From: Vallicoccus soli
Lineage (GTDB): Bacteria; Actinomycetota; Actinomycetes; Motilibacterales; Motilibacteraceae
Assembly (NCBI RefSeq): GCF_003594885.1
Contig: NZ_QZEZ01000009.1
Location: forward strand, 62,001-126,000
Direction: 5' to 3'
DNA length: 64,000 bases
Part shown: positions 1-64,000 of the stretch, piece after piece
Layout: each line of letters opens with the position of its first letter
How positions within the stretch are numbered: the stretch's first letter is position 1
Made by a program: the position numbers and the translations under genes
Notes under the pieces: generated by a model
Database searches by the model: none
Told to the model about the DNA's origin: nothing
The model's input: the letters and a program-made list of their open reading frames with translations, nothing else

Positions 1-1398
1 GCCGCGCTCGGCCTCGGGCGCGGCGTGGCCGCCGCGGTCCTCGTGCTCGCGGTCCTCGCCCGCGACGCCCCCGACGTGGACGTGCCGTGGGTGCCCGCGC
101 TCGGGCTGCGCCTGCACCTGGGCGTCGACGGCGTCTCGTGGCCCCTCCTGCTGCTCACCGGCGCGCTCGTCCTGCTGTGCCTGCAGCACCTCGTGCGCGG
201 GCTGCCCGCGCCGGGCCGGCCCGGCGCGCTCGTCGGCCTCCTGCTGCTCCTCGAGGCGGGCGTCCTCGCGACCTTCCTCGCCCAGGACCTGCTGCTGTTC
301 TTCGTCGCCTTCGAGACGGTGCTGATCCCGATGTACTTCGTCATCGCGGTGTGGGGCGGGGACGGGCGGGGCAGCGCGCGCCCGGCGGCGCAGGTGTTCG
401 TCCTCTACACGCTGCTCGGCAGCGTCGTCATGCTCGCCGGCTTCCTCCTCGTTCGGGCGCGCACCGGCACCAGCGACCTGCAGGCCCTCGCCGAGCGCGG
501 CGGCGCGGGCATGTCGACGACGGTGCAGGTGGTCGCGTTCCTGCTCGTCGGCCTGGGGCTGGCCGTCAAGGCGCCGATGTGGCCGCTGCACACCTGGCTC
601 CCGGCCGCGCACACCGCCGCGCCCACCGTCGGCTCCGTGCTGCTCGCCGGGGTCCTGCTCAAGCTCGGCACCTACGGCCTGGTCCGCACCGCCCTGCCCG
701 TCCTGCCGGAGGGCGCGCGGGTCCTCGCGCCGTACCTCGCCGCCCTGGCCGTCGTCGGGATCCTCTGGGGCGCGCTGGCGTGCCTGGCCCAGCGCGACCT
801 CAAGCGGCTCGTCGCGTACTCCAGCGTCAGCCACATGGGCTTCGTCCTGCTCGGCATCGCCACCCTCACCGAGGCCGGGGTCAACGGGGCCCTGTTCGCC
901 AACGTCGCGCACGGGCTCATCACCGGCCTGCTGTTCCTCCTCGCCGGCGCGGTGAAGGAGCGGCACGGCACCACCGACATGGACGAGCTCGGCGGCGGCC
1001 TCTACGCCCGCGCCCCCCGCCTCGGCGGCGTGCTGGCCCTCGCCGCCGTCGCGAGCCTCGGGCTCCCGGGCCTGGCCGGGTTCTGGGGCGAGATGCTCGC
1101 CATGCTCGGCGCCTACCGCCCGGCCGAGGGCCTCGACCGCGGCCTCTACCTCGTGCTCATGGCCCTGGCCGGGCTCGGGACGGTGCTCGCGGCCGCGTAC
1201 CTGCTGCGCATGGTCCGCCGCGTGGCGCAGGGGCGGGGTGCGGCGGCCCGGGCCGAGCGGCCGGTGCTCGACGCGGGGCCCGCCGAGGTGGCGCTCTGGG
1301 CGCCGCTCGTCGCGGCGACGCTGCTGCTCGGCCTCTGGCCGGCGCTCCTGCTCGACGTCACGGCGGAGCCGGTGCGCGCGCTGCTGGGCGGTGGCTGA
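1..1398 (+). CDS. nuoM: NADH-quinone oxidoreductase subunit M (5' partial)
   Basis: Proton-pumping membrane subunit of respiratory complex I. The frame is open from base 1 with no convincing start, so the N-terminus lies outside the window; about 465 codons remain. It is almost wholly hydrophobic, with many membrane spans. The conserved glutamate helix (FFVAFETVLIPMYF) and the lysine/histidine helices (KAPMWPLHTWLPAAHTAAP, then GVLLKLGTYGLVR) of antiporter-like NuoL/M/N subunits are present. The stop is immediately followed by the nuoN GTG, so the two are co-translated at the end of a nuo operon. Confidence 0.96.
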   Translation, partial: AALGLGRGVAAAVLVLAVLARDAPDVDVPWVPALGLRLHLGVDGVSWPLLLLTGALVLLCLQHLVRGLPAPGRPGALVGLLLLLEAGVLATFLAQDLLLFFVAFETVLIPMYFVIAVWGGDGRGSARPAAQVFVLYTLLGSVVMLAGFLLVRARTGTSDLQALAERGGAGMSTTVQVVAFLLVGLGLAVKAPMWPLHTWLPAAHTAAPTVGSVLLAGVLLKLGTYGLVRTALPVLPEGARVLAPYLAALAVVGILWGALACLAQRDLKRLVAYSSVSHMGFVLLGIATLTEAGVNGALFANVAHGLITGLLFLLAGAVKERHGTTDMDELGGGLYARAPRLGGVLALAAVASLGLPGLAGFWGEMLAMLGAYRPAEGLDRGLYLVLMALAGLGTVLAAAYLLRMVRRVAQGRGAAARAERPVLDAGPAEVALWAPLVAATLLLGLWPALLLDVTAEPVRALLGGG

Positions 1399-2883
1399 GT
1401 GCTGCCGCAGACCGCGCAGAGCGTCGACTGGGCCCTCGTCGGCGCCCCCCTGGCCGCGGCCGTCGCCGCCGTCGTCGTCCTCGTCGCCGACCTGCTCCTC
1501 GGCCCGGCCCGCCGCGGCGCGCTCGGCTGGCTCGCGCTGGCGGGCCTGGCGGTCGCCGGGGCGCTGCTCGTGCCGCTGGCGGGGGAGCGGCGGGGCACGT
1601 TCTGCCTGCCCGGCCCGCCGGCGCAGTCCTGCAGCTACGTCGTCGACGCGCTCACCCTGCCGTTCCAGGCCGTGACGGTGGCCGCCGCGGCGGTCGTCGT
1701 GCTCCTCGCGCTGCCCGTCGTCCCGGCCGAGCGGCTGCCGGCGGGCGAGCACTGGTTCCTGCTGCTGTCGTCGGTGAGCGGGGCGCTCGTCCTCGCGGCC
1801 GCGCGCGACCTCATGACCCTCGTCGTCGCCCTCGAGGTCGTCACCCTGCCGACGTACGCCCTCGTCGCCCTGCGCCGGCACGACGGGCGCTCCAGCGAGG
1901 CCGCGCTCAAGCTCTTCCTCGTCTCCGTCGTGTCGGTCGCGACGATGCTCTACGGCGTCGCCCTCGTGTACGGCGCCACGGGCCAGGTCCTCCTCGACCG
2001 CGTGGCCGCCGCCCTCGCCGACCCGGCGACGGCCGCGGGCCCGGCGCAGCTGGGCGTGCTGCTCACCCTCGCCGGGCTCGCCTTCAAGGTCGCCGCCGTG
2101 CCGTTCCACTGGTGGGCGCCCGACACGTACGTCGGCGCCCCCCTCCCGGTCACCGCGTTCCTGTCGGTCGTGTCCAAGCTCGCCGGCTTCGTCGGCCTGC
2201 TCGTCGTGCTGTCCGTCGGCTTCCCCGCGTACGCCGACCGCTGGGCCCCCGCCCTCGCCGTCCTCGCCGTGCTGACCATGAGCGTCGGCAACCTCGTGGC
2301 GCTGCGCCAGCGGCACGCGGTCCGCCTGCTCGCGTGGTCCTCCGTCGCCCAGTCCGGGTACGTCCTGCTGCCCCTCGGCACCGCGGCGGACGACCTCGGG
2401 CGGGCCGTCGCGGCCAGCGCGGCCTACGCCCTCGCGTACGCGGTGATGAACCTGCTCGCGCTCGCCGCGGTCGTCGCGGCCGGGCCCGACGCGCCAGGGC
2501 AGTGGGTGGCGTCGTACCGGGGCCTCTGGTCGCGCCGCCCCCTCGTCGCCGGCGCCCTCGCCCTGGCCCTGGTGAGCCTCGCGGGGCTGCCCCCGGGGCT
2601 GCTCGGCCTCTTCGCCAAGCTCGTCGTCCTCGAGGCGCCGGTGGCCGCCGGCGCGCCGTGGCTCGCCGCCGCCGTGGCGGTCAACGTGGTCGTCGGGCTG
2701 GCGTACTACCTGGCCTGGGGCGCGCGGCTCGTCGCCCGCCCCGACGGACCGTCGCCGGCGCGCCCGCGCCCGCTGCCCCGCGCGCACGCGGTCGCGCTGG
2801 GCGCCGCGCTGGCGGCCGTGCTCGTGCTCGGGTTCGTCCCCGGCCCGGTGCTCGACGCCGTCGGCGCGGTCGCCGCGCCCTGA
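1399..2883 (+). CDS. nuoN: NADH-quinone oxidoreductase subunit N
   Basis: Third antiporter-like subunit of complex I and normally the last gene of the nuo operon. 494 residues, about 14 hydrophobic segments. Family signatures are visible: LEVVTLPTYALVAL with its membrane glutamate, SSEAALKLFLVS, and FKVAAVPFHWWAPDTYVGAP. GTG start directly abuts the nuoM stop. The next gene begins about 90 bp downstream with its own Shine-Dalgarno, so the complex I operon probably ends here. Confidence 0.97.
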   Translation: MLPQTAQSVDWALVGAPLAAAVAAVVVLVADLLLGPARRGALGWLALAGLAVAGALLVPLAGERRGTFCLPGPPAQSCSYVVDALTLPFQAVTVAAAAVVVLLALPVVPAERLPAGEHWFLLLSSVSGALVLAAARDLMTLVVALEVVTLPTYALVALRRHDGRSSEAALKLFLVSVVSVATMLYGVALVYGATGQVLLDRVAAALADPATAAGPAQLGVLLTLAGLAFKVAAVPFHWWAPDTYVGAPLPVTAFLSVVSKLAGFVGLLVVLSVGFPAYADRWAPALAVLAVLTMSVGNLVALRQRHAVRLLAWSSVAQSGYVLLPLGTAADDLGRAVAASAAYALAYAVMNLLALAAVVAAGPDAPGQWVASYRGLWSRRPLVAGALALALVSLAGLPPGLLGLFAKLVVLEAPVAAGAPWLAAAVAVNVVVGLAYYLAWGARLVARPDGPSPARPRPLPRAHAVALGAALAAVLVLGFVPGPVLDAVGAVAAP

Positions 2884-2976
2884 CGCCCCGCCGGCGGGAA
2901 CGCGGGGGCGGTCCCGGTGCGTTCAGCCCCCGTCACGGCCCGCAGGAGCGGGCGCCGGCGGGAGCGGGAGGACGGC

Positions 2977-3816
2977 GTGCACGAGCGCCACAACGGCCTG
3001 CGCGCCGCGGCCCTGGTGGGCCTCGTCGCGGGGCTCGCGCTCGGCACCTGCTCCACGGTGAGCGCCGCGCTGGCCGTCGCCGCGGCCGGGCTGGTCGTGG
3101 CGACCGCCGCCTGGGCCTGGTGGCGCGGTGACGCCCGTGCGCTCCGGTCGATGCGGGCCCGGCCGGTGGGCGAGGCCGAGCACCCGCTGCTGCACCGGCT
3201 CGTGCGCGAGCTGTGCCGCGACGCCCGCCAGCCGGTGCCGCGCCTGTGGGTCTCCCCGGTGGCCGCCCCGACGGCCTTCGCCGTCGGCCGCTGCCCCCGC
3301 ACCGCCTCGGTCTGCGTGACGCGGGGGCTGCTGGCCGTGCTCGACGAGCGCCAGCTGCGGGCCGTGCTCGCCCACGAGCTGGCCCACGTACGGGCCCGCG
3401 ACACGCTCCTCGGCGGGGTGGCGGCCGCGCTGTCCAGCGCCGTCCTCGCGACCGCGGCGCTGGGGTGGCTGCTGCCCGGCGCCGACGAGGACGAGGAGGG
3501 CGGCGGCCCGGTGGCCCTGCTGCTCCTGCTCCTGACGCCGATGGCGGCGCTGCTGCTGCACCTGGGGCTGCGGCGCGAGCGCGAGCACGCCGCCGACGCC
3601 GCCGCGGTGGCCGCCACCGGCGACGCCGCGGCGCTGGTGTCGGCGCTGCGGGTGCTCGAGGTGGGGGCCAGGGCGCTGCCGCTGCCGCGCGGGGCCGGCG
3701 TGCGCAGCACCGCCGTGCTCATGGTCACCGACCCGCTGCCCCGGCGCGGGCCCGCGGCGTGGCTCTCGACGCACCCGCCCGTGGCCGAGCGGGTGGCCCG
3801 CGTCCAGCGCCTCTGA
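2977..3816 (+). CDS. M48 family membrane metallopeptidase (HtpX/Ste24-like)
   Basis: Predicted zinc endopeptidase of the inner membrane, about 279 residues. Two hydrophobic segments lie at the N-terminus, the zinc motif HELAH is at residues 133-137, and two more hydrophobic segments precede the third-ligand region REREHAADAAAV, the standard M48 order. I chose GTG 2977 because GGGAGG lies just upstream; an upstream in-frame GTG at 2917 would only add an Arg-rich stretch. Family members degrade misfolded membrane proteins or process lipoproteins; the substrate here cannot be read from sequence. It follows nuoN and converges on the YajQ-like gene. Confidence 0.88.
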   Translation: MHERHNGLRAAALVGLVAGLALGTCSTVSAALAVAAAGLVVATAAWAWWRGDARALRSMRARPVGEAEHPLLHRLVRELCRDARQPVPRLWVSPVAAPTAFAVGRCPRTASVCVTRGLLAVLDERQLRAVLAHELAHVRARDTLLGGVAAALSSAVLATAALGWLLPGADEDEEGGGPVALLLLLLTPMAALLLHLGLRREREHAADAAAVAATGDAAALVSALRVLEVGARALPLPRGAGVRSTAVLMVTDPLPRRGPAAWLSTHPPVAERVARVQRL

Positions 3817-3866
3817 GCCGCCGCAGCGGGCCCGGTGGCGGCCGGCCGGCCGCCGCCGGGCCGACC

Positions 3867-4355
3867 TCAGCGGAAGTTGACGAACTGCAGGGCGATGTCG
3901 AGGTCCTTGCCCTTGAGCAGCGCGATGACGGCCTGCAGGTCGTCGCGGCTCTTGCTCGTGACCCGCAGCTCCTCGCCCTGCACCTGCGCCTTGACGCCCT
4001 TGGGCCCCTCGTCGCGGATCGTCTTGGCGATCTTCTTGGCGTCGTCCTGGCCGATGCCCTGCTTGATGCCGGCGGAGATCCGCACCTCCTTGCCGGAGGG
4101 CTGCGGCTCGCCGGCGTCCAGCGCCTTGAGCGAGACGCCCCGCTTGACGAGCTTCTCCTGGAACACGTCGAGCACCGCCTTGACGCGGTCCTCGGAGCCC
4201 GCGCTCATCTCGACCCGCTCGCCGGACCAGCGGATGCTCGCGCCGGTGCCGCGGAAGTCGTACCGCTGCGAGACCTCCTTCGCGGTCTGGTTCAGCGCGT
4301 TGTCGACCTCCTGGCGGTCGACCTTCGAGACGACGTCGAACGAGGCGTCCGGCAC
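3867..4355 (-). CDS. YajQ family nucleotide-binding protein
   Basis: 162-residue cytoplasmic protein of the YajQ/UPF0234 family, two ferredoxin-like folds. It matches the family end to end: starts [20 protein letters not shown], has [31 protein letters not shown] and ends IALQFVNFR. Some family members bind cyclic di-GMP and act as transcriptional co-regulators (shown in Xanthomonas); whether this one does is unknown. GTG start preceded by GGAGGG. Its proximity to the GGDEF-EAL gene at 5.0 kb is suggestive, but the gene is on the other strand. Confidence 0.93.
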
Positions 4356-4434
4356 GGGGTTCCCTCCAGGGGGTCGCGGTGGTCGGCGGGGCTGGCGCGG
4401 TCGGGGGGTGTCGGGCGGGCGGCCCGGGCTGCGC

Positions 4435-4440
4435 TATCCT
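4435..4440 (+). promoter_or_regulatory. -10 box of tRNA-Tyr
   Basis: TATCCT sits 12 bp before the tRNA-Tyr 5' end, the expected distance for a short trailer-free precursor. No clear -35 is visible in the G/C-rich upstream DNA. Confidence 0.5.
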
Positions 4441-4452
4441 CCCTAGCGCCAC

Positions 4453-4534
4453 GGCAGGTTGCCCGAGTGGCCAAAGGGAGCGGACTGTAAATCCGTCGGC
4501 TCAGCCTACGTTGGTTCGAATCCAACACCTGCCA
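4453..4534 (+). tRNA. tRNA-Tyr (anticodon GTA)
   Basis: Acceptor arms GGCAGGT/ACCTGCC pair perfectly, the discriminator is A, and the anticodon loop CTGTAAA has GTA at 4487-4489. A long variable arm makes it a class II tRNA, as expected for bacterial tRNA-Tyr, and the T loop TTCGAAT is canonical. The 3' CCA is not encoded. A strong terminator follows directly. Confidence 0.97.
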
Positions 4535-4540
4535 CGCCAC

Positions 4541-4576
4541 CAGGGGCGCGGTCCGCGAGAGCGGGCCGCGCCCCTG
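4541..4576 (+). terminator. Hairpin terminator after tRNA-Tyr
   Basis: A 16-bp stem (4541-4556 with 4561-4576, one G-U pair) closes on a GAGA tetraloop a few bases after the tRNA. There is no T tract, as is usual for actinobacterial terminators. Confidence 0.75.
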
Positions 4577-4599
4577 CTGCGTACCGGGCCCCGACCCGC

Positions 4600-4615
4600 T
4601 GTGATGGCGTTCACA
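4600..4615 (+). promoter_or_regulatory. Crp-like operator
   Basis: TGTGA-N6-TCACA, a perfect match to the Crp/GlxR-family consensus. Its centre (4607.5) is 41.5 bp upstream of the start site predicted from the -10 box at 4637-4642, the classic class II activator position. It would control the operon beginning at 4649 (exported peptide and GGDEF-EAL protein). Which Crp-family regulator binds is an inference. Confidence 0.65.
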
Positions 4616-4636
4616 AATCACGCTCCGTCACATGAC

Positions 4637-4642
4637 TAGGCT
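4637..4642 (+). promoter_or_regulatory. -10 box TAGGCT, leaderless-type promoter
   Basis: TAGGCT followed by exactly six bases and then GTG (4649), so transcription should begin at or next to the start codon. There is no good -35, which fits an activator-dependent promoter under the Crp-like site at 4600-4615. Confidence 0.55.
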
Positions 4643-4648
4643 GCCGGG

Positions 4649-4858
4649 GTGATGACCATCCCCTGGGCGCGCGCCGGGGACCGGTCCGTTGGGAGGATCC
4701 CGGACGGCCGCTCCCGCTGGTGCTGCCCGCCCTCCTGCTGCCACGATGCGTACGCCGAACGTGTGCACGTGCAGCGAGCGGCTCCAGGCCGGTCGGGGGG
4801 AGGTCGAGGTGCTGGTGTACGCAACCGACCCGCTGTCCTGCCCGAGGAGTCACCGTGA
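4649..4858 (+). CDS. Possible leaderless small ORF with cysteine cluster
   Basis: A 69-codon frame (GTG then ATG) that begins where the promoter at 4637 should start transcription, and whose TGA overlaps the next gene's GTG (GTGA at 4855-4858). It contains the cluster WCCPPSCCH around residues 24-32. The first roughly 33 codons show the strong G/C third-position bias of real genes; the second half does not. It may therefore be a short coding leader, a frameshifted gene, or chance. Cysteine-rich leaderless uORFs act as attenuators in mycobacteria, so a regulatory leader role is conceivable. No family recognised. The alternative is a 200-nt untranslated leader. Confidence 0.3.
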   Translation: MMTIPWARAGDRSVGRIPDGRSRWCCPPSCCHDAYAERVHVQRAAPGRSGGGRGAGVRNRPAVLPEESP

Positions 4859-5013
4859 AGCGCATCGCCGCCGTCGTCGCCGCCGCCGTCCTGGCCCCGC
4901 TCGCCGTCCTGGCGACGGCCCCCGTCGTCACGTCGTCGTCCGACGGCGCGACGGTGACCGTCGAGGCCGGCACCCGCTGGGGCTCCGCGGACCGCGGCAC
5001 CCGCTGGGGCTGA
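4855..5013 (+). CDS. Small exported peptide with repeated GTRWG motif
   Basis: 52 residues from GTG 4855 (GAGGAG upstream). It starts MKRIAAVVAAAVLAPLAVLA, a textbook signal sequence (basic n-region, alanine-rich core, ATA site), leaving about 30 mature residues that end GTRWGSADRGTRWG. The two GTRWG units come from a 16-bp direct repeat at 4969-4984 and 4996-5011. The GGDEF-EAL gene starts 30 bp downstream, so they are probably co-transcribed. The product looks like a secreted signal or a small periplasm-facing partner of that membrane protein. No family recognised; function unknown. Confidence 0.6.
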   Translation: MKRIAAVVAAAVLAPLAVLATAPVVTSSSDGATVTVEAGTRWGSADRGTRWG

Positions 5014-5043
5014 GCGGCCCCCCGCGCCCGAGGACGGTGGACG

Positions 5044-7581
5044 GTGCCCCGGCCCGCGGCTGAGGGCGGAGCGCCCTCCCTGGCGCCCTCGCGCGCCGTC
5101 ACGCTGGGGCTCATCCTGCTCGTCGTCGCGCTGCTGCCGGCGGTCGTGCGCACCGGCACCCCCTGGCACGAGGAGCACCTCGTCCTCGGGCTGCTCGTCC
5201 TGGCCGGCTTCGTCGCGGCCGAGGCGGAGCAGCTGCACGTCGAGGTGCGCCGGCACTCCTTCGCCTTCCCGCTCACCGAGCTCGTCCTGGTCGTCGGCTT
5301 TTTCCTCGTCCCGCCGTGGGTCCTGCTCGTCGCCGGGGTCCTCGCCATGGCCGGCCTGGCGCTCGTGCGGCGCGGGAGCGTCGACAAGGCGCTGCTCAAC
5401 GCGGCCCTGCTCGCCGCCGAGGTGTCGGTCGGCGTCGTGATCTTCAACGCGGTCGCGGGCTCGCTGCCGGCCCGCGCGGAGTGGGGGGAGGCGGAGCGCC
5501 TCTGGGGCGCCGCCTACCTCGCCCTCGTCGTCGTGGTGCTCGGCGCCTTCGCGGTCGTGAGCCTCGTCGTGCGCCTCGTGCAGCCGCCCCTGGCGCTGCG
5601 CCAGGTGGTGCAGGCGTCCGTCCCCGCCCTCGTCACGGGGCTCTTCTCCGGCACCCTCGGGCTGCTGGTGGTGCTGCTCATCAGCGCCTCGCCCTGGTCG
5701 ACCGTCGGGCTCGTCCTCGTCGTCGGGGTGCTCGTCGTGGCCTACCGCTCCTACGGCCGGCGCCTGCAGGAGCACAAGGACCTGGCCGAGCTCTACCAGC
5801 TCACCCGCGAGGTCAGCACGACCTTCGCCCAGCAGGGCGTGCTCGACCCCGCGCTGCTCGAGCGGGTCCGCCACCTGCTGCGCGCCGAGGTCTGCCAGCT
5901 CTGGATCGCCGACGGCGGGCTGCTCGTGGTGACCGCGGCCGACCGCGCGCCCCAGCACGGCACCGGCGGCAAGGACGAGGTCCGCCGCCTCGTCATGGAG
6001 GGCCAGTCCGTCCTCACCGACACCCGCAGCCCGTCCGCGGCCCTGCGCGCCGCGCTCGCCGCCCGGCGGGTGCGCGAGGTGCTCGCCGTGCCGCTGCGCG
6101 TGCAGGGCGAGGTGGTCGGCAGCCTCGAGGTCCTCGACCGCCAGGGCGAGCGGTTCCACTTCGTCGAGGGCGACCGGGCCCTGCTCGAGACGCTCGCGGT
6201 CCACCTCGGCGTGGCGCAGGAGAACACCCGCCTCGTCGGGCGGCTGCGCCACGAGGCGTACCACGACCCCCTGACCGGGCTGCCCAACCGCCGGGCCTTC
6301 GTGGAGCGGCTCGACGCCGCCCTGCAGGGGGTCGGCCGCGACGAGCTGCTCGCGGTCCTCGTCCTGGACCTGCAGGCCTTCAAGGACGTCAACGACACGC
6401 TCGGCCGCGCCGCCGGCGACGCGCTGCTCGTCGAGGTCGCGCACCGGGTCCGCGAGTCCGCGCCCGACCCCGAGGCCGTGGCCCGGCTCTCCTCCGACGA
6501 GATCGGGCTCTTCACCGGCGTCCCGGACCTCGAGGCGGCCCAGGCGGCGGCGGCGCGCATGCAGGCCCAGCTCGGCACGCCCGTGCGCATCGCCGGCGTG
6601 GAGGTGGAGGTCGGCGCGGTCGTCGGCATCGCCGTGCACCCCGACCACGGCGACGACGCGACGACCCTGCTGCAGCGCGCCGACGCGGCGATGTACGCCG
6701 CGAAGCGCACCAGCCGCGGGGTGCTGGCCTACCTGCCGGTGATGGAGGCCTCGAGCCCGCGCCGGCTGCGCCTGGTCACCGAGCTGCGCCGGGCCGTCGA
6801 GGCGGGGGACCTGAGGGTCCACTACCAGCCGCAGGTGCGCCTCGCCGGCAGCGAGCTCAGCGGCCTCGAGGCCCTCGTGCGCTGGCAGCACCCCGAGCAC
6901 GGCATCGTCCCGCCCGACGAGTTCATCCCCGTCGCCGAGCACACCGGCGTCATCGGCCCCCTAACCCAGTTCGTCCTGCAGACCGCCCTGGCCGACCTGC
7001 GCGACTGGGGGCGCCGCGGCCACCACTTCGGGATGTCCGTGAACATCTCCGTGCGCAGCCTGCTCGACCCGGGCTTCGTCGAGGAGGTCGGGCACGCGCT
7101 CGCCGCCAGCGGCGTCCCCGCGGAGCGGCTCACCCTGGAGATCACCGAGTCCAGCGTCATGAGCGACCCCGAGCGCGCGGTGCCGGTGCTGGAGCGGCTG
7201 CGCGACATGGGGGTGCGCCTGTCGGTCGACGACTTCGGCATCGGGCACAGCTCGCTGACGTACCTGCGGCGCCTGCCCGTGACCGAGGTCAAGATCGACC
7301 GGTCCTTCGTCTCGACCATGGTCCACTCGCCGGAGGACCTGGCCATCGTGCGGGCCGTCATCGACCTGTCCGAGCCGCTGGGGCTCACCGTCGTGGCCGA
7401 GGGCGTGGAGTCCGAGGAGACGCGCCTGGAGCTGACCCGGCTCGGCTGCGGCGTCATCCAGGGCTACCTGCTGAGCCGGCCGCTGGCCAAGGTCGACCTC
7501 GACCGCTGGCTCGAGCGGCGCACCGTGGCCGGGCGACCCGGCAGCGGGCCGGACCGCCCCCTGCGCGTGGTGAGCGGCTGA
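5044..7581 (+). CDS. Membrane GAF-GGDEF-EAL protein, predicted c-di-GMP phosphodiesterase
   Basis: 845 residues. The first roughly 235 are strongly hydrophobic (several membrane spans); then come a GAF-like sensory domain (about 250-400), a GGDEF domain (about 405-555) and an EAL domain (about 575-825). The GGDEF signature is SSDEI at residues 483-487, so cyclase activity is unlikely, though HDPLTGLPNRRAF is intact. The EAL domain keeps EAL (609-611), NISVRS, EITES, DDFGIG (729-734), KIDRSFV and VAEGVE, consistent with hydrolysis of cyclic di-GMP. GTG start with GAGGA upstream. It follows the exported-peptide gene and probably shares the Crp-site promoter. The membrane domain has no recognised named fold. 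Confidence 0.9.
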   Translation: MPRPAAEGGAPSLAPSRAVTLGLILLVVALLPAVVRTGTPWHEEHLVLGLLVLAGFVAAEAEQLHVEVRRHSFAFPLTELVLVVGFFLVPPWVLLVAGVLAMAGLALVRRGSVDKALLNAALLAAEVSVGVVIFNAVAGSLPARAEWGEAERLWGAAYLALVVVVLGAFAVVSLVVRLVQPPLALRQVVQASVPALVTGLFSGTLGLLVVLLISASPWSTVGLVLVVGVLVVAYRSYGRRLQEHKDLAELYQLTREVSTTFAQQGVLDPALLERVRHLLRAEVCQLWIADGGLLVVTAADRAPQHGTGGKDEVRRLVMEGQSVLTDTRSPSAALRAALAARRVREVLAVPLRVQGEVVGSLEVLDRQGERFHFVEGDRALLETLAVHLGVAQENTRLVGRLRHEAYHDPLTGLPNRRAFVERLDAALQGVGRDELLAVLVLDLQAFKDVNDTLGRAAGDALLVEVAHRVRESAPDPEAVARLSSDEIGLFTGVPDLEAAQAAAARMQAQLGTPVRIAGVEVEVGAVVGIAVHPDHGDDATTLLQRADAAMYAAKRTSRGVLAYLPVMEASSPRRLRLVTELRRAVEAGDLRVHYQPQVRLAGSELSGLEALVRWQHPEHGIVPPDEFIPVAEHTGVIGPLTQFVLQTALADLRDWGRRGHHFGMSVNISVRSLLDPGFVEEVGHALAASGVPAERLTLEITESSVMSDPERAVPVLERLRDMGVRLSVDDFGIGHSSLTYLRRLPVTEVKIDRSFVSTMVHSPEDLAIVRAVIDLSEPLGLTVVAEGVESEETRLELTRLGCGVIQGYLLSRPLAKVDLDRWLERRTVAGRPGSGPDRPLRVVSG

Positions 7582-7637
7582 ACCGCCGGGCGACCCCGGT
7601 CCCGGGCACCCCGCGCGGAGCACCCCCGAGGAGCGTG

Positions 7638-7643
7638 TATCCT
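7638..7643 (+). promoter_or_regulatory. -10 box of tRNA-Thr
   Basis: TATCCT, identical to the tRNA-Tyr -10, lies 11 bp before the tRNA-Thr 5' end. No clear -35. Confidence 0.5.
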
Positions 7644-7654
7644 CGTTCCCGCTC

Positions 7655-7727
7655 GCCCCAATAGCTCAGTCGGCAGAGCGTCTCCATGGTAAGGAGAAGG
7701 TCTACGGTTCGATTCCGTATTGGGGCT
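7655..7727 (+). tRNA. tRNA-Thr (anticodon GGT)
   Basis: 73 nt. Acceptor GCCCCAA pairs with TTGGGGC, the discriminator is U, and the anticodon arm TCTCC/GGAGA encloses ATGGTAA with GGT in the centre, decoding ACC. D and T arms are canonical. No CCA encoded. Confidence 0.97.
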
Positions 7728-7758
7728 CTGGTGGGACCGCCGCAGGCGGCCCGCCCGC

Positions 7759-7834
7759 AGCGGTGTAGCTCAGTCGGTAGAGCAAGCGGCTCATAATCGC
7801 TGTGTCGCCGGTTCAAGTCCGGCCACCGCTACCA
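7759..7834 (+). tRNA. tRNA-Met, elongator type (anticodon CAT)
   Basis: Acceptor AGCGGTG pairs with CACCGCT, discriminator A, and CCA is encoded at 7832-7834. The anticodon stem AGCGG/TCGCT encloses CTCATAA with CAT at 7792-7794. The fully paired acceptor end argues against an initiator tRNA. It lies 31 bp after tRNA-Thr, probably in the same transcript. Confidence 0.95.
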
Positions 7835-7877
7835 CACCCCCCGGGGCCGACGCCCCTGCCACCCGGCAGGCGTCGGC

Positions 7878-7883
7878 TACCCT
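7878..7883 (+). promoter_or_regulatory. -10 box of rpmG
   Basis: TACCCT about 44 bp upstream of the rpmG start. No good -35 at the usual spacing; a small hairpin (CCTGCC/GGCAGG) lies just upstream. Confidence 0.4.
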
Positions 7884-7926
7884 GGGACGCTGATCCGTCC
7901 GACCCGTTGGAAGTAGAGGCACTCCC

Positions 7927-8094
7927 GTGGCTGCCAAGACCGACGTCCGCCCCAAGATCACCATGGCCTGCACGGAGTGCAAGGAGCGGAACTACATCAC
8001 GCGCAAGAACCGGCGCAACGACCCCGACCGGATCTCGCTCAACAAGTTCTGCCCGCGCTGCCGCTGCCACCGCGAGCACCGCGAGACGCGCTGA
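7927..8094 (+). CDS. rpmG: 50S ribosomal protein L33
   Basis: 55 residues from GTG 7927: starts [18 protein letters not shown], has [20 protein letters not shown] and a second CPRC pair. Both CxxC pairs are kept, so this is the zinc-binding (C+) form rather than a zinc-free paralogue. Position upstream of the MaoC-type dehydratase pair matches the rpmG-hadA-hadB order of mycobacteria and relatives. A terminator follows. Confidence 0.96.
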
Positions 8095-8115
8095 GCGCAG
8101 CGCCCCGCAGCCACG

Positions 8116-8147
8116 AGAGGCCGCTCCCCGCACGGGGGGCGGCCTCT
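8116..8147 (+). terminator. Hairpin terminator after rpmG
   Basis: A 14-bp stem (8116-8129 with 8134-8147, one G-U pair) with a 4-nt loop, about 20 bp after the rpmG stop. Confidence 0.75.
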
Positions 8148-8205
8148 GGCACGCTAGGGCCCGTGCCGGCACCGCTGCAGTCCCCCGAGCCGAGGAGGCG
8201 CTGAC

Positions 8206-8652
8206 GTGGGCGTCGACCCGTCCGTCGTCGGGCGCACCTACCCCCCGACCCCCGTGTACGAGGTGGGCCGCGAGAAGCTGCGCGAGTTCGCCGACGCGGT
8301 CGGCGACCCCCACCCGGCGTACCGCGACCCGGCCGCGGCCCGCGCGCTCGGGCACCGCGACGTCATCGCCCCGCCGACCTTCGCGGTCGTGCTGTCGATG
8401 GGCGCCGACGCGCAGGTCGTGCGCGACCCCGCGGTGGGCGTCGACTTCAGCCGCGTCGTGCACGCCGAGCAGCGCTTCTCCCACGCCCGGCCGATCACCG
8501 CGGGGGACCGGCTCGTCGTGACGGTGACCGTCGACGGCGTGCGCAGCGCCGGCGGGCACGACCTCGTCACCACCCGCGGCGAGATCACGACGGAGGACGG
8601 CGAGGCCGTGTGCACCGCGACCTCGACCCTGCTCGTCCGGGGCGAGGGGTGA
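8206..8652 (+). CDS. HadA-like hot-dog fold subunit (FAS1-like dehydratase / MaoC N-terminal domain)
   Basis: 148 residues; GTG start with CGAGGAGG upstream. Matches the FAS1-like dehydratase domain (VGRTYPPTPVYEVGREKLREFA; DPHPAYRDPAAARALGHRDVIAPPTF). In mycobacteria HadA pairs with HadB as a (3R)-hydroxyacyl-ACP dehydratase; this subunit lacks the catalytic Asp/His motif, which sits in its partner. Stop overlaps the next gene (GTGA), as expected for obligate partners. Whether the substrate is a fatty acyl-ACP or a CoA ester cannot be told from sequence. Confidence 0.88.
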   Translation: MGVDPSVVGRTYPPTPVYEVGREKLREFADAVGDPHPAYRDPAAARALGHRDVIAPPTFAVVLSMGADAQVVRDPAVGVDFSRVVHAEQRFSHARPITAGDRLVVTVTVDGVRSAGGHDLVTTRGEITTEDGEAVCTATSTLLVRGEG

Positions 8653-9122
8653 GCCGCCCCGCCGTGGGGCAGGTCGCCGTGGGCGACGCCCTGCCGCCGC
8701 TGTCGGTCCACCTCTCGCGCGCCGACCTCGTGCAGTACGCCGGCGCCTCGGGGGACCTGAACCCCATCCACTGGGACGAGCACTTCGCCCGCTCGGTGGG
8801 CCTGCCCGACGTCATCGCCCACGGGATGCTCACCATGGGCCTGGCCGTGCGGGCCGTCACCTCCTGGGCCGGGGACCCCGGCGCCGTCGTCGACTACCGC
8901 ACGCGCTTCACCCGCCCGGTCGCCGTCGCCCACGACGGCGGCGCCGACGTCGAGGTCACCGGCGTCGTCGCGCAGGTCCACGACGACGGCACCGTGCGCG
9001 TCGACCTCACCGTCACCAGCGCCGGCGCCAAGGTGCTCGGCGCCGCCCGGGCCGTCGTGCGCCTGGCGCCCGCGCCCTCGGCGGAGGGCGGCGTGCAGGG
9101 GAGCCCGGGCGGCGTCGCCTAG
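8649..9122 (+). CDS. HadB-like MaoC family dehydratase, catalytic subunit
   Basis: 157 residues from GTG 8649, overlapping the previous stop by four bases. Carries the R-hydratase motif YAGASGDLNPIHWDEHFA (catalytic Asp and His) and the conserved IAHGMLTMGLAVRAV helix. Probably forms the heterodimer with the upstream protein that dehydrates (3R)-hydroxyacyl thioesters. Its TAG stop is part of a TAGGCT box that could serve as the murB -10. Confidence 0.9.
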   Translation: MSRPAVGQVAVGDALPPLSVHLSRADLVQYAGASGDLNPIHWDEHFARSVGLPDVIAHGMLTMGLAVRAVTSWAGDPGAVVDYRTRFTRPVAVAHDGGADVEVTGVVAQVHDDGTVRVDLTVTSAGAKVLGAARAVVRLAPAPSAEGGVQGSPGGVA

Positions 9123-9125
9123 GCT
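9120..9125 (+). promoter_or_regulatory. Possible -10 box of murB
   Basis: TAGGCT overlapping the stop codon of the dehydratase gene, eight bases before the murB GTG. No Shine-Dalgarno precedes that GTG, so a leaderless or nearly leaderless murB transcript is plausible. Confidence 0.4.
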
Positions 9126-9133
9126 CGACCCTC

Positions 9134-10183
9134 GTGCTCGACGAGTCCGCGGTCCCCCTCGCCACCCTCACCACGCTGCGCGTCGGGGGGCCCGCCCGCC
9201 GCCTCGTCACCGCGGAGACCGAGGACGAGCTCGTCGGCGTCGTGCGCGACCTCGACGCGGCCGGCGAGCCGCTGCTCCTGCTCGGCGGCGGCAGCAACGT
9301 CGTGGTGCCCGACGAGGGCTTCGACGGCACGGTCGTGCGGGTCGCCACCCGCGGCGTCGCGCCGTGCGTCGACGGCTGCTCGGGGGCGACGGTGACCGTG
9401 GCCGCGGGCGAGCCCTGGGACGACCTCGTCGCCCGCGCCGTCGAGGAGGGCTGGGTGGGCGTCGAGGCGCTCTCCGGCATCCCCGGCCTCACCGGCGCCA
9501 CCCCGGTGCAGAACGTCGGCGCCTACGGCCAGGACGTCTCCCAGACCGTCGCGCGGGTCCGCACGTACGACCGCGACGCCGGCGCCCTGCGCACCCTCAC
9601 CGCCGCCGAGTGCGGCTTCGGCTACCGCAGCTCACTGCTCAAGGACGCGCTGCGCGGCGGCTCGCCGCGCTGGGTCGTCCTCGACGTGACCTTCCAGCTG
9701 CGCCTCGGCAGCCTGGGCGCCCCGGTGGCGTACGCCGAGCTCGCCCGCGCCCTCGGCGTCGCCAAGGGCGGGCGGGCCCCCCTCGGGGAGGTGCGCCGCG
9801 CGGTGCTCGGGCTGCGCCGCGGCAAGGGCATGGTCCACGACGACGCCGACCCCGACTCGTGGAGCGCCGGGTCGTTCTTCACCAACCCGGTCCTCGACGC
9901 CGCCGCGGCCGCCCGGCTGCCCGAGGACGCCCCGCGCTACCCCGAGGCCGACGGTCGCACCAAGACCAGCGCCGCCTGGCTCATCGAGCGGGCCGGGTTC
10001 GCCAAGGGGTACGGCGCCGGCCCGGCCCGGCTGTCCTCGCGCCACACGCTGGCGCTGACCAACCCCGGCGGCGCCACCAGCGCCGACGTCCTGCGCCTGG
10101 CGCGCGAGGTCCGCGACGGCGTGCGGGCCCGCTTCGGCGTCGACCTCGTCCCCGAGCCGGTGCTCGTGGGCGCGACGCTCTAG
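9134..10183 (+). CDS. murB: UDP-N-acetylenolpyruvoylglucosamine reductase
   Basis: Cytoplasmic FAD enzyme that reduces UDP-GlcNAc-enolpyruvate with NADPH to UDP-MurNAc, the second committed step of peptidoglycan synthesis. 349 residues with FAD-binding LLGGGSNVVVPDEG, SGIPGLTGATPVQNVGAYG, the catalytic serine in WSAGSFFTNPV (Ser247) and the C-terminal glutamate in [12 protein letters not shown]. Its TAG stop and that of the opposing adenosine deaminase gene overlap in one CTAG, with no terminator between them. Confidence 0.96.
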   Translation: MLDESAVPLATLTTLRVGGPARRLVTAETEDELVGVVRDLDAAGEPLLLLGGGSNVVVPDEGFDGTVVRVATRGVAPCVDGCSGATVTVAAGEPWDDLVARAVEEGWVGVEALSGIPGLTGATPVQNVGAYGQDVSQTVARVRTYDRDAGALRTLTAAECGFGYRSSLLKDALRGGSPRWVVLDVTFQLRLGSLGAPVAYAELARALGVAKGGRAPLGEVRRAVLGLRRGKGMVHDDADPDSWSAGSFFTNPVLDAAAAARLPEDAPRYPEADGRTKTSAAWLIERAGFAKGYGAGPARLSSRHTLALTNPGGATSADVLRLAREVRDGVRARFGVDLVPEPVLVGATL

Positions 10184-11274
10184 CCCCGGCGCGCCGGGCC
10201 GCGCTCCGGGGCGGGCTCCGGGCCGGGCGCCGGGGCGGGGGCCGCGAGCCAGGCGTCGATGCCGGCGAGCAGCCGCTCCCGCACGTCCGACGGGGCGCAC
10301 GAGCCGGTGACGGAGCTGCGGGCCAGGTCGGCGAGCGCGGCGTCGTCGAGGCCGTGGTGCTCGCGGGCGAGGACGTACTGGTCGACGAGGCGCGCGCCGA
10401 AGAGCAGCGGGTCGTCGGCCCCGAGCGCCACCTCGACGCCGGCCCGGCGCAGGGTGCGCAGCGGCACGTCGGCGGGCGTCGGCCAGACGCCGAGGGCCAC
10501 GTTGGACGCGGGGCAGACCTCCAGGACGACCCCCCGCGCGGCGATCCGCTCGAGCAGCGCGGGGTCCTCGACGGCCCGCACCCCGTGCCCGAGCCGCTGC
10601 GCGCCGAGCTGCTCCAGCACCGCCCGGGCGCTGGCGGCGCCCAGGAGCTCGCCGCCGTGCGGGTCGCTGAGCAGCCCGGCCCGGCGCGCGATGGCGAACG
10701 CCGGCGCGAAGTCCTCGGTGCGCCCGCGCCGCTCGTCGTTCGACAGGCCGAAACCGACGACGCCGCGCCCGGCGTACCGGGCCGCGAGGCGCGCGAGGGT
10801 GCGGGCGTCGAGCGGGTGGCGCGTCCGGTTCGCCGCGACGACGAGCGCCGTGCCGACGCCGGTGGCGGCCGACGCCTGCGCCGCCGCGTCGAGGACCAGG
10901 TCCGTGAAGGCGGTGATGCCGCCGAAGCGGGCGGCGTACCCGCTGGGGTCGACCTGCAGCTCGAGCCAGCCCGAGCCCTCGGCCCGCTCGTCCTCGGCGG
11001 CCTCGCGCACGAGCCGGCGCACGTCGTCCTCCGTCCGCAGCACGGAGCGGGCCGTGTCGTAGAGGCGCTGGAAGCGGAACCAGCCCCGCTCGTCGGCGGC
11101 GGACAGCCGCGGGGGCCAGGCCGAGCGCAGGGCGTCGGGCAGCGCCACGCCGTGCCGGTCGGCGAGCTCGACCAGCGTGGTGTGGCGCATCGAGCCGGTG
11201 AAGTGCAGGTGCAGGTGCGCCTTGGGCAGGGCCGCGAGGTCGCGGCCCCGCCCCGCGGCGCGCGCCCCGCTCAG
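10180..11274 (-). CDS. add: Adenosine deaminase, probable CTG start
   Basis: Zn-dependent deaminase of adenosine/deoxyadenosine (purine salvage), about 364 residues. Metal ligands and active-site motifs are present: [11 protein letters not shown] (His20, His22), [15 protein letters not shown] and LGADDPLLF. No ATG, GTG or TTG lies upstream of the HxH motif in this frame; the only sensible start is CTG 11274, which overlaps the aminotransferase stop (CTGA) and has GGCGAGG just upstream. Translation is thus likely coupled to the aminotransferase. Starting at the first ATG inside GSMRH would delete the metal-binding histidines. Confidence 0.88.
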
Positions 11275-12524
11275 CGGGCCTCGCCGAGCAGCCGCTGCAG
11301 GCGGGTGACGCCCTCGACGAGGTCGTCGTCGCCGAGGGCGTACGACAGGCGCAGGTAGCCGGGCGTGCCGAAGGCCTCGCCCGGCACGACCGCGACCTCG
11401 GCCTCGTCGAGCACGAGCGCGGCGAGCTCGGCACTCGTGGCCGGGGTGCGCCCGCGCAGCTCCCGGCCCAGCAGGCCCTTGACGCTGGGGTAGGCGTAGA
11501 ACGCGCCGTCGGGGGTCGGGCACTCCACGCCGTCGATCTCGCCGAGCATGCGCACGATGGTGCGCCGGCGCCGGTCGAAGGCCTCGCGCATCGCGGCGAC
11601 GGCCGACAGGTCGCCGCCCACGGCGGCCAGCGCCGCCGCCTGCGCGACGTTGGCGACGTTGGAGGTGGCGTGCGACTGCAGGTTGGCCGCCGCCTTCACC
11701 ACGTCCTGCGGGCCGAGCAGCCAGCCCACGCGCCAGCCGGTCATCGCGTACGTCTTCGCGACGCCGTTCACGACGACGCAGCGCTCCGCGAGCTCGGGCA
11801 CCCGCGCCGGCATCGAGGCGAACTCGGCGTCGCCGTACACCAGGTGCTCGTAGATCTCGTCGGTGAGCACCCAGAGGCCGTGCCCGGCCGCCCAGCGCCC
11901 GATCTCCTCGACCTCGGCCGGGGTGTGCACGGCCCCGGTCGGGTTCGACGGGGAGACGAAGAGCAGGACCTTGGTGCGGGGGGTGCGCGCGGCCTCGAGC
12001 TGCTCCACCGTGACGCGGTAGCCGCTCGTCTCGTCGGCGACGACGTCGACCGGCACGCCGCCGGCCAGGCGGATGGACTCCGGGTACGTCGTCCAGTACG
12101 GCGTGGGCACGAGCACCTCGTCGCCCGGGTCGAGCAGCGTCGCGAACGCCTCGTAGATCGCCTGCTTGCCGCCGTTGGTGACGAGCACCTGCGACGGCGC
12201 GACCTCGTACCCGGAGTCGCGCAGCGTCTTGGCGGCCACGGCCTCGCGCAGCTCGGGCAGCCCGGCGGCGGGGCTGTAGCGGTGGTGGCGGGGCTCGCGG
12301 GCGGCCCGGACCGCCGCCTCGACGACGTAGTCCGGCGTGGGGAAGTCCGGCTCGCCGGCGCCGAAGCCGATGACGGGCCGGCCCGCGGCCTTGAGGGCCT
12401 TGGCCCGCGCGTCGACGGCGAGGGTGGCCGACTCGCTGATCGCGCCGACGCGCCGGGACACCCGGCGGGCGGCGGGGGAGGGGGTGCTGCTCGGGGTGGC
12501 GGGGCTGCTGCTCGCGGCGGTCAT
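11271..12524 (-). CDS. aspC: Class I PLP-dependent aminotransferase (aspartate aminotransferase type)
   Basis: 417 residues; ATG preceded by GGGAGGA. Fold-type I signatures: [47 protein letters not shown], the PLP lysine in [16 protein letters not shown] (Lys257) and [13 protein letters not shown] with the carboxylate-binding arginine. Predicted to move amino groups between aspartate (or a related acid) and 2-oxoglutarate. Located before tRNA-Trp/secE as in many actinobacteria. The N-terminal 20 residues are Ser/Ala-rich and probably disordered. Specificity within the family is not certain. Confidence 0.92.
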
Positions 12525-12557
12525 GGCAGCATCCTCCCAGCGCCCGCCCCGGGGCGG

Positions 12558-12587
12558 TTCGACCAGGGGGCCCCGGGTGCGTACACT
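12558..12587 (+). promoter_or_regulatory. Promoter of tRNA-Trp (and perhaps secE-nusG)
   Basis: TTCGAC (12558-12563), 18-bp spacer, TACACT (12582-12587), about 65 bp before the tRNA. It runs divergently from the aminotransferase gene. Confidence 0.6.
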
Positions 12588-12657
12588 CGTCGTTCGGTGC
12601 GTCGTGGCCGTCGTGCCCGCGTGCCCCGCCAGGGGCCGCAGGGTGCGGGGGCAGCGA

Positions 12658-12730
12658 AGGGTCGTAGCTCAATTGGTAGAGTCCCGGTCTCCAAAACCGG
12701 TGGTTGGGGGTTCGAGTCCCTCCGGCCCTG
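12658..12730 (+). tRNA. tRNA-Trp (anticodon CCA)
   Basis: 73 nt. Acceptor AGGGTCG pairs with CGGCCCT (one G-U), discriminator G. The anticodon stem CCGGT/ACCGG encloses CTCCAAA with CCA at 12691-12693. No 3' CCA encoded. The order tRNA-Trp-secE-nusG-rplK-rplA is conserved in actinobacteria. Confidence 0.97.
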
Positions 12731-12818
12731 CGACGGCGCCCCCGCCACCGGGGGCTGCCTCCTGCGACGCACCTCGGGCCCGGACGTCCCGGGCACCGCG
12801 ACGGACGGGTGGGACGCA

Positions 12819-13076
12819 GTGACGGACGTGCGGGGCGCGACGGCGCTGCCCGACGGCGGCGGCTCGGGGTCCTCGGGCTCGCGCCCGGGCCCCCTGGCGC
12901 GCCTGTCCCTGTTCTACCGGCAGGTCGTGGCGGAGCTGCGCAAGGTCATCTGGCCGACGCGCAAGGAGCTCATCACCTACACGACGGTGGTCATCGTCTT
13001 CGTGCTCGTGGTGATCGCGTACGTCTCCGTCCTCGACCTCGGGTTCGGCCGGCTGTCCCTCTGGGTGTTCGGCTAG
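12819..13076 (+). CDS. secE: Preprotein translocase subunit SecE
   Basis: 85 residues from GTG 12819. A Gly/Ser-rich N-terminus leads to the amphipathic SecE motif [18 protein letters not shown] and a single C-terminal membrane helix ([15 protein letters not shown]), the minimal single-span form. It clamps SecY, encoded at 39.8 kb. Too short for most ORF cut-offs and embedded in a longer open frame; the start was chosen from the usual SecE length. Confidence 0.94.
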
Positions 13077-13149
13077 CCCGCCGGGCCGCCGACCGCCCGA
13101 CCGCCGCGCCACCCGCCCGCCGCACCCGCAGCACCGGAGGTACCCCACC

Positions 13150-14079
13150 GTGACCGACCCGACCTCGCCGTACGACCGCGAGGAGCTCCGCAGCGAGAAC
13201 GCCGAGGTCGCCGACGCCGAGGCCGCCGCCTCCGTCGACGAGCTCGACGGCGCCGCGCTCCCCGGCGACGTGCCCGGCGCCGTCGACGAGGGCACCACCG
13301 GCGACGCCCACCGCCACGCCGACCCCACGGCGGGCGACCCGGGCGACGACCTGGCCTCGGGCACCGACGCGCTCGGCGGCACCGACGACGAGACCGGCGG
13401 CTACGTCGAGGGCGACGCCGTCCCGGACGCGCTGCCCGAGGACCCGGCCGACGCACCCGGTGCGCCCGACGCCGGCGCGGACGCGGCCCCCGCGGCCGAG
13501 CCCGAGCCGCTGGACCTGGCCACGCAGCTGCGCCTGGCCCCCGGCGACTGGTACGTCGTGCACTCGTACGCGGGCTACGAGAACAAGGTCAAGAGCAACC
13601 TCGAGACCCGCGCGCAGAGCCTCAACATGGAGGACTTCATCTACCAGGTGGAGGTCCCCCAGCGCGAGGAGACCGTCATCAAGAACGGCCAGCGCAAGAA
13701 GGTGAAGCAGAACCTGCTGCCGGGCTACGTGCTCGTGCGCATGGACCTCACCGACGAGTCCTGGTCGACCGTGCGCAACACCCCCGGCGTCACCGGGTTC
13801 GTGGGGCACACGCACCGGCCCTCGCCCCTGTCCATCGACGAGGTCATGAAGTTCCTCGCGCCGGAGCAGGAGGAGGAGAAGAAGGCGGAGAAGGTCGAGG
13901 TCAAGGCCGTCGACTTCGAGGTCGGCGAGTCGGTCACCGTCATGGACGGCCCCTTCGCCACGCTCCCCGCGTCGATCAACGAGATCAACGCCGACGCGCA
14001 GAAGCTCAAGGTGCTCGTGTCGATCTTCGGCCGGGAGACGCCGGTCGAGCTGTCGTTCAACCAGGTGCAGAAGATCTGA
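13150..14079 (+). CDS. nusG: Transcription termination/antitermination factor NusG, acidic N-terminal extension
   Basis: 309 residues; GTG preceded by GGAGG. Residues 1-120 are an Asp/Glu/Ala/Gly-rich, probably disordered extension typical of actinobacterial NusG. The NGN domain begins near [20 protein letters not shown] and contains [12 protein letters not shown] and VTGFVGH. The C-terminal KOW domain is [19 protein letters not shown] to [11 protein letters not shown]. Binds RNA polymerase and, through KOW, Rho or ribosomal protein S10. Confidence 0.97.
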
Positions 14080-14162
14080 CCCTCCGCCCGCCGCCCGGCA
14101 GGCGAGGACCAGCGCGGCCCCCGGGCCGTGCCCGCACCGCTCCCGTCGAAGGAACCCGAGAG

Positions 14163-14594
14163 ATGCCCCCGAAGAAGAAGCTCACTGCGGTCATCAAGCT
14201 GCAGATCAAGGCCGGCGCCGCGACGCCGGCCCCGCCGGTCGGCCCCGCGCTGGGCCAGCACGGCGTGAACATCATGGAGTTCTGCAAGGCGTACAACGCG
14301 GCCACCGAGGCCCAGCGCGGGGACATCGTCCCCGTCGAGATCTCGGTGTTCGAGGACCGCTCGTTCACCTTCGTCACCAAGACCCCGCCGGCCGCGCGGC
14401 TCATCCTCAAGGCCGCGGGCGTCGACAAGGGCTCGGGCACCCCGCACACGACCAAGGTCGCCACGCTCAGCCGCGACCAGGTCCGCGCGATCGCCGAGCA
14501 GAAGATGCAGGACCTCAACGCCAACGACGTCGACGCCGCCGAGAAGATCATCGCCGGCACCGCCCGGTCGATGGGCATCACCGTCGAGGGCTGA
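14163..14594 (+). CDS. rplK: 50S ribosomal protein L11
   Basis: 143 residues: [20 protein letters not shown], the N-terminal domain [19 protein letters not shown] with the prolines of the thiostrepton region, and a C-terminal 23S-binding domain ([15 protein letters not shown]). Binds the GTPase-associated centre of 23S rRNA. Normal length. Confidence 0.98.
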
Positions 14595-14679
14595 GGCCCC
14601 GCAGGGCACCACCGCCCGCACCACCAGTGGCAGGGCCGCGCGCTGGCCCGCACCACGCACCCACCACCAGGGAGAGCAC

Positions 14680-15399
14680 GTGAAGCGCAGCAAGAGCTAC
14701 CGCGCGTCCGCGGAGAAGGTCGACGCCGACGCGCTGTACAGCCCGCTCGAGGCCGTCCGCCTCGCCAAGGACACCTCGACGACGAAGTACGACGCCACCG
14801 TCGAGGTCGCCCTGCGCCTCGGGGTCGACCCCCGCAAGGCCGACCAGATGGTCCGCGGCACCGTCAACCTGCCGCACGGCACCGGCAAGACGGCCCGCGT
14901 CCTCGTCTTCGCCACCGGCGACCGCGCCGAGGCCGCCCGCGCGGCCGGCGCCGACGTGGTCGGCGCGGACGAGCTCATCGAGGAGGTCCAGAAGGGCCGC
15001 CTCGACTTCGACGCCGTCGTCGCCAGCCCCGACATGATGGGCAAGGTCGGCCGCCTCGGGCGCGTGCTGGGTCCCCGCGGCCTCATGCCGAACCCGAAGA
15101 CCGGCACCGTCACCCCGGACGTGGCGAAGGCGGTCACCGACATCAAGGGCGGCAAGATCGAGTTCCGCGTCGACCGGCACGCGAACCTGCACTTCATCAT
15201 CGGCAAGACCTCCTTCCCGGAGTCGGCGCTCGTGGAGAACTACGCCGCGGCGATCGACGAGGTCATGCGCCTCAAGCCGTCGGCCGCCAAGGGCCGCTAC
15301 GTCAAGAAGGCCACGATGAGCACGACGATGGGCCCGGGCATCCCGCTCGACGCCTCGCGCACGCGCAACCTCCTCGAGGACGCGGCGCCGCAGGCCTGA
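14680..15399 (+). CDS. rplA: 50S ribosomal protein L1
   Basis: 239 residues, GTG start after GGGAGAG. L1 signatures: [68 protein letters not shown]. Component of the L1 stalk near the E site. A perfect 15-bp hairpin follows, separating rplKA from rplJL. Confidence 0.98.
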
Positions 15400-15424
15400 G
15401 CCGCCCCGCGCGCCCCGGCGCGCC

Positions 15425-15470
15425 GCAGGACGGCCCCGCACCCCCGCCAGGGGGAGCGGGGCCGTCCTGC
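15425..15470 (+). terminator. Strong hairpin terminator between rplA and rplJ
   Basis: A perfect 15-bp G/C-rich inverted repeat (15425-15439 with 15456-15470) whose 16-nt loop can pair further (CCCCC/GGGGG). With the promoter at 15501 it indicates that rplJL is transcribed separately from rplKA. Confidence 0.75.
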
Positions 15471-15500
15471 GTCCGGCGGGGGCCCGCGGTCGGGCGGGAT

Positions 15501-15530
15501 TTGGTGTCCGGCACCGGCGCCGCGTACGCT
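15501..15530 (+). promoter_or_regulatory. rplJ promoter
   Basis: TTGGTG, 18-bp spacer, TACGCT. The -10 is identical to that of the rpoB promoter at 17152. About 200 bp of untranslated leader follows. Confidence 0.65.
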
Positions 15531-15536
15531 GTGCCG

Positions 15537-15730
15537 AGCCAGAGACCGCCGGTCGTCGCCGCGAGCACCGCTCGGGGCGGCCGAAGGCCCCGCGACGAGC
15601 GGGCGACCCGCGCAGGTGACCCGAGGACCCGGACGCGCTCGCGCGCGCCCGCCACGCCCCGAGCGCCCTGCGCCGGGGCGTTCGTGCGTCCGGGGGCCGC
15701 GACCGGCGGCACCCCGTACGAAGGAGTCCC
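15537..15730 (+). ncRNA. L10 leader (autoregulatory rplJ 5' UTR)
   Basis: Long G/C-rich leader between the rplJ promoter and start codon containing AGAGACCGCCGGTC near its 5' end and CGCAGGTGACCCG further on, resembling the conserved parts of the ribosomal protein L10 leader that binds L10(L12)4 and represses translation. Identification is from remembered sequence features and position; I could not fold it. Confidence 0.6.
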
Positions 15731-16357
15731 ATGGCGAGGCCCGAGAAGGCGGCGGCGGTCGCCGAGCTGACGGAGCAGTTCCGCAGCTCGAGCGCCGCCG
15801 TGCTGACCGAGTACCGCGGGCTCACCGTGGCCCAGCTCAAGGAGCTGCGCCGCGCTCTCGGTGAGACCACGGAGTACGCCGTGGTGAAGAACACGCTGAC
15901 CCGCATCGCGGCCAAGGACGCCGGCGTCGACGCCTTCGACGACCTGCTCCAGGGGCCGTCGGCCATCGCCTTCGTCAAGGGCGACCCGGTCGAGGCGGCC
16001 AAGGGCCTGCGTGACTTCGCCCGCGCGAACCCCCTGCTCGTGATCAAGGGCGGCGTCCTGGAGGGCAAGCCCCTCGACGCCGCCGGCATCTCCAAGCTGG
16101 CCGACCTCGAGTCGCGCGAGGTCCTCCTCGCCAAGCTCGCGGGTGCGCTGCAGGGCAGCCTGCAGCAGGCGGTCAGCCTCTTCGCCGCGCCGCTGTCGCA
16201 GGCCGCGCGCGTCGTCGACGCCCTGCGCCAGAAGGCCGAGCAGGACCCCAGCGTCCTCGCCGGCGGCGCCGGCACCCCGGCTGCGGACGCCCCGGCGCCC
16301 GCCGCCGACGAGGCCACCGCGGCCCCCGCGGACGAGCAGGCCCCCGCCGAGGCCTGA
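15731..16357 (+). CDS. rplJ: 50S ribosomal protein L10
   Basis: 208 residues; ATG with AAGGAG upstream. Begins [18 protein letters not shown], with [17 protein letters not shown] and [17 protein letters not shown]. The C-terminal helix that docks L7/L12 dimers is followed by an Ala/Pro/Glu-rich tail of about 40 residues. Stalk base protein and presumed repressor acting on its own leader. Confidence 0.98.
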
Positions 16358-16442
16358 GGCCCGGCACCGACCACCCCTCGCCGCGCGCGGACCCGAGCGC
16401 GCGGGCCCCGAGCACGACCCAGACCAGAGAGGACCCGCCACC

Positions 16443-16835
16443 ATGGCGAAGCTCAGCACCGACGAGCTGCTCGACGCGTTCAAGGAGATGTCCCTCCTCG
16501 AGCTCAGCGAGTTCGTCAAGCAGTTCGAGGAGACCTTCGGCGTCACCGCGGCCGCCCCGGTGGCCATCGCCGCCGCCCCGGGTGCCGCCGGCGGCGACGC
16601 CGGCGCCCCCGCCGCCGAGGAGCAGGACGAGTTCGACGTCATCCTCGAGGCCGCGGGCGACAAGAAGATCCAGGTCATCAAGGAGGTCCGCGGCCTGACG
16701 AGCCTCGGGCTCAAGGAGGCCAAGGACCTCGTGGACGGCACCCCGAAGCCGGTCCTGGAGAAGGTCAACAAGGAGACCGCGGACAAGGCCAAGGCCGCCC
16801 TCGAGGGCGCCGGCGCCACCGTCACGGTCAAGTGA
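16443..16835 (+). CDS. rplL: 50S ribosomal protein L7/L12
   Basis: 130 residues: N-terminal dimerisation domain ([21 protein letters not shown]), Ala/Gly/Pro hinge at about 40-60, and the C-terminal factor-binding domain ([38 protein letters not shown] in family form). Recruits translational GTPases. Followed by a strong terminator. Confidence 0.98.
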
Positions 16836-16875
16836 GGCCGCGCCCCGCACGGGGCGCTGCAGCACCAGCACCACC

Positions 16876-16914
16876 CCAGGGCGGTCGCTCCCACACCGGG
16901 AGCGGCCGCCCTGG
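16876..16914 (+). terminator. Hairpin terminator after rplL
   Basis: A 17-bp stem (16876-16892 with 16898-16914, one G-U pair) and 5-nt loop, ending in GCGTT. The remaining gap to rpoB (16915-17252) holds a 7-bp hairpin (17105-17111/17119-17125) and the rpoB promoter. Confidence 0.8.
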
Positions 16915-17128
16915 CGCGTTCCCGGGGCCCGCGGCGCGGGTACGACCGCTGCCGGCGGGGCGCGCCCGTCCGGGTGGCCCCGGCGTGGCGCGCCTTGACG
17001 CGGCCCCCCGCCCGGGTGACCATGCTCTGGCTCACCCTCCCGGCTCAGGACGGGGCGCGGTCGTGCCGAGGACGAGGTCAGGACAGGACGTGGCAGGACG
17101 GGTGCGCGGGGGTCTGCTCCCCGCGGAC

Positions 17129-17160
17129 TTGGCGACAGCGTGCCTCTCGGGTACGCTGTC
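17129..17160 (+). promoter_or_regulatory. rpoB promoter overlapped by an inverted repeat
   Basis: TTGGCG (17129-17134), 17-bp spacer, TACGCT (17152-17157), about 90 bp before the rpoB start. An 8-bp perfect inverted repeat GACAGCGT-N11-ACGCTGTC (17134-17141/17153-17160) spans the spacer and the -10, so it could be an operator or an early RNA hairpin. A second TTGACG at 16995-17000 lacks a well-spaced -10. Confidence 0.65.
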
Positions 17161-17252
17161 GCTTTGCGCTGCCTCCTGAGTCGTCCCGTGCCCGCCACGG
17201 GCTCTCCGGCATGCGCGCGCTCCACCCGCCCAGCCCGCCGGAAGGACCCCTC

Positions 17253-20750
<3,498 letters not shown>

Positions 20751-20756
20751 CGGCCG

Positions 20757-20790
20757 GCGGGCGGCGGGGGAGCGACCCCCCGCCGCCCGC
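20757..20790 (+). terminator. rpoB-rpoC intercistronic hairpin
   Basis: A perfect 14-bp all-G/C stem (20757-20770 with 20777-20790) with a 6-nt loop directly after the rpoB stop. No T tract. Since rpoC must be expressed with rpoB and no promoter is evident in the 93-bp gap, it may be an mRNA processing or stability element rather than a full terminator. Confidence 0.5.
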
Positions 20791-20843
20791 CACCGCCGGC
20801 CGTACGCCAGACCTTCACGACACACCTTGAGAGAAGGAACCAC

Positions 20844-24731
<3,888 letters not shown>

Positions 24732-24737
24732 CCCGCT

Positions 24738-24777
24738 GCGCGCCGGCCGTCCCCCCCCGCGGGGGCGGCCGGCGCGC
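24738..24777 (+). terminator. Terminator after rpoC
   Basis: A perfect 12-bp stem (24738-24749 with 24766-24777) with further C/G pairing in the loop, six bases after the rpoC stop. Confidence 0.8.
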
Positions 24778-24824
24778 CCTGCCGGCACCCGGCCGCCCGT
24801 GCCGGGGGTCGGCCGCACCCGGTT

Positions 24825-24854
24825 TTGACCCGGCGCGCCCGGGGTCGGTAACCT
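24825..24854 (+). promoter_or_regulatory. str operon promoter (rpsL-rpsG-fusA)
   Basis: TTGACC (24825-24830), 18-bp spacer, TAACCT (24849-24854). It is preceded by TTT, as is the rplM promoter. The leader from about 24861 to 25045 is noncoding and ends in GAGA/GGAGAC purine-rich sequence before rpsL. Confidence 0.75.
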
Positions 24855-25045
24855 ACGACCTTGTGCCTGGGCTGGCCCGGGCCGCCCGCACCGGCGCTCC
24901 GCGCCGCGCGGGCCCCCTGCGCGGCGGATCCCTCCGCCCCGTCCGGGGGACCGGGCGACACGCCCGACCTCGGGGCAGGAGCAGGACTCCCACCCGGAGC
25001 CACCAGAGCCACCCAGCGAGAACGAGAGACGACGGAGACGCCGCA

Positions 25046-25420
25046 GTGCCCACGATCCAGCAGCTGGTCCGCAAGGGCCGCCAGGACAAGATCGGCAAGA
25101 CCAAGACGCCGGCCCTGCAGGGGAGCCCGCAGCGTCGTGGCGTCTGCACGCGCGTCTACACCACCACCCCGAAGAAGCCGAACTCGGCGCTGCGCAAGGT
25201 CGCCCGCGTGCGGCTGACCAGCCAGATCGAGGTCACGGCCTACATCCCGGGCGTGGGGCACAACCTGCAGGAGCACTCGATCGTCCTCGTGCGCGGCGGC
25301 CGTGTGAAGGACCTGCCGGGCGTGCGCTACAAGATCGTGCGCGGCGCGCTGGACACCCAGGGCGTCAAGAACCGCAAGCAGGCCCGCAGCCGCTACGGCG
25401 CGAAGAAGGAGAAGAGCTAA
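25046..25420 (+). CDS. rpsL: 30S ribosomal protein S12
   Basis: 124 residues from GTG 25046 ([15 protein letters not shown]). Decoding-centre protein. The streptomycin-resistance positions carry the sensitive residues ([13 protein letters not shown] and [12 protein letters not shown]). TAATG overlap with rpsG shows translational coupling. Confidence 0.98.
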
Positions 25421-25890
25421 TGCCCCGCAAGGGCCCGGCCCCGAAGCACCCGGTCGTCACGGACCCCGTGTACGGCTCCCCCCTCGTCACCGCGCTGGTG
25501 AACAAGGTCCTGCTCGACGGCAAGAAGAGCACGGCCGAGCGCATCGTCTACGGCGCCCTCGAGGGCGCCCGCGAGAAGAGCGGGACCGACCCGGTCATCA
25601 CGCTCAAGCGCGCCCTGGACAACGTCAAGCCGGCCCTCGAGGTCCGCAGCCGCCGCGTCGGCGGCGCGACCTACCAGGTGCCGGTCGAGGTGCGCACGCC
25701 GCGCCAGACCACGCTCGCGCTGCGCTGGCTCGTCGGCTACGCCCGGCAGCGCCGCGAGAAGACGATGACCGAGCGGCTCATGAACGAGCTGCTCGACGCG
25801 AGCAACGGCCTGGGCGCCAGCGTCAAGCGGCGCGAGGACACCCACAAGATGGCCGAGTCGAACAAGGCGTTCGCCCACTACCGCTGGTGA
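25420..25890 (+). CDS. rpsG: 30S ribosomal protein S7
   Basis: 156 residues: [60 protein letters not shown]. Primary binder of the 16S 3' domain. Its A of ATG is the last base of the rpsL TAA. Confidence 0.98.
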
Positions 25891-25974
25891 GTGCGCGGTC
25901 CCGGGGGACCCCCCGGGACCGCCGCCCCCGGCGACCGACCACGCGTCCGTACCAGGAGAGAGACGACAGCCCCC

Positions 25975-28077
<2,103 letters not shown>

Positions 28078-28120
28078 GCAGCTGCTCGCACCCGCCCCGG
28101 GGAGCGGCCGGCACCGGCAC

Positions 28121-28126
28121 TACCCT
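28121..28126 (+). promoter_or_regulatory. Possible tuf -10 box
   Basis: TACCCT 71 bp before the tuf start in the fusA-tuf gap, with no clear -35. Separate tuf promoters are common in actinobacteria. Confidence 0.4.
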
Positions 28127-28197
28127 GGCGCACAGACCCGCACGGCAGCACCCCTGACGTCGTACGGCGCTACCCCACAGTCGAGAAGGAGATCCCA

Positions 28198-29391
<1,194 letters not shown>

Positions 29392-29404
29392 TCCTGCACC
29401 GCCC

Positions 29405-29465
29405 GACGGGGGTCGGGCCGGGGTCACCGGGCGCACGTCGCCCCGCCCCTGGCCCGGCCCCCGTC
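29405..29465 (+). terminator. Terminator after tuf
   Basis: A 15-bp stem (29405-29419 with 29451-29465, one G-U pair) with a long internal structured loop; the smaller hairpin GCCCGAC/GTCGGGC (29401-29407/29412-29418) overlaps it and may compete. Confidence 0.6.
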
Positions 29466-29482
29466 GCAGGTCAGGGCACCGA

Positions 29483-29513
29483 TTCGCCATAGCCCCCGAG
29501 GCTGCGGCATACT
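29483..29513 (+). promoter_or_regulatory. S10 operon promoter
   Basis: TTCGCC (29483-29488), 19-bp spacer, CATACT (29508-29513). It lies at the end of the gap after tuf, with a 290-nt leader before rpsJ. Confidence 0.55.
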
Positions 29514-29802
29514 AGTCCGGTTGCCCGAGCGCGGGCGGACGCACGGACCAGCCCCAGGCCCCCACGGGTCGCGGGGGAGGGGCCGTCGCCCGCGCCCTGG
29601 GTGGAGCCGACGGGTCGTCCGCGGTCCGCCCGGCCCCCGCAGCGCACGGTCCCCGAGGGGCGCGTGCAGGCGGAGCGCGACACGCCCGACCCCGGGGGTC
29701 GGAGCGGTCGCCCCGGCGGGCGGGACCGGCCCCCCTCGCGGGGGGTCCCGGCAGCGGAGACCGAGAGCCAGCAGCGGTACGAGAAGAGGAAACGAGCACG
29801 CC
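29514..29802 (+). other. Long untranslated leader of the S10 operon
   Basis: 289 bases without a credible gene. G/C-rich with several potential stems (for example CCCCCACGGGTCGCGGGGG and the paired C/G runs around 29690-29750). It ends in GAAGAGGAAACGAGC, containing the rpsJ ribosome site. Position suggests an autoregulatory leader like the S10 leaders of other bacteria, but I recognise no known family. Confidence 0.4.
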
Positions 29803-30111
29803 ATGGCGGGACAGAAGATCCGCATCAGGCTGAAGGCCTACGACCACGAGGTCATCGACAGCTCGGCGCGCAAGATCGTCGACACGGTGACCCGCACGGG
29901 CGCCCAGGTCGCCGGTCCGGTGCCGCTGCCGACGGAGAAGAACGTCTACTGCGTCATCCGCTCGCCGCACAAGTACAAGGACTCGCGCGAGCACTTCGAG
30001 ATGCGCACGCACAAGCGCCTCATCGACATCATCGACCCGACGCCGAAGACCGTCGACTCGCTCATGCGGCTCGACCTGCCGGCGGGCGTCGACATCGAGA
30101 TCAAGCTCTGA
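29803..30111 (+). CDS. rpsJ: 30S ribosomal protein S10 / NusE
   Basis: 102 residues: [39 protein letters not shown], ending GVDIEIKL. Ribosomal protein and, as NusE, the NusG partner coupling transcription to translation. First gene of the S10 cluster. Confidence 0.98.
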
Positions 30112-30128
30112 GGGACGCGGACAACCCC

Positions 30129-30794
30129 ATGACTCAGCAGATCAAGAGCATCCGCGGGCTGCTCGGCGAGAAGCTCGGCATGACGCAGGTGTGGGACGAG
30201 GGCAACCGCCTGGTGCCCGTCACCGTCGTCAAGGCCGGCCCCTGCGTGGTGACGCAGGTCCGCACGGACGACAAGGACGGCTACGCCGCGGTGCAGATCG
30301 CGTACGGCGCGATCGACCCCCGCAAGGTCACCAAGCCGCTGGCCGGGCACTTCGCCAAGGCCGGCACGACGCCGCGCCGGCACCTCGTCGAGCTGCGCAC
30401 GCAGGACGCCGCGGACTTCGCCCCCGGCCAGGAGCTCACGGCCGAGGCCTTCGCCGCCGGCCAGGAGGTCGACGTCACCGGCCGCAGCAAGGGCAAGGGC
30501 CACGCCGGCGTCATGAAGCGCCACGGCTTCAAGGGCCTGGGCGCGGGGCACGGCACGCAGCGCAAGCACCGCTCGCCGGGCTCCATCGGCGGCTGCGCGA
30601 CCCCCGGTCGCGTCTTCAAGGGCCTGCGCATGGCCGGCCGCATGGGCGGCGTGCGCACCACCACGCAGGGCCTGACCGTGCACGCGGTCGACGCCGAGCG
30701 CGGCCTGCTCCTCATCAAGGGCGCCCTGCCGGGCCCCAAGGGCGGGCTCGTCCTCGTGCGCACCGCGTCCAAGGGCAAGGGAGCGCAGCAGTGA
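30129..30794 (+). CDS. rplC: 50S ribosomal protein L3
   Basis: 221 residues from ATG 30129, GAGGGACG upstream. [17 protein letters not shown], the long loop [20 protein letters not shown] with the methylatable glutamine region, and [16 protein letters not shown]. Early 50S assembly protein near the peptidyl-transferase centre. Its stop overlaps the rplD GTG. Confidence 0.98.
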
Positions 30795-31489
30795 CGACCA
30801 TCGACGTCCTCACCCCGGCCGGCGAGGTCGCCGGCACCGTCGAGCTGCCGGCCGACGTCTTCGACGTGCAGGTCAACGTGCCGCTGATCCACCAGGTGGT
30901 CGTGGCCCAGCTCGCGGCGGCCCGCCAGGGCACGCACGACACCAAGACGCGCGGCGAGGTCCGCGGCGGTGGGCGCAAGCCGTTCCGCCAGAAGGGCACC
31001 GGCCGCGGCCGCCAGGGCTCGACCCGCGCGCCGCAGATGACCGGCGGTGGCATCGTCCACGGCCCGACGCCGCGCTCGTACGAGCAGCGCACGCCCAAGA
31101 AGATGAAGGCCGCCGCCCTGCGCGGGGCCCTGTCGGACCGGGCGCGCCACGGCCGCGTGCACGTGCTGACCGGCGTCGTGGAGGGGGAGGCCCCCTCGAC
31201 GAAGGCCGCCCTCGCCGTGCTGCGCCGGGTGTCCGAGCGCCGCCACGTCCTCGCGGTCGTCGAGCGCTCGGACGAGCTCGCGCAGCTGAGCCTGCGCAAC
31301 GCCCCCGAGGTGCACGTGCTCCCCGCGGACCAGCTCAACACCTACGACGTCCTCGTCTCCGACGACGTCGTGTTCACCCAGGGCGCGCTCGAGGCGTTCC
31401 TCGCCGGCCCGACCCGCGGCCGCGGTGCGAGCGCCGTCGCGACCTCCACGGAGGCCGCCGCCCTCGAGACCGACGGGAGCGAGCAGTGA
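30791..31489 (+). CDS. rplD: 50S ribosomal protein L4
   Basis: 232 residues from GTG 30791 overlapping rplC (GTGA). The exit-tunnel loop [20 protein letters not shown] is intact, as is [14 protein letters not shown] Ser/Ala/Glu-rich tail of about 25 residues follows the globular domain. The stop overlaps rplW in another GTGA. Confidence 0.98.
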
Positions 31490-31797
31490 GCGAGCTGCAG
31501 AAGGACCCGCGCGACGTCCTGCTCGCGCCGGTCATCTCCGAGAAGAGCTACGGCCTGCTCGACGAGAACAAGTACACGTTCCTCGTCCACCCGGACGCCA
31601 ACAAGACCGAGATCAAGATCGCGGTCGAGAAGGTCTTCGGCGTCAAGGTGGTCCGCAAGGGCGTCAACATCGTCAACCGCCAGGGCAAGCGCAAGCGGAC
31701 CCGGTTCGGCTACGGCAAGCGCAAGGACACCAAGCGCGCGATCGTGACCGTCGTCGAGGGCGACCGGATCGACATCTTCGGGGGCCCGGTCTCCTGA
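31486..31797 (+). CDS. rplW: 50S ribosomal protein L23
   Basis: 103 residues: [59 protein letters not shown]. Sits at the tunnel exit and docks trigger factor and SRP. Coupled to rplD. Confidence 0.98.
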
Positions 31798-31831
31798 CCG
31801 GCGCCTCTAGAAGAAGGGACTGAGACACCTC

Positions 31832-32665
31832 ATGGGCATCCGCAAGTACAAGCCGACGACGCCGGGCCGTCGCGGCTCGAGCGTCGCCGACTTCGTCGAG
31901 GTCACGCGCTCCGAGCCGGAGAAGTCGCTGGTCCGCCCCCTGCACAGCAAGGGCGGGCGCAACGTCCACGGCCGCGTGACCGTGCGCCACCAGGGCGGCG
32001 GGCACAAGCGCGCGTACCGCCTGATCGACTTCCGGCGCAACGACAAGGACGGCGTGCCGGCCACCGTCGCGCACATCGAGTACGACCCCAACCGCACCGC
32101 GCGCATCGCGCTGCTGCACTACGCGGACGGCGAGAAGCGCTACATCCTCGCGCCGGCCCGCCTCAAGCAGGGCGACCGGATCGAGAACGGCCCGGGCGCG
32201 GACATCAAGCCGGGCAACAACCTGCCCCTGCGCAACATCCCGGTCGGCACGGTGGTCCACGCCATCGAGCTGCGCCCGGGCGGCGGCGCGAAGATCGCCC
32301 GCTCGGCCGGCGCGAGCGTGCAGCTCGTCGCCAAGGACGGGCCGTACGCCCAGCTGCGGATGCCCTCGGGCGAGATCCGCAACGTGGACGTGCGCTGCCG
32401 CGCGAGCGTCGGCGAGGTCGGCAACGCCGAGCAGTCGAACATCAACTGGGGCAAGGCCGGGCGCATGCGCTGGAAGGGCAAGCGCCCGACCGTGCGCGGC
32501 GTCGCCATGAACCCGATCGACCACCCGCACGGCGGTGGTGAGGGCAAGACCTCCGGCGGTCGCCACCCGACGACCCCGTGGGGCAAGCCGGAGGGTCGCA
32601 CCCGCAAGGCCAAGGCGAGCGACCAGCTCATCGTCCGTCGCCGCAAGACCGGCAAGAAGCGCTAG
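31832..32665 (+). CDS. rplB: 50S ribosomal protein L2
   Basis: 277 residues; ATG with AGAAGGGA upstream. [40 protein letters not shown], and the C-terminal loop [20 protein letters not shown] containing the histidine important for peptidyl transfer. Confidence 0.98.
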
Positions 32666-32676
32666 GAGCAGTCGCG

Positions 32677-32958
32677 ATGCCGCGCAGCCTGAAGAAGGGC
32701 CCGTTCGTCGACGACCACCTGCAGAAGAAGGTGGACGTGCAGAACGACAAGGGCACCAAGAACGTCATCAAGACCTGGTCCCGCCGCTCGATGATCGTGC
32801 CGTCCATGCTCGGGCACACGATCGCCGTGCACGACGGGCGCAAGCACGTGCCGGTCTTCGTCACCGAGGCGATGGTCGGCCACAAGCTGGGCGAGTTCGC
32901 CCCGACCCGCACCTTCCGCGGGCACGTCAAGGAGGACAGGAGGTCGCGTCGTGGCTGA
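32677..32958 (+). CDS. rpsS: 30S ribosomal protein S19
   Basis: 93 residues: [57 protein letters not shown]. Binds the 30S head with S13. Overlaps rplV by eight bases. Confidence 0.98.
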
Positions 32959-33340
32959 GAACAAGGCGCGCCACCTCACCGAGGGGCAGGCGCTCGCGCA
33001 GGCCCGCTACGTCCGCATGACGCCGATGAAGGTCCGCCGCGTCATCGACGCGATCCGCGGGATGAAGGCCGACCAGGCCCTGGCCACCCTGCAGTTCGCG
33101 CCGCAGGCGGCCAGCGAGCCGGTCGGCAAGGTGCTCGCCAGCGCGGTCGCCAACGCCGAGAACAACAAGCGGCTCGACCCGGACACGCTCTGGGTCTCGG
33201 CGGCCTACGTCGACGAGGGCCCGACGCTCAAGCGGTTCCGCCCGCGCGCCCAGGGCCGGGCCTACCGCATCAACAAGCGCACCAGCCACATCACCGTCGT
33301 GGTCGAGTCGCGCGACAGCCAGAAGGGGAGGGCCCGGTAG
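32951..33340 (+). CDS. rplV: 50S ribosomal protein L22
   Basis: 129 residues from GTG 32951, whose AGGAGG lies inside rps[20 protein letters not shown] and the tunnel beta-hairpin [20 protein letters not shown] are intact. The TAG stop overlaps the rpsC GTG by one base. Confidence 0.98.
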
Positions 33341-34218
33341 TGGGGCAGAAGGTCAACCCGCACGGGTTCCGCCTCGGCATCACCACGGACTTCAAGAGCC
33401 GGTGGTACGCCGACAAGCTGTACAAGGACTACGTCAAGGAAGACGTCGCCATCCGCCGGATGATGACCAAGGGCATGGAGCGGGCCGGCATCTCCAAGGT
33501 GGAGATCGAGCGCACCCGCGACCGCGTCCGCGTGGACATCCACACCGCCCGGCCGGGCATCGTCATCGGCCGCCGCGGCGCGGAGGCCGACCGCATCCGC
33601 GGCGACCTGGAGAAGCTGACCGGCAAGCAGGTCCAGCTCAACATCCTCGAGGTCAAGAACCCCGAGCTCGACGCCCAGCTCGTCGCGCAGGGCGTGGCCG
33701 AGCAGCTGTCGAGCCGCGTGTCCTTCCGCCGCGCGATGCGCAAGTCGATGCAGAGCACGATGAAGGCCGGCGCCAAGGGCATCCGGGTGCAGTGCTCGGG
33801 CCGCCTCGGCGGCGCGGAGATGTCGCGCTCGGAGTTCTACCGCGAGGGCCGCGTCCCGCTGCACACGCTGCGCGCGAACATCGACTACGGCCTGTACGAG
33901 GCCCGCACGACGTTCGGCCGCATCGGCGTCAAGGTGTGGATCTACAAGGGCGACGTCAACAGCGTCCGCGAGACCCGCGAGCAGGCGGCCGCCGCGGCCC
34001 CCGGCCGCGGTCCCCGCGGCGGCGCCGGCGGCCGCCCGACCCGTGCGCGTCGGCCCGGTGCCGGCGGCACCGGCGGTGCCCGTGGTGGCGCCCCGGCCGC
34101 CCCGGTGACCGCGTCCGGCGACGGCACGGTGCGCGAGGCGGGCTCGCACCCGCCGCAGACCGACGCCTCCGCGGTCGAGGTGGCCGTGCGCGAGGCCCAG
34201 TCCGGAACGGAGAGCTGA
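33340..34218 (+). CDS. rpsC: 30S ribosomal protein S3 with Gly/Arg/Ala-rich tail
   Basis: 292 residues. The conserved part runs to about residue 215 ([22 protein letters not shown]-domain [30 protein letters not shown]). The last roughly 75 residues are a low-complexity Gly/Arg/Pro/Ala extension then an acidic end, as in other actinobacteria. Part of the mRNA entry helicase. Confidence 0.98.
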
Positions 34219-34220
34219 CC

Positions 34221-34640
34221 ATGCTGATCCCGCGGCGGGTCAAGCACCGCAAGCAGCACCACCCCGACCGCCACGGCGCGGCCAAGGGCGGCACCCGCGT
34301 GACGTTCGGCGAGTACGGCATCCAGGCCCTCGAGCCGGCGTACGTCACCAACCGGCAGATCGAGTCGGCCCGCATCGCGATCACCCGGCACATCCGCCGT
34401 GGTGGCAAGGTGTGGATCAACATCTACCCGGACCGCCCGCTGACCAAGAAGCCCGCCGAGACCCGCATGGGCTCGGGCAAGGGCTCGCCGGAGTGGTGGG
34501 TCGCCAACGTCAAGCCCGGGCGCGTCATGTTCGAGCTGACGTTCCCGAACGAGGCCGTGGCCCGCGCCGCCCTGACGCGCGCGATCCACAAGCTGCCGAT
34601 GAAGTGCAAGATCGTCACGCGCGAGGGGAGCGAGGTCTGA
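34221..34640 (+). CDS. rplP: 50S ribosomal protein L16
   Basis: 139 residues: [59 protein letters not shown]. Positions the A-site tRNA elbow. TGATG overlap with rpmC. Confidence 0.98.
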
Positions 34641-34888
34641 TGGCCACCGGCACCACTGCCTCCGACCTGCGCCGCTCGGAGGACGACGAGCTCGTCACCA
34701 AGCTGCGGGAGGCCAAGGAGGAGCTGTTCAACCTCCGCTTCCAGGCGGCCACCGGGCAGCTGGAGAACCACGGCCGACTGCGTGCCGTGCGCAAGGACAT
34801 CGCCCGCATCTACACCGTGATGCGCGAGCGCGAGCTCGGCATCGGCGCGGTGGAGGCCTTCGGTGGCAGCACCGGCGGTGCGGCATGA
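34640..34888 (+). CDS. rpmC: 50S ribosomal protein L29
   Basis: 82 residues. The two-helix core is [19 protein letters not shown] and [20 protein letters not shown]; a Gly/Ala-rich tail follows. Its ATG uses the last base of the rplP stop. Confidence 0.97.
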
Positions 34889-34902
34889 GCGGAGAGGCAC
34901 CC

Positions 34903-35187
34903 ATGAGCGAGAGCACCTCGCCCGCCGGCGAGAGCACCCGCGGGTTCCGCAAGACCCGCGAGGGCCTCGTGGTGAGCGACAAGATGGACAAGACCGTCGT
35001 GGTGGCCGTCGAGGACCGCGTCAAGCACGCGCTCTACGGCAAGGTCATCCGGCGCACCAGCAAGCTCAAGTGCCACGACGAGCAGAACCAGTGCGGCGTC
35101 GGCGACCGGGTCCTCCTCATGGAGACCCGCCCGCTGTCGGCCACCAAGCGCTGGCGCGTCGTCGAGGTCCTCGAGAAGGCCAAGTAG
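34903..35187 (+). CDS. rpsQ: 30S ribosomal protein S17
   Basis: 94 residues from ATG 34903, which has GGAGAGG five bases upstream and gives the MSES start seen in related S17 proteins. An in-frame ATG at 34885, overlapping the rpmC stop (ATGA), would add six residues. Core: [39 protein letters not shown]. Confidence 0.95.
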
Positions 35188-35190
35188 TGC

Positions 35191-35227
35191 GCGGTCCCGC
35201 CGCCCGCCCGCGGGCGGCGGGGACCGC
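35191..35227 (+). terminator. Hairpin between rpsQ and rplN
   Basis: About 17 pairs (35191-35207 with 35210-35227, one bulged base and a tight loop) directly after the rpsQ stop. It could mark a partial stop between the S10 and spc parts of the cluster; no promoter is obvious in the remaining 65 bp. Confidence 0.45.
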
Positions 35228-35292
35228 CGCCACCATCCGTTCCGCCAGGCTCGCCGAGCGCGAGAACCGGCGCGACGACAGGAGACAGTGAA

Positions 35293-35661
35293 GTGATCCA
35301 GCAGGAGTCGCGGCTGCGCGTCGCCGACAACACGGGTGCCAAGGAGCTGCTGTGCATCCGCGTGCTCGGCGGCTCCGGGCGCCGCTACGCCGGCATCGGT
35401 GACGTCATCGTGGCGACCGTCAAGGACGCCATCCCGGGCGGCACCGTGAAGAAGGGCGACGTGGTCAAGGCCGTCGTCGTCCGCACCGTCAAGGAGCGTC
35501 GTCGTCCCGACGGCTCCTACATCCGCTTCGACGAGAACGCGGCGGTCATCGTCAAGGACGGCGGGGACCCCCGCGGCACGCGCATCTTCGGCCCGGTCGG
35601 GCGCGAGCTGCGCGACAAGCGCTTCATGCGCATCATCTCGCTGGCTCCGGAGGTGCTCTGA
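35293..35661 (+). CDS. rplN: 50S ribosomal protein L14
   Basis: 122 residues, GTG start with AGGAGA upstream. [59 protein letters not shown]. Binds near the factor site and RsfS. First gene of the spc cluster. Confidence 0.98.
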
Positions 35662-35662
35662 C

Positions 35663-35986
35663 ATGGCCGGTCTGCACGTGCGCAAGGGTGACCTCGTCGA
35701 GGTCATCAGCGGCAAGGACAAGGGTCTGCAGGGGAAGGTCATCGCGGCCTACCCGGACCGCGAGAAGGTGCTCGTCGAGGGCGTCAACCGCATCAAGAAG
35801 CACACGAAGGCCGGGCAGGGCGCCGGCGGCGGTGCCGGTGGCATCGTCACGCAGGAGGCCCCGGTCCACGTGAGCAACGTGATGCTCGTCGACCCCTCGG
35901 ACGGCAAGCGCACCCGCGTCGGCACCCGCGTGGACGAGAACGGCCAGAAGGTCCGCGTCTCGAAGCGGACCGGTAAGGACATCTGA
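35663..35986 (+). CDS. rplX: 50S ribosomal protein L24
   Basis: 107 residues: [20 protein letters not shown] (KOW motif), [35 protein letters not shown] in family form. Assembly initiator at the tunnel exit. TGATG overlap with rplE. Confidence 0.97.
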
Positions 35987-36567
35987 TGAGCACCACCACC
36001 GAGACCGCGGCCCCCGAGCGGGTGCAGCCGCGCCTGAAGACCCGGTACCGCTCGGAGATCCAGGCGGCCCTGCGCGAGCAGTTCGGCTACGCGAACGTCA
36101 TGCAGGTGCCGGGCGTCACGAAGATCGTCGTGAACATGGGCGTCGGGGACGCGGCGCGCGACTCCAAGCTCATCGAGGGCGCGGTCCGCGACCTCACCGC
36201 GATCACCGGCCAGAAGCCGGCCGTGACCAAGGCCCGCAAGTCCATCGCGCAGTTCAAGCTGCGCGAGGGCCAGCCGATCGGCGCGCACGTCACGCTGCGC
36301 GGCGACCGGATGTGGGAGTTCCTCGACCGGCTGCTGTCGCTCGCGCTGCCGCGCATCCGCGACTTCCGCGGCCTGTCGCCCAAGCAGTTCGACGGGCGGG
36401 GCAACTACACCTTCGGGCTCACCGAGCAGGCGATGTTCCACGAGATCGACCAGGACAAGGTCGACCGGGTCCGCGGCATGGACATCACGGTCGTGACGAC
36501 CGCCCAGACCGACGACGAGGGCCGCGCCCTGCTGCGCCACCTCGGCTTCCCGTTCAAGGAGTCCTGA
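35986..36567 (+). CDS. rplE: 50S ribosomal protein L5
   Basis: 193 residues: [60 protein letters not shown]. Binds 5S rRNA. Two bases separate its stop from the rpsN GTG. Confidence 0.98.
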
Positions 36568-36569
36568 CC

Positions 36570-36755
36570 GTGGCCAAGAAGGCGCTGATCAACAAGTCGC
36601 TGCGCAAGCCGAAGTTCGGCGTGCGCGCCTACACCCGGTGCCAGCGCTGCGGGCGGCCGCACTCCGTCTTCCGCAAGTTCGGCCTGTGCCGGATCTGCCT
36701 GCGGGAGATGGCCCACCGCGGCGAGCTCCCCGGCGTCACCAAGAGCAGCTGGTAA
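36570..36755 (+). CDS. rpsN: 30S ribosomal protein S14, zinc-binding type Z
   Basis: 61 residues from GTG 36570: [20 protein letters not shown], then CQRC and CRIC pairs forming a zinc finger, ending LPGVTKSSW. This is the short C+ form; a zinc-free paralogue, if any, lies elsewhere. Confidence 0.97.
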
Positions 36756-36819
36756 CCACCGCTCCAGTCGCCGCAGGCCCCCCAGGGGGAACCACGGCGG
36801 GAAGGGCCTCGAGGCTCCC

Positions 36820-37218
36820 ATGACCATGACCGACCCGATCGCAGACATGCTCACCCGTCTGCGCAACGCGAACTCGGCGTACCACGACACCGTGGCGATG
36901 CCGTACAGCAAGCTCAAGAGCCACATCGCCGAGATCCTCCAGCAGGAGGGCTACATCGCGGGGTGGAGCGTCCAGGACGCCGAGGTGGGCCAGACGCTCG
37001 TCCTGCGCCTGAAGTTCGGCCCGAACCGCGAGCGCTCGATCGCCGGCGTGCGGCGCGTGTCCAAGCCGGGCCTGCGCGTCTACGCGAAGTCCACGGCGCT
37101 GCCGAAGGTCCTCGGCGGCCTCGGCGTGGCCATCATCTCGACGTCCGGCGGGCTGCTGACCGACCGCCAGGCGAACAAGAAGGGCGTGGGCGGGGAAGTC
37201 CTCGCCTACGTCTGGTAA
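36820..37218 (+). CDS. rpsH: 30S ribosomal protein S8
   Basis: 132 residues: [75 protein letters not shown]. Central-domain assembly protein. In other bacteria it represses the spc operon. Confidence 0.98.
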
Positions 37219-37235
37219 GGGGAGGGAGGAACAGC

Positions 37236-37775
37236 ATGTCGCGCATCGGACGCCTTCCCATCCCCGTGCCCGCGGGCGTGCAGGTGGACATCGACGGCCG
37301 CGCCGTCACCGTCACCGGGCCCAAGGGGACGCTCAACCACACCGTGCCGTCGCCGCTGGAGATCACCCGCGGCGAGGACGGCACGCTCACCGTGACCCGT
37401 CCCTCGGACGAGAACACGGTGCGGGCCCTGCACGGGCTCACCCGCACGCTCGTGGCCAACATGGTCGCGGGCGTGACCGAGGGCTACCGCAAGACGCTCG
37501 AGATCGTCGGCGTCGGCTACCGCGTCCAGGCGCGGGGGACCAGCCTGGAGTTCGCGCTCGGCTTCAGCCACCCGGTGGTCATCGACCCGCCGGAGGGCAT
37601 CGCCTTCACCGTCGAGGCCCCGACGCGCTTCGTCGTGTCCGGCATCGACAAGCAGAAGGTCGGCGAGGTCGCGGCGAACATCCGCAAGCTGCGCAAGCCC
37701 GACCCGTACAAGGGCAAGGGCGTGCGCTACCAGGGCGAGGTCATCCGCCGCAAGGTCGGGAAGGCTGGTAAGTAG
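37236..37775 (+). CDS. rplF: 50S ribosomal protein L6
   Basis: 179 residues; ATG 37236 with GGAGGGAGG upstream. [40 protein letters not shown]. Binds near the sarcin-ricin loop. Confidence 0.98.
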
Positions 37776-37777
37776 TC

Positions 37778-38155
37778 ATGGCGATCTCCGTCAAGATCCG
37801 CCGCGGCGCCAAGAGCGTCGCGCGCGCCCGCCGTCACGTCCGGGTCCGCAAGAAGGTCACCGGCACCCCGGCCCGCCCCCGCCTCGTGGTCACCCGCTCG
37901 TCGCGGCACGTCTTCGTGCAGGTCGTCGACGACAGCGCCGGCCGCACGCTGGCCTCGGCCTCCACCATGGAGGCGGACCTGCGCGCGCACGAGGGCGACA
38001 AGACCGCCAAGGCCCGCCGCGTGGGCGAGCTCGTCGCCGAGCGCGCCAAGGCCGCCGGCGTCGCGGCGGTCGTGTTCGACCGCGGCGGGAACAAGTACCA
38101 CGGCCGGGTGGCCGCTGTCGCCGACGGCGCCCGCGAGGGGGGCCTCGAGCTGTGA
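37778..38155 (+). CDS. rplR: 50S ribosomal protein L18
   Basis: 125 residues: [55 protein letters not shown]. 5S rRNA-binding protein. It begins two bases after the rplF stop. Confidence 0.98.
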
Positions 38156-38201
38156 GGACCCCCAGCACCCGACCGTCCACGACGAGGAAGAGGGACTTCT
38201 G

Positions 38202-38825
38202 ATGGCTGGACCCCAGCGCCGCGGAGGCGGCACGGGCGGGACCGGCGCCGCCGGCGGCGACCGCCGCGACCGTCGCGACCGCGACCGCCGCGGAGACAGC
38301 GGCGCCGACAAGACCGCGTACGTCGAGCGCGTCGTGGCCATCAACCGCGTGGCCAAGGTCGTCAAGGGCGGCCGGCGGTTCAGCTTCACCGCCCTCGTCA
38401 TCGTCGGCGACGGCGACGGCACGGTGGGCGTCGGCTACGGCAAGGCCAAGGAGGTGCCGGCCGCCATCGCCAAGGGCGTGGAGGAGGCCAAGAAGCACTT
38501 CTTCAAGGTCCCTCGCATCCAGGGCACCATCCCGCACCTGGTGCAGGGCGAGGCCGCCGCGGGCGTCGTGCTCCTCAAGCCGGCGTCCCCGGGTACCGGT
38601 GTCATCGCCGGTGGCCCGGTGCGCGCCGTCCTGGAGTGCGCCGGCATCCACGACGTGCTGTCGAAGTCGCTCGGCTCGTCGAACCCGATCAACATCGTCC
38701 ACGCGACGGTGGCCGCCCTGCGCGGCCTCGAGCGCCCCGAGGCGGTGGCCGCGCGCCGCGGCCTGCCGCTCGAGGACGTCGCGCCGGCGGCGCTGCTGCG
38801 CGCCCGTGCCGGGGTGGGTGCCTGA
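38202..38825 (+). CDS. rpsE: 30S ribosomal protein S5
   Basis: 207 residues. A Gly/Arg/Asp-rich N-terminal extension of about 40 residues precedes the core [60 protein letters not shown]. Ram/spectinomycin-region protein at the mRNA channel. TGATG overlap with rpmD. Confidence 0.98.
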
Positions 38826-39007
38826 TGGCCCGCCTCAAGGTCACGCAGCTGAAGTCGGAGATCGGCGGCAAGCAGAACCAGCGGGACACCCTGCGCACCC
38901 TCGGCCTGCGCCGCATCGGCGACGTCGTCGTCCGCGACGACCGGCCCGAGGTCCGCGGGATGGTGAGGACCGTGGCCCACCTGGTCGCGGTCGAGGAGGT
39001 CGACTGA
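38825..39007 (+). CDS. rpmD: 50S ribosomal protein L30
   Basis: 60 residues: [40 protein letters not shown]. Coupled to rpsE, and its stop is two bases before the rplO ATG. Confidence 0.97.
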
Positions 39008-39009
39008 CG

Positions 39010-39486
39010 ATGGCTGACGAGACGCAGAGCGGCCAGCCGAAGACGCACGCGCTCAAGGTCCACCACCTGCGCCCGGCGCCGGGGGCGAAGACCGCCCGCA
39101 CGCGCGTCGGCCGCGGCGAGGGGTCCAAGGGCAAGACCGCGGGCCGCGGCACCAAGGGCACCAAGGCCCGCTACCAGGTGCCCGGGGCCTTCGAGGGCGG
39201 GCAGATGCCGCTGCACATGCGGCTGCCCAAGCTCCGCGGCTTCAAGAACCCGTTCCGCACCGAGTACCAGGTCGTGAACCTCGACAAGCTCGCCGCGCTC
39301 TACCCCGAGGGCGGCGAGGTCACGGTCGAGGACCTCGTGGCCAAGGGCGCGGTCCGCAAGGGCCAGCCGGTCAAGGTGCTCGGTACCGGCGACGTCACCG
39401 TCGCCCTGACCGTCGCGGTCGACGCCGTCTCGGCGTCCGCCCGCGACAAGATCGCCGCGGCCGGCGGGAGCACCACCGCCCGCTGA
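39010..39486 (+). CDS. rplO: 50S ribosomal protein L15
   Basis: 158 residues: [59 protein letters not shown]. Late 50S assembly protein. A strong terminator follows, so secY probably has its own promoter. Confidence 0.98.
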
Positions 39487-39494
39487 GCCGCACC

Positions 39495-39535
39495 CGCAGC
39501 CCGCGGCGCCCCCACGAGGGGCGCCGCGGGCTGCG
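39495..39535 (+). terminator. Strong terminator after rplO
   Basis: A perfect 18-bp stem (39495-39512 with 39518-39535) with a 5-nt loop nine bases after the stop. It is the longest perfect hairpin stem in the spc cluster. Confidence 0.85.
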
Positions 39536-39590
39536 GCGCACCACCCCCCGGCGCACCACCCCCCGGCGCACCACCCCCGGCGCACCACCC
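39535..39590 (+). repeat. Tandem repeat, four units of GGCGCACCACCCCCC
   Basis: Units of 15, 15, 14 and 12 bp; the later two lose C residues. It abuts the rplO terminator. The rest of the gap to secY (39591-39777) shows no gene; GTACTGTTATCG near 39671 might hold a secY -10 but has no -35. Confidence 0.85.
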
Positions 39591-39777
39591 GGCGCGCGGC
39601 GCAGCGCGGCCCGGGGGACGGCCCCGGCCCCGGGCGCGACGGAGCCCGACGGGGCCCGGGGTGGCGCGCCGTACTGTTATCGTCGCAACTCGGCCGGGCG
39701 TCCGCCCGGGGACCACCGCACCAACGCTGACCAGGCGGTGCCGGCACGAGCGCCGGCCGCACCGCGCAGGAGGACAC

Positions 39778-41088
39778 GTGCTCACCGCGTTCGCCCGGGC
39801 CTTCAGGACGCCCGACCTGCGCAAGAAGATCTTCTTCACCATGGGGATCGTGGCGCTGTTCCGCCTCGGCTCGCAGGTGCCGACGCCGGGCGTCTCCTAC
39901 GAGACGGTCCAGCAGTGCCTCGACGCCGCCGGCACGACCGGCGGCAGCGCGTTCCAGCTCGTCAACCTCTTCAGCGGCGGGGCGCTGCTGCAGCTGTCCG
40001 TCTTCGCGCTCGGGATCATGCCGTACATCACGGCGAGCATCATCGTGCAGCTGCTGACGGTGGTGATCCCGCGCTTCGAGACCCTCAAGAAGGAGGGCCA
40101 GAGCGGCACCGCGAAGCTCACGCAGTACACGCGCTACATGACCATCGGCCTGGCCGTGCTGCAGGCGACGGGCATCATCGCCCTCGCGCGCCAGCCAGGC
40201 GGGCTCATCCCGAACTGCCCGCAGCCGCTCATCCCCGACGACTCGCTGTTCACCATCGTCGTCATGGTCTTCACGATGACCGCGGGCACCTCGGTGATCA
40301 TGTGGTTCGGCGAGCTCATCACCGACCGCGGCGTCGGCAACGGCATGTCGCTGCTGATCTTCACCTCGATCGCGGCCGGGTTCCCGACCTCGCTGTGGCA
40401 GATCCGCATCCAGAGCGGCTGGGACGTCTTCGCGATCGTCATCGCCATCGGCCTGGTCATCGTCGCGCTCGTCGTCTTCATCGAGCAGGGCCAGCGCCGG
40501 ATCCCGGTGCAGTACGCCAAGCGGATGGTCGGGCGCCGGATGTACGGCGGCACCTCGACGTACATCCCGATCAAGGTCAACCAGGCCGGCGTCATCCCGG
40601 TCATCTTCGCCTCGTCGCTGCTCTACCTGCCCTCGCTGGCGGTGCAGCTCGCCGACCGGACGAACCCGCCGGGCTGGGCGGAGTGGGTCAACCGCTACCT
40701 CGTGTCGGGGACCCACTGGTCGTACATGCTGACGTTCTTCCTGCTCATCATCTTCTTCGCGTACTTCTACGTGTCGATCACGTTCAACCCGACCGAGATC
40801 GCCGACAACATGAAGCGCTACGGCGGCTTCATCCCCGGCATCCGGGCGGGCCGGCCGACGGCGGAGTACCTCGACTACGTGCTCTCCCGGATCACCCTCC
40901 CGGGGGCGCTCTACCTCGGCATCATCGCGCTGCTGCCGATCATCGCGTTCGCCCTCATCGGCGCGAACCAGCAGACCTTCCCCTTCGGCGGCACGAGCAT
41001 CCTGATCATGGTCGGCGTCGGGCTGGAGACCGTGAAGCAGCTGGAGAGCCAGCTCCAGCAGCGCAACTACGAGGGGTTCCTCCGCTAG
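39778..41088 (+). CDS. secY: Preprotein translocase subunit SecY
   Basis: 436 residues, ten predicted membrane helices; GTG 39778 preceded by [48 protein letters not shown], and cytoplasmic loop [20 protein letters not shown]. The protein-conducting channel, partner of SecE (12.8 kb). The stop overlaps the adk start by one base. Confidence 0.98.
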
Positions 41089-41759
41089 TGCGTCTCGTCC
41101 TCGTGGGGCCGCCCGGTGCCGGCAAGGGCACCCAGGCCGCCTTCATCGCCGACCGCTTCGGGGTGCCGAAGATCAGCACCGGCGACATCTTCCGCGCCAA
41201 CGTGAGCCAGGGGACGCCCCTCGGCCAGGAGGCGAAGAAGTACATGGACGCCGGTGACCTCGTCCCGGACGAGGTCACGATCGCCATGGTGCGCGACCGG
41301 CTCGCCCAGGACGACGCGGCCGAGGGCTTCCTGCTCGACGGCTTCCCGCGCAACGTCCACCAGGCGGCCGTCCTCGACGACATCCTCACCGAGCTCGGGG
41401 CCCGGCTCGACGTGGTGCTCGAGCTGGCGGTCGACGACGAGGAGGTCGTGCGCCGGCTCTCCGGGCGGCGCACCTGCCGCTCCTGCGGGCACGTCTGGCA
41501 CCTGGAGTTCGACCCGCCGTCCGCGGAGGGCGTCTGCGACGCCTGCGGCGGGGAGCTGTTCCAGCGCGACGACGACCGGGCCGAGACCGTCCGGCACCGG
41601 CTGCACGTGTACGCCGAGCAGACCGCCCCGCTCGTCGGCTACTACGGCGAGCGCGGGCTCGTCGAGGAGGTCGACGCCCTCGGGCCGGTGGCCGAGGTGA
41701 CCGAGCGGGCCGTCGCGGCCCTGGAGCGGGCGGCGGGGCGTGTGGCGCCGGAGGCGTGA
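41088..41759 (+). CDS. adk: Adenylate kinase with zinc-type LID
   Basis: 223 residues from GTG 41088. P loop [31 protein letters not shown]. The LID domain has CRSC and CDAC pairs, so it is the long zinc-binding type; many actinobacterial Adk enzymes have the short form without cysteines. Interconverts AMP+ATP and 2 ADP. Located between secY and map as usual. Confidence 0.96.
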
Positions 41760-41763
41760 GCGC

Positions 41764-42570
41764 GTGATCGAGCTCAAGTCGCCCGAGGAGGTCGCGCGGA
41801 TGCGCGCCGCCGGGCTGCTGGTCGGCGAGACCCTCCAGCTGCTGCGCGGGGCCGTGGCCCCCGGCGTCACGACGGCCGAGCTGGACGCCCTCGCCGAGGA
41901 GCACATCCGCTCGGGCGGCGGCGTCCCCTCGTTCAAGGGCTACCACGGCTTCCCGGCCACGATCTGCGCCTCGGTCAACGACGAGGTCGTGCACGGCATC
42001 CCCGGCCCGCGCGCCCTGCGCGACGGCGACGTGGTGAGCATCGACTGCGGCGCGATCGTCGAGGGCTGGCACGGCGACTCCGCCGTGACGGTGCCGGTCG
42101 GCGCCGTGGGGGAGGAGCTGGCGCGCCTGCTCGCGGTCTGCGAGGAGGCGATGTGGCGCGGCATGGCGGCCGCGCGCCTCGGCGGGACGGTGTCCGACAT
42201 CGGCGGCGCCATCGAGGCCTTCGTCCGCGCCCAGGGCGAGTACGGGCTCGTCCAGGAGTACGTCGGGCACGGCATCGGCACCGCGATGCACCAGGAGCCG
42301 CAGGTGCCGAACTACGCCCACTCGGCGCGGCGCAGCCCGCGGATCGTCGAGGGCATGGTGCTGGCCGTCGAGCCCATGCTCAACCTCGGCACCCGGCACA
42401 CCCGCCTGCTCGAGGACGGCTGGACGGTGGTCACCGCCGACGGCGCGCGCTCGGCGCACTTCGAGCACACGTTCACCGTGACCGCCGAGGGCCCGCGCGT
42501 GCTCACCGCGCTCGACGGCGGCGCCGCCGGCCTCGCGGCGGTCGGTGCGAGCGCCGCCGCGCGCCCCTGA
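41764..42570 (+). CDS. map: Methionine aminopeptidase, type I
   Basis: 268 residues; GTG 41764 four bases after the adk stop. FPATICASVNDEVVHGIP, metal ligands in DCGAIVEGWHGDSAVT, GHGIGTAMHQEPQVPN, LAVEPML and FEHTFTV (two Asp, His, two Glu). Removes N-terminal methionine. The C-terminal 20 residues are Ala/Gly-rich, and the stop codon lies inside the first unit of a tandem repeat. Confidence 0.97.
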   Translation: MIELKSPEEVARMRAAGLLVGETLQLLRGAVAPGVTTAELDALAEEHIRSGGGVPSFKGYHGFPATICASVNDEVVHGIPGPRALRDGDVVSIDCGAIVEGWHGDSAVTVPVGAVGEELARLLAVCEEAMWRGMAAARLGGTVSDIGGAIEAFVRAQGEYGLVQEYVGHGIGTAMHQEPQVPNYAHSARRSPRIVEGMVLAVEPMLNLGTRHTRLLEDGWTVVTADGARSAHFEHTFTVTAEGPRVLTALDGGAAGLAAVGASAAARP

Positions 42571-42655
42571 CGCCCCGGGCCCCTGACGCCCCGGGCCCCT
42601 GACGCCCCGGGCCCCTGACGCCCCGGGCCCCTGACGCCCCTGACGCCCCGGGCCC
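42567..42655 (+). repeat. 16-bp tandem repeat overlapping the map stop
   Basis: Five full copies of CTGACGCCCCGGGCCC plus one 9-bp partial copy between the fourth and fifth, followed by a diverged CTGGCGCCCTGGGCGC. The first copy contains the map TGA. Each unit has the palindromic core CCGGG/GGGCCC type sequence. Confidence 0.9.
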
Positions 42656-42700
42656 CTGGCGCCCTGGGCGCAGTCGCCCTGCGGGCCCGCCCGGGCGCGA

Positions 42701-42730
42701 TTTCGCCCAGCGGCGCGGGTCGGGTAGCCT
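42701..42730 (+). promoter_or_regulatory. Promoter of the alpha cluster (rpmJ onward)
   Basis: TTTCGC (42701-42706), 18-bp spacer, TAGCCT (42725-42730). The 180-nt stretch from here to rpmJ, where infA would be expected, shows no IF-1 coding sequence in any frame and looks like untranslated leader. Confidence 0.5.
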
Positions 42731-42911
42731 AGTGCGTCGGCTCACGAGCAGCCTCGGTCCCGCGTGCCCAGCGGCTGGCACGGCACGGGGGACCGCCGTC
42801 AGGCGCGTGGGCCAGCAGCGGTGCGCCCTCGCGGGCGTCGCCGGGCCGCGACGACACCGTCGAGCGCTCCTCCCCGGGGCGGTCGACGACTGCCAACCCG
42901 AGGGACGAGCG

Positions 42912-43025
42912 ATGAAGGTCAAGCCGAGCGTCAAGCCGATCTGCGACAAGTGCAAGGTGATCCGCCGGCACGGTCGCGTCATGGTGATCTGCGACAACCT
43001 GCGCCACAAGCAGCGCCAGGGCTGA
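42912..43025 (+). CDS. rpmJ: 50S ribosomal protein L36
   Basis: 37 residues from ATG 42912: [20 protein letters not shown], with the zinc set Cys11, Cys14, Cys27, His32 (C+ form). GAGGGACGAG lies upstream. No IF-1 gene precedes it. The 194-bp gap to rpsM holds no gene. Confidence 0.97.
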
Positions 43026-43219
43026 GCAGCACCGGGCCCTCGCAGGGCTGACGCACGACACCGCCGCAGCAGCGGCGGGGAGCACGACGAAGCACGCGTA
43101 CCGCAACGGCCCCCCAGGGGGTCGACCCCCGGACGGAGGCCGGGGCCGCGGGGACCGCACCAGCGGGCCCGGCGGGGGCGGCGCGCAGGACCTCCGACGA
43201 CGCAAGGAGCACCACCGAC

Positions 43220-43600
43220 ATGGCACGCCTCGTCGGCGTCGACCTCCCCCGCGAGAAGCGGGTGGAGATCGCCCTGACCTACATCTACGGCATCGGCCGG
43301 ACCCGGGCGGTCGAGACGCTCGCCCAGACCGGCATCAGCTCGGACACCCGCGTGCGCGACCTCGACGACGCGCAGCTCGTCGCCCTGCGCGACTGGATCG
43401 AGGCCAACTACCGCACGGAGGGCGACCTCCGCCGCGAGGTCGCCGCCGACATCCGCCGCAAGGTCGAGATCGGCAGCTACCAGGGCCTGCGGCACCGCCG
43501 CGGCCTGCCGGTGCACGGGCAGCGCACGCACACCAACGCCCGCACCCGCAAGGGCCCGCGCCGCGCCATCGCCGGCAAGAAGAAGCCCGGCAAGAAGTGA
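43220..43600 (+). CDS. rpsM: 30S ribosomal protein S13
   Basis: 126 residues: [58 protein letters not shown]. Forms head-to-subunit bridges with L5. CAAGGAGC precedes the ATG. Confidence 0.98.
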
Positions 43601-43653
43601 CGGCCGCGCGCCGCTGCCCCGGAACCACCAAGTCCAGCCAGGAGTCCTGAACC

Positions 43654-44058
43654 ATGCCTCCGAAGAGCCGCCAGGCGGGCGCCAAGAAGGTGCGCCGCAA
43701 GGAGAAGAAGAACGTGGCCCACGGCCACGCGCACATCAAGAGCACGTTCAACAACACGATCGTCTCCATCACCGACCCGACGGGTGCCGTCATCGCGTGG
43801 GCCTCGGCCGGCCACGTGGGCTTCAAGGGCTCGCGCAAGTCGACGCCGTTCGCCGCGCAGATGGCCGCCGAGTCGGCCGCGCGCCGCGCGCAGGAGCACG
43901 GCATGCGCAAGGTCGACGTGTTCGTCAAGGGCCCCGGCTCCGGCCGCGAGACCGCGATCCGGTCGCTGCAGGCGACCGGCCTCGAGGTCGGGTCCATCCA
44001 GGACGTCACCCCCGTCCCGCACAACGGCTGCCGTCCGCCGAAGCGGCGTCGGGTCTGA
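43654..44058 (+). CDS. rpsK: 30S ribosomal protein S11
   Basis: 134 residues: a basic N-terminus, then [58 protein letters not shown]. Platform protein contacting mRNA near the E site. Confidence 0.98.
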
Positions 44059-44077
44059 GAAGGAGAACGAGAGCACC

Positions 44078-44704
44078 ATGGCCCGCTACACCGGCCCCGA
44101 CTGCAAGCGCTGCCGCCGCGAGAAGATGAAGCTCTTCCTCAAGGGCGCGAAGTGCGAGTCCCCGAAGTGCCCGATCGAGATCCGGCCCTACCCGCCGGGC
44201 GAGCACGGGCGCGGCCGCACCAAGGACAGCGAGTACCTGCTGCAGAAGCGCGAGAAGCAGAAGTGCGCGCGCATCTACGGCGTCCTCGAGAAGCAGTTCC
44301 GCGGCTACTACGAGGAGGCGAACCGCCGCACCGGCAAGACCGGTGAGAACCTGCTGCGCATCCTCGAGAGCCGGCTGGACAACGTCGTGTTCCGCGCGGG
44401 CTTCGCGCCGAGCCGCGACGCCGCCCGCCAGCTCGTGCGCCACGGCCACTTCCGGGTGAACGGCCAGAAGGTCGACATCCCGTCGTACCGCGTCACCGAG
44501 AACGACATCGTGGACATCCGGCCGAGCTCCGTCGAGCTGGACCCGTTCGTCATCGCCCGCGGCATGGTCGGCGAGCGCCCCGTCCCGGCGTGGCTCGAGG
44601 TCCTCCCCTCGACCATGCGCATCCTCGTCCACTCGCTCCCGGCCCGGCAGGTCATCGACACGCCGGTCCAGGAGCAGCTGATCGTCGAGCTCTACTCGAA
44701 GTGA
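44078..44704 (+). CDS. rpsD: 30S ribosomal protein S4, zinc-binding form
   Basis: 208 residues from ATG 44078, GAGAAGGAGA upstream. N-terminal zinc module with four cysteines (CKRCRREK ... CESPKC, Cys9/12/26/31), the S4 RNA-binding domain ([39 protein letters not shown]). Primary assembly protein. Confidence 0.98.
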
Positions 44705-44711
44705 CCTGACA

Positions 44712-44755
44712 CCGGGCCCGCACCGCACCCCCGCCGGGGTCGCGGGCGGGCCCGG
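44712..44755 (+). terminator. Hairpin between rpsD and rpoA
   Basis: A 9-bp outer stem (44712-44720 with 44747-44755) enclosing a second C/G stem. It may attenuate transcription into rpoA; no promoter is clear in the 100-bp gap. Confidence 0.4.
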
Positions 44756-44804
44756 CGTCCCGTTCGCGGCGTCAAATGGTGGGCGCCGCGGGAAGGACAG
44801 ACCC

Positions 44805-45839
44805 GTGCTCATCGCACAGCGCCCCACGCTCACCGAGGACGTCGTCACCGACGCCCGCTCCCGGTTCACGATCGAGCCGCTGGAGCCCGGCTTCGGCTAC
44901 ACGCTCGGCAACTCCCTGCGGCGCACGCTCCTGTCGTCGATCCCCGGTGCCTCGGTCACGAGCATCCGCATCGACGGCGTGCTCCACGAGTTCACGACCA
45001 TCCCCGGGGTGAAGGAGGACGTCACCGACGTCATCCTCAACATCAAGGGCCTCGTGGTCAGCTCCGAGCACGACGAGCCCGTCGTCATGTACCTGCGCAA
45101 GCAGGGCCCGGGCACCGTCACCGCCGCGGACATCGCGCCGCCGGCGGGCGTCGAGGTGCACAACCCCGACCTGCACATCGCCACGCTCAACGCCAAGGGC
45201 AAGCTCGAGATGGAGCTGACCGTGGAGCGGGGCCGCGGGTACGTGTCGGCGGTCCAGAACAAGCAGGCGGGCCAGGAGATCGGGCGCATCCCGGTCGACT
45301 CGATCTACTCGCCGGTCCTCAAGGTGACGTACAAGGTCGAGGCGACCCGCGTCGAGCAGCGCACCGACTTCGACCGGCTCATCGTCGACGTCGAGACCAA
45401 GTCCTCGATGCTGCCGCGCGACGCCATGGCCTCGGCGGGCAAGACCCTCGTCGAGCTGTTCGGCCTCGCCCGCGAGCTCAACGTCGACGCCGAGGGCATC
45501 GACATGGGCCCGTCCCCGACGGACGCGGCGCTGGCCGCGGACCTCGCGCTGCCCATCGAGGAGCTCGAGCTGACCGTCCGGTCGTACAACTGCCTCAAGC
45601 GCGAGGGCATCCACTCGGTCGGCGAGCTCGTCTCGCGCAGCGAGGCCGACCTGCTGGACATCCGCAACTTCGGGGCGAAGTCCATCGACGAGGTGAAGGC
45701 CAAGCTCGTCACCATGGGCCTGGCCCTCAAGGACAGCCCGCCCGGGTTCGACCCGAGCGCGGTCGTCGACTCGTACGGCGCCGAGGGCGACGGCGCGGAC
45801 GACGCCGACCAGTCCTTCGCCGAGGACGAGCAGTACTGA
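44805..45839 (+). CDS. rpoA: DNA-directed RNA polymerase subunit alpha
   Basis: 344 residues; GTG with GGAAGGAC upstream. N-terminal dimerisation domain ([40 protein letters not shown]) and C-terminal domain ([39 protein letters not shown]) that binds UP elements and activators. An acidic tail of about 25 residues. Confidence 0.98.
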
Positions 45840-45846
45840 CGCCACC

Positions 45847-45873
45847 GCCGCCCCCGGCACCGCCGGGGGCGGC
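45847..45873 (+). terminator. Hairpin between rpoA and rplQ
   Basis: A perfect 12-bp stem (45847-45858 with 45862-45873) with a 3-nt loop, eight bases after the rpoA stop. No separate rplQ promoter is evident in the rest of the 110-bp gap, so it is possibly only a partial terminator. Confidence 0.5.
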
Positions 45874-45949
45874 CCGCCCGCGCGACCCGAGCCCGACCCG
45901 CGCCCACCCGACCCGCTGAGGGGTCGGCGGACCCCGAGGAGACCACCCC

Positions 45950-46630
45950 ATGCCCACGCCCACCAAGGGAGCGCGCCTCGGCGGCGGCCCCGCCCACGAG
46001 CGGCTGCTGCTCGCCGGCCTGGCGACCGCCCTCTTCGAGCACGGCCGCATCACGACGACCGAGGCCAAGGCCCGCCGGCTGCGCCCGCTCGCCGAGCGGC
46101 TCGTCACCAAGGCCAAGCGCGGCGACCTGCACGCGCGCCGGCAGGTCATGTCCGTGATCCGCGACAAGGGCGTGGCGCACGTCCTGTTCGCCGAGATCGG
46201 CCCGCGGTACGAGAACCGCCCCGGCGGCTACACCCGCATCACCAAGATCGGCCCCCGCAAGGGCGACAACGCCCCCATGGCGGTCATCGAGCTCGTCGAG
46301 CCGCTGACCGTGGCCCAGCAGGCCGTCGGCGAGGCCGAGGCCGCCACCCGGCGCACCGCCGGCGCCACCGCCGCGGGCACCGCCGCCAGCGCGGGCGACG
46401 TCGCCACCCCGTCCGAGGTCGCGGTCGACGACCAGGTCGGCGCCAGCGACGAGCCGGGCACCGAGGCCACCGAGGCCACCGAGGCGCCCGCCGCCCCGGT
46501 CGCCGAGGGCGAGGGCCCGGACCAGCAGGTGCCCGCCGAGGACCCGGCCGAGGGCTCGACCTCGCCGCAGACCGAGGGCGCCAGCGAGGAGTCGCAGGCC
46601 GAGGGCGACGAGGACAAGCCGTCGTCCTGA
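45950..46630 (+). CDS. rplQ: 50S ribosomal protein L17 with acidic/alanine-rich extension
   Basis: 226 residues against about 120 for the conserved core. Core: [70 protein letters not shown]. From about residue 125 onward it is an Ala/Glu/Asp/Thr-rich low-complexity tail of 100 residues. Long L17 tails occur in actinobacteria; their role is unclear. Confidence 0.97.
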
Positions 46631-46647
46631 CCGCCTCCCAGCACGAC

Positions 46648-46683
46648 CACGAGCCCACCGCCCCCGAGGGCGGTGGGCTCGTG
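46648..46683 (+). terminator. rplQ terminator hairpin that contains the truA start
   Basis: A perfect 16-bp stem (46648-46663 with 46668-46683) with a 4-nt loop. The right arm includes the truA GTG (46681-46683) and the only purine-rich sequence upstream of it (GGGCGGTGGG). It can therefore end rplQ transcription and, in any read-through mRNA, hide the truA start. Confidence 0.75.
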
Positions 46684-47538
46684 CGCGTCCGGCTCGACCT
46701 CGCGTACGACGGGACGGCCTTCGCCGGCTGGGCCCGCCAGCCCGGCCTGCGCACGGTGCAGGGCGAGCTCGAGGCGGCGCTCACCCGGGTGCTGCGCCTC
46801 GACGGGCCGGCGCAGCTCACCGTGGCCGGGCGCACCGACGCGGGCGTGCACGCGCGCGGGCAGGTCGCCCACCTCGACGTGCCGCGGGCGGCGTGGGAGG
46901 CGGTCCCCGGCCGCTCGCCGCGCCAACCCGGGGAGGCCCTCGTCCTGCGCCTGGCCGGGACGCTGCCGCCGGACGTGCGGGTGCGCCGCGCGGCCCCGGC
47001 CCCGCCCGGCTTCGACGCCCGGTTCGGCGCGGTCTGGCGGCGGTACGCGTACCGGGTCTGCGACGCCCCGCAGGGGCCCGACCCGCTGGTGCGCCACCAC
47101 GTGCTGCGCCACCCCCGCCCGCTGGACCCCGCGACGATGACCGCCGCCGGCGCGCTGCTGCTCGGCGAGCACGACTTCGCCGCCTTCTGCCGGCGCCGCG
47201 AGGGCGCCTCGACGGTGCGGGCGCTGCAGCGCCTGCAGTGGCGACGGGTCGAGGACGGGCCGTACGCGGGCCTGCTCGAGGGCACCGTCGTCGCGGACGC
47301 CTTCTGCCACTCGATGGTGCGCGCGCTCGTCGGCGCCCTGCTCGCGGTCGGCGACGGCCGCCGCCCGCCGGACTGGCCGCGCGGGGTCCTGTCCGCGCGC
47401 CGCCGCGACCCCGCCGTCACCGTCGTCGGGCCGGAGGGGCTCGTGCTCGAGGAGGTCGGCTACCCGCCCGACGCCGAGCTCGCCGCCCGGGCGGCGCAGA
47501 CCCGCGCCCGCCGCCCGGACCCGCCGCTCGCCCGTTGA
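46681..47538 (+). CDS. truA: tRNA pseudouridine synthase A (positions 38-40)
   Basis: 285 residues. First in-frame start codon is GTG 46681, giving [20 protein letters not shown]. Catalytic aspartate in [16 protein letters not shown] (Asp53), and [19 protein letters not shown]. Pseudouridylates the anticodon arm of tRNAs. Start and likely ribosome site lie within the terminator stem of rplQ. Its last bases form part of the inverted repeat at 47534-47619. Confidence 0.95.
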
Positions 47539-47619
47539 CCACGTGAGGCACCCGTACGGGTGCCGGACGAGGCGGGCGAGCCTTGGCCGGCACCCGTACG
47601 CCTGCCGCACGTGGTCAAC
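47534..47619. repeat. Large inverted repeat, 33-bp arms
   Basis: Arms 47534-47566 and 47587-47619 are complementary at 30 of 33 positions around a 20-bp centre. The outer 12 bp (GTTGACCACGTG/CACGTGGTCAAC) are perfect. The left arm contains an 18-bp perfect palindrome GGCACCCGTACGGGTGCC (47547-47564), and the right arm a near copy (47589-47606). It overlaps the truA stop. It could be a terminator, a regulator site or a small palindromic mobile repeat; only one copy was seen in this window. Confidence 0.85.
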
Positions 47620-47704
47620 GGGGCAGGGGCGCGGGGGTGCGCGACGCCGACGGCGCGCGGAAACCGGGTGCGCGGGGACCGGGTGCGCCGGGAGGATCGG
47701 GGCC

Positions 47705-49339
47705 ATGGGGCACGTGGACGTGGGGGGCGTCGGGTACCGGCTGCCGGACGGGCGGGAGCTGCTGGCCGACGTGTCGTTCCGGGTGGGCGACGGGGCGAAG
47801 GTGGCGCTCGTCGGGGCCAACGGGGCGGGCAAGACGACGCTGGTGCGGCTCGTCGCGGGCGACCTGCAGCCGCACGCGGGGCAGGTCGTGCGCAGCGGCG
47901 GGCTCGGGGTGATGCGCCAGCTCGTCGGCACCGTCGGCCGGGCCGGCGACGAGGACGGGCCGACGGGGCCCCCGACCGTGCGCGACCTGCTGCTCGGGGC
48001 CGCCCCGCCGCGGGTGCAGGCGGCGGCCCGGGCGGTCGACGAGGCCGAGCTGGCGATGATGGAGCGCGACGACGAGCCGACGCAGCTGCGCTACGCGCAG
48101 GCGCTCGCGGACTGGGCCGACGCCGGCGGGTACGACGCCGAGGTCCTGTGGGACACCTGCACGGTGGCCGCGCTGGGGGTGCCGTACGAGCGGGCCCAGT
48201 GGCGCGCCGCCGCGACGCTGTCCGGCGGGGAGCAGAAGCGGCTCGTGCTCGAGGCGCTGCTGCGCGGGCCGGACGAGGTGCTGCTGCTCGACGAGCCGGA
48301 CAACTTCCTCGACGTGCCGGGCAAGCGCTGGCTCGAGGAGCAGCTGCGGGCGACGCCGAAGACGGTGCTGTACGTCTCGCACGACCGCGAGCTCCTCGCG
48401 CGCACCGCGACCCGCGTCGTCACGGTCGAGGGCGGCACGGCGTGGGTGCACGGCGGCGGGTTCGCGACCTGGCCGCAGGCGCGCCGCGACCGGCACGAGC
48501 GGCTGGCGGAGCTGCTGCGGCGCTGGGAGGAGGAGCACGCGCGGCTGCGCGAGCTCGTGCGCACCCTGCAGCAGCAGGCGGCCAACAGCCCCGACATGGC
48601 CTCGCGCTACCGGGCCATGCAGACCCGGCTGGCCAAGTTCGAGGCGGCGGGCCCGCCCGAGGCCCCGCCCCCGGAGCAGCGCCTGCGCATGCGCCTGCGC
48701 GGCGCGCGCACCGGCAAGCGGGTGGTCGTGTGCGAGCGGCTCGAGCTCACCGGGCTCATGGAGCCGTTCGACCTCGAGGTGCACCAGGGCGAGCGGGTGG
48801 CCGTGCTGGGCTCGAACGGGTCGGGCAAGTCGCACCTGCTGCGCCTGCTCGCGGGCGAGCCGGTGGCGCACACCGGGGAGTGGCGGCTCGGCGCCCGGGT
48901 GGTGCCGGGGCACTTCGTGCAGACCCACGAGCACCCCGAGCTCCTCGGGCGGACCCTCGTGGAGGTCCTGGAGCGCGAGCACGCGCTGGGCCGCGGCCCG
49001 GCGATGTCGGCGCTGCGCCGCTACGAGCTGCACCGGCAGGCCGACCAGGCCTTCGAGTCGCTGTCCGGCGGGCAGCAGGCCCGCCTGCAGGTGCTGCGCC
49101 TCGAGCTCGGCGGGGCGACGCTGCTGCTGCTCGACGAGCCGACGGACAACCTCGACGTGGAGTCGGCCGAGGCGCTCGAGGAGGCCCTGGGGGCGTACGA
49201 GGGGACGGTGCTGGCGGTGACGCACGACCGCTGGTTCGCCCGCGGCTTCGACCGCTTCCTCGTGCTCGGCGCCGACGGGCGGGTGCGCGAGAGCGCGGAG
49301 CCGGTGTGGGACGAGGGGCGGGTGGAGCGGGCCCGCTGA
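47705..49339 (+). CDS. ABC-F family ATPase
   Basis: 544 residues; ATG 47705 with GGGAGGA upstream. Two ABC ATPase domains without membrane spans: Walker A GANGAGKT (37-44) and GSNGSGKS (369-376), signatures LSGGEQKRL and LSGGQQARL, Walker B LLLLDEPDNFLD and LLLLDEPTDNLD. A charged linker of about 80 residues (HERLAELLRRWEEEHARLRE) corresponds to the P-site tRNA interaction motif. Such proteins act on stalled ribosomes or protect against ribosome-targeting antibiotics; the subtype is not clear. A hairpin follows. Confidence 0.92.
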   Translation: MGHVDVGGVGYRLPDGRELLADVSFRVGDGAKVALVGANGAGKTTLVRLVAGDLQPHAGQVVRSGGLGVMRQLVGTVGRAGDEDGPTGPPTVRDLLLGAAPPRVQAAARAVDEAELAMMERDDEPTQLRYAQALADWADAGGYDAEVLWDTCTVAALGVPYERAQWRAAATLSGGEQKRLVLEALLRGPDEVLLLDEPDNFLDVPGKRWLEEQLRATPKTVLYVSHDRELLARTATRVVTVEGGTAWVHGGGFATWPQARRDRHERLAELLRRWEEEHARLRELVRTLQQQAANSPDMASRYRAMQTRLAKFEAAGPPEAPPPEQRLRMRLRGARTGKRVVVCERLELTGLMEPFDLEVHQGERVAVLGSNGSGKSHLLRLLAGEPVAHTGEWRLGARVVPGHFVQTHEHPELLGRTLVEVLEREHALGRGPAMSALRRYELHRQADQAFESLSGGQQARLQVLRLELGGATLLLLDEPTDNLDVESAEALEEALGAYEGTVLAVTHDRWFARGFDRFLVLGADGRVRESAEPVWDEGRVERAR

Positions 49340-49345
49340 CGGTCG

Positions 49346-49386
49346 CTGCAAGAACCTGCACCCGCTTCGCAGGTTCTTGCTGCAAG
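49346..49386 (+). promoter_or_regulatory. Hairpin terminator with CTGCAAG/CTTGC sites before the amylase gene
   Basis: A perfect 12-bp stem GCAAGAACCTGC/GCAGGTTCTTGC (49348-49359/49369-49380) can terminate the ABC-F transcript. The same DNA holds CTGCAAG at 49346-49352 and the palindrome CTTGCTGCAAG at 49376-49386. CTTGCAG/CTGCAAG motifs are associated with LacI-type MalR/Reg1 control of maltose and amylase genes in Streptomyces, so it may also be the amylase operator. No clear promoter boxes between here and 49480. Confidence 0.5.
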
Positions 49387-49480
49387 CCCCTTCCCAAGCG
49401 GGCCGCGGGGTGGCACCGTTCTCGGGACACCACCCAGTGCGGGGCGGCGTACGGCCGTCCCGCCGCCGCCGGAGGACCCC

Positions 49481-52400
49481 GTGCACCCACCCGCGTCCCG
49501 ACACCGCCGTCGTCGCGCCCGCAAGACCCTCGCGCCCGCGCTCGCCGCGGGCCTCGTCGCCACCCTCCCCGCCGTCGGCGCGGCCCTGCCCGCCAGCGCC
49601 GCGCCGGCCACCGGCGCCCCCGTCCTCGTGGGCAGCCTGCAGTCCGAGCTCGGCTGCGCCCGCGACTGGGACGCCGCCTGCTCCCGCACCCGCCTGCAGC
49701 CCGCCGGCGACGGCACGTGGAGCCGGGTGCTCACCGTGCCCAAGGGGACCTGGCGCGTCCAGGTCGCCGACGACGGGGCGCGCTACGCCCCCGACGGCAG
49801 CGCGGCGCGCGGCCCCGTGGTCGTCGCCGGCGACGTCCGGCTGCGCTTCACGTACGACGAGGCGACCCGCCGCACCACCGTGGTGCCCGTCGCCCGGGCG
49901 GCCGGCGTCACGGCCGCCGACCGCCGCCTGGCCGCCCGCGGCTCCCTGCGCGAGGACCTGACCCGCGAGCGGTTCTACTTCGTCATGGCCGACCGCTTCG
50001 AGAACGGCGACCCGTCGAACGACCTCGGCGGGCTGCCCGCGGACCGGCTGCAGAGCGGGTACGACCCCGAGCACCGCGGCTTCTACCACGGCGGCGACAT
50101 CCGCGGGATCATCGAGCGCCTGGACTACATCCAGGGCATGGGCACGACCGCGATCTGGCTGACGCCGTCGTTCAAGAACAAGCCCGTGCAGGGCCCGCCC
50201 GGGCAGGAGAGCGCGGGCTACCACGGCTACTGGATCACCGACTTCACCCAGATCGACCCGCACCTGGGCACGAACGAGGACCTCCGCGAGCTCACCGACG
50301 CCGCGCACGCCCGCGGCATGAAGGTCTTCTTCGACATCATCACGAACCACACCGCCGACGTCATCGACTACGCCGAGGGCGAGTACGACTACGTCAGCAA
50401 GGAGCAGGTGCCGTACCGGGACGCCTCGGGCGAGGTCTTCGACGACCGCGACGTCGCCGGCAGCGAGGACTTCCCGCCGCTCGACCCGCAGACCTCGTTC
50501 CCGTACACGCCGGTCTTCCCGCAGCCGTCCGACGCGACGGTGAAGGTCCCGGCGTGGCTCAACGACCCGACGATGTACCACAACCGCGGCAACGCCCGGT
50601 TCGACGGCACCGAGTCCGACGAGTACGGCGACTTCGTCGGCCTCGACGACCTCTTCACGGAGCGGCCCGAGGTCGTCGACGGGATGAGCGAGGTCTACGA
50701 GGCGTGGGCCGGCTTCGGCATCGACGGCTTCCGCATCGACACCGTCAAGCACGTCAACATCGAGTTCTGGCAGGAGTTCGCCCCCCGCATCGAGGCCGCG
50801 GCCGAGGCGGCCGGGACGCCCGACTTCTTCTCCTTCGGCGAGGTGTACGACGCCGACCCGCGCAAGACGTCCCGGTACACCACCGAGGGCGGTCTGCAGG
50901 CGACCCTCGACTTCGGCTTCCAGGCCAGCGCCACGGGCTTCGGGCAGGGGAGGGCGACCACGGGCCTGCGCGACTTCTTCGCCAAGGACGACTGGTACAC
51001 CGACGCCGACAGCAACGCGTACTCGCTGCCGACGTTCCTCGGGAACCACGACATGGGCCGCATCGGCAAGTTCCTCGCCGACAGCGGCGCGAGCGGCGAC
51101 GAGCTGCTCGAGCGCGACCGGCTGACCCACGCGCTGATGTACCTGACCCGCGGGCAGCCGGTCGTCTACTACGGCGACGAGCAGGGGTTCGTCGGCGACG
51201 GCAACGACCAGCTGGCGCGCCAGGACATGTTCGCCTCGCAGGTCGCCGAGTACAACGACGACGACCTCATCGGCACGGACGCCACGACGGCCGAGGAGAA
51301 CTTCGACCCGGAGCACCCGCTCTACCGGCACCTGGCCGAGCTGTCGGCGCTGCGCGAGGAGCACCCGACGCTGGCCGACGGCGCCCAGGTGCACCGGTTC
51401 GCCAGCGGCGACGCCGGCGTCTACGCGTTCAGCCGGATCAGCGACGCCGACGACGTCGAGCACCTCGTCGCGACGAACAACAGCACGACCGAGCGGACCG
51501 TCGTGCTGGACACGTTCAGCGCCGGCATGCGCTTCGACGGGCTCTGGCCGGCCGGCACCGGCGCCGTGACGAGCGACGCCGAGGGGCGGGTCGCCGTCAC
51601 GGTGCCGCCGCTGTCGGCCGTGGTCTGGAAGGCCTCGGGACCGCTGGCCCCCGCGCGCCGAGCCCCGCAGGTGCAGTTCCGGGCCGAGGCAGGCTCCACG
51701 GTCGGCGGGCGCGCCGAGGTCGGGGCCGTCGTCCCCGGCGGCGGGTTCGACCAGGTCTCGTTCGCGTACCGCCGGGCGGGGACCAGTGCCTGGACGCCGC
51801 TCGGGACCGACGACAACGCGCCGTACCGGGTGTTCCACGACGTGACCGGCCTGCCGGCCGGCAGCGTGCTGGAGTACCGGGCGGTCCTGCGCGACCACAG
51901 CGGGAACTTCTCCGTCGCGCAGTCCAGCCGCTCGGTCGGCGCCCCTGCGCCCGAGCCGGTCGCACCGCGCGTGCCGGTGGCACCGGAGGACCAGCCCGAC
52001 CGCATCACCGTGCCCGGCGACTTCGGCCAGGAGGTCGGCTGCTCCGGCGACTGGGACCCCGGCTGCACGGCGATCGACCTGCAGCTCGACCCGGCCGACG
52101 GCATCTGGAAGGGCACGCTCGACGTGCCCGCCGGCAACTGGGCGTTCAAGGCGGCCGTCGACGGCACGTGGGACGAGAGCTACGGCGCCGGGGGCGGCAG
52201 CGGCAACATCGCGCTCGCGGCGCCGGGCGGCCCGGTGACCTTCTTCTACGACCACGCGACGCACGCGGTCGAGACGAGCGCCGGCGGCGGGCCGCGGGTC
52301 GTCACCGGCACCTTCCAGGACGAGCTCGGCTGCGCCGCCGACGGCGACGCGGCGTGCCTGCGCTCCTGGCTGCAGGACCTGGACGGCGACCGGACCGCCA

Positions 52401-52894
52401 CCTTCGCCACCACGGGCATCCCCGCCGGGACGTACGAGGCCCGGGTCGGCGACGGCGCGCCGGTGGCCTTCTCCGTCGCGCAGGACGGCCTGGTGACGAC
52501 GTTCGCGTACGACACGGCGGCCGGCGCCCTGGTGGTCGGCACGTCCGCGCCCGTCGCGGTGCCGGACCTGGCCACGGCGCGGGCGAGCTGGGCGCGGCCG
52601 GGCCTCGTGCTGTGGGACCTCGACGCGGCCGGCGCGGACCGGCGCGGCTGGTCGTACCGCCTGCACTGGTCCGAGGCCCCCGGGGGCCTCGCGCTCGACG
52701 CCCAGGCGGTCGTCGGCGGCGCGTCGGTGCCGCTCACCGAGGTCGGCGGCCCCGGCGGCGGGGAGCGCGAGCGGCTGCGCCTCGCGCCGGCCGACGCCCG
52801 GCGCCTGGCCGGCGCCGCGGCGGGCCAGTGGGCCGTGGCGGCGTACGACGACCTGGGCCGGCTCGTCGACGCGACGGGGCTCGTGCGCCCCTGA
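49481..52894 (+). CDS. Secreted GH13 alpha-amylase with three X25-like modules, lacking a pullulanase half
   Basis: 1137 residues. Signal peptide (RRRRARKTLAPALAAGLVAT to ASA). Module order: X25-like 49-130 (LQSELGCARDWDAAC), GH13 catalytic domain about 158-640, C-domain, Ig-like about 725-820, X25-like about 845 (FGQEVGCSGDWDPGC) and 940 (FQDELGCAADGDAAC), then a pullulanase-type N-domain (DLATARASWARPGLVLWDLD). Catalytic set: DIITNH (285-290), nucleophile Asp420 in GFRIDTVKH, Glu454 in FSFGEVYD, NHD 522-524. Hydrolyses alpha-1,4 glucans outside the cell. In related actinobacterial proteins such modules lead into a GH13_14 pullulanase domain, absent here. Confidence 0.88.
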   Translation: MHPPASRHRRRRARKTLAPALAAGLVATLPAVGAALPASAAPATGAPVLVGSLQSELGCARDWDAACSRTRLQPAGDGTWSRVLTVPKGTWRVQVADDGARYAPDGSAARGPVVVAGDVRLRFTYDEATRRTTVVPVARAAGVTAADRRLAARGSLREDLTRERFYFVMADRFENGDPSNDLGGLPADRLQSGYDPEHRGFYHGGDIRGIIERLDYIQGMGTTAIWLTPSFKNKPVQGPPGQESAGYHGYWITDFTQIDPHLGTNEDLRELTDAAHARGMKVFFDIITNHTADVIDYAEGEYDYVSKEQVPYRDASGEVFDDRDVAGSEDFPPLDPQTSFPYTPVFPQPSDATVKVPAWLNDPTMYHNRGNARFDGTESDEYGDFVGLDDLFTERPEVVDGMSEVYEAWAGFGIDGFRIDTVKHVNIEFWQEFAPRIEAAAEAAGTPDFFSFGEVYDADPRKTSRYTTEGGLQATLDFGFQASATGFGQGRATTGLRDFFAKDDWYTDADSNAYSLPTFLGNHDMGRIGKFLADSGASGDELLERDRLTHALMYLTRGQPVVYYGDEQGFVGDGNDQLARQDMFASQVAEYNDDDLIGTDATTAEENFDPEHPLYRHLAELSALREEHPTLADGAQVHRFASGDAGVYAFSRISDADDVEHLVATNNSTTERTVVLDTFSAGMRFDGLWPAGTGAVTSDAEGRVAVTVPPLSAVVWKASGPLAPARRAPQVQFRAEAGSTVGGRAEVGAVVPGGGFDQVSFAYRRAGTSAWTPLGTDDNAPYRVFHDVTGLPAGSVLEYRAVLRDHSGNFSVAQSSRSVGAPAPEPVAPRVPVAPEDQPDRITVPGDFGQEVGCSGDWDPGCTAIDLQLDPADGIWKGTLDVPAGNWAFKAAVDGTWDESYGAGGGSGNIALAAPGGPVTFFYDHATHAVETSAGGGPRVVTGTFQDELGCAADGDAACLRSWLQDLDGDRTATFATTGIPAGTYEARVGDGAPVAFSVAQDGLVTTFAYDTAAGALVVGTSAPVAVPDLATARASWARPGLVLWDLDAAGADRRGWSYRLHWSEAPGGLALDAQAVVGGASVPLTEVGGPGGGERERLRLAPADARRLAGAAAGQWAVAAYDDLGRLVDATGLVRP

Positions 52895-52910
52895 CGCGCG
52901 GGCCCGGCGG

Positions 52911-52945
52911 CCGGGGCGGGAGGGGGAGCACCCCTCCCGCCCCGG
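52911..52945 (+). terminator. Terminator after the amylase gene
   Basis: A perfect 15-bp stem (52911-52925 with 52931-52945) with a 5-nt loop followed by GCGCGTTTT. The T run also forms the start of the rplM -35. Confidence 0.85.
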
Positions 52946-52951
52946 CGCGTT

Positions 52952-52981
52952 TTGACCGTGGTCGAGGGCGGGCGGTACTGT
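52952..52981 (+). promoter_or_regulatory. rplM promoter
   Basis: TTGACC (52952-52957), 18-bp spacer, TACTGT (52976-52981). A good vegetative-type promoter with the same -35 and spacing as the str promoter. Leader of about 115 nt. Confidence 0.8.
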
Positions 52982-53101
52982 GGGCAGTCGTTGTGCGCGC
53001 CCGCGCCCCGCCCGGCCCTGCCGGTGGCGGCCGGGCCCGCCCCTCCGCGCGGTCCCCGCTGCGGACCGCCCGACCGACCGACGAGAACGAAGGCTACGAC
53101 C

Positions 53102-53545
53102 GTGCGCACGTACAGCCCCAAGCCCGGTGACGTCCAGCGCCAGTGGCACGTGATCGACGCCGAGGACGTGGTGCTCGGGCGCCTCGCCTCCCAGGTGGCG
53201 GTCCTGCTGCGGGGCAAGCACAAGGCGACGTTCGCCCCGCACGTCGACACGGGCGACTTCGTCGTCGTCGTGAACGCCGGCAAGGTCGCGCTGACCGGCA
53301 GCAAGCGCGACCAGAAGATCGCGTACCGCCACTCGGGCTACCCGGGCGGGCTCAAGGCCGTCTCCTACACCGAGCTGCTCGAGAAGGACCCCCGCAAGGC
53401 CGTCGAGAAGGCCGTCAAGGGGATGCTCCCGCACAACGCGCTCGGCCGGGCGATGCTCAAGAAGCTCAAGGTCTACGCGGGCCCGGAGCACCCCCACACC
53501 GCCCAGCAGCCGGCGCCCTACGAGATCGGCCAGGTCGCGCAGTAA
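53102..53545 (+). CDS. rplM: 50S ribosomal protein L13
   Basis: 147 residues from GTG 53102: [60 protein letters not shown]. Early 50S assembly protein; forms an operon with rpsI. Confidence 0.98.
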
Positions 53546-53608
53546 GCGCGGCGGTCCGCACCACCAGCCCCAGCGCCACCGAGCCAGACCCAGCAGGGAG
53601 AGCAGTCC

Positions 53609-54109
53609 GTGTCCACTGACACCAGCGTCGAGCCCTTCGACGCCGTCGACGGCGACGACGCGCCGAGCGAGTACAGCACCGAGAGCGCGCCGCTGGAGTC
53701 CGCGCCGCGCCCGGTCGTCACCGTCCCCGGTGCCGCGACCGGCCGCCGCAAGGAGGCCGTCGCCCGCGTGCGCATCGTGCCGGGCACCGGCCAGTGGTCG
53801 ATCAACGGCCGCAGCCTCGAGGACTACTTCCCGAACAAGGTGCACCAGCAGCTCGTCAACGAGCCGTTCCGCACCCTCGAGCTCGACGGCGCGTACGACG
53901 TCATCGTGCGCATCGCCGGCGGCGGCGCCTCCGGGCAGGCCGGCGCGCTGCGCCTGGGCATCGCCCGCTGCCTCAACGGCATCGACGTCGAGGCCAACCG
54001 CCCGGCACTGAAGAAGGCCGGCTTCCTCACCCGCGACCCGCGGGTGAAGGAGCGCAAGAAGTACGGTCTGAAGAAGGCCCGCAAGGCGCCCCAGTACAGC
54101 AAGCGCTGA
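53609..54109 (+). CDS. rpsI: 30S ribosomal protein S9 with acidic N-terminal extension
   Basis: 166 residues. The first roughly 45 residues are acidic and Ser/Thr-rich; the core starts near [20 protein letters not shown] and ends in the conserved tail [17 protein letters not shown] that touches P-site tRNA. GTG start with AGGGAGAG upstream. Confidence 0.97.
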
Positions 54110-54136
54110 CGCAGCGCTCCCGCGACGGGAGCACCC

Positions 54137-54169
54137 GAGCCCCGCGCGCCCGCCCGGCGCGCGGGGCTC
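54137..54169 (+). terminator. Terminator after rpsI
   Basis: A perfect 14-bp stem (54137-54150 with 54156-54169), 5-nt loop. Confidence 0.8.
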
Positions 54170-54276
54170 GCGCGCGTCCCGGGCCGCCGCCCGGGTCCGC
54201 GCCGCCGCCCGTGCGACGATGCGGGCGGTCCGACGAGGCGGGCGGCACGGGCCGCCCGGCGCGAGCGAGGAGTCCC

Positions 54277-55623
54277 ATGGCACGGCTGTTCGGCACCGAC
54301 GGGGTCCGGGGCCTCGCCAACCGCGACGTCACCGCCGAGCTGGCGCTGGACCTGTCGGTCGCGGCGGCCCACGTGCTCGGCGACCGCGGCGCGTTCGCGG
54401 GCCACCGGCCGGTCGCCGTCGTCGGGCGCGACACCCGCGCCTCCGGGGAGTTCCTGGCGGCCGCCGTGACCGCGGGCCTGGCCAGCGCGGGCGTCGACGT
54501 GCTCGACGCCGGGGTGCTGCCGACGCCGGGCGTCGCGGCGCTCACCGCCGACCTCGGCGCGGACCTCGGCGTCGTGCTGTCGGCGAGCCACAACCCCATG
54601 CCGGACAACGGCATCAAGTTCTTCGCCCGGGGCGGGCACAAGCTGGCCGACGACGTCGAGGACGCCGTCGAGCGGCGCATGCGCGAGCACTGGGACCGCC
54701 CGACCGGGTCGGCGGTCGGCCGGGTGCGCCCGTTCCCGGAGGCCACGGCGCGCTACGCCGAGCGCCTGCTCGCGACGCTGCCGCACCGCCTCGACGGGCT
54801 GTCGGTCGTCGTGGACGCCGCGCACGGCGCCGCCGCCCGCGTCGCGCCCGAGGTGCTGCGCCGCGCCGGTGCGCAGGTGCACGCCATCGGCGCCGAGCCG
54901 GACGGGCTCAACATCAACGACGGGTACGGCTCCACGCACCTGGACCGGCTCCGCGCCGCGGTCCTCGAGCGGGGCGCGCACGCCGGCGTGGCCTTCGACG
55001 GGGACGCCGACCGGTGCCTGGCCGTGGACGCCGCCGGCGAGGTCGTCGACGGCGACCAGGTGCTGGCGGTCCTGGCGCTGGGGATGCGCGAGGCGGGGAC
55101 GCTGCGCGGCGGTGCGGTCGTGGCCACCGTCATGTCCAACCTCGGCTTCCGCCTGGCCATGCAGCGCGAGGGCATCGAGGTCGTCGAGACGGCGGTCGGC
55201 GACCGCTACGTGCTCGAGGCCATGCAGGCCGGCGGGTACGCCCTCGGCGGCGAGCAGTCCGGCCACGTCGTGCTGCTCGACCACGCGACCACGGGCGACG
55301 GCCTGCTCACCGCCCTGCACCTGCTCGCCCGCCAGGCCGCGACCGGCGCGCCGCTGGCCGAGCTCGCCGGGGTCATGCAGCGCCTGCCGCAGGTGCTGGT
55401 CAACGTCCCCGGCGTGGACCGGGCGCGGGTCGGCACCAACGAGCCGGTGCGCCGGGCCGTGGACGCGGCCGACCGCGAGCTCGGCAGCACCGGGCGGGTG
55501 CTGCTGCGCCCGTCGGGCACCGAGCCCCTGGTGCGGGTCATGGTCGAGGCCGCGAGCGCCGAGCAGGCCCGCGCGGTGGCCGACCGGCTCGCCGGCGTCG
55601 TGCGGGCCGAGCTCGCCCTCTGA
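54277..55623 (+). CDS. glmM: Phosphoglucosamine mutase
   Basis: 448 residues; ATG 54277 with GCGAGGAG upstream. [20 protein letters not shown], phosphoserine loop [16 protein letters not shown] (Ser104), metal loop [12 protein letters not shown], sugar loop GGEQSGHVV, and phosphate loop [12 protein letters not shown]. Converts glucosamine-6-P to glucosamine-1-P for UDP-GlcNAc synthesis. Works between GlmS (56.9 kb) and GlmU; here separated from glmS by a reverse-strand gene. Confidence 0.98.
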
Positions 55624-55670
55624 CCCCGGCGCAGCCCCGGACCGGGCCACGGGGCGTCCGTGCAGGGCGC

Positions 55671-55742
55671 CCGTGCCGGGCCCGTACCGGGCGCCCGAAC
55701 CGGGCCCGCGAACCGGGCCCGCGAACCGGGCCCGTGCCGGGC
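55671..55742 (+). repeat. Tandem repeat of 11-13 bp after glmM
   Basis: Six imperfect units of the form CCGYRNNCCGGGC, two of them identical CCGCGAACCGGGC (55706-55718, 55719-55731). Fills the space between the convergent glmM and sulfotransferase genes. Each unit carries the palindromic CCGGGCCCG junction, so it may also fold as a bidirectional terminator. Confidence 0.8.
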
Positions 55743-55752
55743 GCCGGTGCCG

Positions 55753-56847
55753 TCAGGCCCCGCGCGAGGTCGAGCTGCCGTCGGTCGCGTCCGTGACCCC
55801 GGCCGCGCCGGTCGCGTCGGGCGCCTCGGCGGCGTCGTCCTCCTCGTCGATGAGCGGCGCCGTGCCCGCGCGCAGGTCCACGTGCTCGGCCTCGCCGACG
55901 CGCCCCGCGCCCCCGGCCGGGCGCCCGGCGAGGCGGGCGGCGGTGAGCCGGGCCGAGGCCTCGGCGGCCCGCTCGTAGAGGTAGCGGTCGATCCGGTTGG
56001 CCTGGCGCAGGCGCTGGCGCTGCTCGGCGGTCAGCGTCGTGTCGGCCTTGGTGCGGGTGGGGTTGTCGCGCCGCGACTCGGTGTGCAGCGGCTCCCAGCC
56101 CATGACGTGGCAGGTGTTGAGGTAGAGCGCCTGCAGGTCGTCGGTCGTTCCGAGGACCGTGACCCGGTCCAGGAAGCGGTCGAGCACGTCGAGCACGTCG
56201 CGGGGGCGGTCCTTGAGCGAGGCGCCGGTGCTGGCGATGCGCCCGGTCGGGGTGAGCCCGCCGTCGAACATGATGCGCATCCGCGCGAACATCCATGAGG
56301 TCTGCGGGTTGCTCAGGTCCTCGTCGTCCACGCTGTCGACCCACTCGCCGAACGTCATCTCGGCCATGGGGTGCTGCAGCCCCCGGCGCACGACCTCCTG
56401 GCGCGTGTACTTGTAGTAGCTGCGCCACCAGGCCATCGGCTCGCGCACCGGCAGCACGGTGACCCAGCGGTCGCGGGGGAAGAGGTAGAGCGGCTCGAGG
56501 AAGTTGTGGCCGCTGAAGAGCCGGTAGCCCTTGAGGCTCGAGATGGACCGGTCGGTCCAGTTGTGGTTCCCGGTGCTGAGGAAGGTCTCCTCGCGGGGGA
56601 CGTGGTCGCGGATCATCGCGCGCAGCGAGGTGCCGCCGGTCTTGGGCACGTGCACGATGAGCATCCGCGGCTCGTCGCCGTGCGAGATGCGCTGCTGCAG
56701 CCCCTCGGGCACCCACCCGTCGCGCAGCCGCTGCCGGTCCAGGACCGCGCCCGCCGGGCGGCGCACCCCCTCGACCGGCAGCCGGGCGGGGAGCAGGCCC
56801 AGCACGCGGCGGCGGAGGGCGTCACGGGAGGGGAGTCGGCGCTGCAC
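55753..56847 (-). CDS. Sulfotransferase family 2-like protein
   Basis: 364 residues. PAPS-binding 5' loop MLIVHVPKTGGTSLRAMIRD near residue 62, the 3'-phosphate region VTVLPVREPMAWWRSYYKYT, and a C-terminal acidic Ala/Thr-rich tail. No membrane span or signal peptide, so it probably acts in the cytoplasm; the acceptor is unknown. Start chosen at GTG 56847, exactly six bases after the TAGGAT -10; GTG 56853 would add two residues. Sits on the reverse strand between glmM and glmS, which are usually close together in actinobacteria, flanked by tandem repeats, suggesting a later insertion. Base and codon use look like its neighbours. Confidence 0.8.
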   Translation of the reverse strand: MQRRLPSRDALRRRVLGLLPARLPVEGVRRPAGAVLDRQRLRDGWVPEGLQQRISHGDEPRMLIVHVPKTGGTSLRAMIRDHVPREETFLSTGNHNWTDRSISSLKGYRLFSGHNFLEPLYLFPRDRWVTVLPVREPMAWWRSYYKYTRQEVVRRGLQHPMAEMTFGEWVDSVDDEDLSNPQTSWMFARMRIMFDGGLTPTGRIASTGASLKDRPRDVLDVLDRFLDRVTVLGTTDDLQALYLNTCHVMGWEPLHTESRRDNPTRTKADTTLTAEQRQRLRQANRIDRYLYERAAEASARLTAARLAGRPAGGAGRVGEAEHVDLRAGTAPLIDEEDDAAEAPDATGAAGVTDATDGSSTSRGA

Positions 56848-56853
56848 CGGCAC

Positions 56854-56859
56854 ATCCTA
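56854..56859 (-). promoter_or_regulatory. -10 box of the sulfotransferase gene, leaderless type
   Basis: TAGGAT read on the reverse strand, six bases before GTG 56847. Same geometry as glmS on the other side of the 98-bp divergent gap. Confidence 0.5.
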
Positions 56860-56933
56860 GGGGCGCCGTGGCGCGCCGCCGGGGCAGCGCGAGGGCGCCC
56901 GGCGCGGCGGCGGGGACGCCCGGGGCGCGCGGA

Positions 56934-56939
56934 TACCCT
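56934..56939 (+). promoter_or_regulatory. -10 box of glmS, leaderless type
   Basis: TACCCT followed by six bases and the glmS ATG. There is no Shine-Dalgarno between them, so the transcript should begin at or next to the start codon. Confidence 0.6.
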
Positions 56940-56945
56940 GAGCGC

Positions 56946-58796
56946 ATGTGCGGGATCGTGGGGTACGTGGGCGACCGGGCGGCGCTCGACGTCGTGGTGC
57001 AGGGGCTGCGGCGGATGGAGTACCGCGGCTACGACTCCGCCGGGGTGGCGCTCGTCGCCGACGGCGCGCTGGTCGTGCGCCGGCGCGCGGGCAAGCTGGG
57101 CAACCTCGTCGCCGCGCTCGAGGAGGAGCCGACGCCGGCGAGCACGACGGGCATCGGGCACACCCGCTGGGCGACCCACGGCGCGCCCAACGACCGCAAC
57201 GCCCACCCGCACACCGACGAGCGCGGCCGCGTCGCGGTGGTGCACAACGGCATCATCGAGAACTTCGCCCGGCTGCGCGCCGAGCTCGAGGCGCGCGGGC
57301 GCACCCTGTCGTCCGACACGGACACCGAGGTCGTGGCGCACCTGCTCGCCGAGGCCCTGCCGGTGTCCGGCGGCGACCTCGCCGAGGCCATGCGCGCGGT
57401 GTGCCTGCGCCTGGAAGGCGCCTTCACGCTCGTCGCCACCGTCGCGGACGACCCCGACGTGGTCGTCGGCGCCCGGCGCAACTCGCCCCTGGTGGTCGGG
57501 CGCGGCGACGGCGAGAACTTCCTCGCCTCGGACGTGTCGGCCTTCATCGCGCACACCCGCGAGGCGGTGGAGCTCGGGCAGGACCAGGTCGTCGAGCTGC
57601 GCCGCGAGGGCATCGCCGTCACCCACTTCGACGGGACGCCGGCGGCGGTGCGGTCGTACCACGTGGACTGGGACGCCTCGGCGGCGGAGAAGGGCGGCTA
57701 CGCCTGGTTCATGCAGAAGGAGATCGCCGAGCAGCCCCGCGCCCTCGCCGACACCCTGCTGGGCCGCGTCGACGAGTCCGGGCGGCTGTCGCTCGACGAG
57801 ATGCGCCTGTCCGACGACGAGCTGCGCGAGATCGACAAGATCGTCGTCATCGCGTGCGGCACGGCCTACCACGCCGGGCTCGTCGCCAAGTACGCCATCG
57901 AGCACTGGACCCGCATCCCCTGCGAGGTCGAGCTCGCCAGCGAGTTCCGCTACCGCGACCCGATCCTGGACCGGCAGACCCTCGTCGTCGCCGTGTCGCA
58001 GTCCGGCGAGACCATGGACCTGCTCATGGCGCTGCGCCACGCGCGCGAGCAGGGGTCGCGGGTCCTGGCGATCTGCAACACCAACGGCTCGACGATCCCG
58101 CGCGAGTCCGACGCGGTGCTCTACACGCACGCCGGCCCCGAGGTCGCGGTCGCCTCGACCAAGGGGTTCCTCACCCAGCTCGTCGCCTGCTACCTCGTCG
58201 CGCTCTACCTCGGGCAGGTGCGCGGCACGAAGTGGGGCGACGAGGTGACCGCCGTCGTGCGCGACCTGGCGGCGATGCCGGAGAAGGTGGAGAAGGTCCT
58301 CGAGGCGATGGAGCCGGTGCGCGAGCTCGCCCGCTCGCTCGTCGACGCCCGCTCGGTCCTCTTCCTCGGCCGGCACGTGGGCTACCCGGTGGCCCTCGAG
58401 GGGGCGCTCAAGCTCAAGGAGCTGGCGTACATCCACGCGGAGGGCTTCGCGGCCGGTGAGCTGAAGCACGGTCCCATCGCGCTCATCGAGGACGGCCTGC
58501 CCGTCATCGTCGTGGCGCCCTCGCCGCGCGGGCGCTCGCTGCTGCACGACAAGGTCGTGAGCAACATCCAGGAGGTGCGCGCCCGCGGTGCGCGCACCAT
58601 CGTCATCGCCGAGGAGGGCGACGAGGCGGTCGTGCCCTACGCCGACCACCTCGTGCGGGTGCCGGCCTCGCCGGTCCTGCTGCAGCCGCTGCTGACCACC
58701 GTGCCGCTGCAGGAGTTCGCCTGCGAGCTCGCGGCCGCGAAGGGCTTCGACGTGGACCAGCCGCGGAACCTCGCGAAGTCCGTCACCGTCGAGTAG
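56946..58796 (+). CDS. glmS: Glutamine--fructose-6-phosphate aminotransferase (isomerizing)
   Basis: 616 residues. N-terminal nucleophile Cys2 in MCGIVGYVGDRAAL, then EYRGYDSAGVAL, GHTRWATHGAPNDRNAHPH and HNGIIENFARLR of the glutaminase domain; two SIS sugar-phosphate domains (ACGTAYHAGLVAKYAIEHW; VSQSGETMDLLMAL; GRHVGYPVALEGALKLKELA) and the C-terminal LAKSVTVE. Makes glucosamine-6-P, the entry to cell-wall amino sugars. Probably leaderless. No glmS ribozyme-like leader exists because there is no room for one. Confidence 0.98.
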   Translation: MCGIVGYVGDRAALDVVVQGLRRMEYRGYDSAGVALVADGALVVRRRAGKLGNLVAALEEEPTPASTTGIGHTRWATHGAPNDRNAHPHTDERGRVAVVHNGIIENFARLRAELEARGRTLSSDTDTEVVAHLLAEALPVSGGDLAEAMRAVCLRLEGAFTLVATVADDPDVVVGARRNSPLVVGRGDGENFLASDVSAFIAHTREAVELGQDQVVELRREGIAVTHFDGTPAAVRSYHVDWDASAAEKGGYAWFMQKEIAEQPRALADTLLGRVDESGRLSLDEMRLSDDELREIDKIVVIACGTAYHAGLVAKYAIEHWTRIPCEVELASEFRYRDPILDRQTLVVAVSQSGETMDLLMALRHAREQGSRVLAICNTNGSTIPRESDAVLYTHAGPEVAVASTKGFLTQLVACYLVALYLGQVRGTKWGDEVTAVVRDLAAMPEKVEKVLEAMEPVRELARSLVDARSVLFLGRHVGYPVALEGALKLKELAYIHAEGFAAGELKHGPIALIEDGLPVIVVAPSPRGRSLLHDKVVSNIQEVRARGARTIVIAEEGDEAVVPYADHLVRVPASPVLLQPLLTTVPLQEFACELAAAKGFDVDQPRNLAKSVTVE

Positions 58797-58798
58797 GC

Positions 58799-59173
58799 GT
58801 GGAGGAGACGAGGGCCCGCCGCGTCGTGGACGCGCTGCGCGGGCGCGGGGTGGACGCGCGGCTGGCCCGCCCGGCGACGTACCGCTTCGGGGTCGCCGTG
58901 GCGCTGCCCGGCGGGCGCGAGGCGGTGTGGGACACCGACGGCACGGCCGGGCTCGAGGCGCAGGTGCTCGCCGACGGCGTGCTCGTCGGCTTCGTGCCGC
59001 ACGTCCCCGGGTCCGAGGGCTTCGACGAGCACGAGGTCGTCGCGGCCATCGCGGCCACCGACTACGACCGCCCGGTGGCCACGGTCGCGCGCACGCCCCC
59101 GCCGCCCGGCCCGCCGCTGCCGCCGGAGGGCGGGCTCTTCCGGCGCTTCCTCGACGGCTTCCGCTACCGGTAG
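58799..59173 (+). CDS. Hypothetical protein
   Basis: 124 residues from GTG 58799, two bases after the glmS stop, so co-translated with glmS. Good G/C third-position bias. Features: basic N-terminus (EETRARRVVDALRGRGVDAR), a beta-rich middle (GREAVWDTDGTAGLEAQVLA), a Pro-rich stretch (PPPPGPPLPPEGG) and a basic end FRRFLDGFRYR. No membrane span or signal peptide. No family recognised. Confidence 0.75.
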   Translation: MEETRARRVVDALRGRGVDARLARPATYRFGVAVALPGGREAVWDTDGTAGLEAQVLADGVLVGFVPHVPGSEGFDEHEVVAAIAATDYDRPVATVARTPPPPGPPLPPEGGLFRRFLDGFRYR

Positions 59174-59220
59174 GCCGACCGGGAGCCGGCCGCCGCACGA
59201 GGCCCGCGGCGAGGAGCGGG

Positions 59221-59259
59221 GGCACGGCTCGGGGGCACGGCTCGGGGGCACGGCTCGGG
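59221..59259 (+). repeat. Three 13-bp tandem repeats
   Basis: GGCACGGCTCGGG three times. Lies in the 214-bp gap before the MMPL gene, which otherwise holds only a short C/G hairpin near 59345-59363 and the Shine-Dalgarno TACGGAG. Confidence 0.85.
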
Positions 59260-59387
59260 GACGACCCTGAGACCGGGGTGCGGGACGGGCCAGGGACGCC
59301 CCCCGATGCGCGCGGGGCGCCCGCGGCACGAGGTTGGGCAGCGCCCCCCGCACGGGCGGGGGGACCAGACCTCGTACGGAGCACGCC

Positions 59388-61646
59388 GTGACCACGACGC
59401 CCCTCGCCCCGCCGCCCGGACCCGCCGCCCCGCCGCCCGGACCCGCCGCGCCGCCCCCGCCGGGGCGGGCCGGCGGCGTCGTGGCGGTCGCCCGCTGGAG
59501 CGCCCGCCACCGCTGGACCGCCCTGCTGCTCTGGGTCGCCTTCGTGGCGGCCGCCGTCGTCGCCGGCAGCGCCGTCCCGGGCCGCCAGCTGGAGGGGGCG
59601 GACGGCGCGGTCGGCGCGTCCGCCCCCGCCGACCGCGCCCTGGAGGACGCGGCCTTCGGCGACCTGCCGACCGAGCAGGTGCTCGTCACCCCCCGCGGCG
59701 GCGGCGCCGTCGACCCGGCCTCGCCCGACGTCGCCGCGCTCGCCGGTCGGCTGCGGGCGGTCGAGGGCGTGGCCCGGGTCGACGGGCCCGTGCCCGCGCA
59801 GGACGGCTCGGCGGTGCTGCTGACCGTCGGGCTGGGCGACGGGCGCGGCGACGCCGCGGAGCAGGTCGAGGCCGCCGAGCCGGTGTCCGCCGCGCTGGCG
59901 CAGGCGCTGGCCGGGGCCGCCGAGCGGGCGCCGGACCTGCGGCTGCAGCAGGTGGGCGACGTGACGCTCGGCGCGGCCGTCGACCGGGTCTACGAGGACG
60001 ACCTGCGCCAGGCGGAGGTCCTGTCGCTGCCGGTGTCGCTGGCGATCCTCGTCGTGGCCTTCGGCGCCCTCCTGGCGGCGGGGGTCCCGCTGCTGCTCGC
60101 CCTGTCCGCGGTCGGCGCGGCGATGGGGCTGTCGACGCTCGCCTCGTACCTCGTGCCGTCCACGGACGTCACCGCGTCGGTGATCCTGCTCGTCGGCATG
60201 GCCGTCGGCGTCGACTACTCGCTCTTCTACGTCCGCCGCGAGCGCGAGGAGCGCGACCGCGGCGCGTCGGACCGGGACGCGCTGGAGACCGCGGCGGCGA
60301 CCTCGGGCCGCGCGGTCGTCGTCTCGGGCGTGACGGTCGTCGTCGCCATGGCCGGCATGCTCCTGGCGGGGGAGGCGACCTTCGCCTCGCTCGCGGTCGG
60401 CACCATCCTCGTCGTCGCGGTGAGCGTCATCGGGTCGGTCACGGTGCTGCCGGCGCTGCTGGCGCTGCTCGGGCGCCGGGTCGACCGCCCGCGGGTGCCG
60501 CTGCTGTGGAGGCTCCAGCGCCGGTCCGCGAACGGCGGCGCCGGGCGGCTGTGGCCGGCGGTGCTGCGCCCGGTGCTCGCCCGCCCGGCGCTCGCGCTGG
60601 CCCTCGGGGTCGCGTCGCTGCTCGCCCTCGCCGCGCCCGCGCTCGGGATGCGCCTGTCCAGCCCGGGCCTGGACGACCTGCCGCGCTCGATCCCGGAGCT
60701 GCGCGTGCTGGACGACGTCCGCGCCGCCTTCCCCGCCGAGGGCGACGCGCACACGGTCGCGGTGTGGAGCCGGGACGGCGCGGCGCTGGACCGTGCCGCC
60801 GTCGACGCCGCGGTGGCCGGGCTGCAGGAGCGGGTCGCCGGCGACGACCGGTTCGCGCCCGGCGGGCTCGCCGCCGAGTACGACGAGGGCGGCGACGTCG
60901 CGCGGGTCGACGTGCCGCTGCCGTACCGCGCCGACGACCCGCGGGCCGACGCGACCCTCGAGCTGCTCCGGGAGGACGTCGTGCCGGCGACGCTCGGCGC
61001 CGTCGACGGCGCCGAGGCCGCGGTCACCGGCAGCACCGCCTGGAACGTGGACTTCCGGACCCTGCTGGACGAGCGGATGCCGTACGTCGTCGGCTTCGTC
61101 CTGCTCCTCACCGTGCTGGTCCTCGTGCTGTCCTTCCGCTCGCTCACCGTCGCCCTCACGGCCGCCGCGCTCAACCTGCTGTCGGTGGCGGCGGCGTACG
61201 GGGTGGTGGTGCTCGTCTTCCAGGGCGAGTGGGCCGAGGGCCTGCTCGGCTTCGAGTCCAACGGGGCGGTCGTGACGTGGCTGCCGCTGTTCCTCTTCGT
61301 CATCCTCTTCGGGCTGTCGATGGACTACCACGTCTTCGTCGTCAGCCGGATCCGCGAGGGCGTGCGCGCGGGCCTGGGGACCCGGGAGGCGGTGGCGCAC
61401 GGCATCACCCGCTCCGCCGGCGTCGTGACGAGCGCGGCGGCGGTGATGGTCGCGGTGTTCGCCATCTTCGCGAGCCTCACGGCGCTGGACTTCAAGCAGC
61501 TCGGCGTGGGCCTGGCGGCGGCCATCCTCATCGACGCCACCGTCGTGCGGGCGGTGCTGCTGCCCTCGGCGATGGCCCTGCTCGGGGAGCGCAACTGGTG
61601 GCTCCCGCGCCCGCTGCACCGCCTCCCCGACCTCGGGCACGGCTGA
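59388..61646 (+). CDS. MMPL family (RND-type) membrane transporter
   Basis: 752 residues; GTG 59388 with ACGGAG upstream. A Pro/Ala-rich N-terminus (repeated PPPGPAAP), one membrane helix, a large extracytoplasmic loop, a bundle of helices, then a second loop and bundle, as in MmpL proteins. The two Asp-Tyr pairs of the proton relay are present: [14 protein letters not shown] (Asp276-Tyr277) and [14 protein letters not shown] (Asp646-Tyr647). Exports lipids or other hydrophobic molecules using proton motive force. No adjacent lipid or regulator gene reveals the cargo. Confidence 0.92.
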
Positions 61647-61664
61647 GCGGCGCCCGGCCGGGGG

Positions 61665-61698
61665 CCCGCCGCGGGGGACACGCCTCCCGCGGCGGGCA
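61665..61698 (+). terminator. Terminator after the MMPL gene
   Basis: A perfect 12-bp stem (61665-61676 with 61687-61698), 10-nt loop. Confidence 0.7.
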
Positions 61699-61717
61699 CC
61701 GCCGCGCCCGGCCCCTC

Positions 61718-61723
61718 TAGGCT
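61718..61723 (+). promoter_or_regulatory. -10 box of the acpS-nnr-alr operon, leaderless type
   Basis: TAGGCT followed by six bases and GTG 61730. Identical box and spacing to the promoter at 4637. No clear -35. Confidence 0.5.
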
Positions 61724-61729
61724 CGGGGG

Positions 61730-61756
61730 GTGCGTGGACGCGGGCGGGCCCGGTGA
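61730..61756 (+). CDS. Candidate leader peptide MRGRGRAR upstream of acpS
   Basis: Eight codons starting where transcription should begin and ending in a TGA that overlaps the acpS GTG (GTGA at 61753-61756). The acpS start has little Shine-Dalgarno of its own (GGGCGGG), so ribosomes finishing this peptide could re-initiate on acpS. It could be chance in G/C-rich DNA; the coincidence of promoter spacing and overlap is the argument. Confidence 0.4.
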
Positions 61757-62112
61757 TCGTGGGCGTGGGGATCGACGTCGTCGACGTGGCCCGGTTCGGC
61801 CAGGCCCTCGAGCGCACCCCCCGGCTGCGCGAGCGCCTCTTCACCGAGGACGAGCGGCGCCTGCCGCTGGCCTCGCTCGCGGCGCGCTTCGCCGCCAAGG
61901 AGGCCCTCGCCAAGGCGCTCGGCGCCCCCGTCGGGCTGGCGTGGACCGACGCGACGGTGCGCCGGGAGGAGAGCGGGCGCCCCGTGCTCGAGGTCGAGGG
62001 CACGGTGGCCGCGCGCGCCGCGGAGCTCGGCGTCCGCTCCTGGCACGTGTCGCTGAGCCACGACGCGGGCATCGCGTCGGCGGTGGTCGTCGCGGAGGGG
62101 GAACCGGCGTGA
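61753..62112 (+). CDS. acpS: Holo-[acyl-carrier-protein] synthase
   Basis: 119 residues from GTG 61753. [19 protein letters not shown] with the Mg-binding aspartate, LFTEDERR, and [14 protein letters not shown] with the catalytic-site glutamate. Transfers phosphopantetheine from CoA to acyl carrier protein. GTGA overlap with the next gene; acpS-nnr-alr is a common actinobacterial order. Confidence 0.96.
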
Positions 62113-63545
62113 GGCAGGCGCACGGGGTGGGGGCGGTGCGCGCGGGCGACGCGGCCGCCGGGGCCGGCCTGCCCGGCGACCCGCTCATGCTCCGCGCGGC
62201 GCACGGCCTGGCGCGCACCTGCGCGCTGCTGCTCGACGGGACGTACGGCTCGCGCGTCGTCCTGCTCGTCGGCAGCGGCGGCAACGGCGGCGACGCCCTG
62301 CACGCCGGGGCGGCGCTCGCCCTGCGGGGTGCGCGCGTCGACGCGCTGCTGCTCACGGACCGGCCGCACGCGGGCGGGCTCGCCGCCCTGCGCGCCGCGG
62401 GCGGGCGCGCCGGGTCCGACGCCGCGGTGCTCGACGACGCGGACCTGGTCATCGACGGGATCGTCGGCATCGGCGGCCGCGGCGGCCTGCGCGAGGACGC
62501 GGCGCGGCTCGTGGCGCACGCGGAGGCGACGGCCGCGACGCTCGTCGCGGTCGACGTGCCGAGCGGCGTCGACGCCGGCACCGGCGAGGTCCCCGGGGCG
62601 GCGGTCCACGCGGACGTCACGGTCACCTTCGGTGCGCTGAAGCCCGGGCTGCTCGTCGACCCCGGCGCGGGGTGCGCGGGCGTGGTGGAGCTCGTCGACC
62701 TCGGTCCCGCCTTCGACGCCGCGCTCGGCGCCCCCGAGGTCGAGGCGCTGGAGGCCGCCGACGTCGCCGCCCTGCTGCCCGCGCCCACCGCCGAGAGCGA
62801 CAAGTACCGCCGCGGCGTCGTCGGCGTCGCGGCCGGCTCGGACGCCTACACGGGCGCCGCCGTGCTCGCGGTCGGCGGCGCGCTGCGCGCCGGGGCGGGC
62901 ATGGTCCGCTACTCCGGGCCCGACCTGCCGACGGCGCTCGTGCGCCGGCGCTGGCCGGAGGCGGTCGTGGGGGAGGGGCGCGTGCAGGCGCACGTCGTCG
63001 GACCCGGGCTCGGCACCGACGACGCGGGCCTCGTGCGGCTGCGGCGGGTGCTGGGCGACGGGCTGCCCGCCGTCGTCGACGCCGACGGGCTCACCCTCCT
63101 GGCCGGGGAGCCCCCGCTGGGCGGCCCGCTGGTCCTCACGCCGCACGCCGGCGAGGCCGCGCGGCTGCTCGGGGCCGACCGGGCCGACGTCGAGGCGCGC
63201 CGGCTCGAGCACGCGCAGCGGGCCGCGCGGGCGTACGACGCCGTGGTCCTGCTCAAGGGCTCCACCACCGTGGTCGCCGCGCCCGACGGGCGGGTGCGGG
63301 TGAACGCCACCGGGACGCCGTGGCTCGCGACCGCCGGGTCGGGCGACGTGCTGTCCGGGGTCGTCGGGGCGCTGCTCGGCGGCGGCCTCGACCCGTTCGA
63401 CGCCGCGTCGGCCGGGGCGTGGCTGCACGGCGCCGCGGGGCGGCTGGCCTCGGGCGACGAGGACGGCACGGGCCTGGCCGGCGGCCCGGTCGTGGCCGAG
63501 GACCTGCTGGACGCGCTCCCGCGGGTGCGGCGGGACCTGGCGTGA
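62109..63545 (+). CDS. nnr: Bifunctional NAD(P)H-hydrate epimerase / ADP-dependent dehydratase
   Basis: 478 residues. The N-terminal epimerase domain ([36 protein letters not shown]) is fused to the C-terminal dehydratase domain ([60 protein letters not shown] with catalytic Asp413). Repairs damaged hydrated NADH and NADPH. GTGA overlaps on both sides tie it to acpS and alr. Confidence 0.95.
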
Positions 63546-64000
63546 GGGCTCCGCGCGCCGAGGCCGTCGTCGACCTGTCGGCGGTCGCGGGCAACGTCCG
63601 CGCGATCGGCGACGCCGTCGGCGCCGCCGAGGTGATGGCCGTCGTCAAGGCCGACGGGTACGGCCACGGGCTCGTCCCGAGCGCGCGCGCCGCGCTCGCC
63701 GGGGGCGCCACCTGGCTGGGGACGGCCTTTCCCGAGGAAGCGCTTGCCCTGCGGGCGGCCGGGGTCACCGCCCGCGTCCTCACCTGGCTCCCCACGCCGG
63801 GCGAGGACTGGGACCCGGTGCTGGCCGCGGACGTCGACGTGAGCGTCGGCGCGCCCGGCCTGCTCGCGGAGGTCGAGGCGGCCGCGGTGCGCACGGGTCG
63901 CCCGGCACGGGTGCACCTCGAGGCCGACACCGGCCTGTCCCGCGGCGGCGCGACGCCCACGACGTGGCCGGCCCTCGTCGACGCGGCGCTGCGCGCGCAG
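63542..64000 (+). CDS. alr: Alanine racemase (3' partial)
   Basis: The first 153 residues before the window ends. The PLP lysine is in VMAVVKADGYGHGLVPSARA (Lys36), followed by FPEEALALRAAGV and HLEADTGLSRGGA of the TIM-barrel domain. Produces D-alanine for peptidoglycan. GTG overlaps the nnr stop. Confidence 0.95.
   Translation, partial: MRAPRAEAVVDLSAVAGNVRAIGDAVGAAEVMAVVKADGYGHGLVPSARAALAGGATWLGTAFPEEALALRAAGVTARVLTWLPTPGEDWDPVLAADVDVSVGAPGLLAEVEAAAVRTGRPARVHLEADTGLSRGGATPTTWPALVDAALRAQ

Follow-up and report, generated by a model that had tools for sequence, protein, structure and literature searches.

Bifunctional GGDEF-EAL enzymes of the phosphodiesterase type combine a GGDEF domain and an EAL domain of intact signature with an N-terminal sensing region, and for most membrane c-di-GMP enzymes the signal that is sensed has, to our knowledge, yet to be identified. 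Among multi-span N-terminal domains, MASE9 and other MASE domains (PF20972) are swapped between GGDEF-EAL and histidine kinase outputs. In Gram-positive systems in which a peptide pheromone acts on a membrane receptor, the gene for a small exported precursor adjoins the receptor gene and its sequence is strain-specific; multi-copy pheromone precursors, such as that of yeast alpha-factor, contain several near-identical copies each. In the LapD-LapG-LapA system a c-di-GMP receptor controls a periplasmic protease, LapG, which is a cysteine protease. A term search of a census of sensory inputs to c-di-GMP signalling, published in 2022, found peptides named solely as potential ligands for periplasmic-binding-protein domains (PMC8846402), and quorum sensing has been described as under-explored in Actinomycetota (PMC4748050).

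The locus described here lies in a 64-kb stretch of Vallicoccus soli DNA (hereafter the window), where an open reading frame (ORF) with Gly-x-x-Trp motifs directly precedes, on the same strand, the gene of a membrane GAF-GGDEF-EAL protein. In Actinomycetota this pair represents, at its smallest, a widespread and apparently undescribed pairing, defined by a same-strand ORF with one or more GxxWx motifs directly upstream of a multi-span membrane domain; no description of it was found in the literature searched, which included few subscription papers, so that absence is not proof.

Comparison with described systems

The window protein shares GGDEF and EAL domains, an N-terminal sensing region and an intact EAL signature with the bifunctional enzymes, but it differs from them in an N-terminal domain without a Pfam match, in the sequence SSDEI in place of GGDEF and in its putatively exported Trp-motif partner. 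The exchange of outputs behind one multi-span domain recalls the MASE domains. Of 43 membrane-domain members searched at E values up to 1, three matched MASE9 weakly (the best at E=0.0017), the score of the locus L217 (14.6 bits) lies below the Pfam gathering cut-off of 24.3, and the window protein gave no match to the Pfam MASE9 model. A full-text literature search on MASE9 returned nothing relevant and no polypeptide partner.

Trp-motif cassettes resemble peptide pheromone systems in the position of a putatively exported precursor beside a proposed receptor gene, in the repeated copies and in the strain-specific sequence. Unlike in those systems, no processing sites were identified, fusion of the partner to a protease is common, and the output is c-di-GMP or a phosphorelay reached through a multi-span domain. 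With LapD-LapG-LapA the window protein shares a degenerate GGDEF, and in many loci a GGDEF-EAL membrane protein is linked to an exported protease; however, this protease belongs to family S8 and is not a cysteine protease, a Trp tail is present, and histidine kinase and peptide-only versions exist. A periplasmic domain sequestering a LapG-family cysteine protease, as in LapD-type proteins, finds no counterpart here, as the partner is a peptide in the window and an S8 protein elsewhere. Finally, the five-residue tandem period is that of pentapeptide repeat proteins (PF00805), but most of the repeats considered here carry Trp at a fixed position and the short versions are irregularly spaced. Neither the window peptide nor any of the Trp-tailed proteins scanned matched PF00805. 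Two loci (L164 and L166) have exported pentapeptide-repeat partners with leucine replacing Trp (SGSSL and TGASL, respectively), and L166 was the sole match to PF00805.

The peptide gene and the enzyme of the window

The features of the locus are collected in Table 1. Both ORFs were found where the preliminary description had placed them, with 30 bp between the peptide stop and the enzyme start. The peptide ORF starts with GTG, has a Shine-Dalgarno-like gaggag 7 nt upstream and translates as MKRIAAVVAAAVLAPLAVLATAPVVTSSSDGATVTVEAGTRWGSADRGTRWG, in which a charged start is followed by a hydrophobic stretch and a short polar part with both GTRWG motifs. The hydrophobic stretch might be either cleaved, plausibly after residue 24 between ATA and P, or kept as an anchor. 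The duplication of GTRWG within identical DNA repeats was confirmed, with a repeat length of 17 bp (4968-4984 and 4995-5011) and not the 16 bp given earlier; nine short-range direct repeats of at least 16 bp occur in the 64-kb window. Since the two motif copies are DNA-identical, a selection test on the motif is uninformative for the window peptide itself. A peptide sequence search at the level of genus, family and order yielded no convincing homologue, and among 30 inspected loci with the DNA pattern for GTRWG followed by a stop (393 genomes), all but the window were out-of-frame noise. The placement of both genes under one promoter found no support beyond their close spacing: neither a sigma-70-like promoter nor a terminator was found at the pair.

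Table 1. Features of the window locus, with their positions and the basis of each assignment.
Feature	Position	Strand	Basis
tRNA-Tyr, upstream syntenic marker	4453-4535	+	ARAGORN; likewise precedes the pair in L169
52-aa peptide gene: hydrophobic signal/anchor segment, then two GTRWG motifs	4855-5013	+	ORF with RBS; counterparts in L169, L167, L194, L198
First GTRWG motif, residues 39-43	4969-4983	+	Sequence
Second GTRWG motif, residues 48-52, C-terminal	4996-5010	+	Sequence
845-aa membrane-GAF-GGDEF-EAL protein, proposed receptor/enzyme	5044-7581	+	Pfam PF01590, PF00990, PF00563
N-terminal multi-span membrane domain, ~8 helices, residues ~14-263	5083-5832	+	Homology; weak MASE9 similarity; low-confidence helices
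GAF domain, residues 271-391	5854-6216	+	Pfam E=2e-11
GGDEF domain, degenerate, residues 405-558	6256-6717	+	Pfam E=4e-36
EAL domain, intact signature (EALVRW, DDFGIG), residues 580-813	6781-7482	+	Pfam E=2e-76
tRNA-Thr, downstream syntenic marker	7655-7728	+	ARAGORN; same place in L169, L167, L194, L198
tRNA-Met, after tRNA-Thr	7759-7834		ARAGORN

The domains previously assigned to the enzyme were all recovered with Pfam, the qualification being that its GGDEF signature (6490-6504) reads SSDEI where most homologues have GGDEF, and thus lacks the GG(D/E)EF motif required of an active diguanylate cyclase. The EAL domain scores 257 bits against a Pfam cut-off of 31.3 and carries the EAL and DDFGxG signatures of GGDEF-EAL phosphodiesterases. 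Because the GGDEF is degenerate and the EAL signatures are intact, the window enzyme is probably a phosphodiesterase; in the majority of its homologues both domains are intact. The N-terminal multi-span region has no Pfam assignment, an AlphaFold model from the single window sequence showed low-confidence helices (pLDDT 46, too low a value for fold comparison), a profile search of solved structures returned no credible match, and a recognisable extracellular ligand-binding domain is absent. The pair is located between tRNA-Tyr and tRNA-Thr/tRNA-Met, with a YajQ gene upstream and rpmG downstream.

Orthologues of the window pair

A first scan of the genome collection returned GGDEF-EAL relatives only, none of them closely homologous in the membrane domain; the family of the window genome is represented by five sampled genomes. 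In a tree built by a quick method, with long branches flagged, the window protein groups with those of L194, L198, L169, L165 and L167 (SH-aLRT 89). The locus L169 retains YajQ, tRNA-Tyr, its own Trp-motif peptide, the enzyme, tRNA-Thr and tRNA-Met, with a reverse-strand gene between tRNA-Tyr and the peptide that, by its sequence, looks like an adenylate cyclase; the downstream tRNA or tRNAs are also retained in L167, L194 and L198. In all four loci the ORF directly upstream of the enzyme encodes a short peptide that is hydrophobic at its N-terminus and ends, or nearly ends, in a Trp motif; it has the same position as the window peptide and partial sequence likeness to it, and these syntenic orthologues belong to two other families. 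A single C-terminal motif was found in L167 (GRRWI), L195 (GHRWS), L169 (GVSWS) and L198 (DITWN), and DVVWT lies near the end of the L194 peptide. At L205/L214, which occupy the same tRNA position, no partner was detectable.

Three loci from two families (L194, L198 and L356) have a common element, GTGGAACCTCC, 35-51 nt before the peptide start, and a fourth (L357) has a palindromic variant, TGGAACTTCCA, upstream of its peptide. These elements are possibly the mark of a common regulator.

Trp-motif partners across Actinomycetota

Within the class, 47 of 393 genomes contained homologues of the membrane domain, as did 89 of 396 genomes sampled across the phylum. The upstream DNA of about 85 of these homologues was read for ORFs and very often revealed, immediately 5' on the same strand and frequently overlapping, an ORF in which a Gly-x-x-Trp-x motif recurs. 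In most cases this ORF encodes a subtilase (S8) of 500-670 aa ending in a tandem array of 10-20 Trp pentapeptides (GAGWR, GSSWR, GLRWN, GLTWR, GASWT, GTAWT, GSQWS, GRTWA, GHTWS and others). About 50 versions of the GxxWx motif occur, GTRWG among them. A short peptide like that of the window replaces the S8 protein in about ten loci, including L188 (four SHTWE in 113 aa), L225 (three GSGWH), L230 (three GASWN), L223 (three ASIWN), L218 (four GTGWH) and L219 (three GVKWG). Most of the short peptides have a hydrophobic N-terminus. The peptides of L218/L352 (the same gene) and L219, of 39 and 33 aa, have no signal sequence, a feature that fits poorly with an exported ligand. A small acetyltransferase-like ORF is inserted between the Trp-tailed S8 gene and the membrane-domain enzyme in L176 and L211. 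In the window genome itself, the S8 protein of L296 (G000:C4:45417-46274) has the tail LARSWRGSTWLARSWRGF, the same as in the S8 protein beside the paralogous GGDEF-EAL gene (L097), and is not adjacent to a membrane-domain gene.

The output domain varies as well. L217 encodes a GAF-PAS-histidine kinase according to Pfam, and L220 (its close homologue), L273, L274 and L275 are homologues of this kinase. What stays constant is therefore the combination of Trp motif and membrane domain, while the type of partner (protease or peptide) and the output vary, and it is mainly for this reason that the two constant elements are taken to interact. A pair with an exchangeable output, GGDEF-EAL or histidine kinase, is not specifically a c-di-GMP device; of the c-di-GMP switch proposed in the preliminary description, the pairing with the enzyme stands and the specificity for c-di-GMP does not.

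The association was quantified with a rule requiring a Trp 4-mer at least three times in a same-strand ORF ending between -450 and +110 of the start. This rule was positive at 37 of 72 distinct membrane-domain loci, at none of 40 control EAL genes (drawn from six of the genomes that supplied the loci, with a more generous window) and at one of 830 random antisense positions (Fisher p=8e-10, the loci being related and the counts phylogenetically non-independent). Alone, a Trp 4-mer present twice says little: among the random antisense positions 45 of 830 reach this number, as do six of 40 control genes. The strength of the window observation comes from the comparison at three or more copies and not from its own two. 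About ten further loci have two copies, a single C-terminal motif, the leucine-type pentapeptide version or a one-gene insertion. In the phylum-wide sample of other classes, about half of L361-L390 have a Trp-tailed ORF upstream.

Adjacency was also conserved in the reverse direction. The DNA pattern TGG(N12)x5 retrieved four Trp-repeat S8 proteins absent from the first list, all four followed by a membrane-domain gene, three of these being histidine kinases. Among 26 readable S8 loci, a membrane domain follows in eight of nine with a tail (seven of nine before the L274 kinase was counted) and in none of 17 without (p=6e-6), three of the nine tailed loci (L273-L275) having themselves been found through the Trp pattern.

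About a third of the membrane-domain genes have no detectable partner, among them L205/L214, a group of about 1250 aa and the hybrid kinases L092/L093. In L182, L191, L199, L203, L212, L215 and L227 the membrane-domain gene lies in an open frame of about 1250-1300 aa without a Trp partner, and these frames may contain an extra N-terminal part. L092 and L093, from two relatives in the family of the window genome, are hybrid histidine kinases that share the membrane domain but lack a Trp partner.

Motif diversity and selection

In another family (f9), all seven orthologues, L225 included, carry a peptide with three to four motifs, each strain having its own (GSGWH, GTGWH, SNGWQ, GASWN, GTSWH, GATWN or ASIWN), and the enzymes of the other orthologues are 65-74% identical to that of L225. 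Together with the peptides of L169, L167, L194 and L198, these seven support well the earlier proposal of a peptide-partnered enzyme; homologues were examined for consistent absence of the peptide gene and for loss of its frame, and neither was found. The Trp motif is under constraint at the protein level, its copies within a peptide diverging almost only synonymously (pN/pS 0.06 for ten peptides, an indicative value as the pairwise counts overlap). Sister rows in the tree tend to share a motif (GLRWN, GLTWR, GRTWA, GHTWS), and the pairs compared within the family of the window carry distinct motifs. Adjacent pairs within a single genome (G001) also differ (GSSWR, SHTWE, ARSWR, SQSWS), which looks like a set of private channels, the specificity being suggested by the motif differences.

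Proposed mechanism and alternative explanations

On balance, we cautiously favour reading the peptide and the enzyme as a two-gene cassette of an exported Trp-motif ligand and a distantly MASE9-like membrane receptor, and we infer that the enzyme senses the peptide. Judging from its hydrophobicity, the peptide would be exported, or anchored facing outwards, and would display Gly-x-x-Trp motifs that the adjoining multi-span domain may recognise. The signal would pass outside-in from the membrane domain through GAF to the output, and in the window the state of the ligand would alter c-di-GMP breakdown by an EAL phosphodiesterase with a degenerate GGDEF. The window cassette would represent the minimal form of a family in which the commoner partner is an S8 protein with a tandem GxxWx tail and the output is alternatively a histidine kinase. 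A broader claim, that diversifying self-encoded GxxWx polypeptides are private ligands of a MASE9-like receptor that directly sets c-di-GMP or kinase output, with several parallel insulated channels per genome, is put forward tentatively and could well prove wrong.

The Trp motif might instead be an anchoring or sorting tag held by the membrane domain, the signal reporting successful export or loss of the tagged protein and not serving communication between cells. Its C-terminal and repeated occurrence, ending either an S8 protein or a small peptide, and the strict, often overlapping gene order would suit such surveillance, but peptides without cargo exist, motifs differ between pairs of one genome in a way more like specificity than a shared tag, and a cleavage or sortase-like signature was not found; we consider this unlikely. 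Somewhat less likely again is a reversed, LapD-like direction, with the membrane GGDEF-EAL protein reading cytoplasmic c-di-GMP and controlling the exported partner through its Trp tail. That the majority of exported partners are S8 proteases beside GGDEF-EAL proteins recalls LapD-LapG, and the GGDEF of the window is degenerate as in receptor-type proteins; however, the replacement of GGDEF-EAL by histidine kinases in L217, L220 and L273-L275 fits an input rather than an output, the partner is sometimes a protease-free peptide, and most homologues have intact GGDEF and EAL domains.

It is highly improbable that the two genes are operon neighbours without functional interaction, or that the peptide is a leader (a Trp-codon attenuator) tuning translation of the enzyme. 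Close spacing and the shortness of some peptides, two of them without a signal, would be compatible with either, whereas the adjacency holds in both directions and only for the membrane domain, and an attenuator explains neither S8 partners of such length nor the synonymous-only divergence of the whole motif; an Rfam scan near the pairs found tRNAs only and no regulatory RNA. The attenuator was rejected in view of the frequency of complete S8 proteins among the partners and of the conservation of the entire motif. We give even less credence to the window peptide being a spurious ORF in GC-rich DNA: two-copy Trp 4-mers do occur by chance in 5-15% of comparable stretches and the exact peptide has no homologue, but its RBS, its N-terminal hydrophobic segment and its position speak against this, as do the Trp-motif peptides that syntenic orthologues from two other families carry in the corresponding place.

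Implications

Under the cassette reading, one sensor domain, present in 89 of the 396 sampled Actinomycetota genomes, seems to have its ligand pointed out by the genome itself. We know of no earlier ribosomally made ligand acting directly on the membrane sensor of a c-di-GMP enzyme, and if the private-ligand reading is true, the Trp-motif polypeptides would be the first. The pairing would supply ready-made, testable combinations of ligand and receptor whose sequences differ between strains, and would make peptide communication accessible in Actinomycetota.
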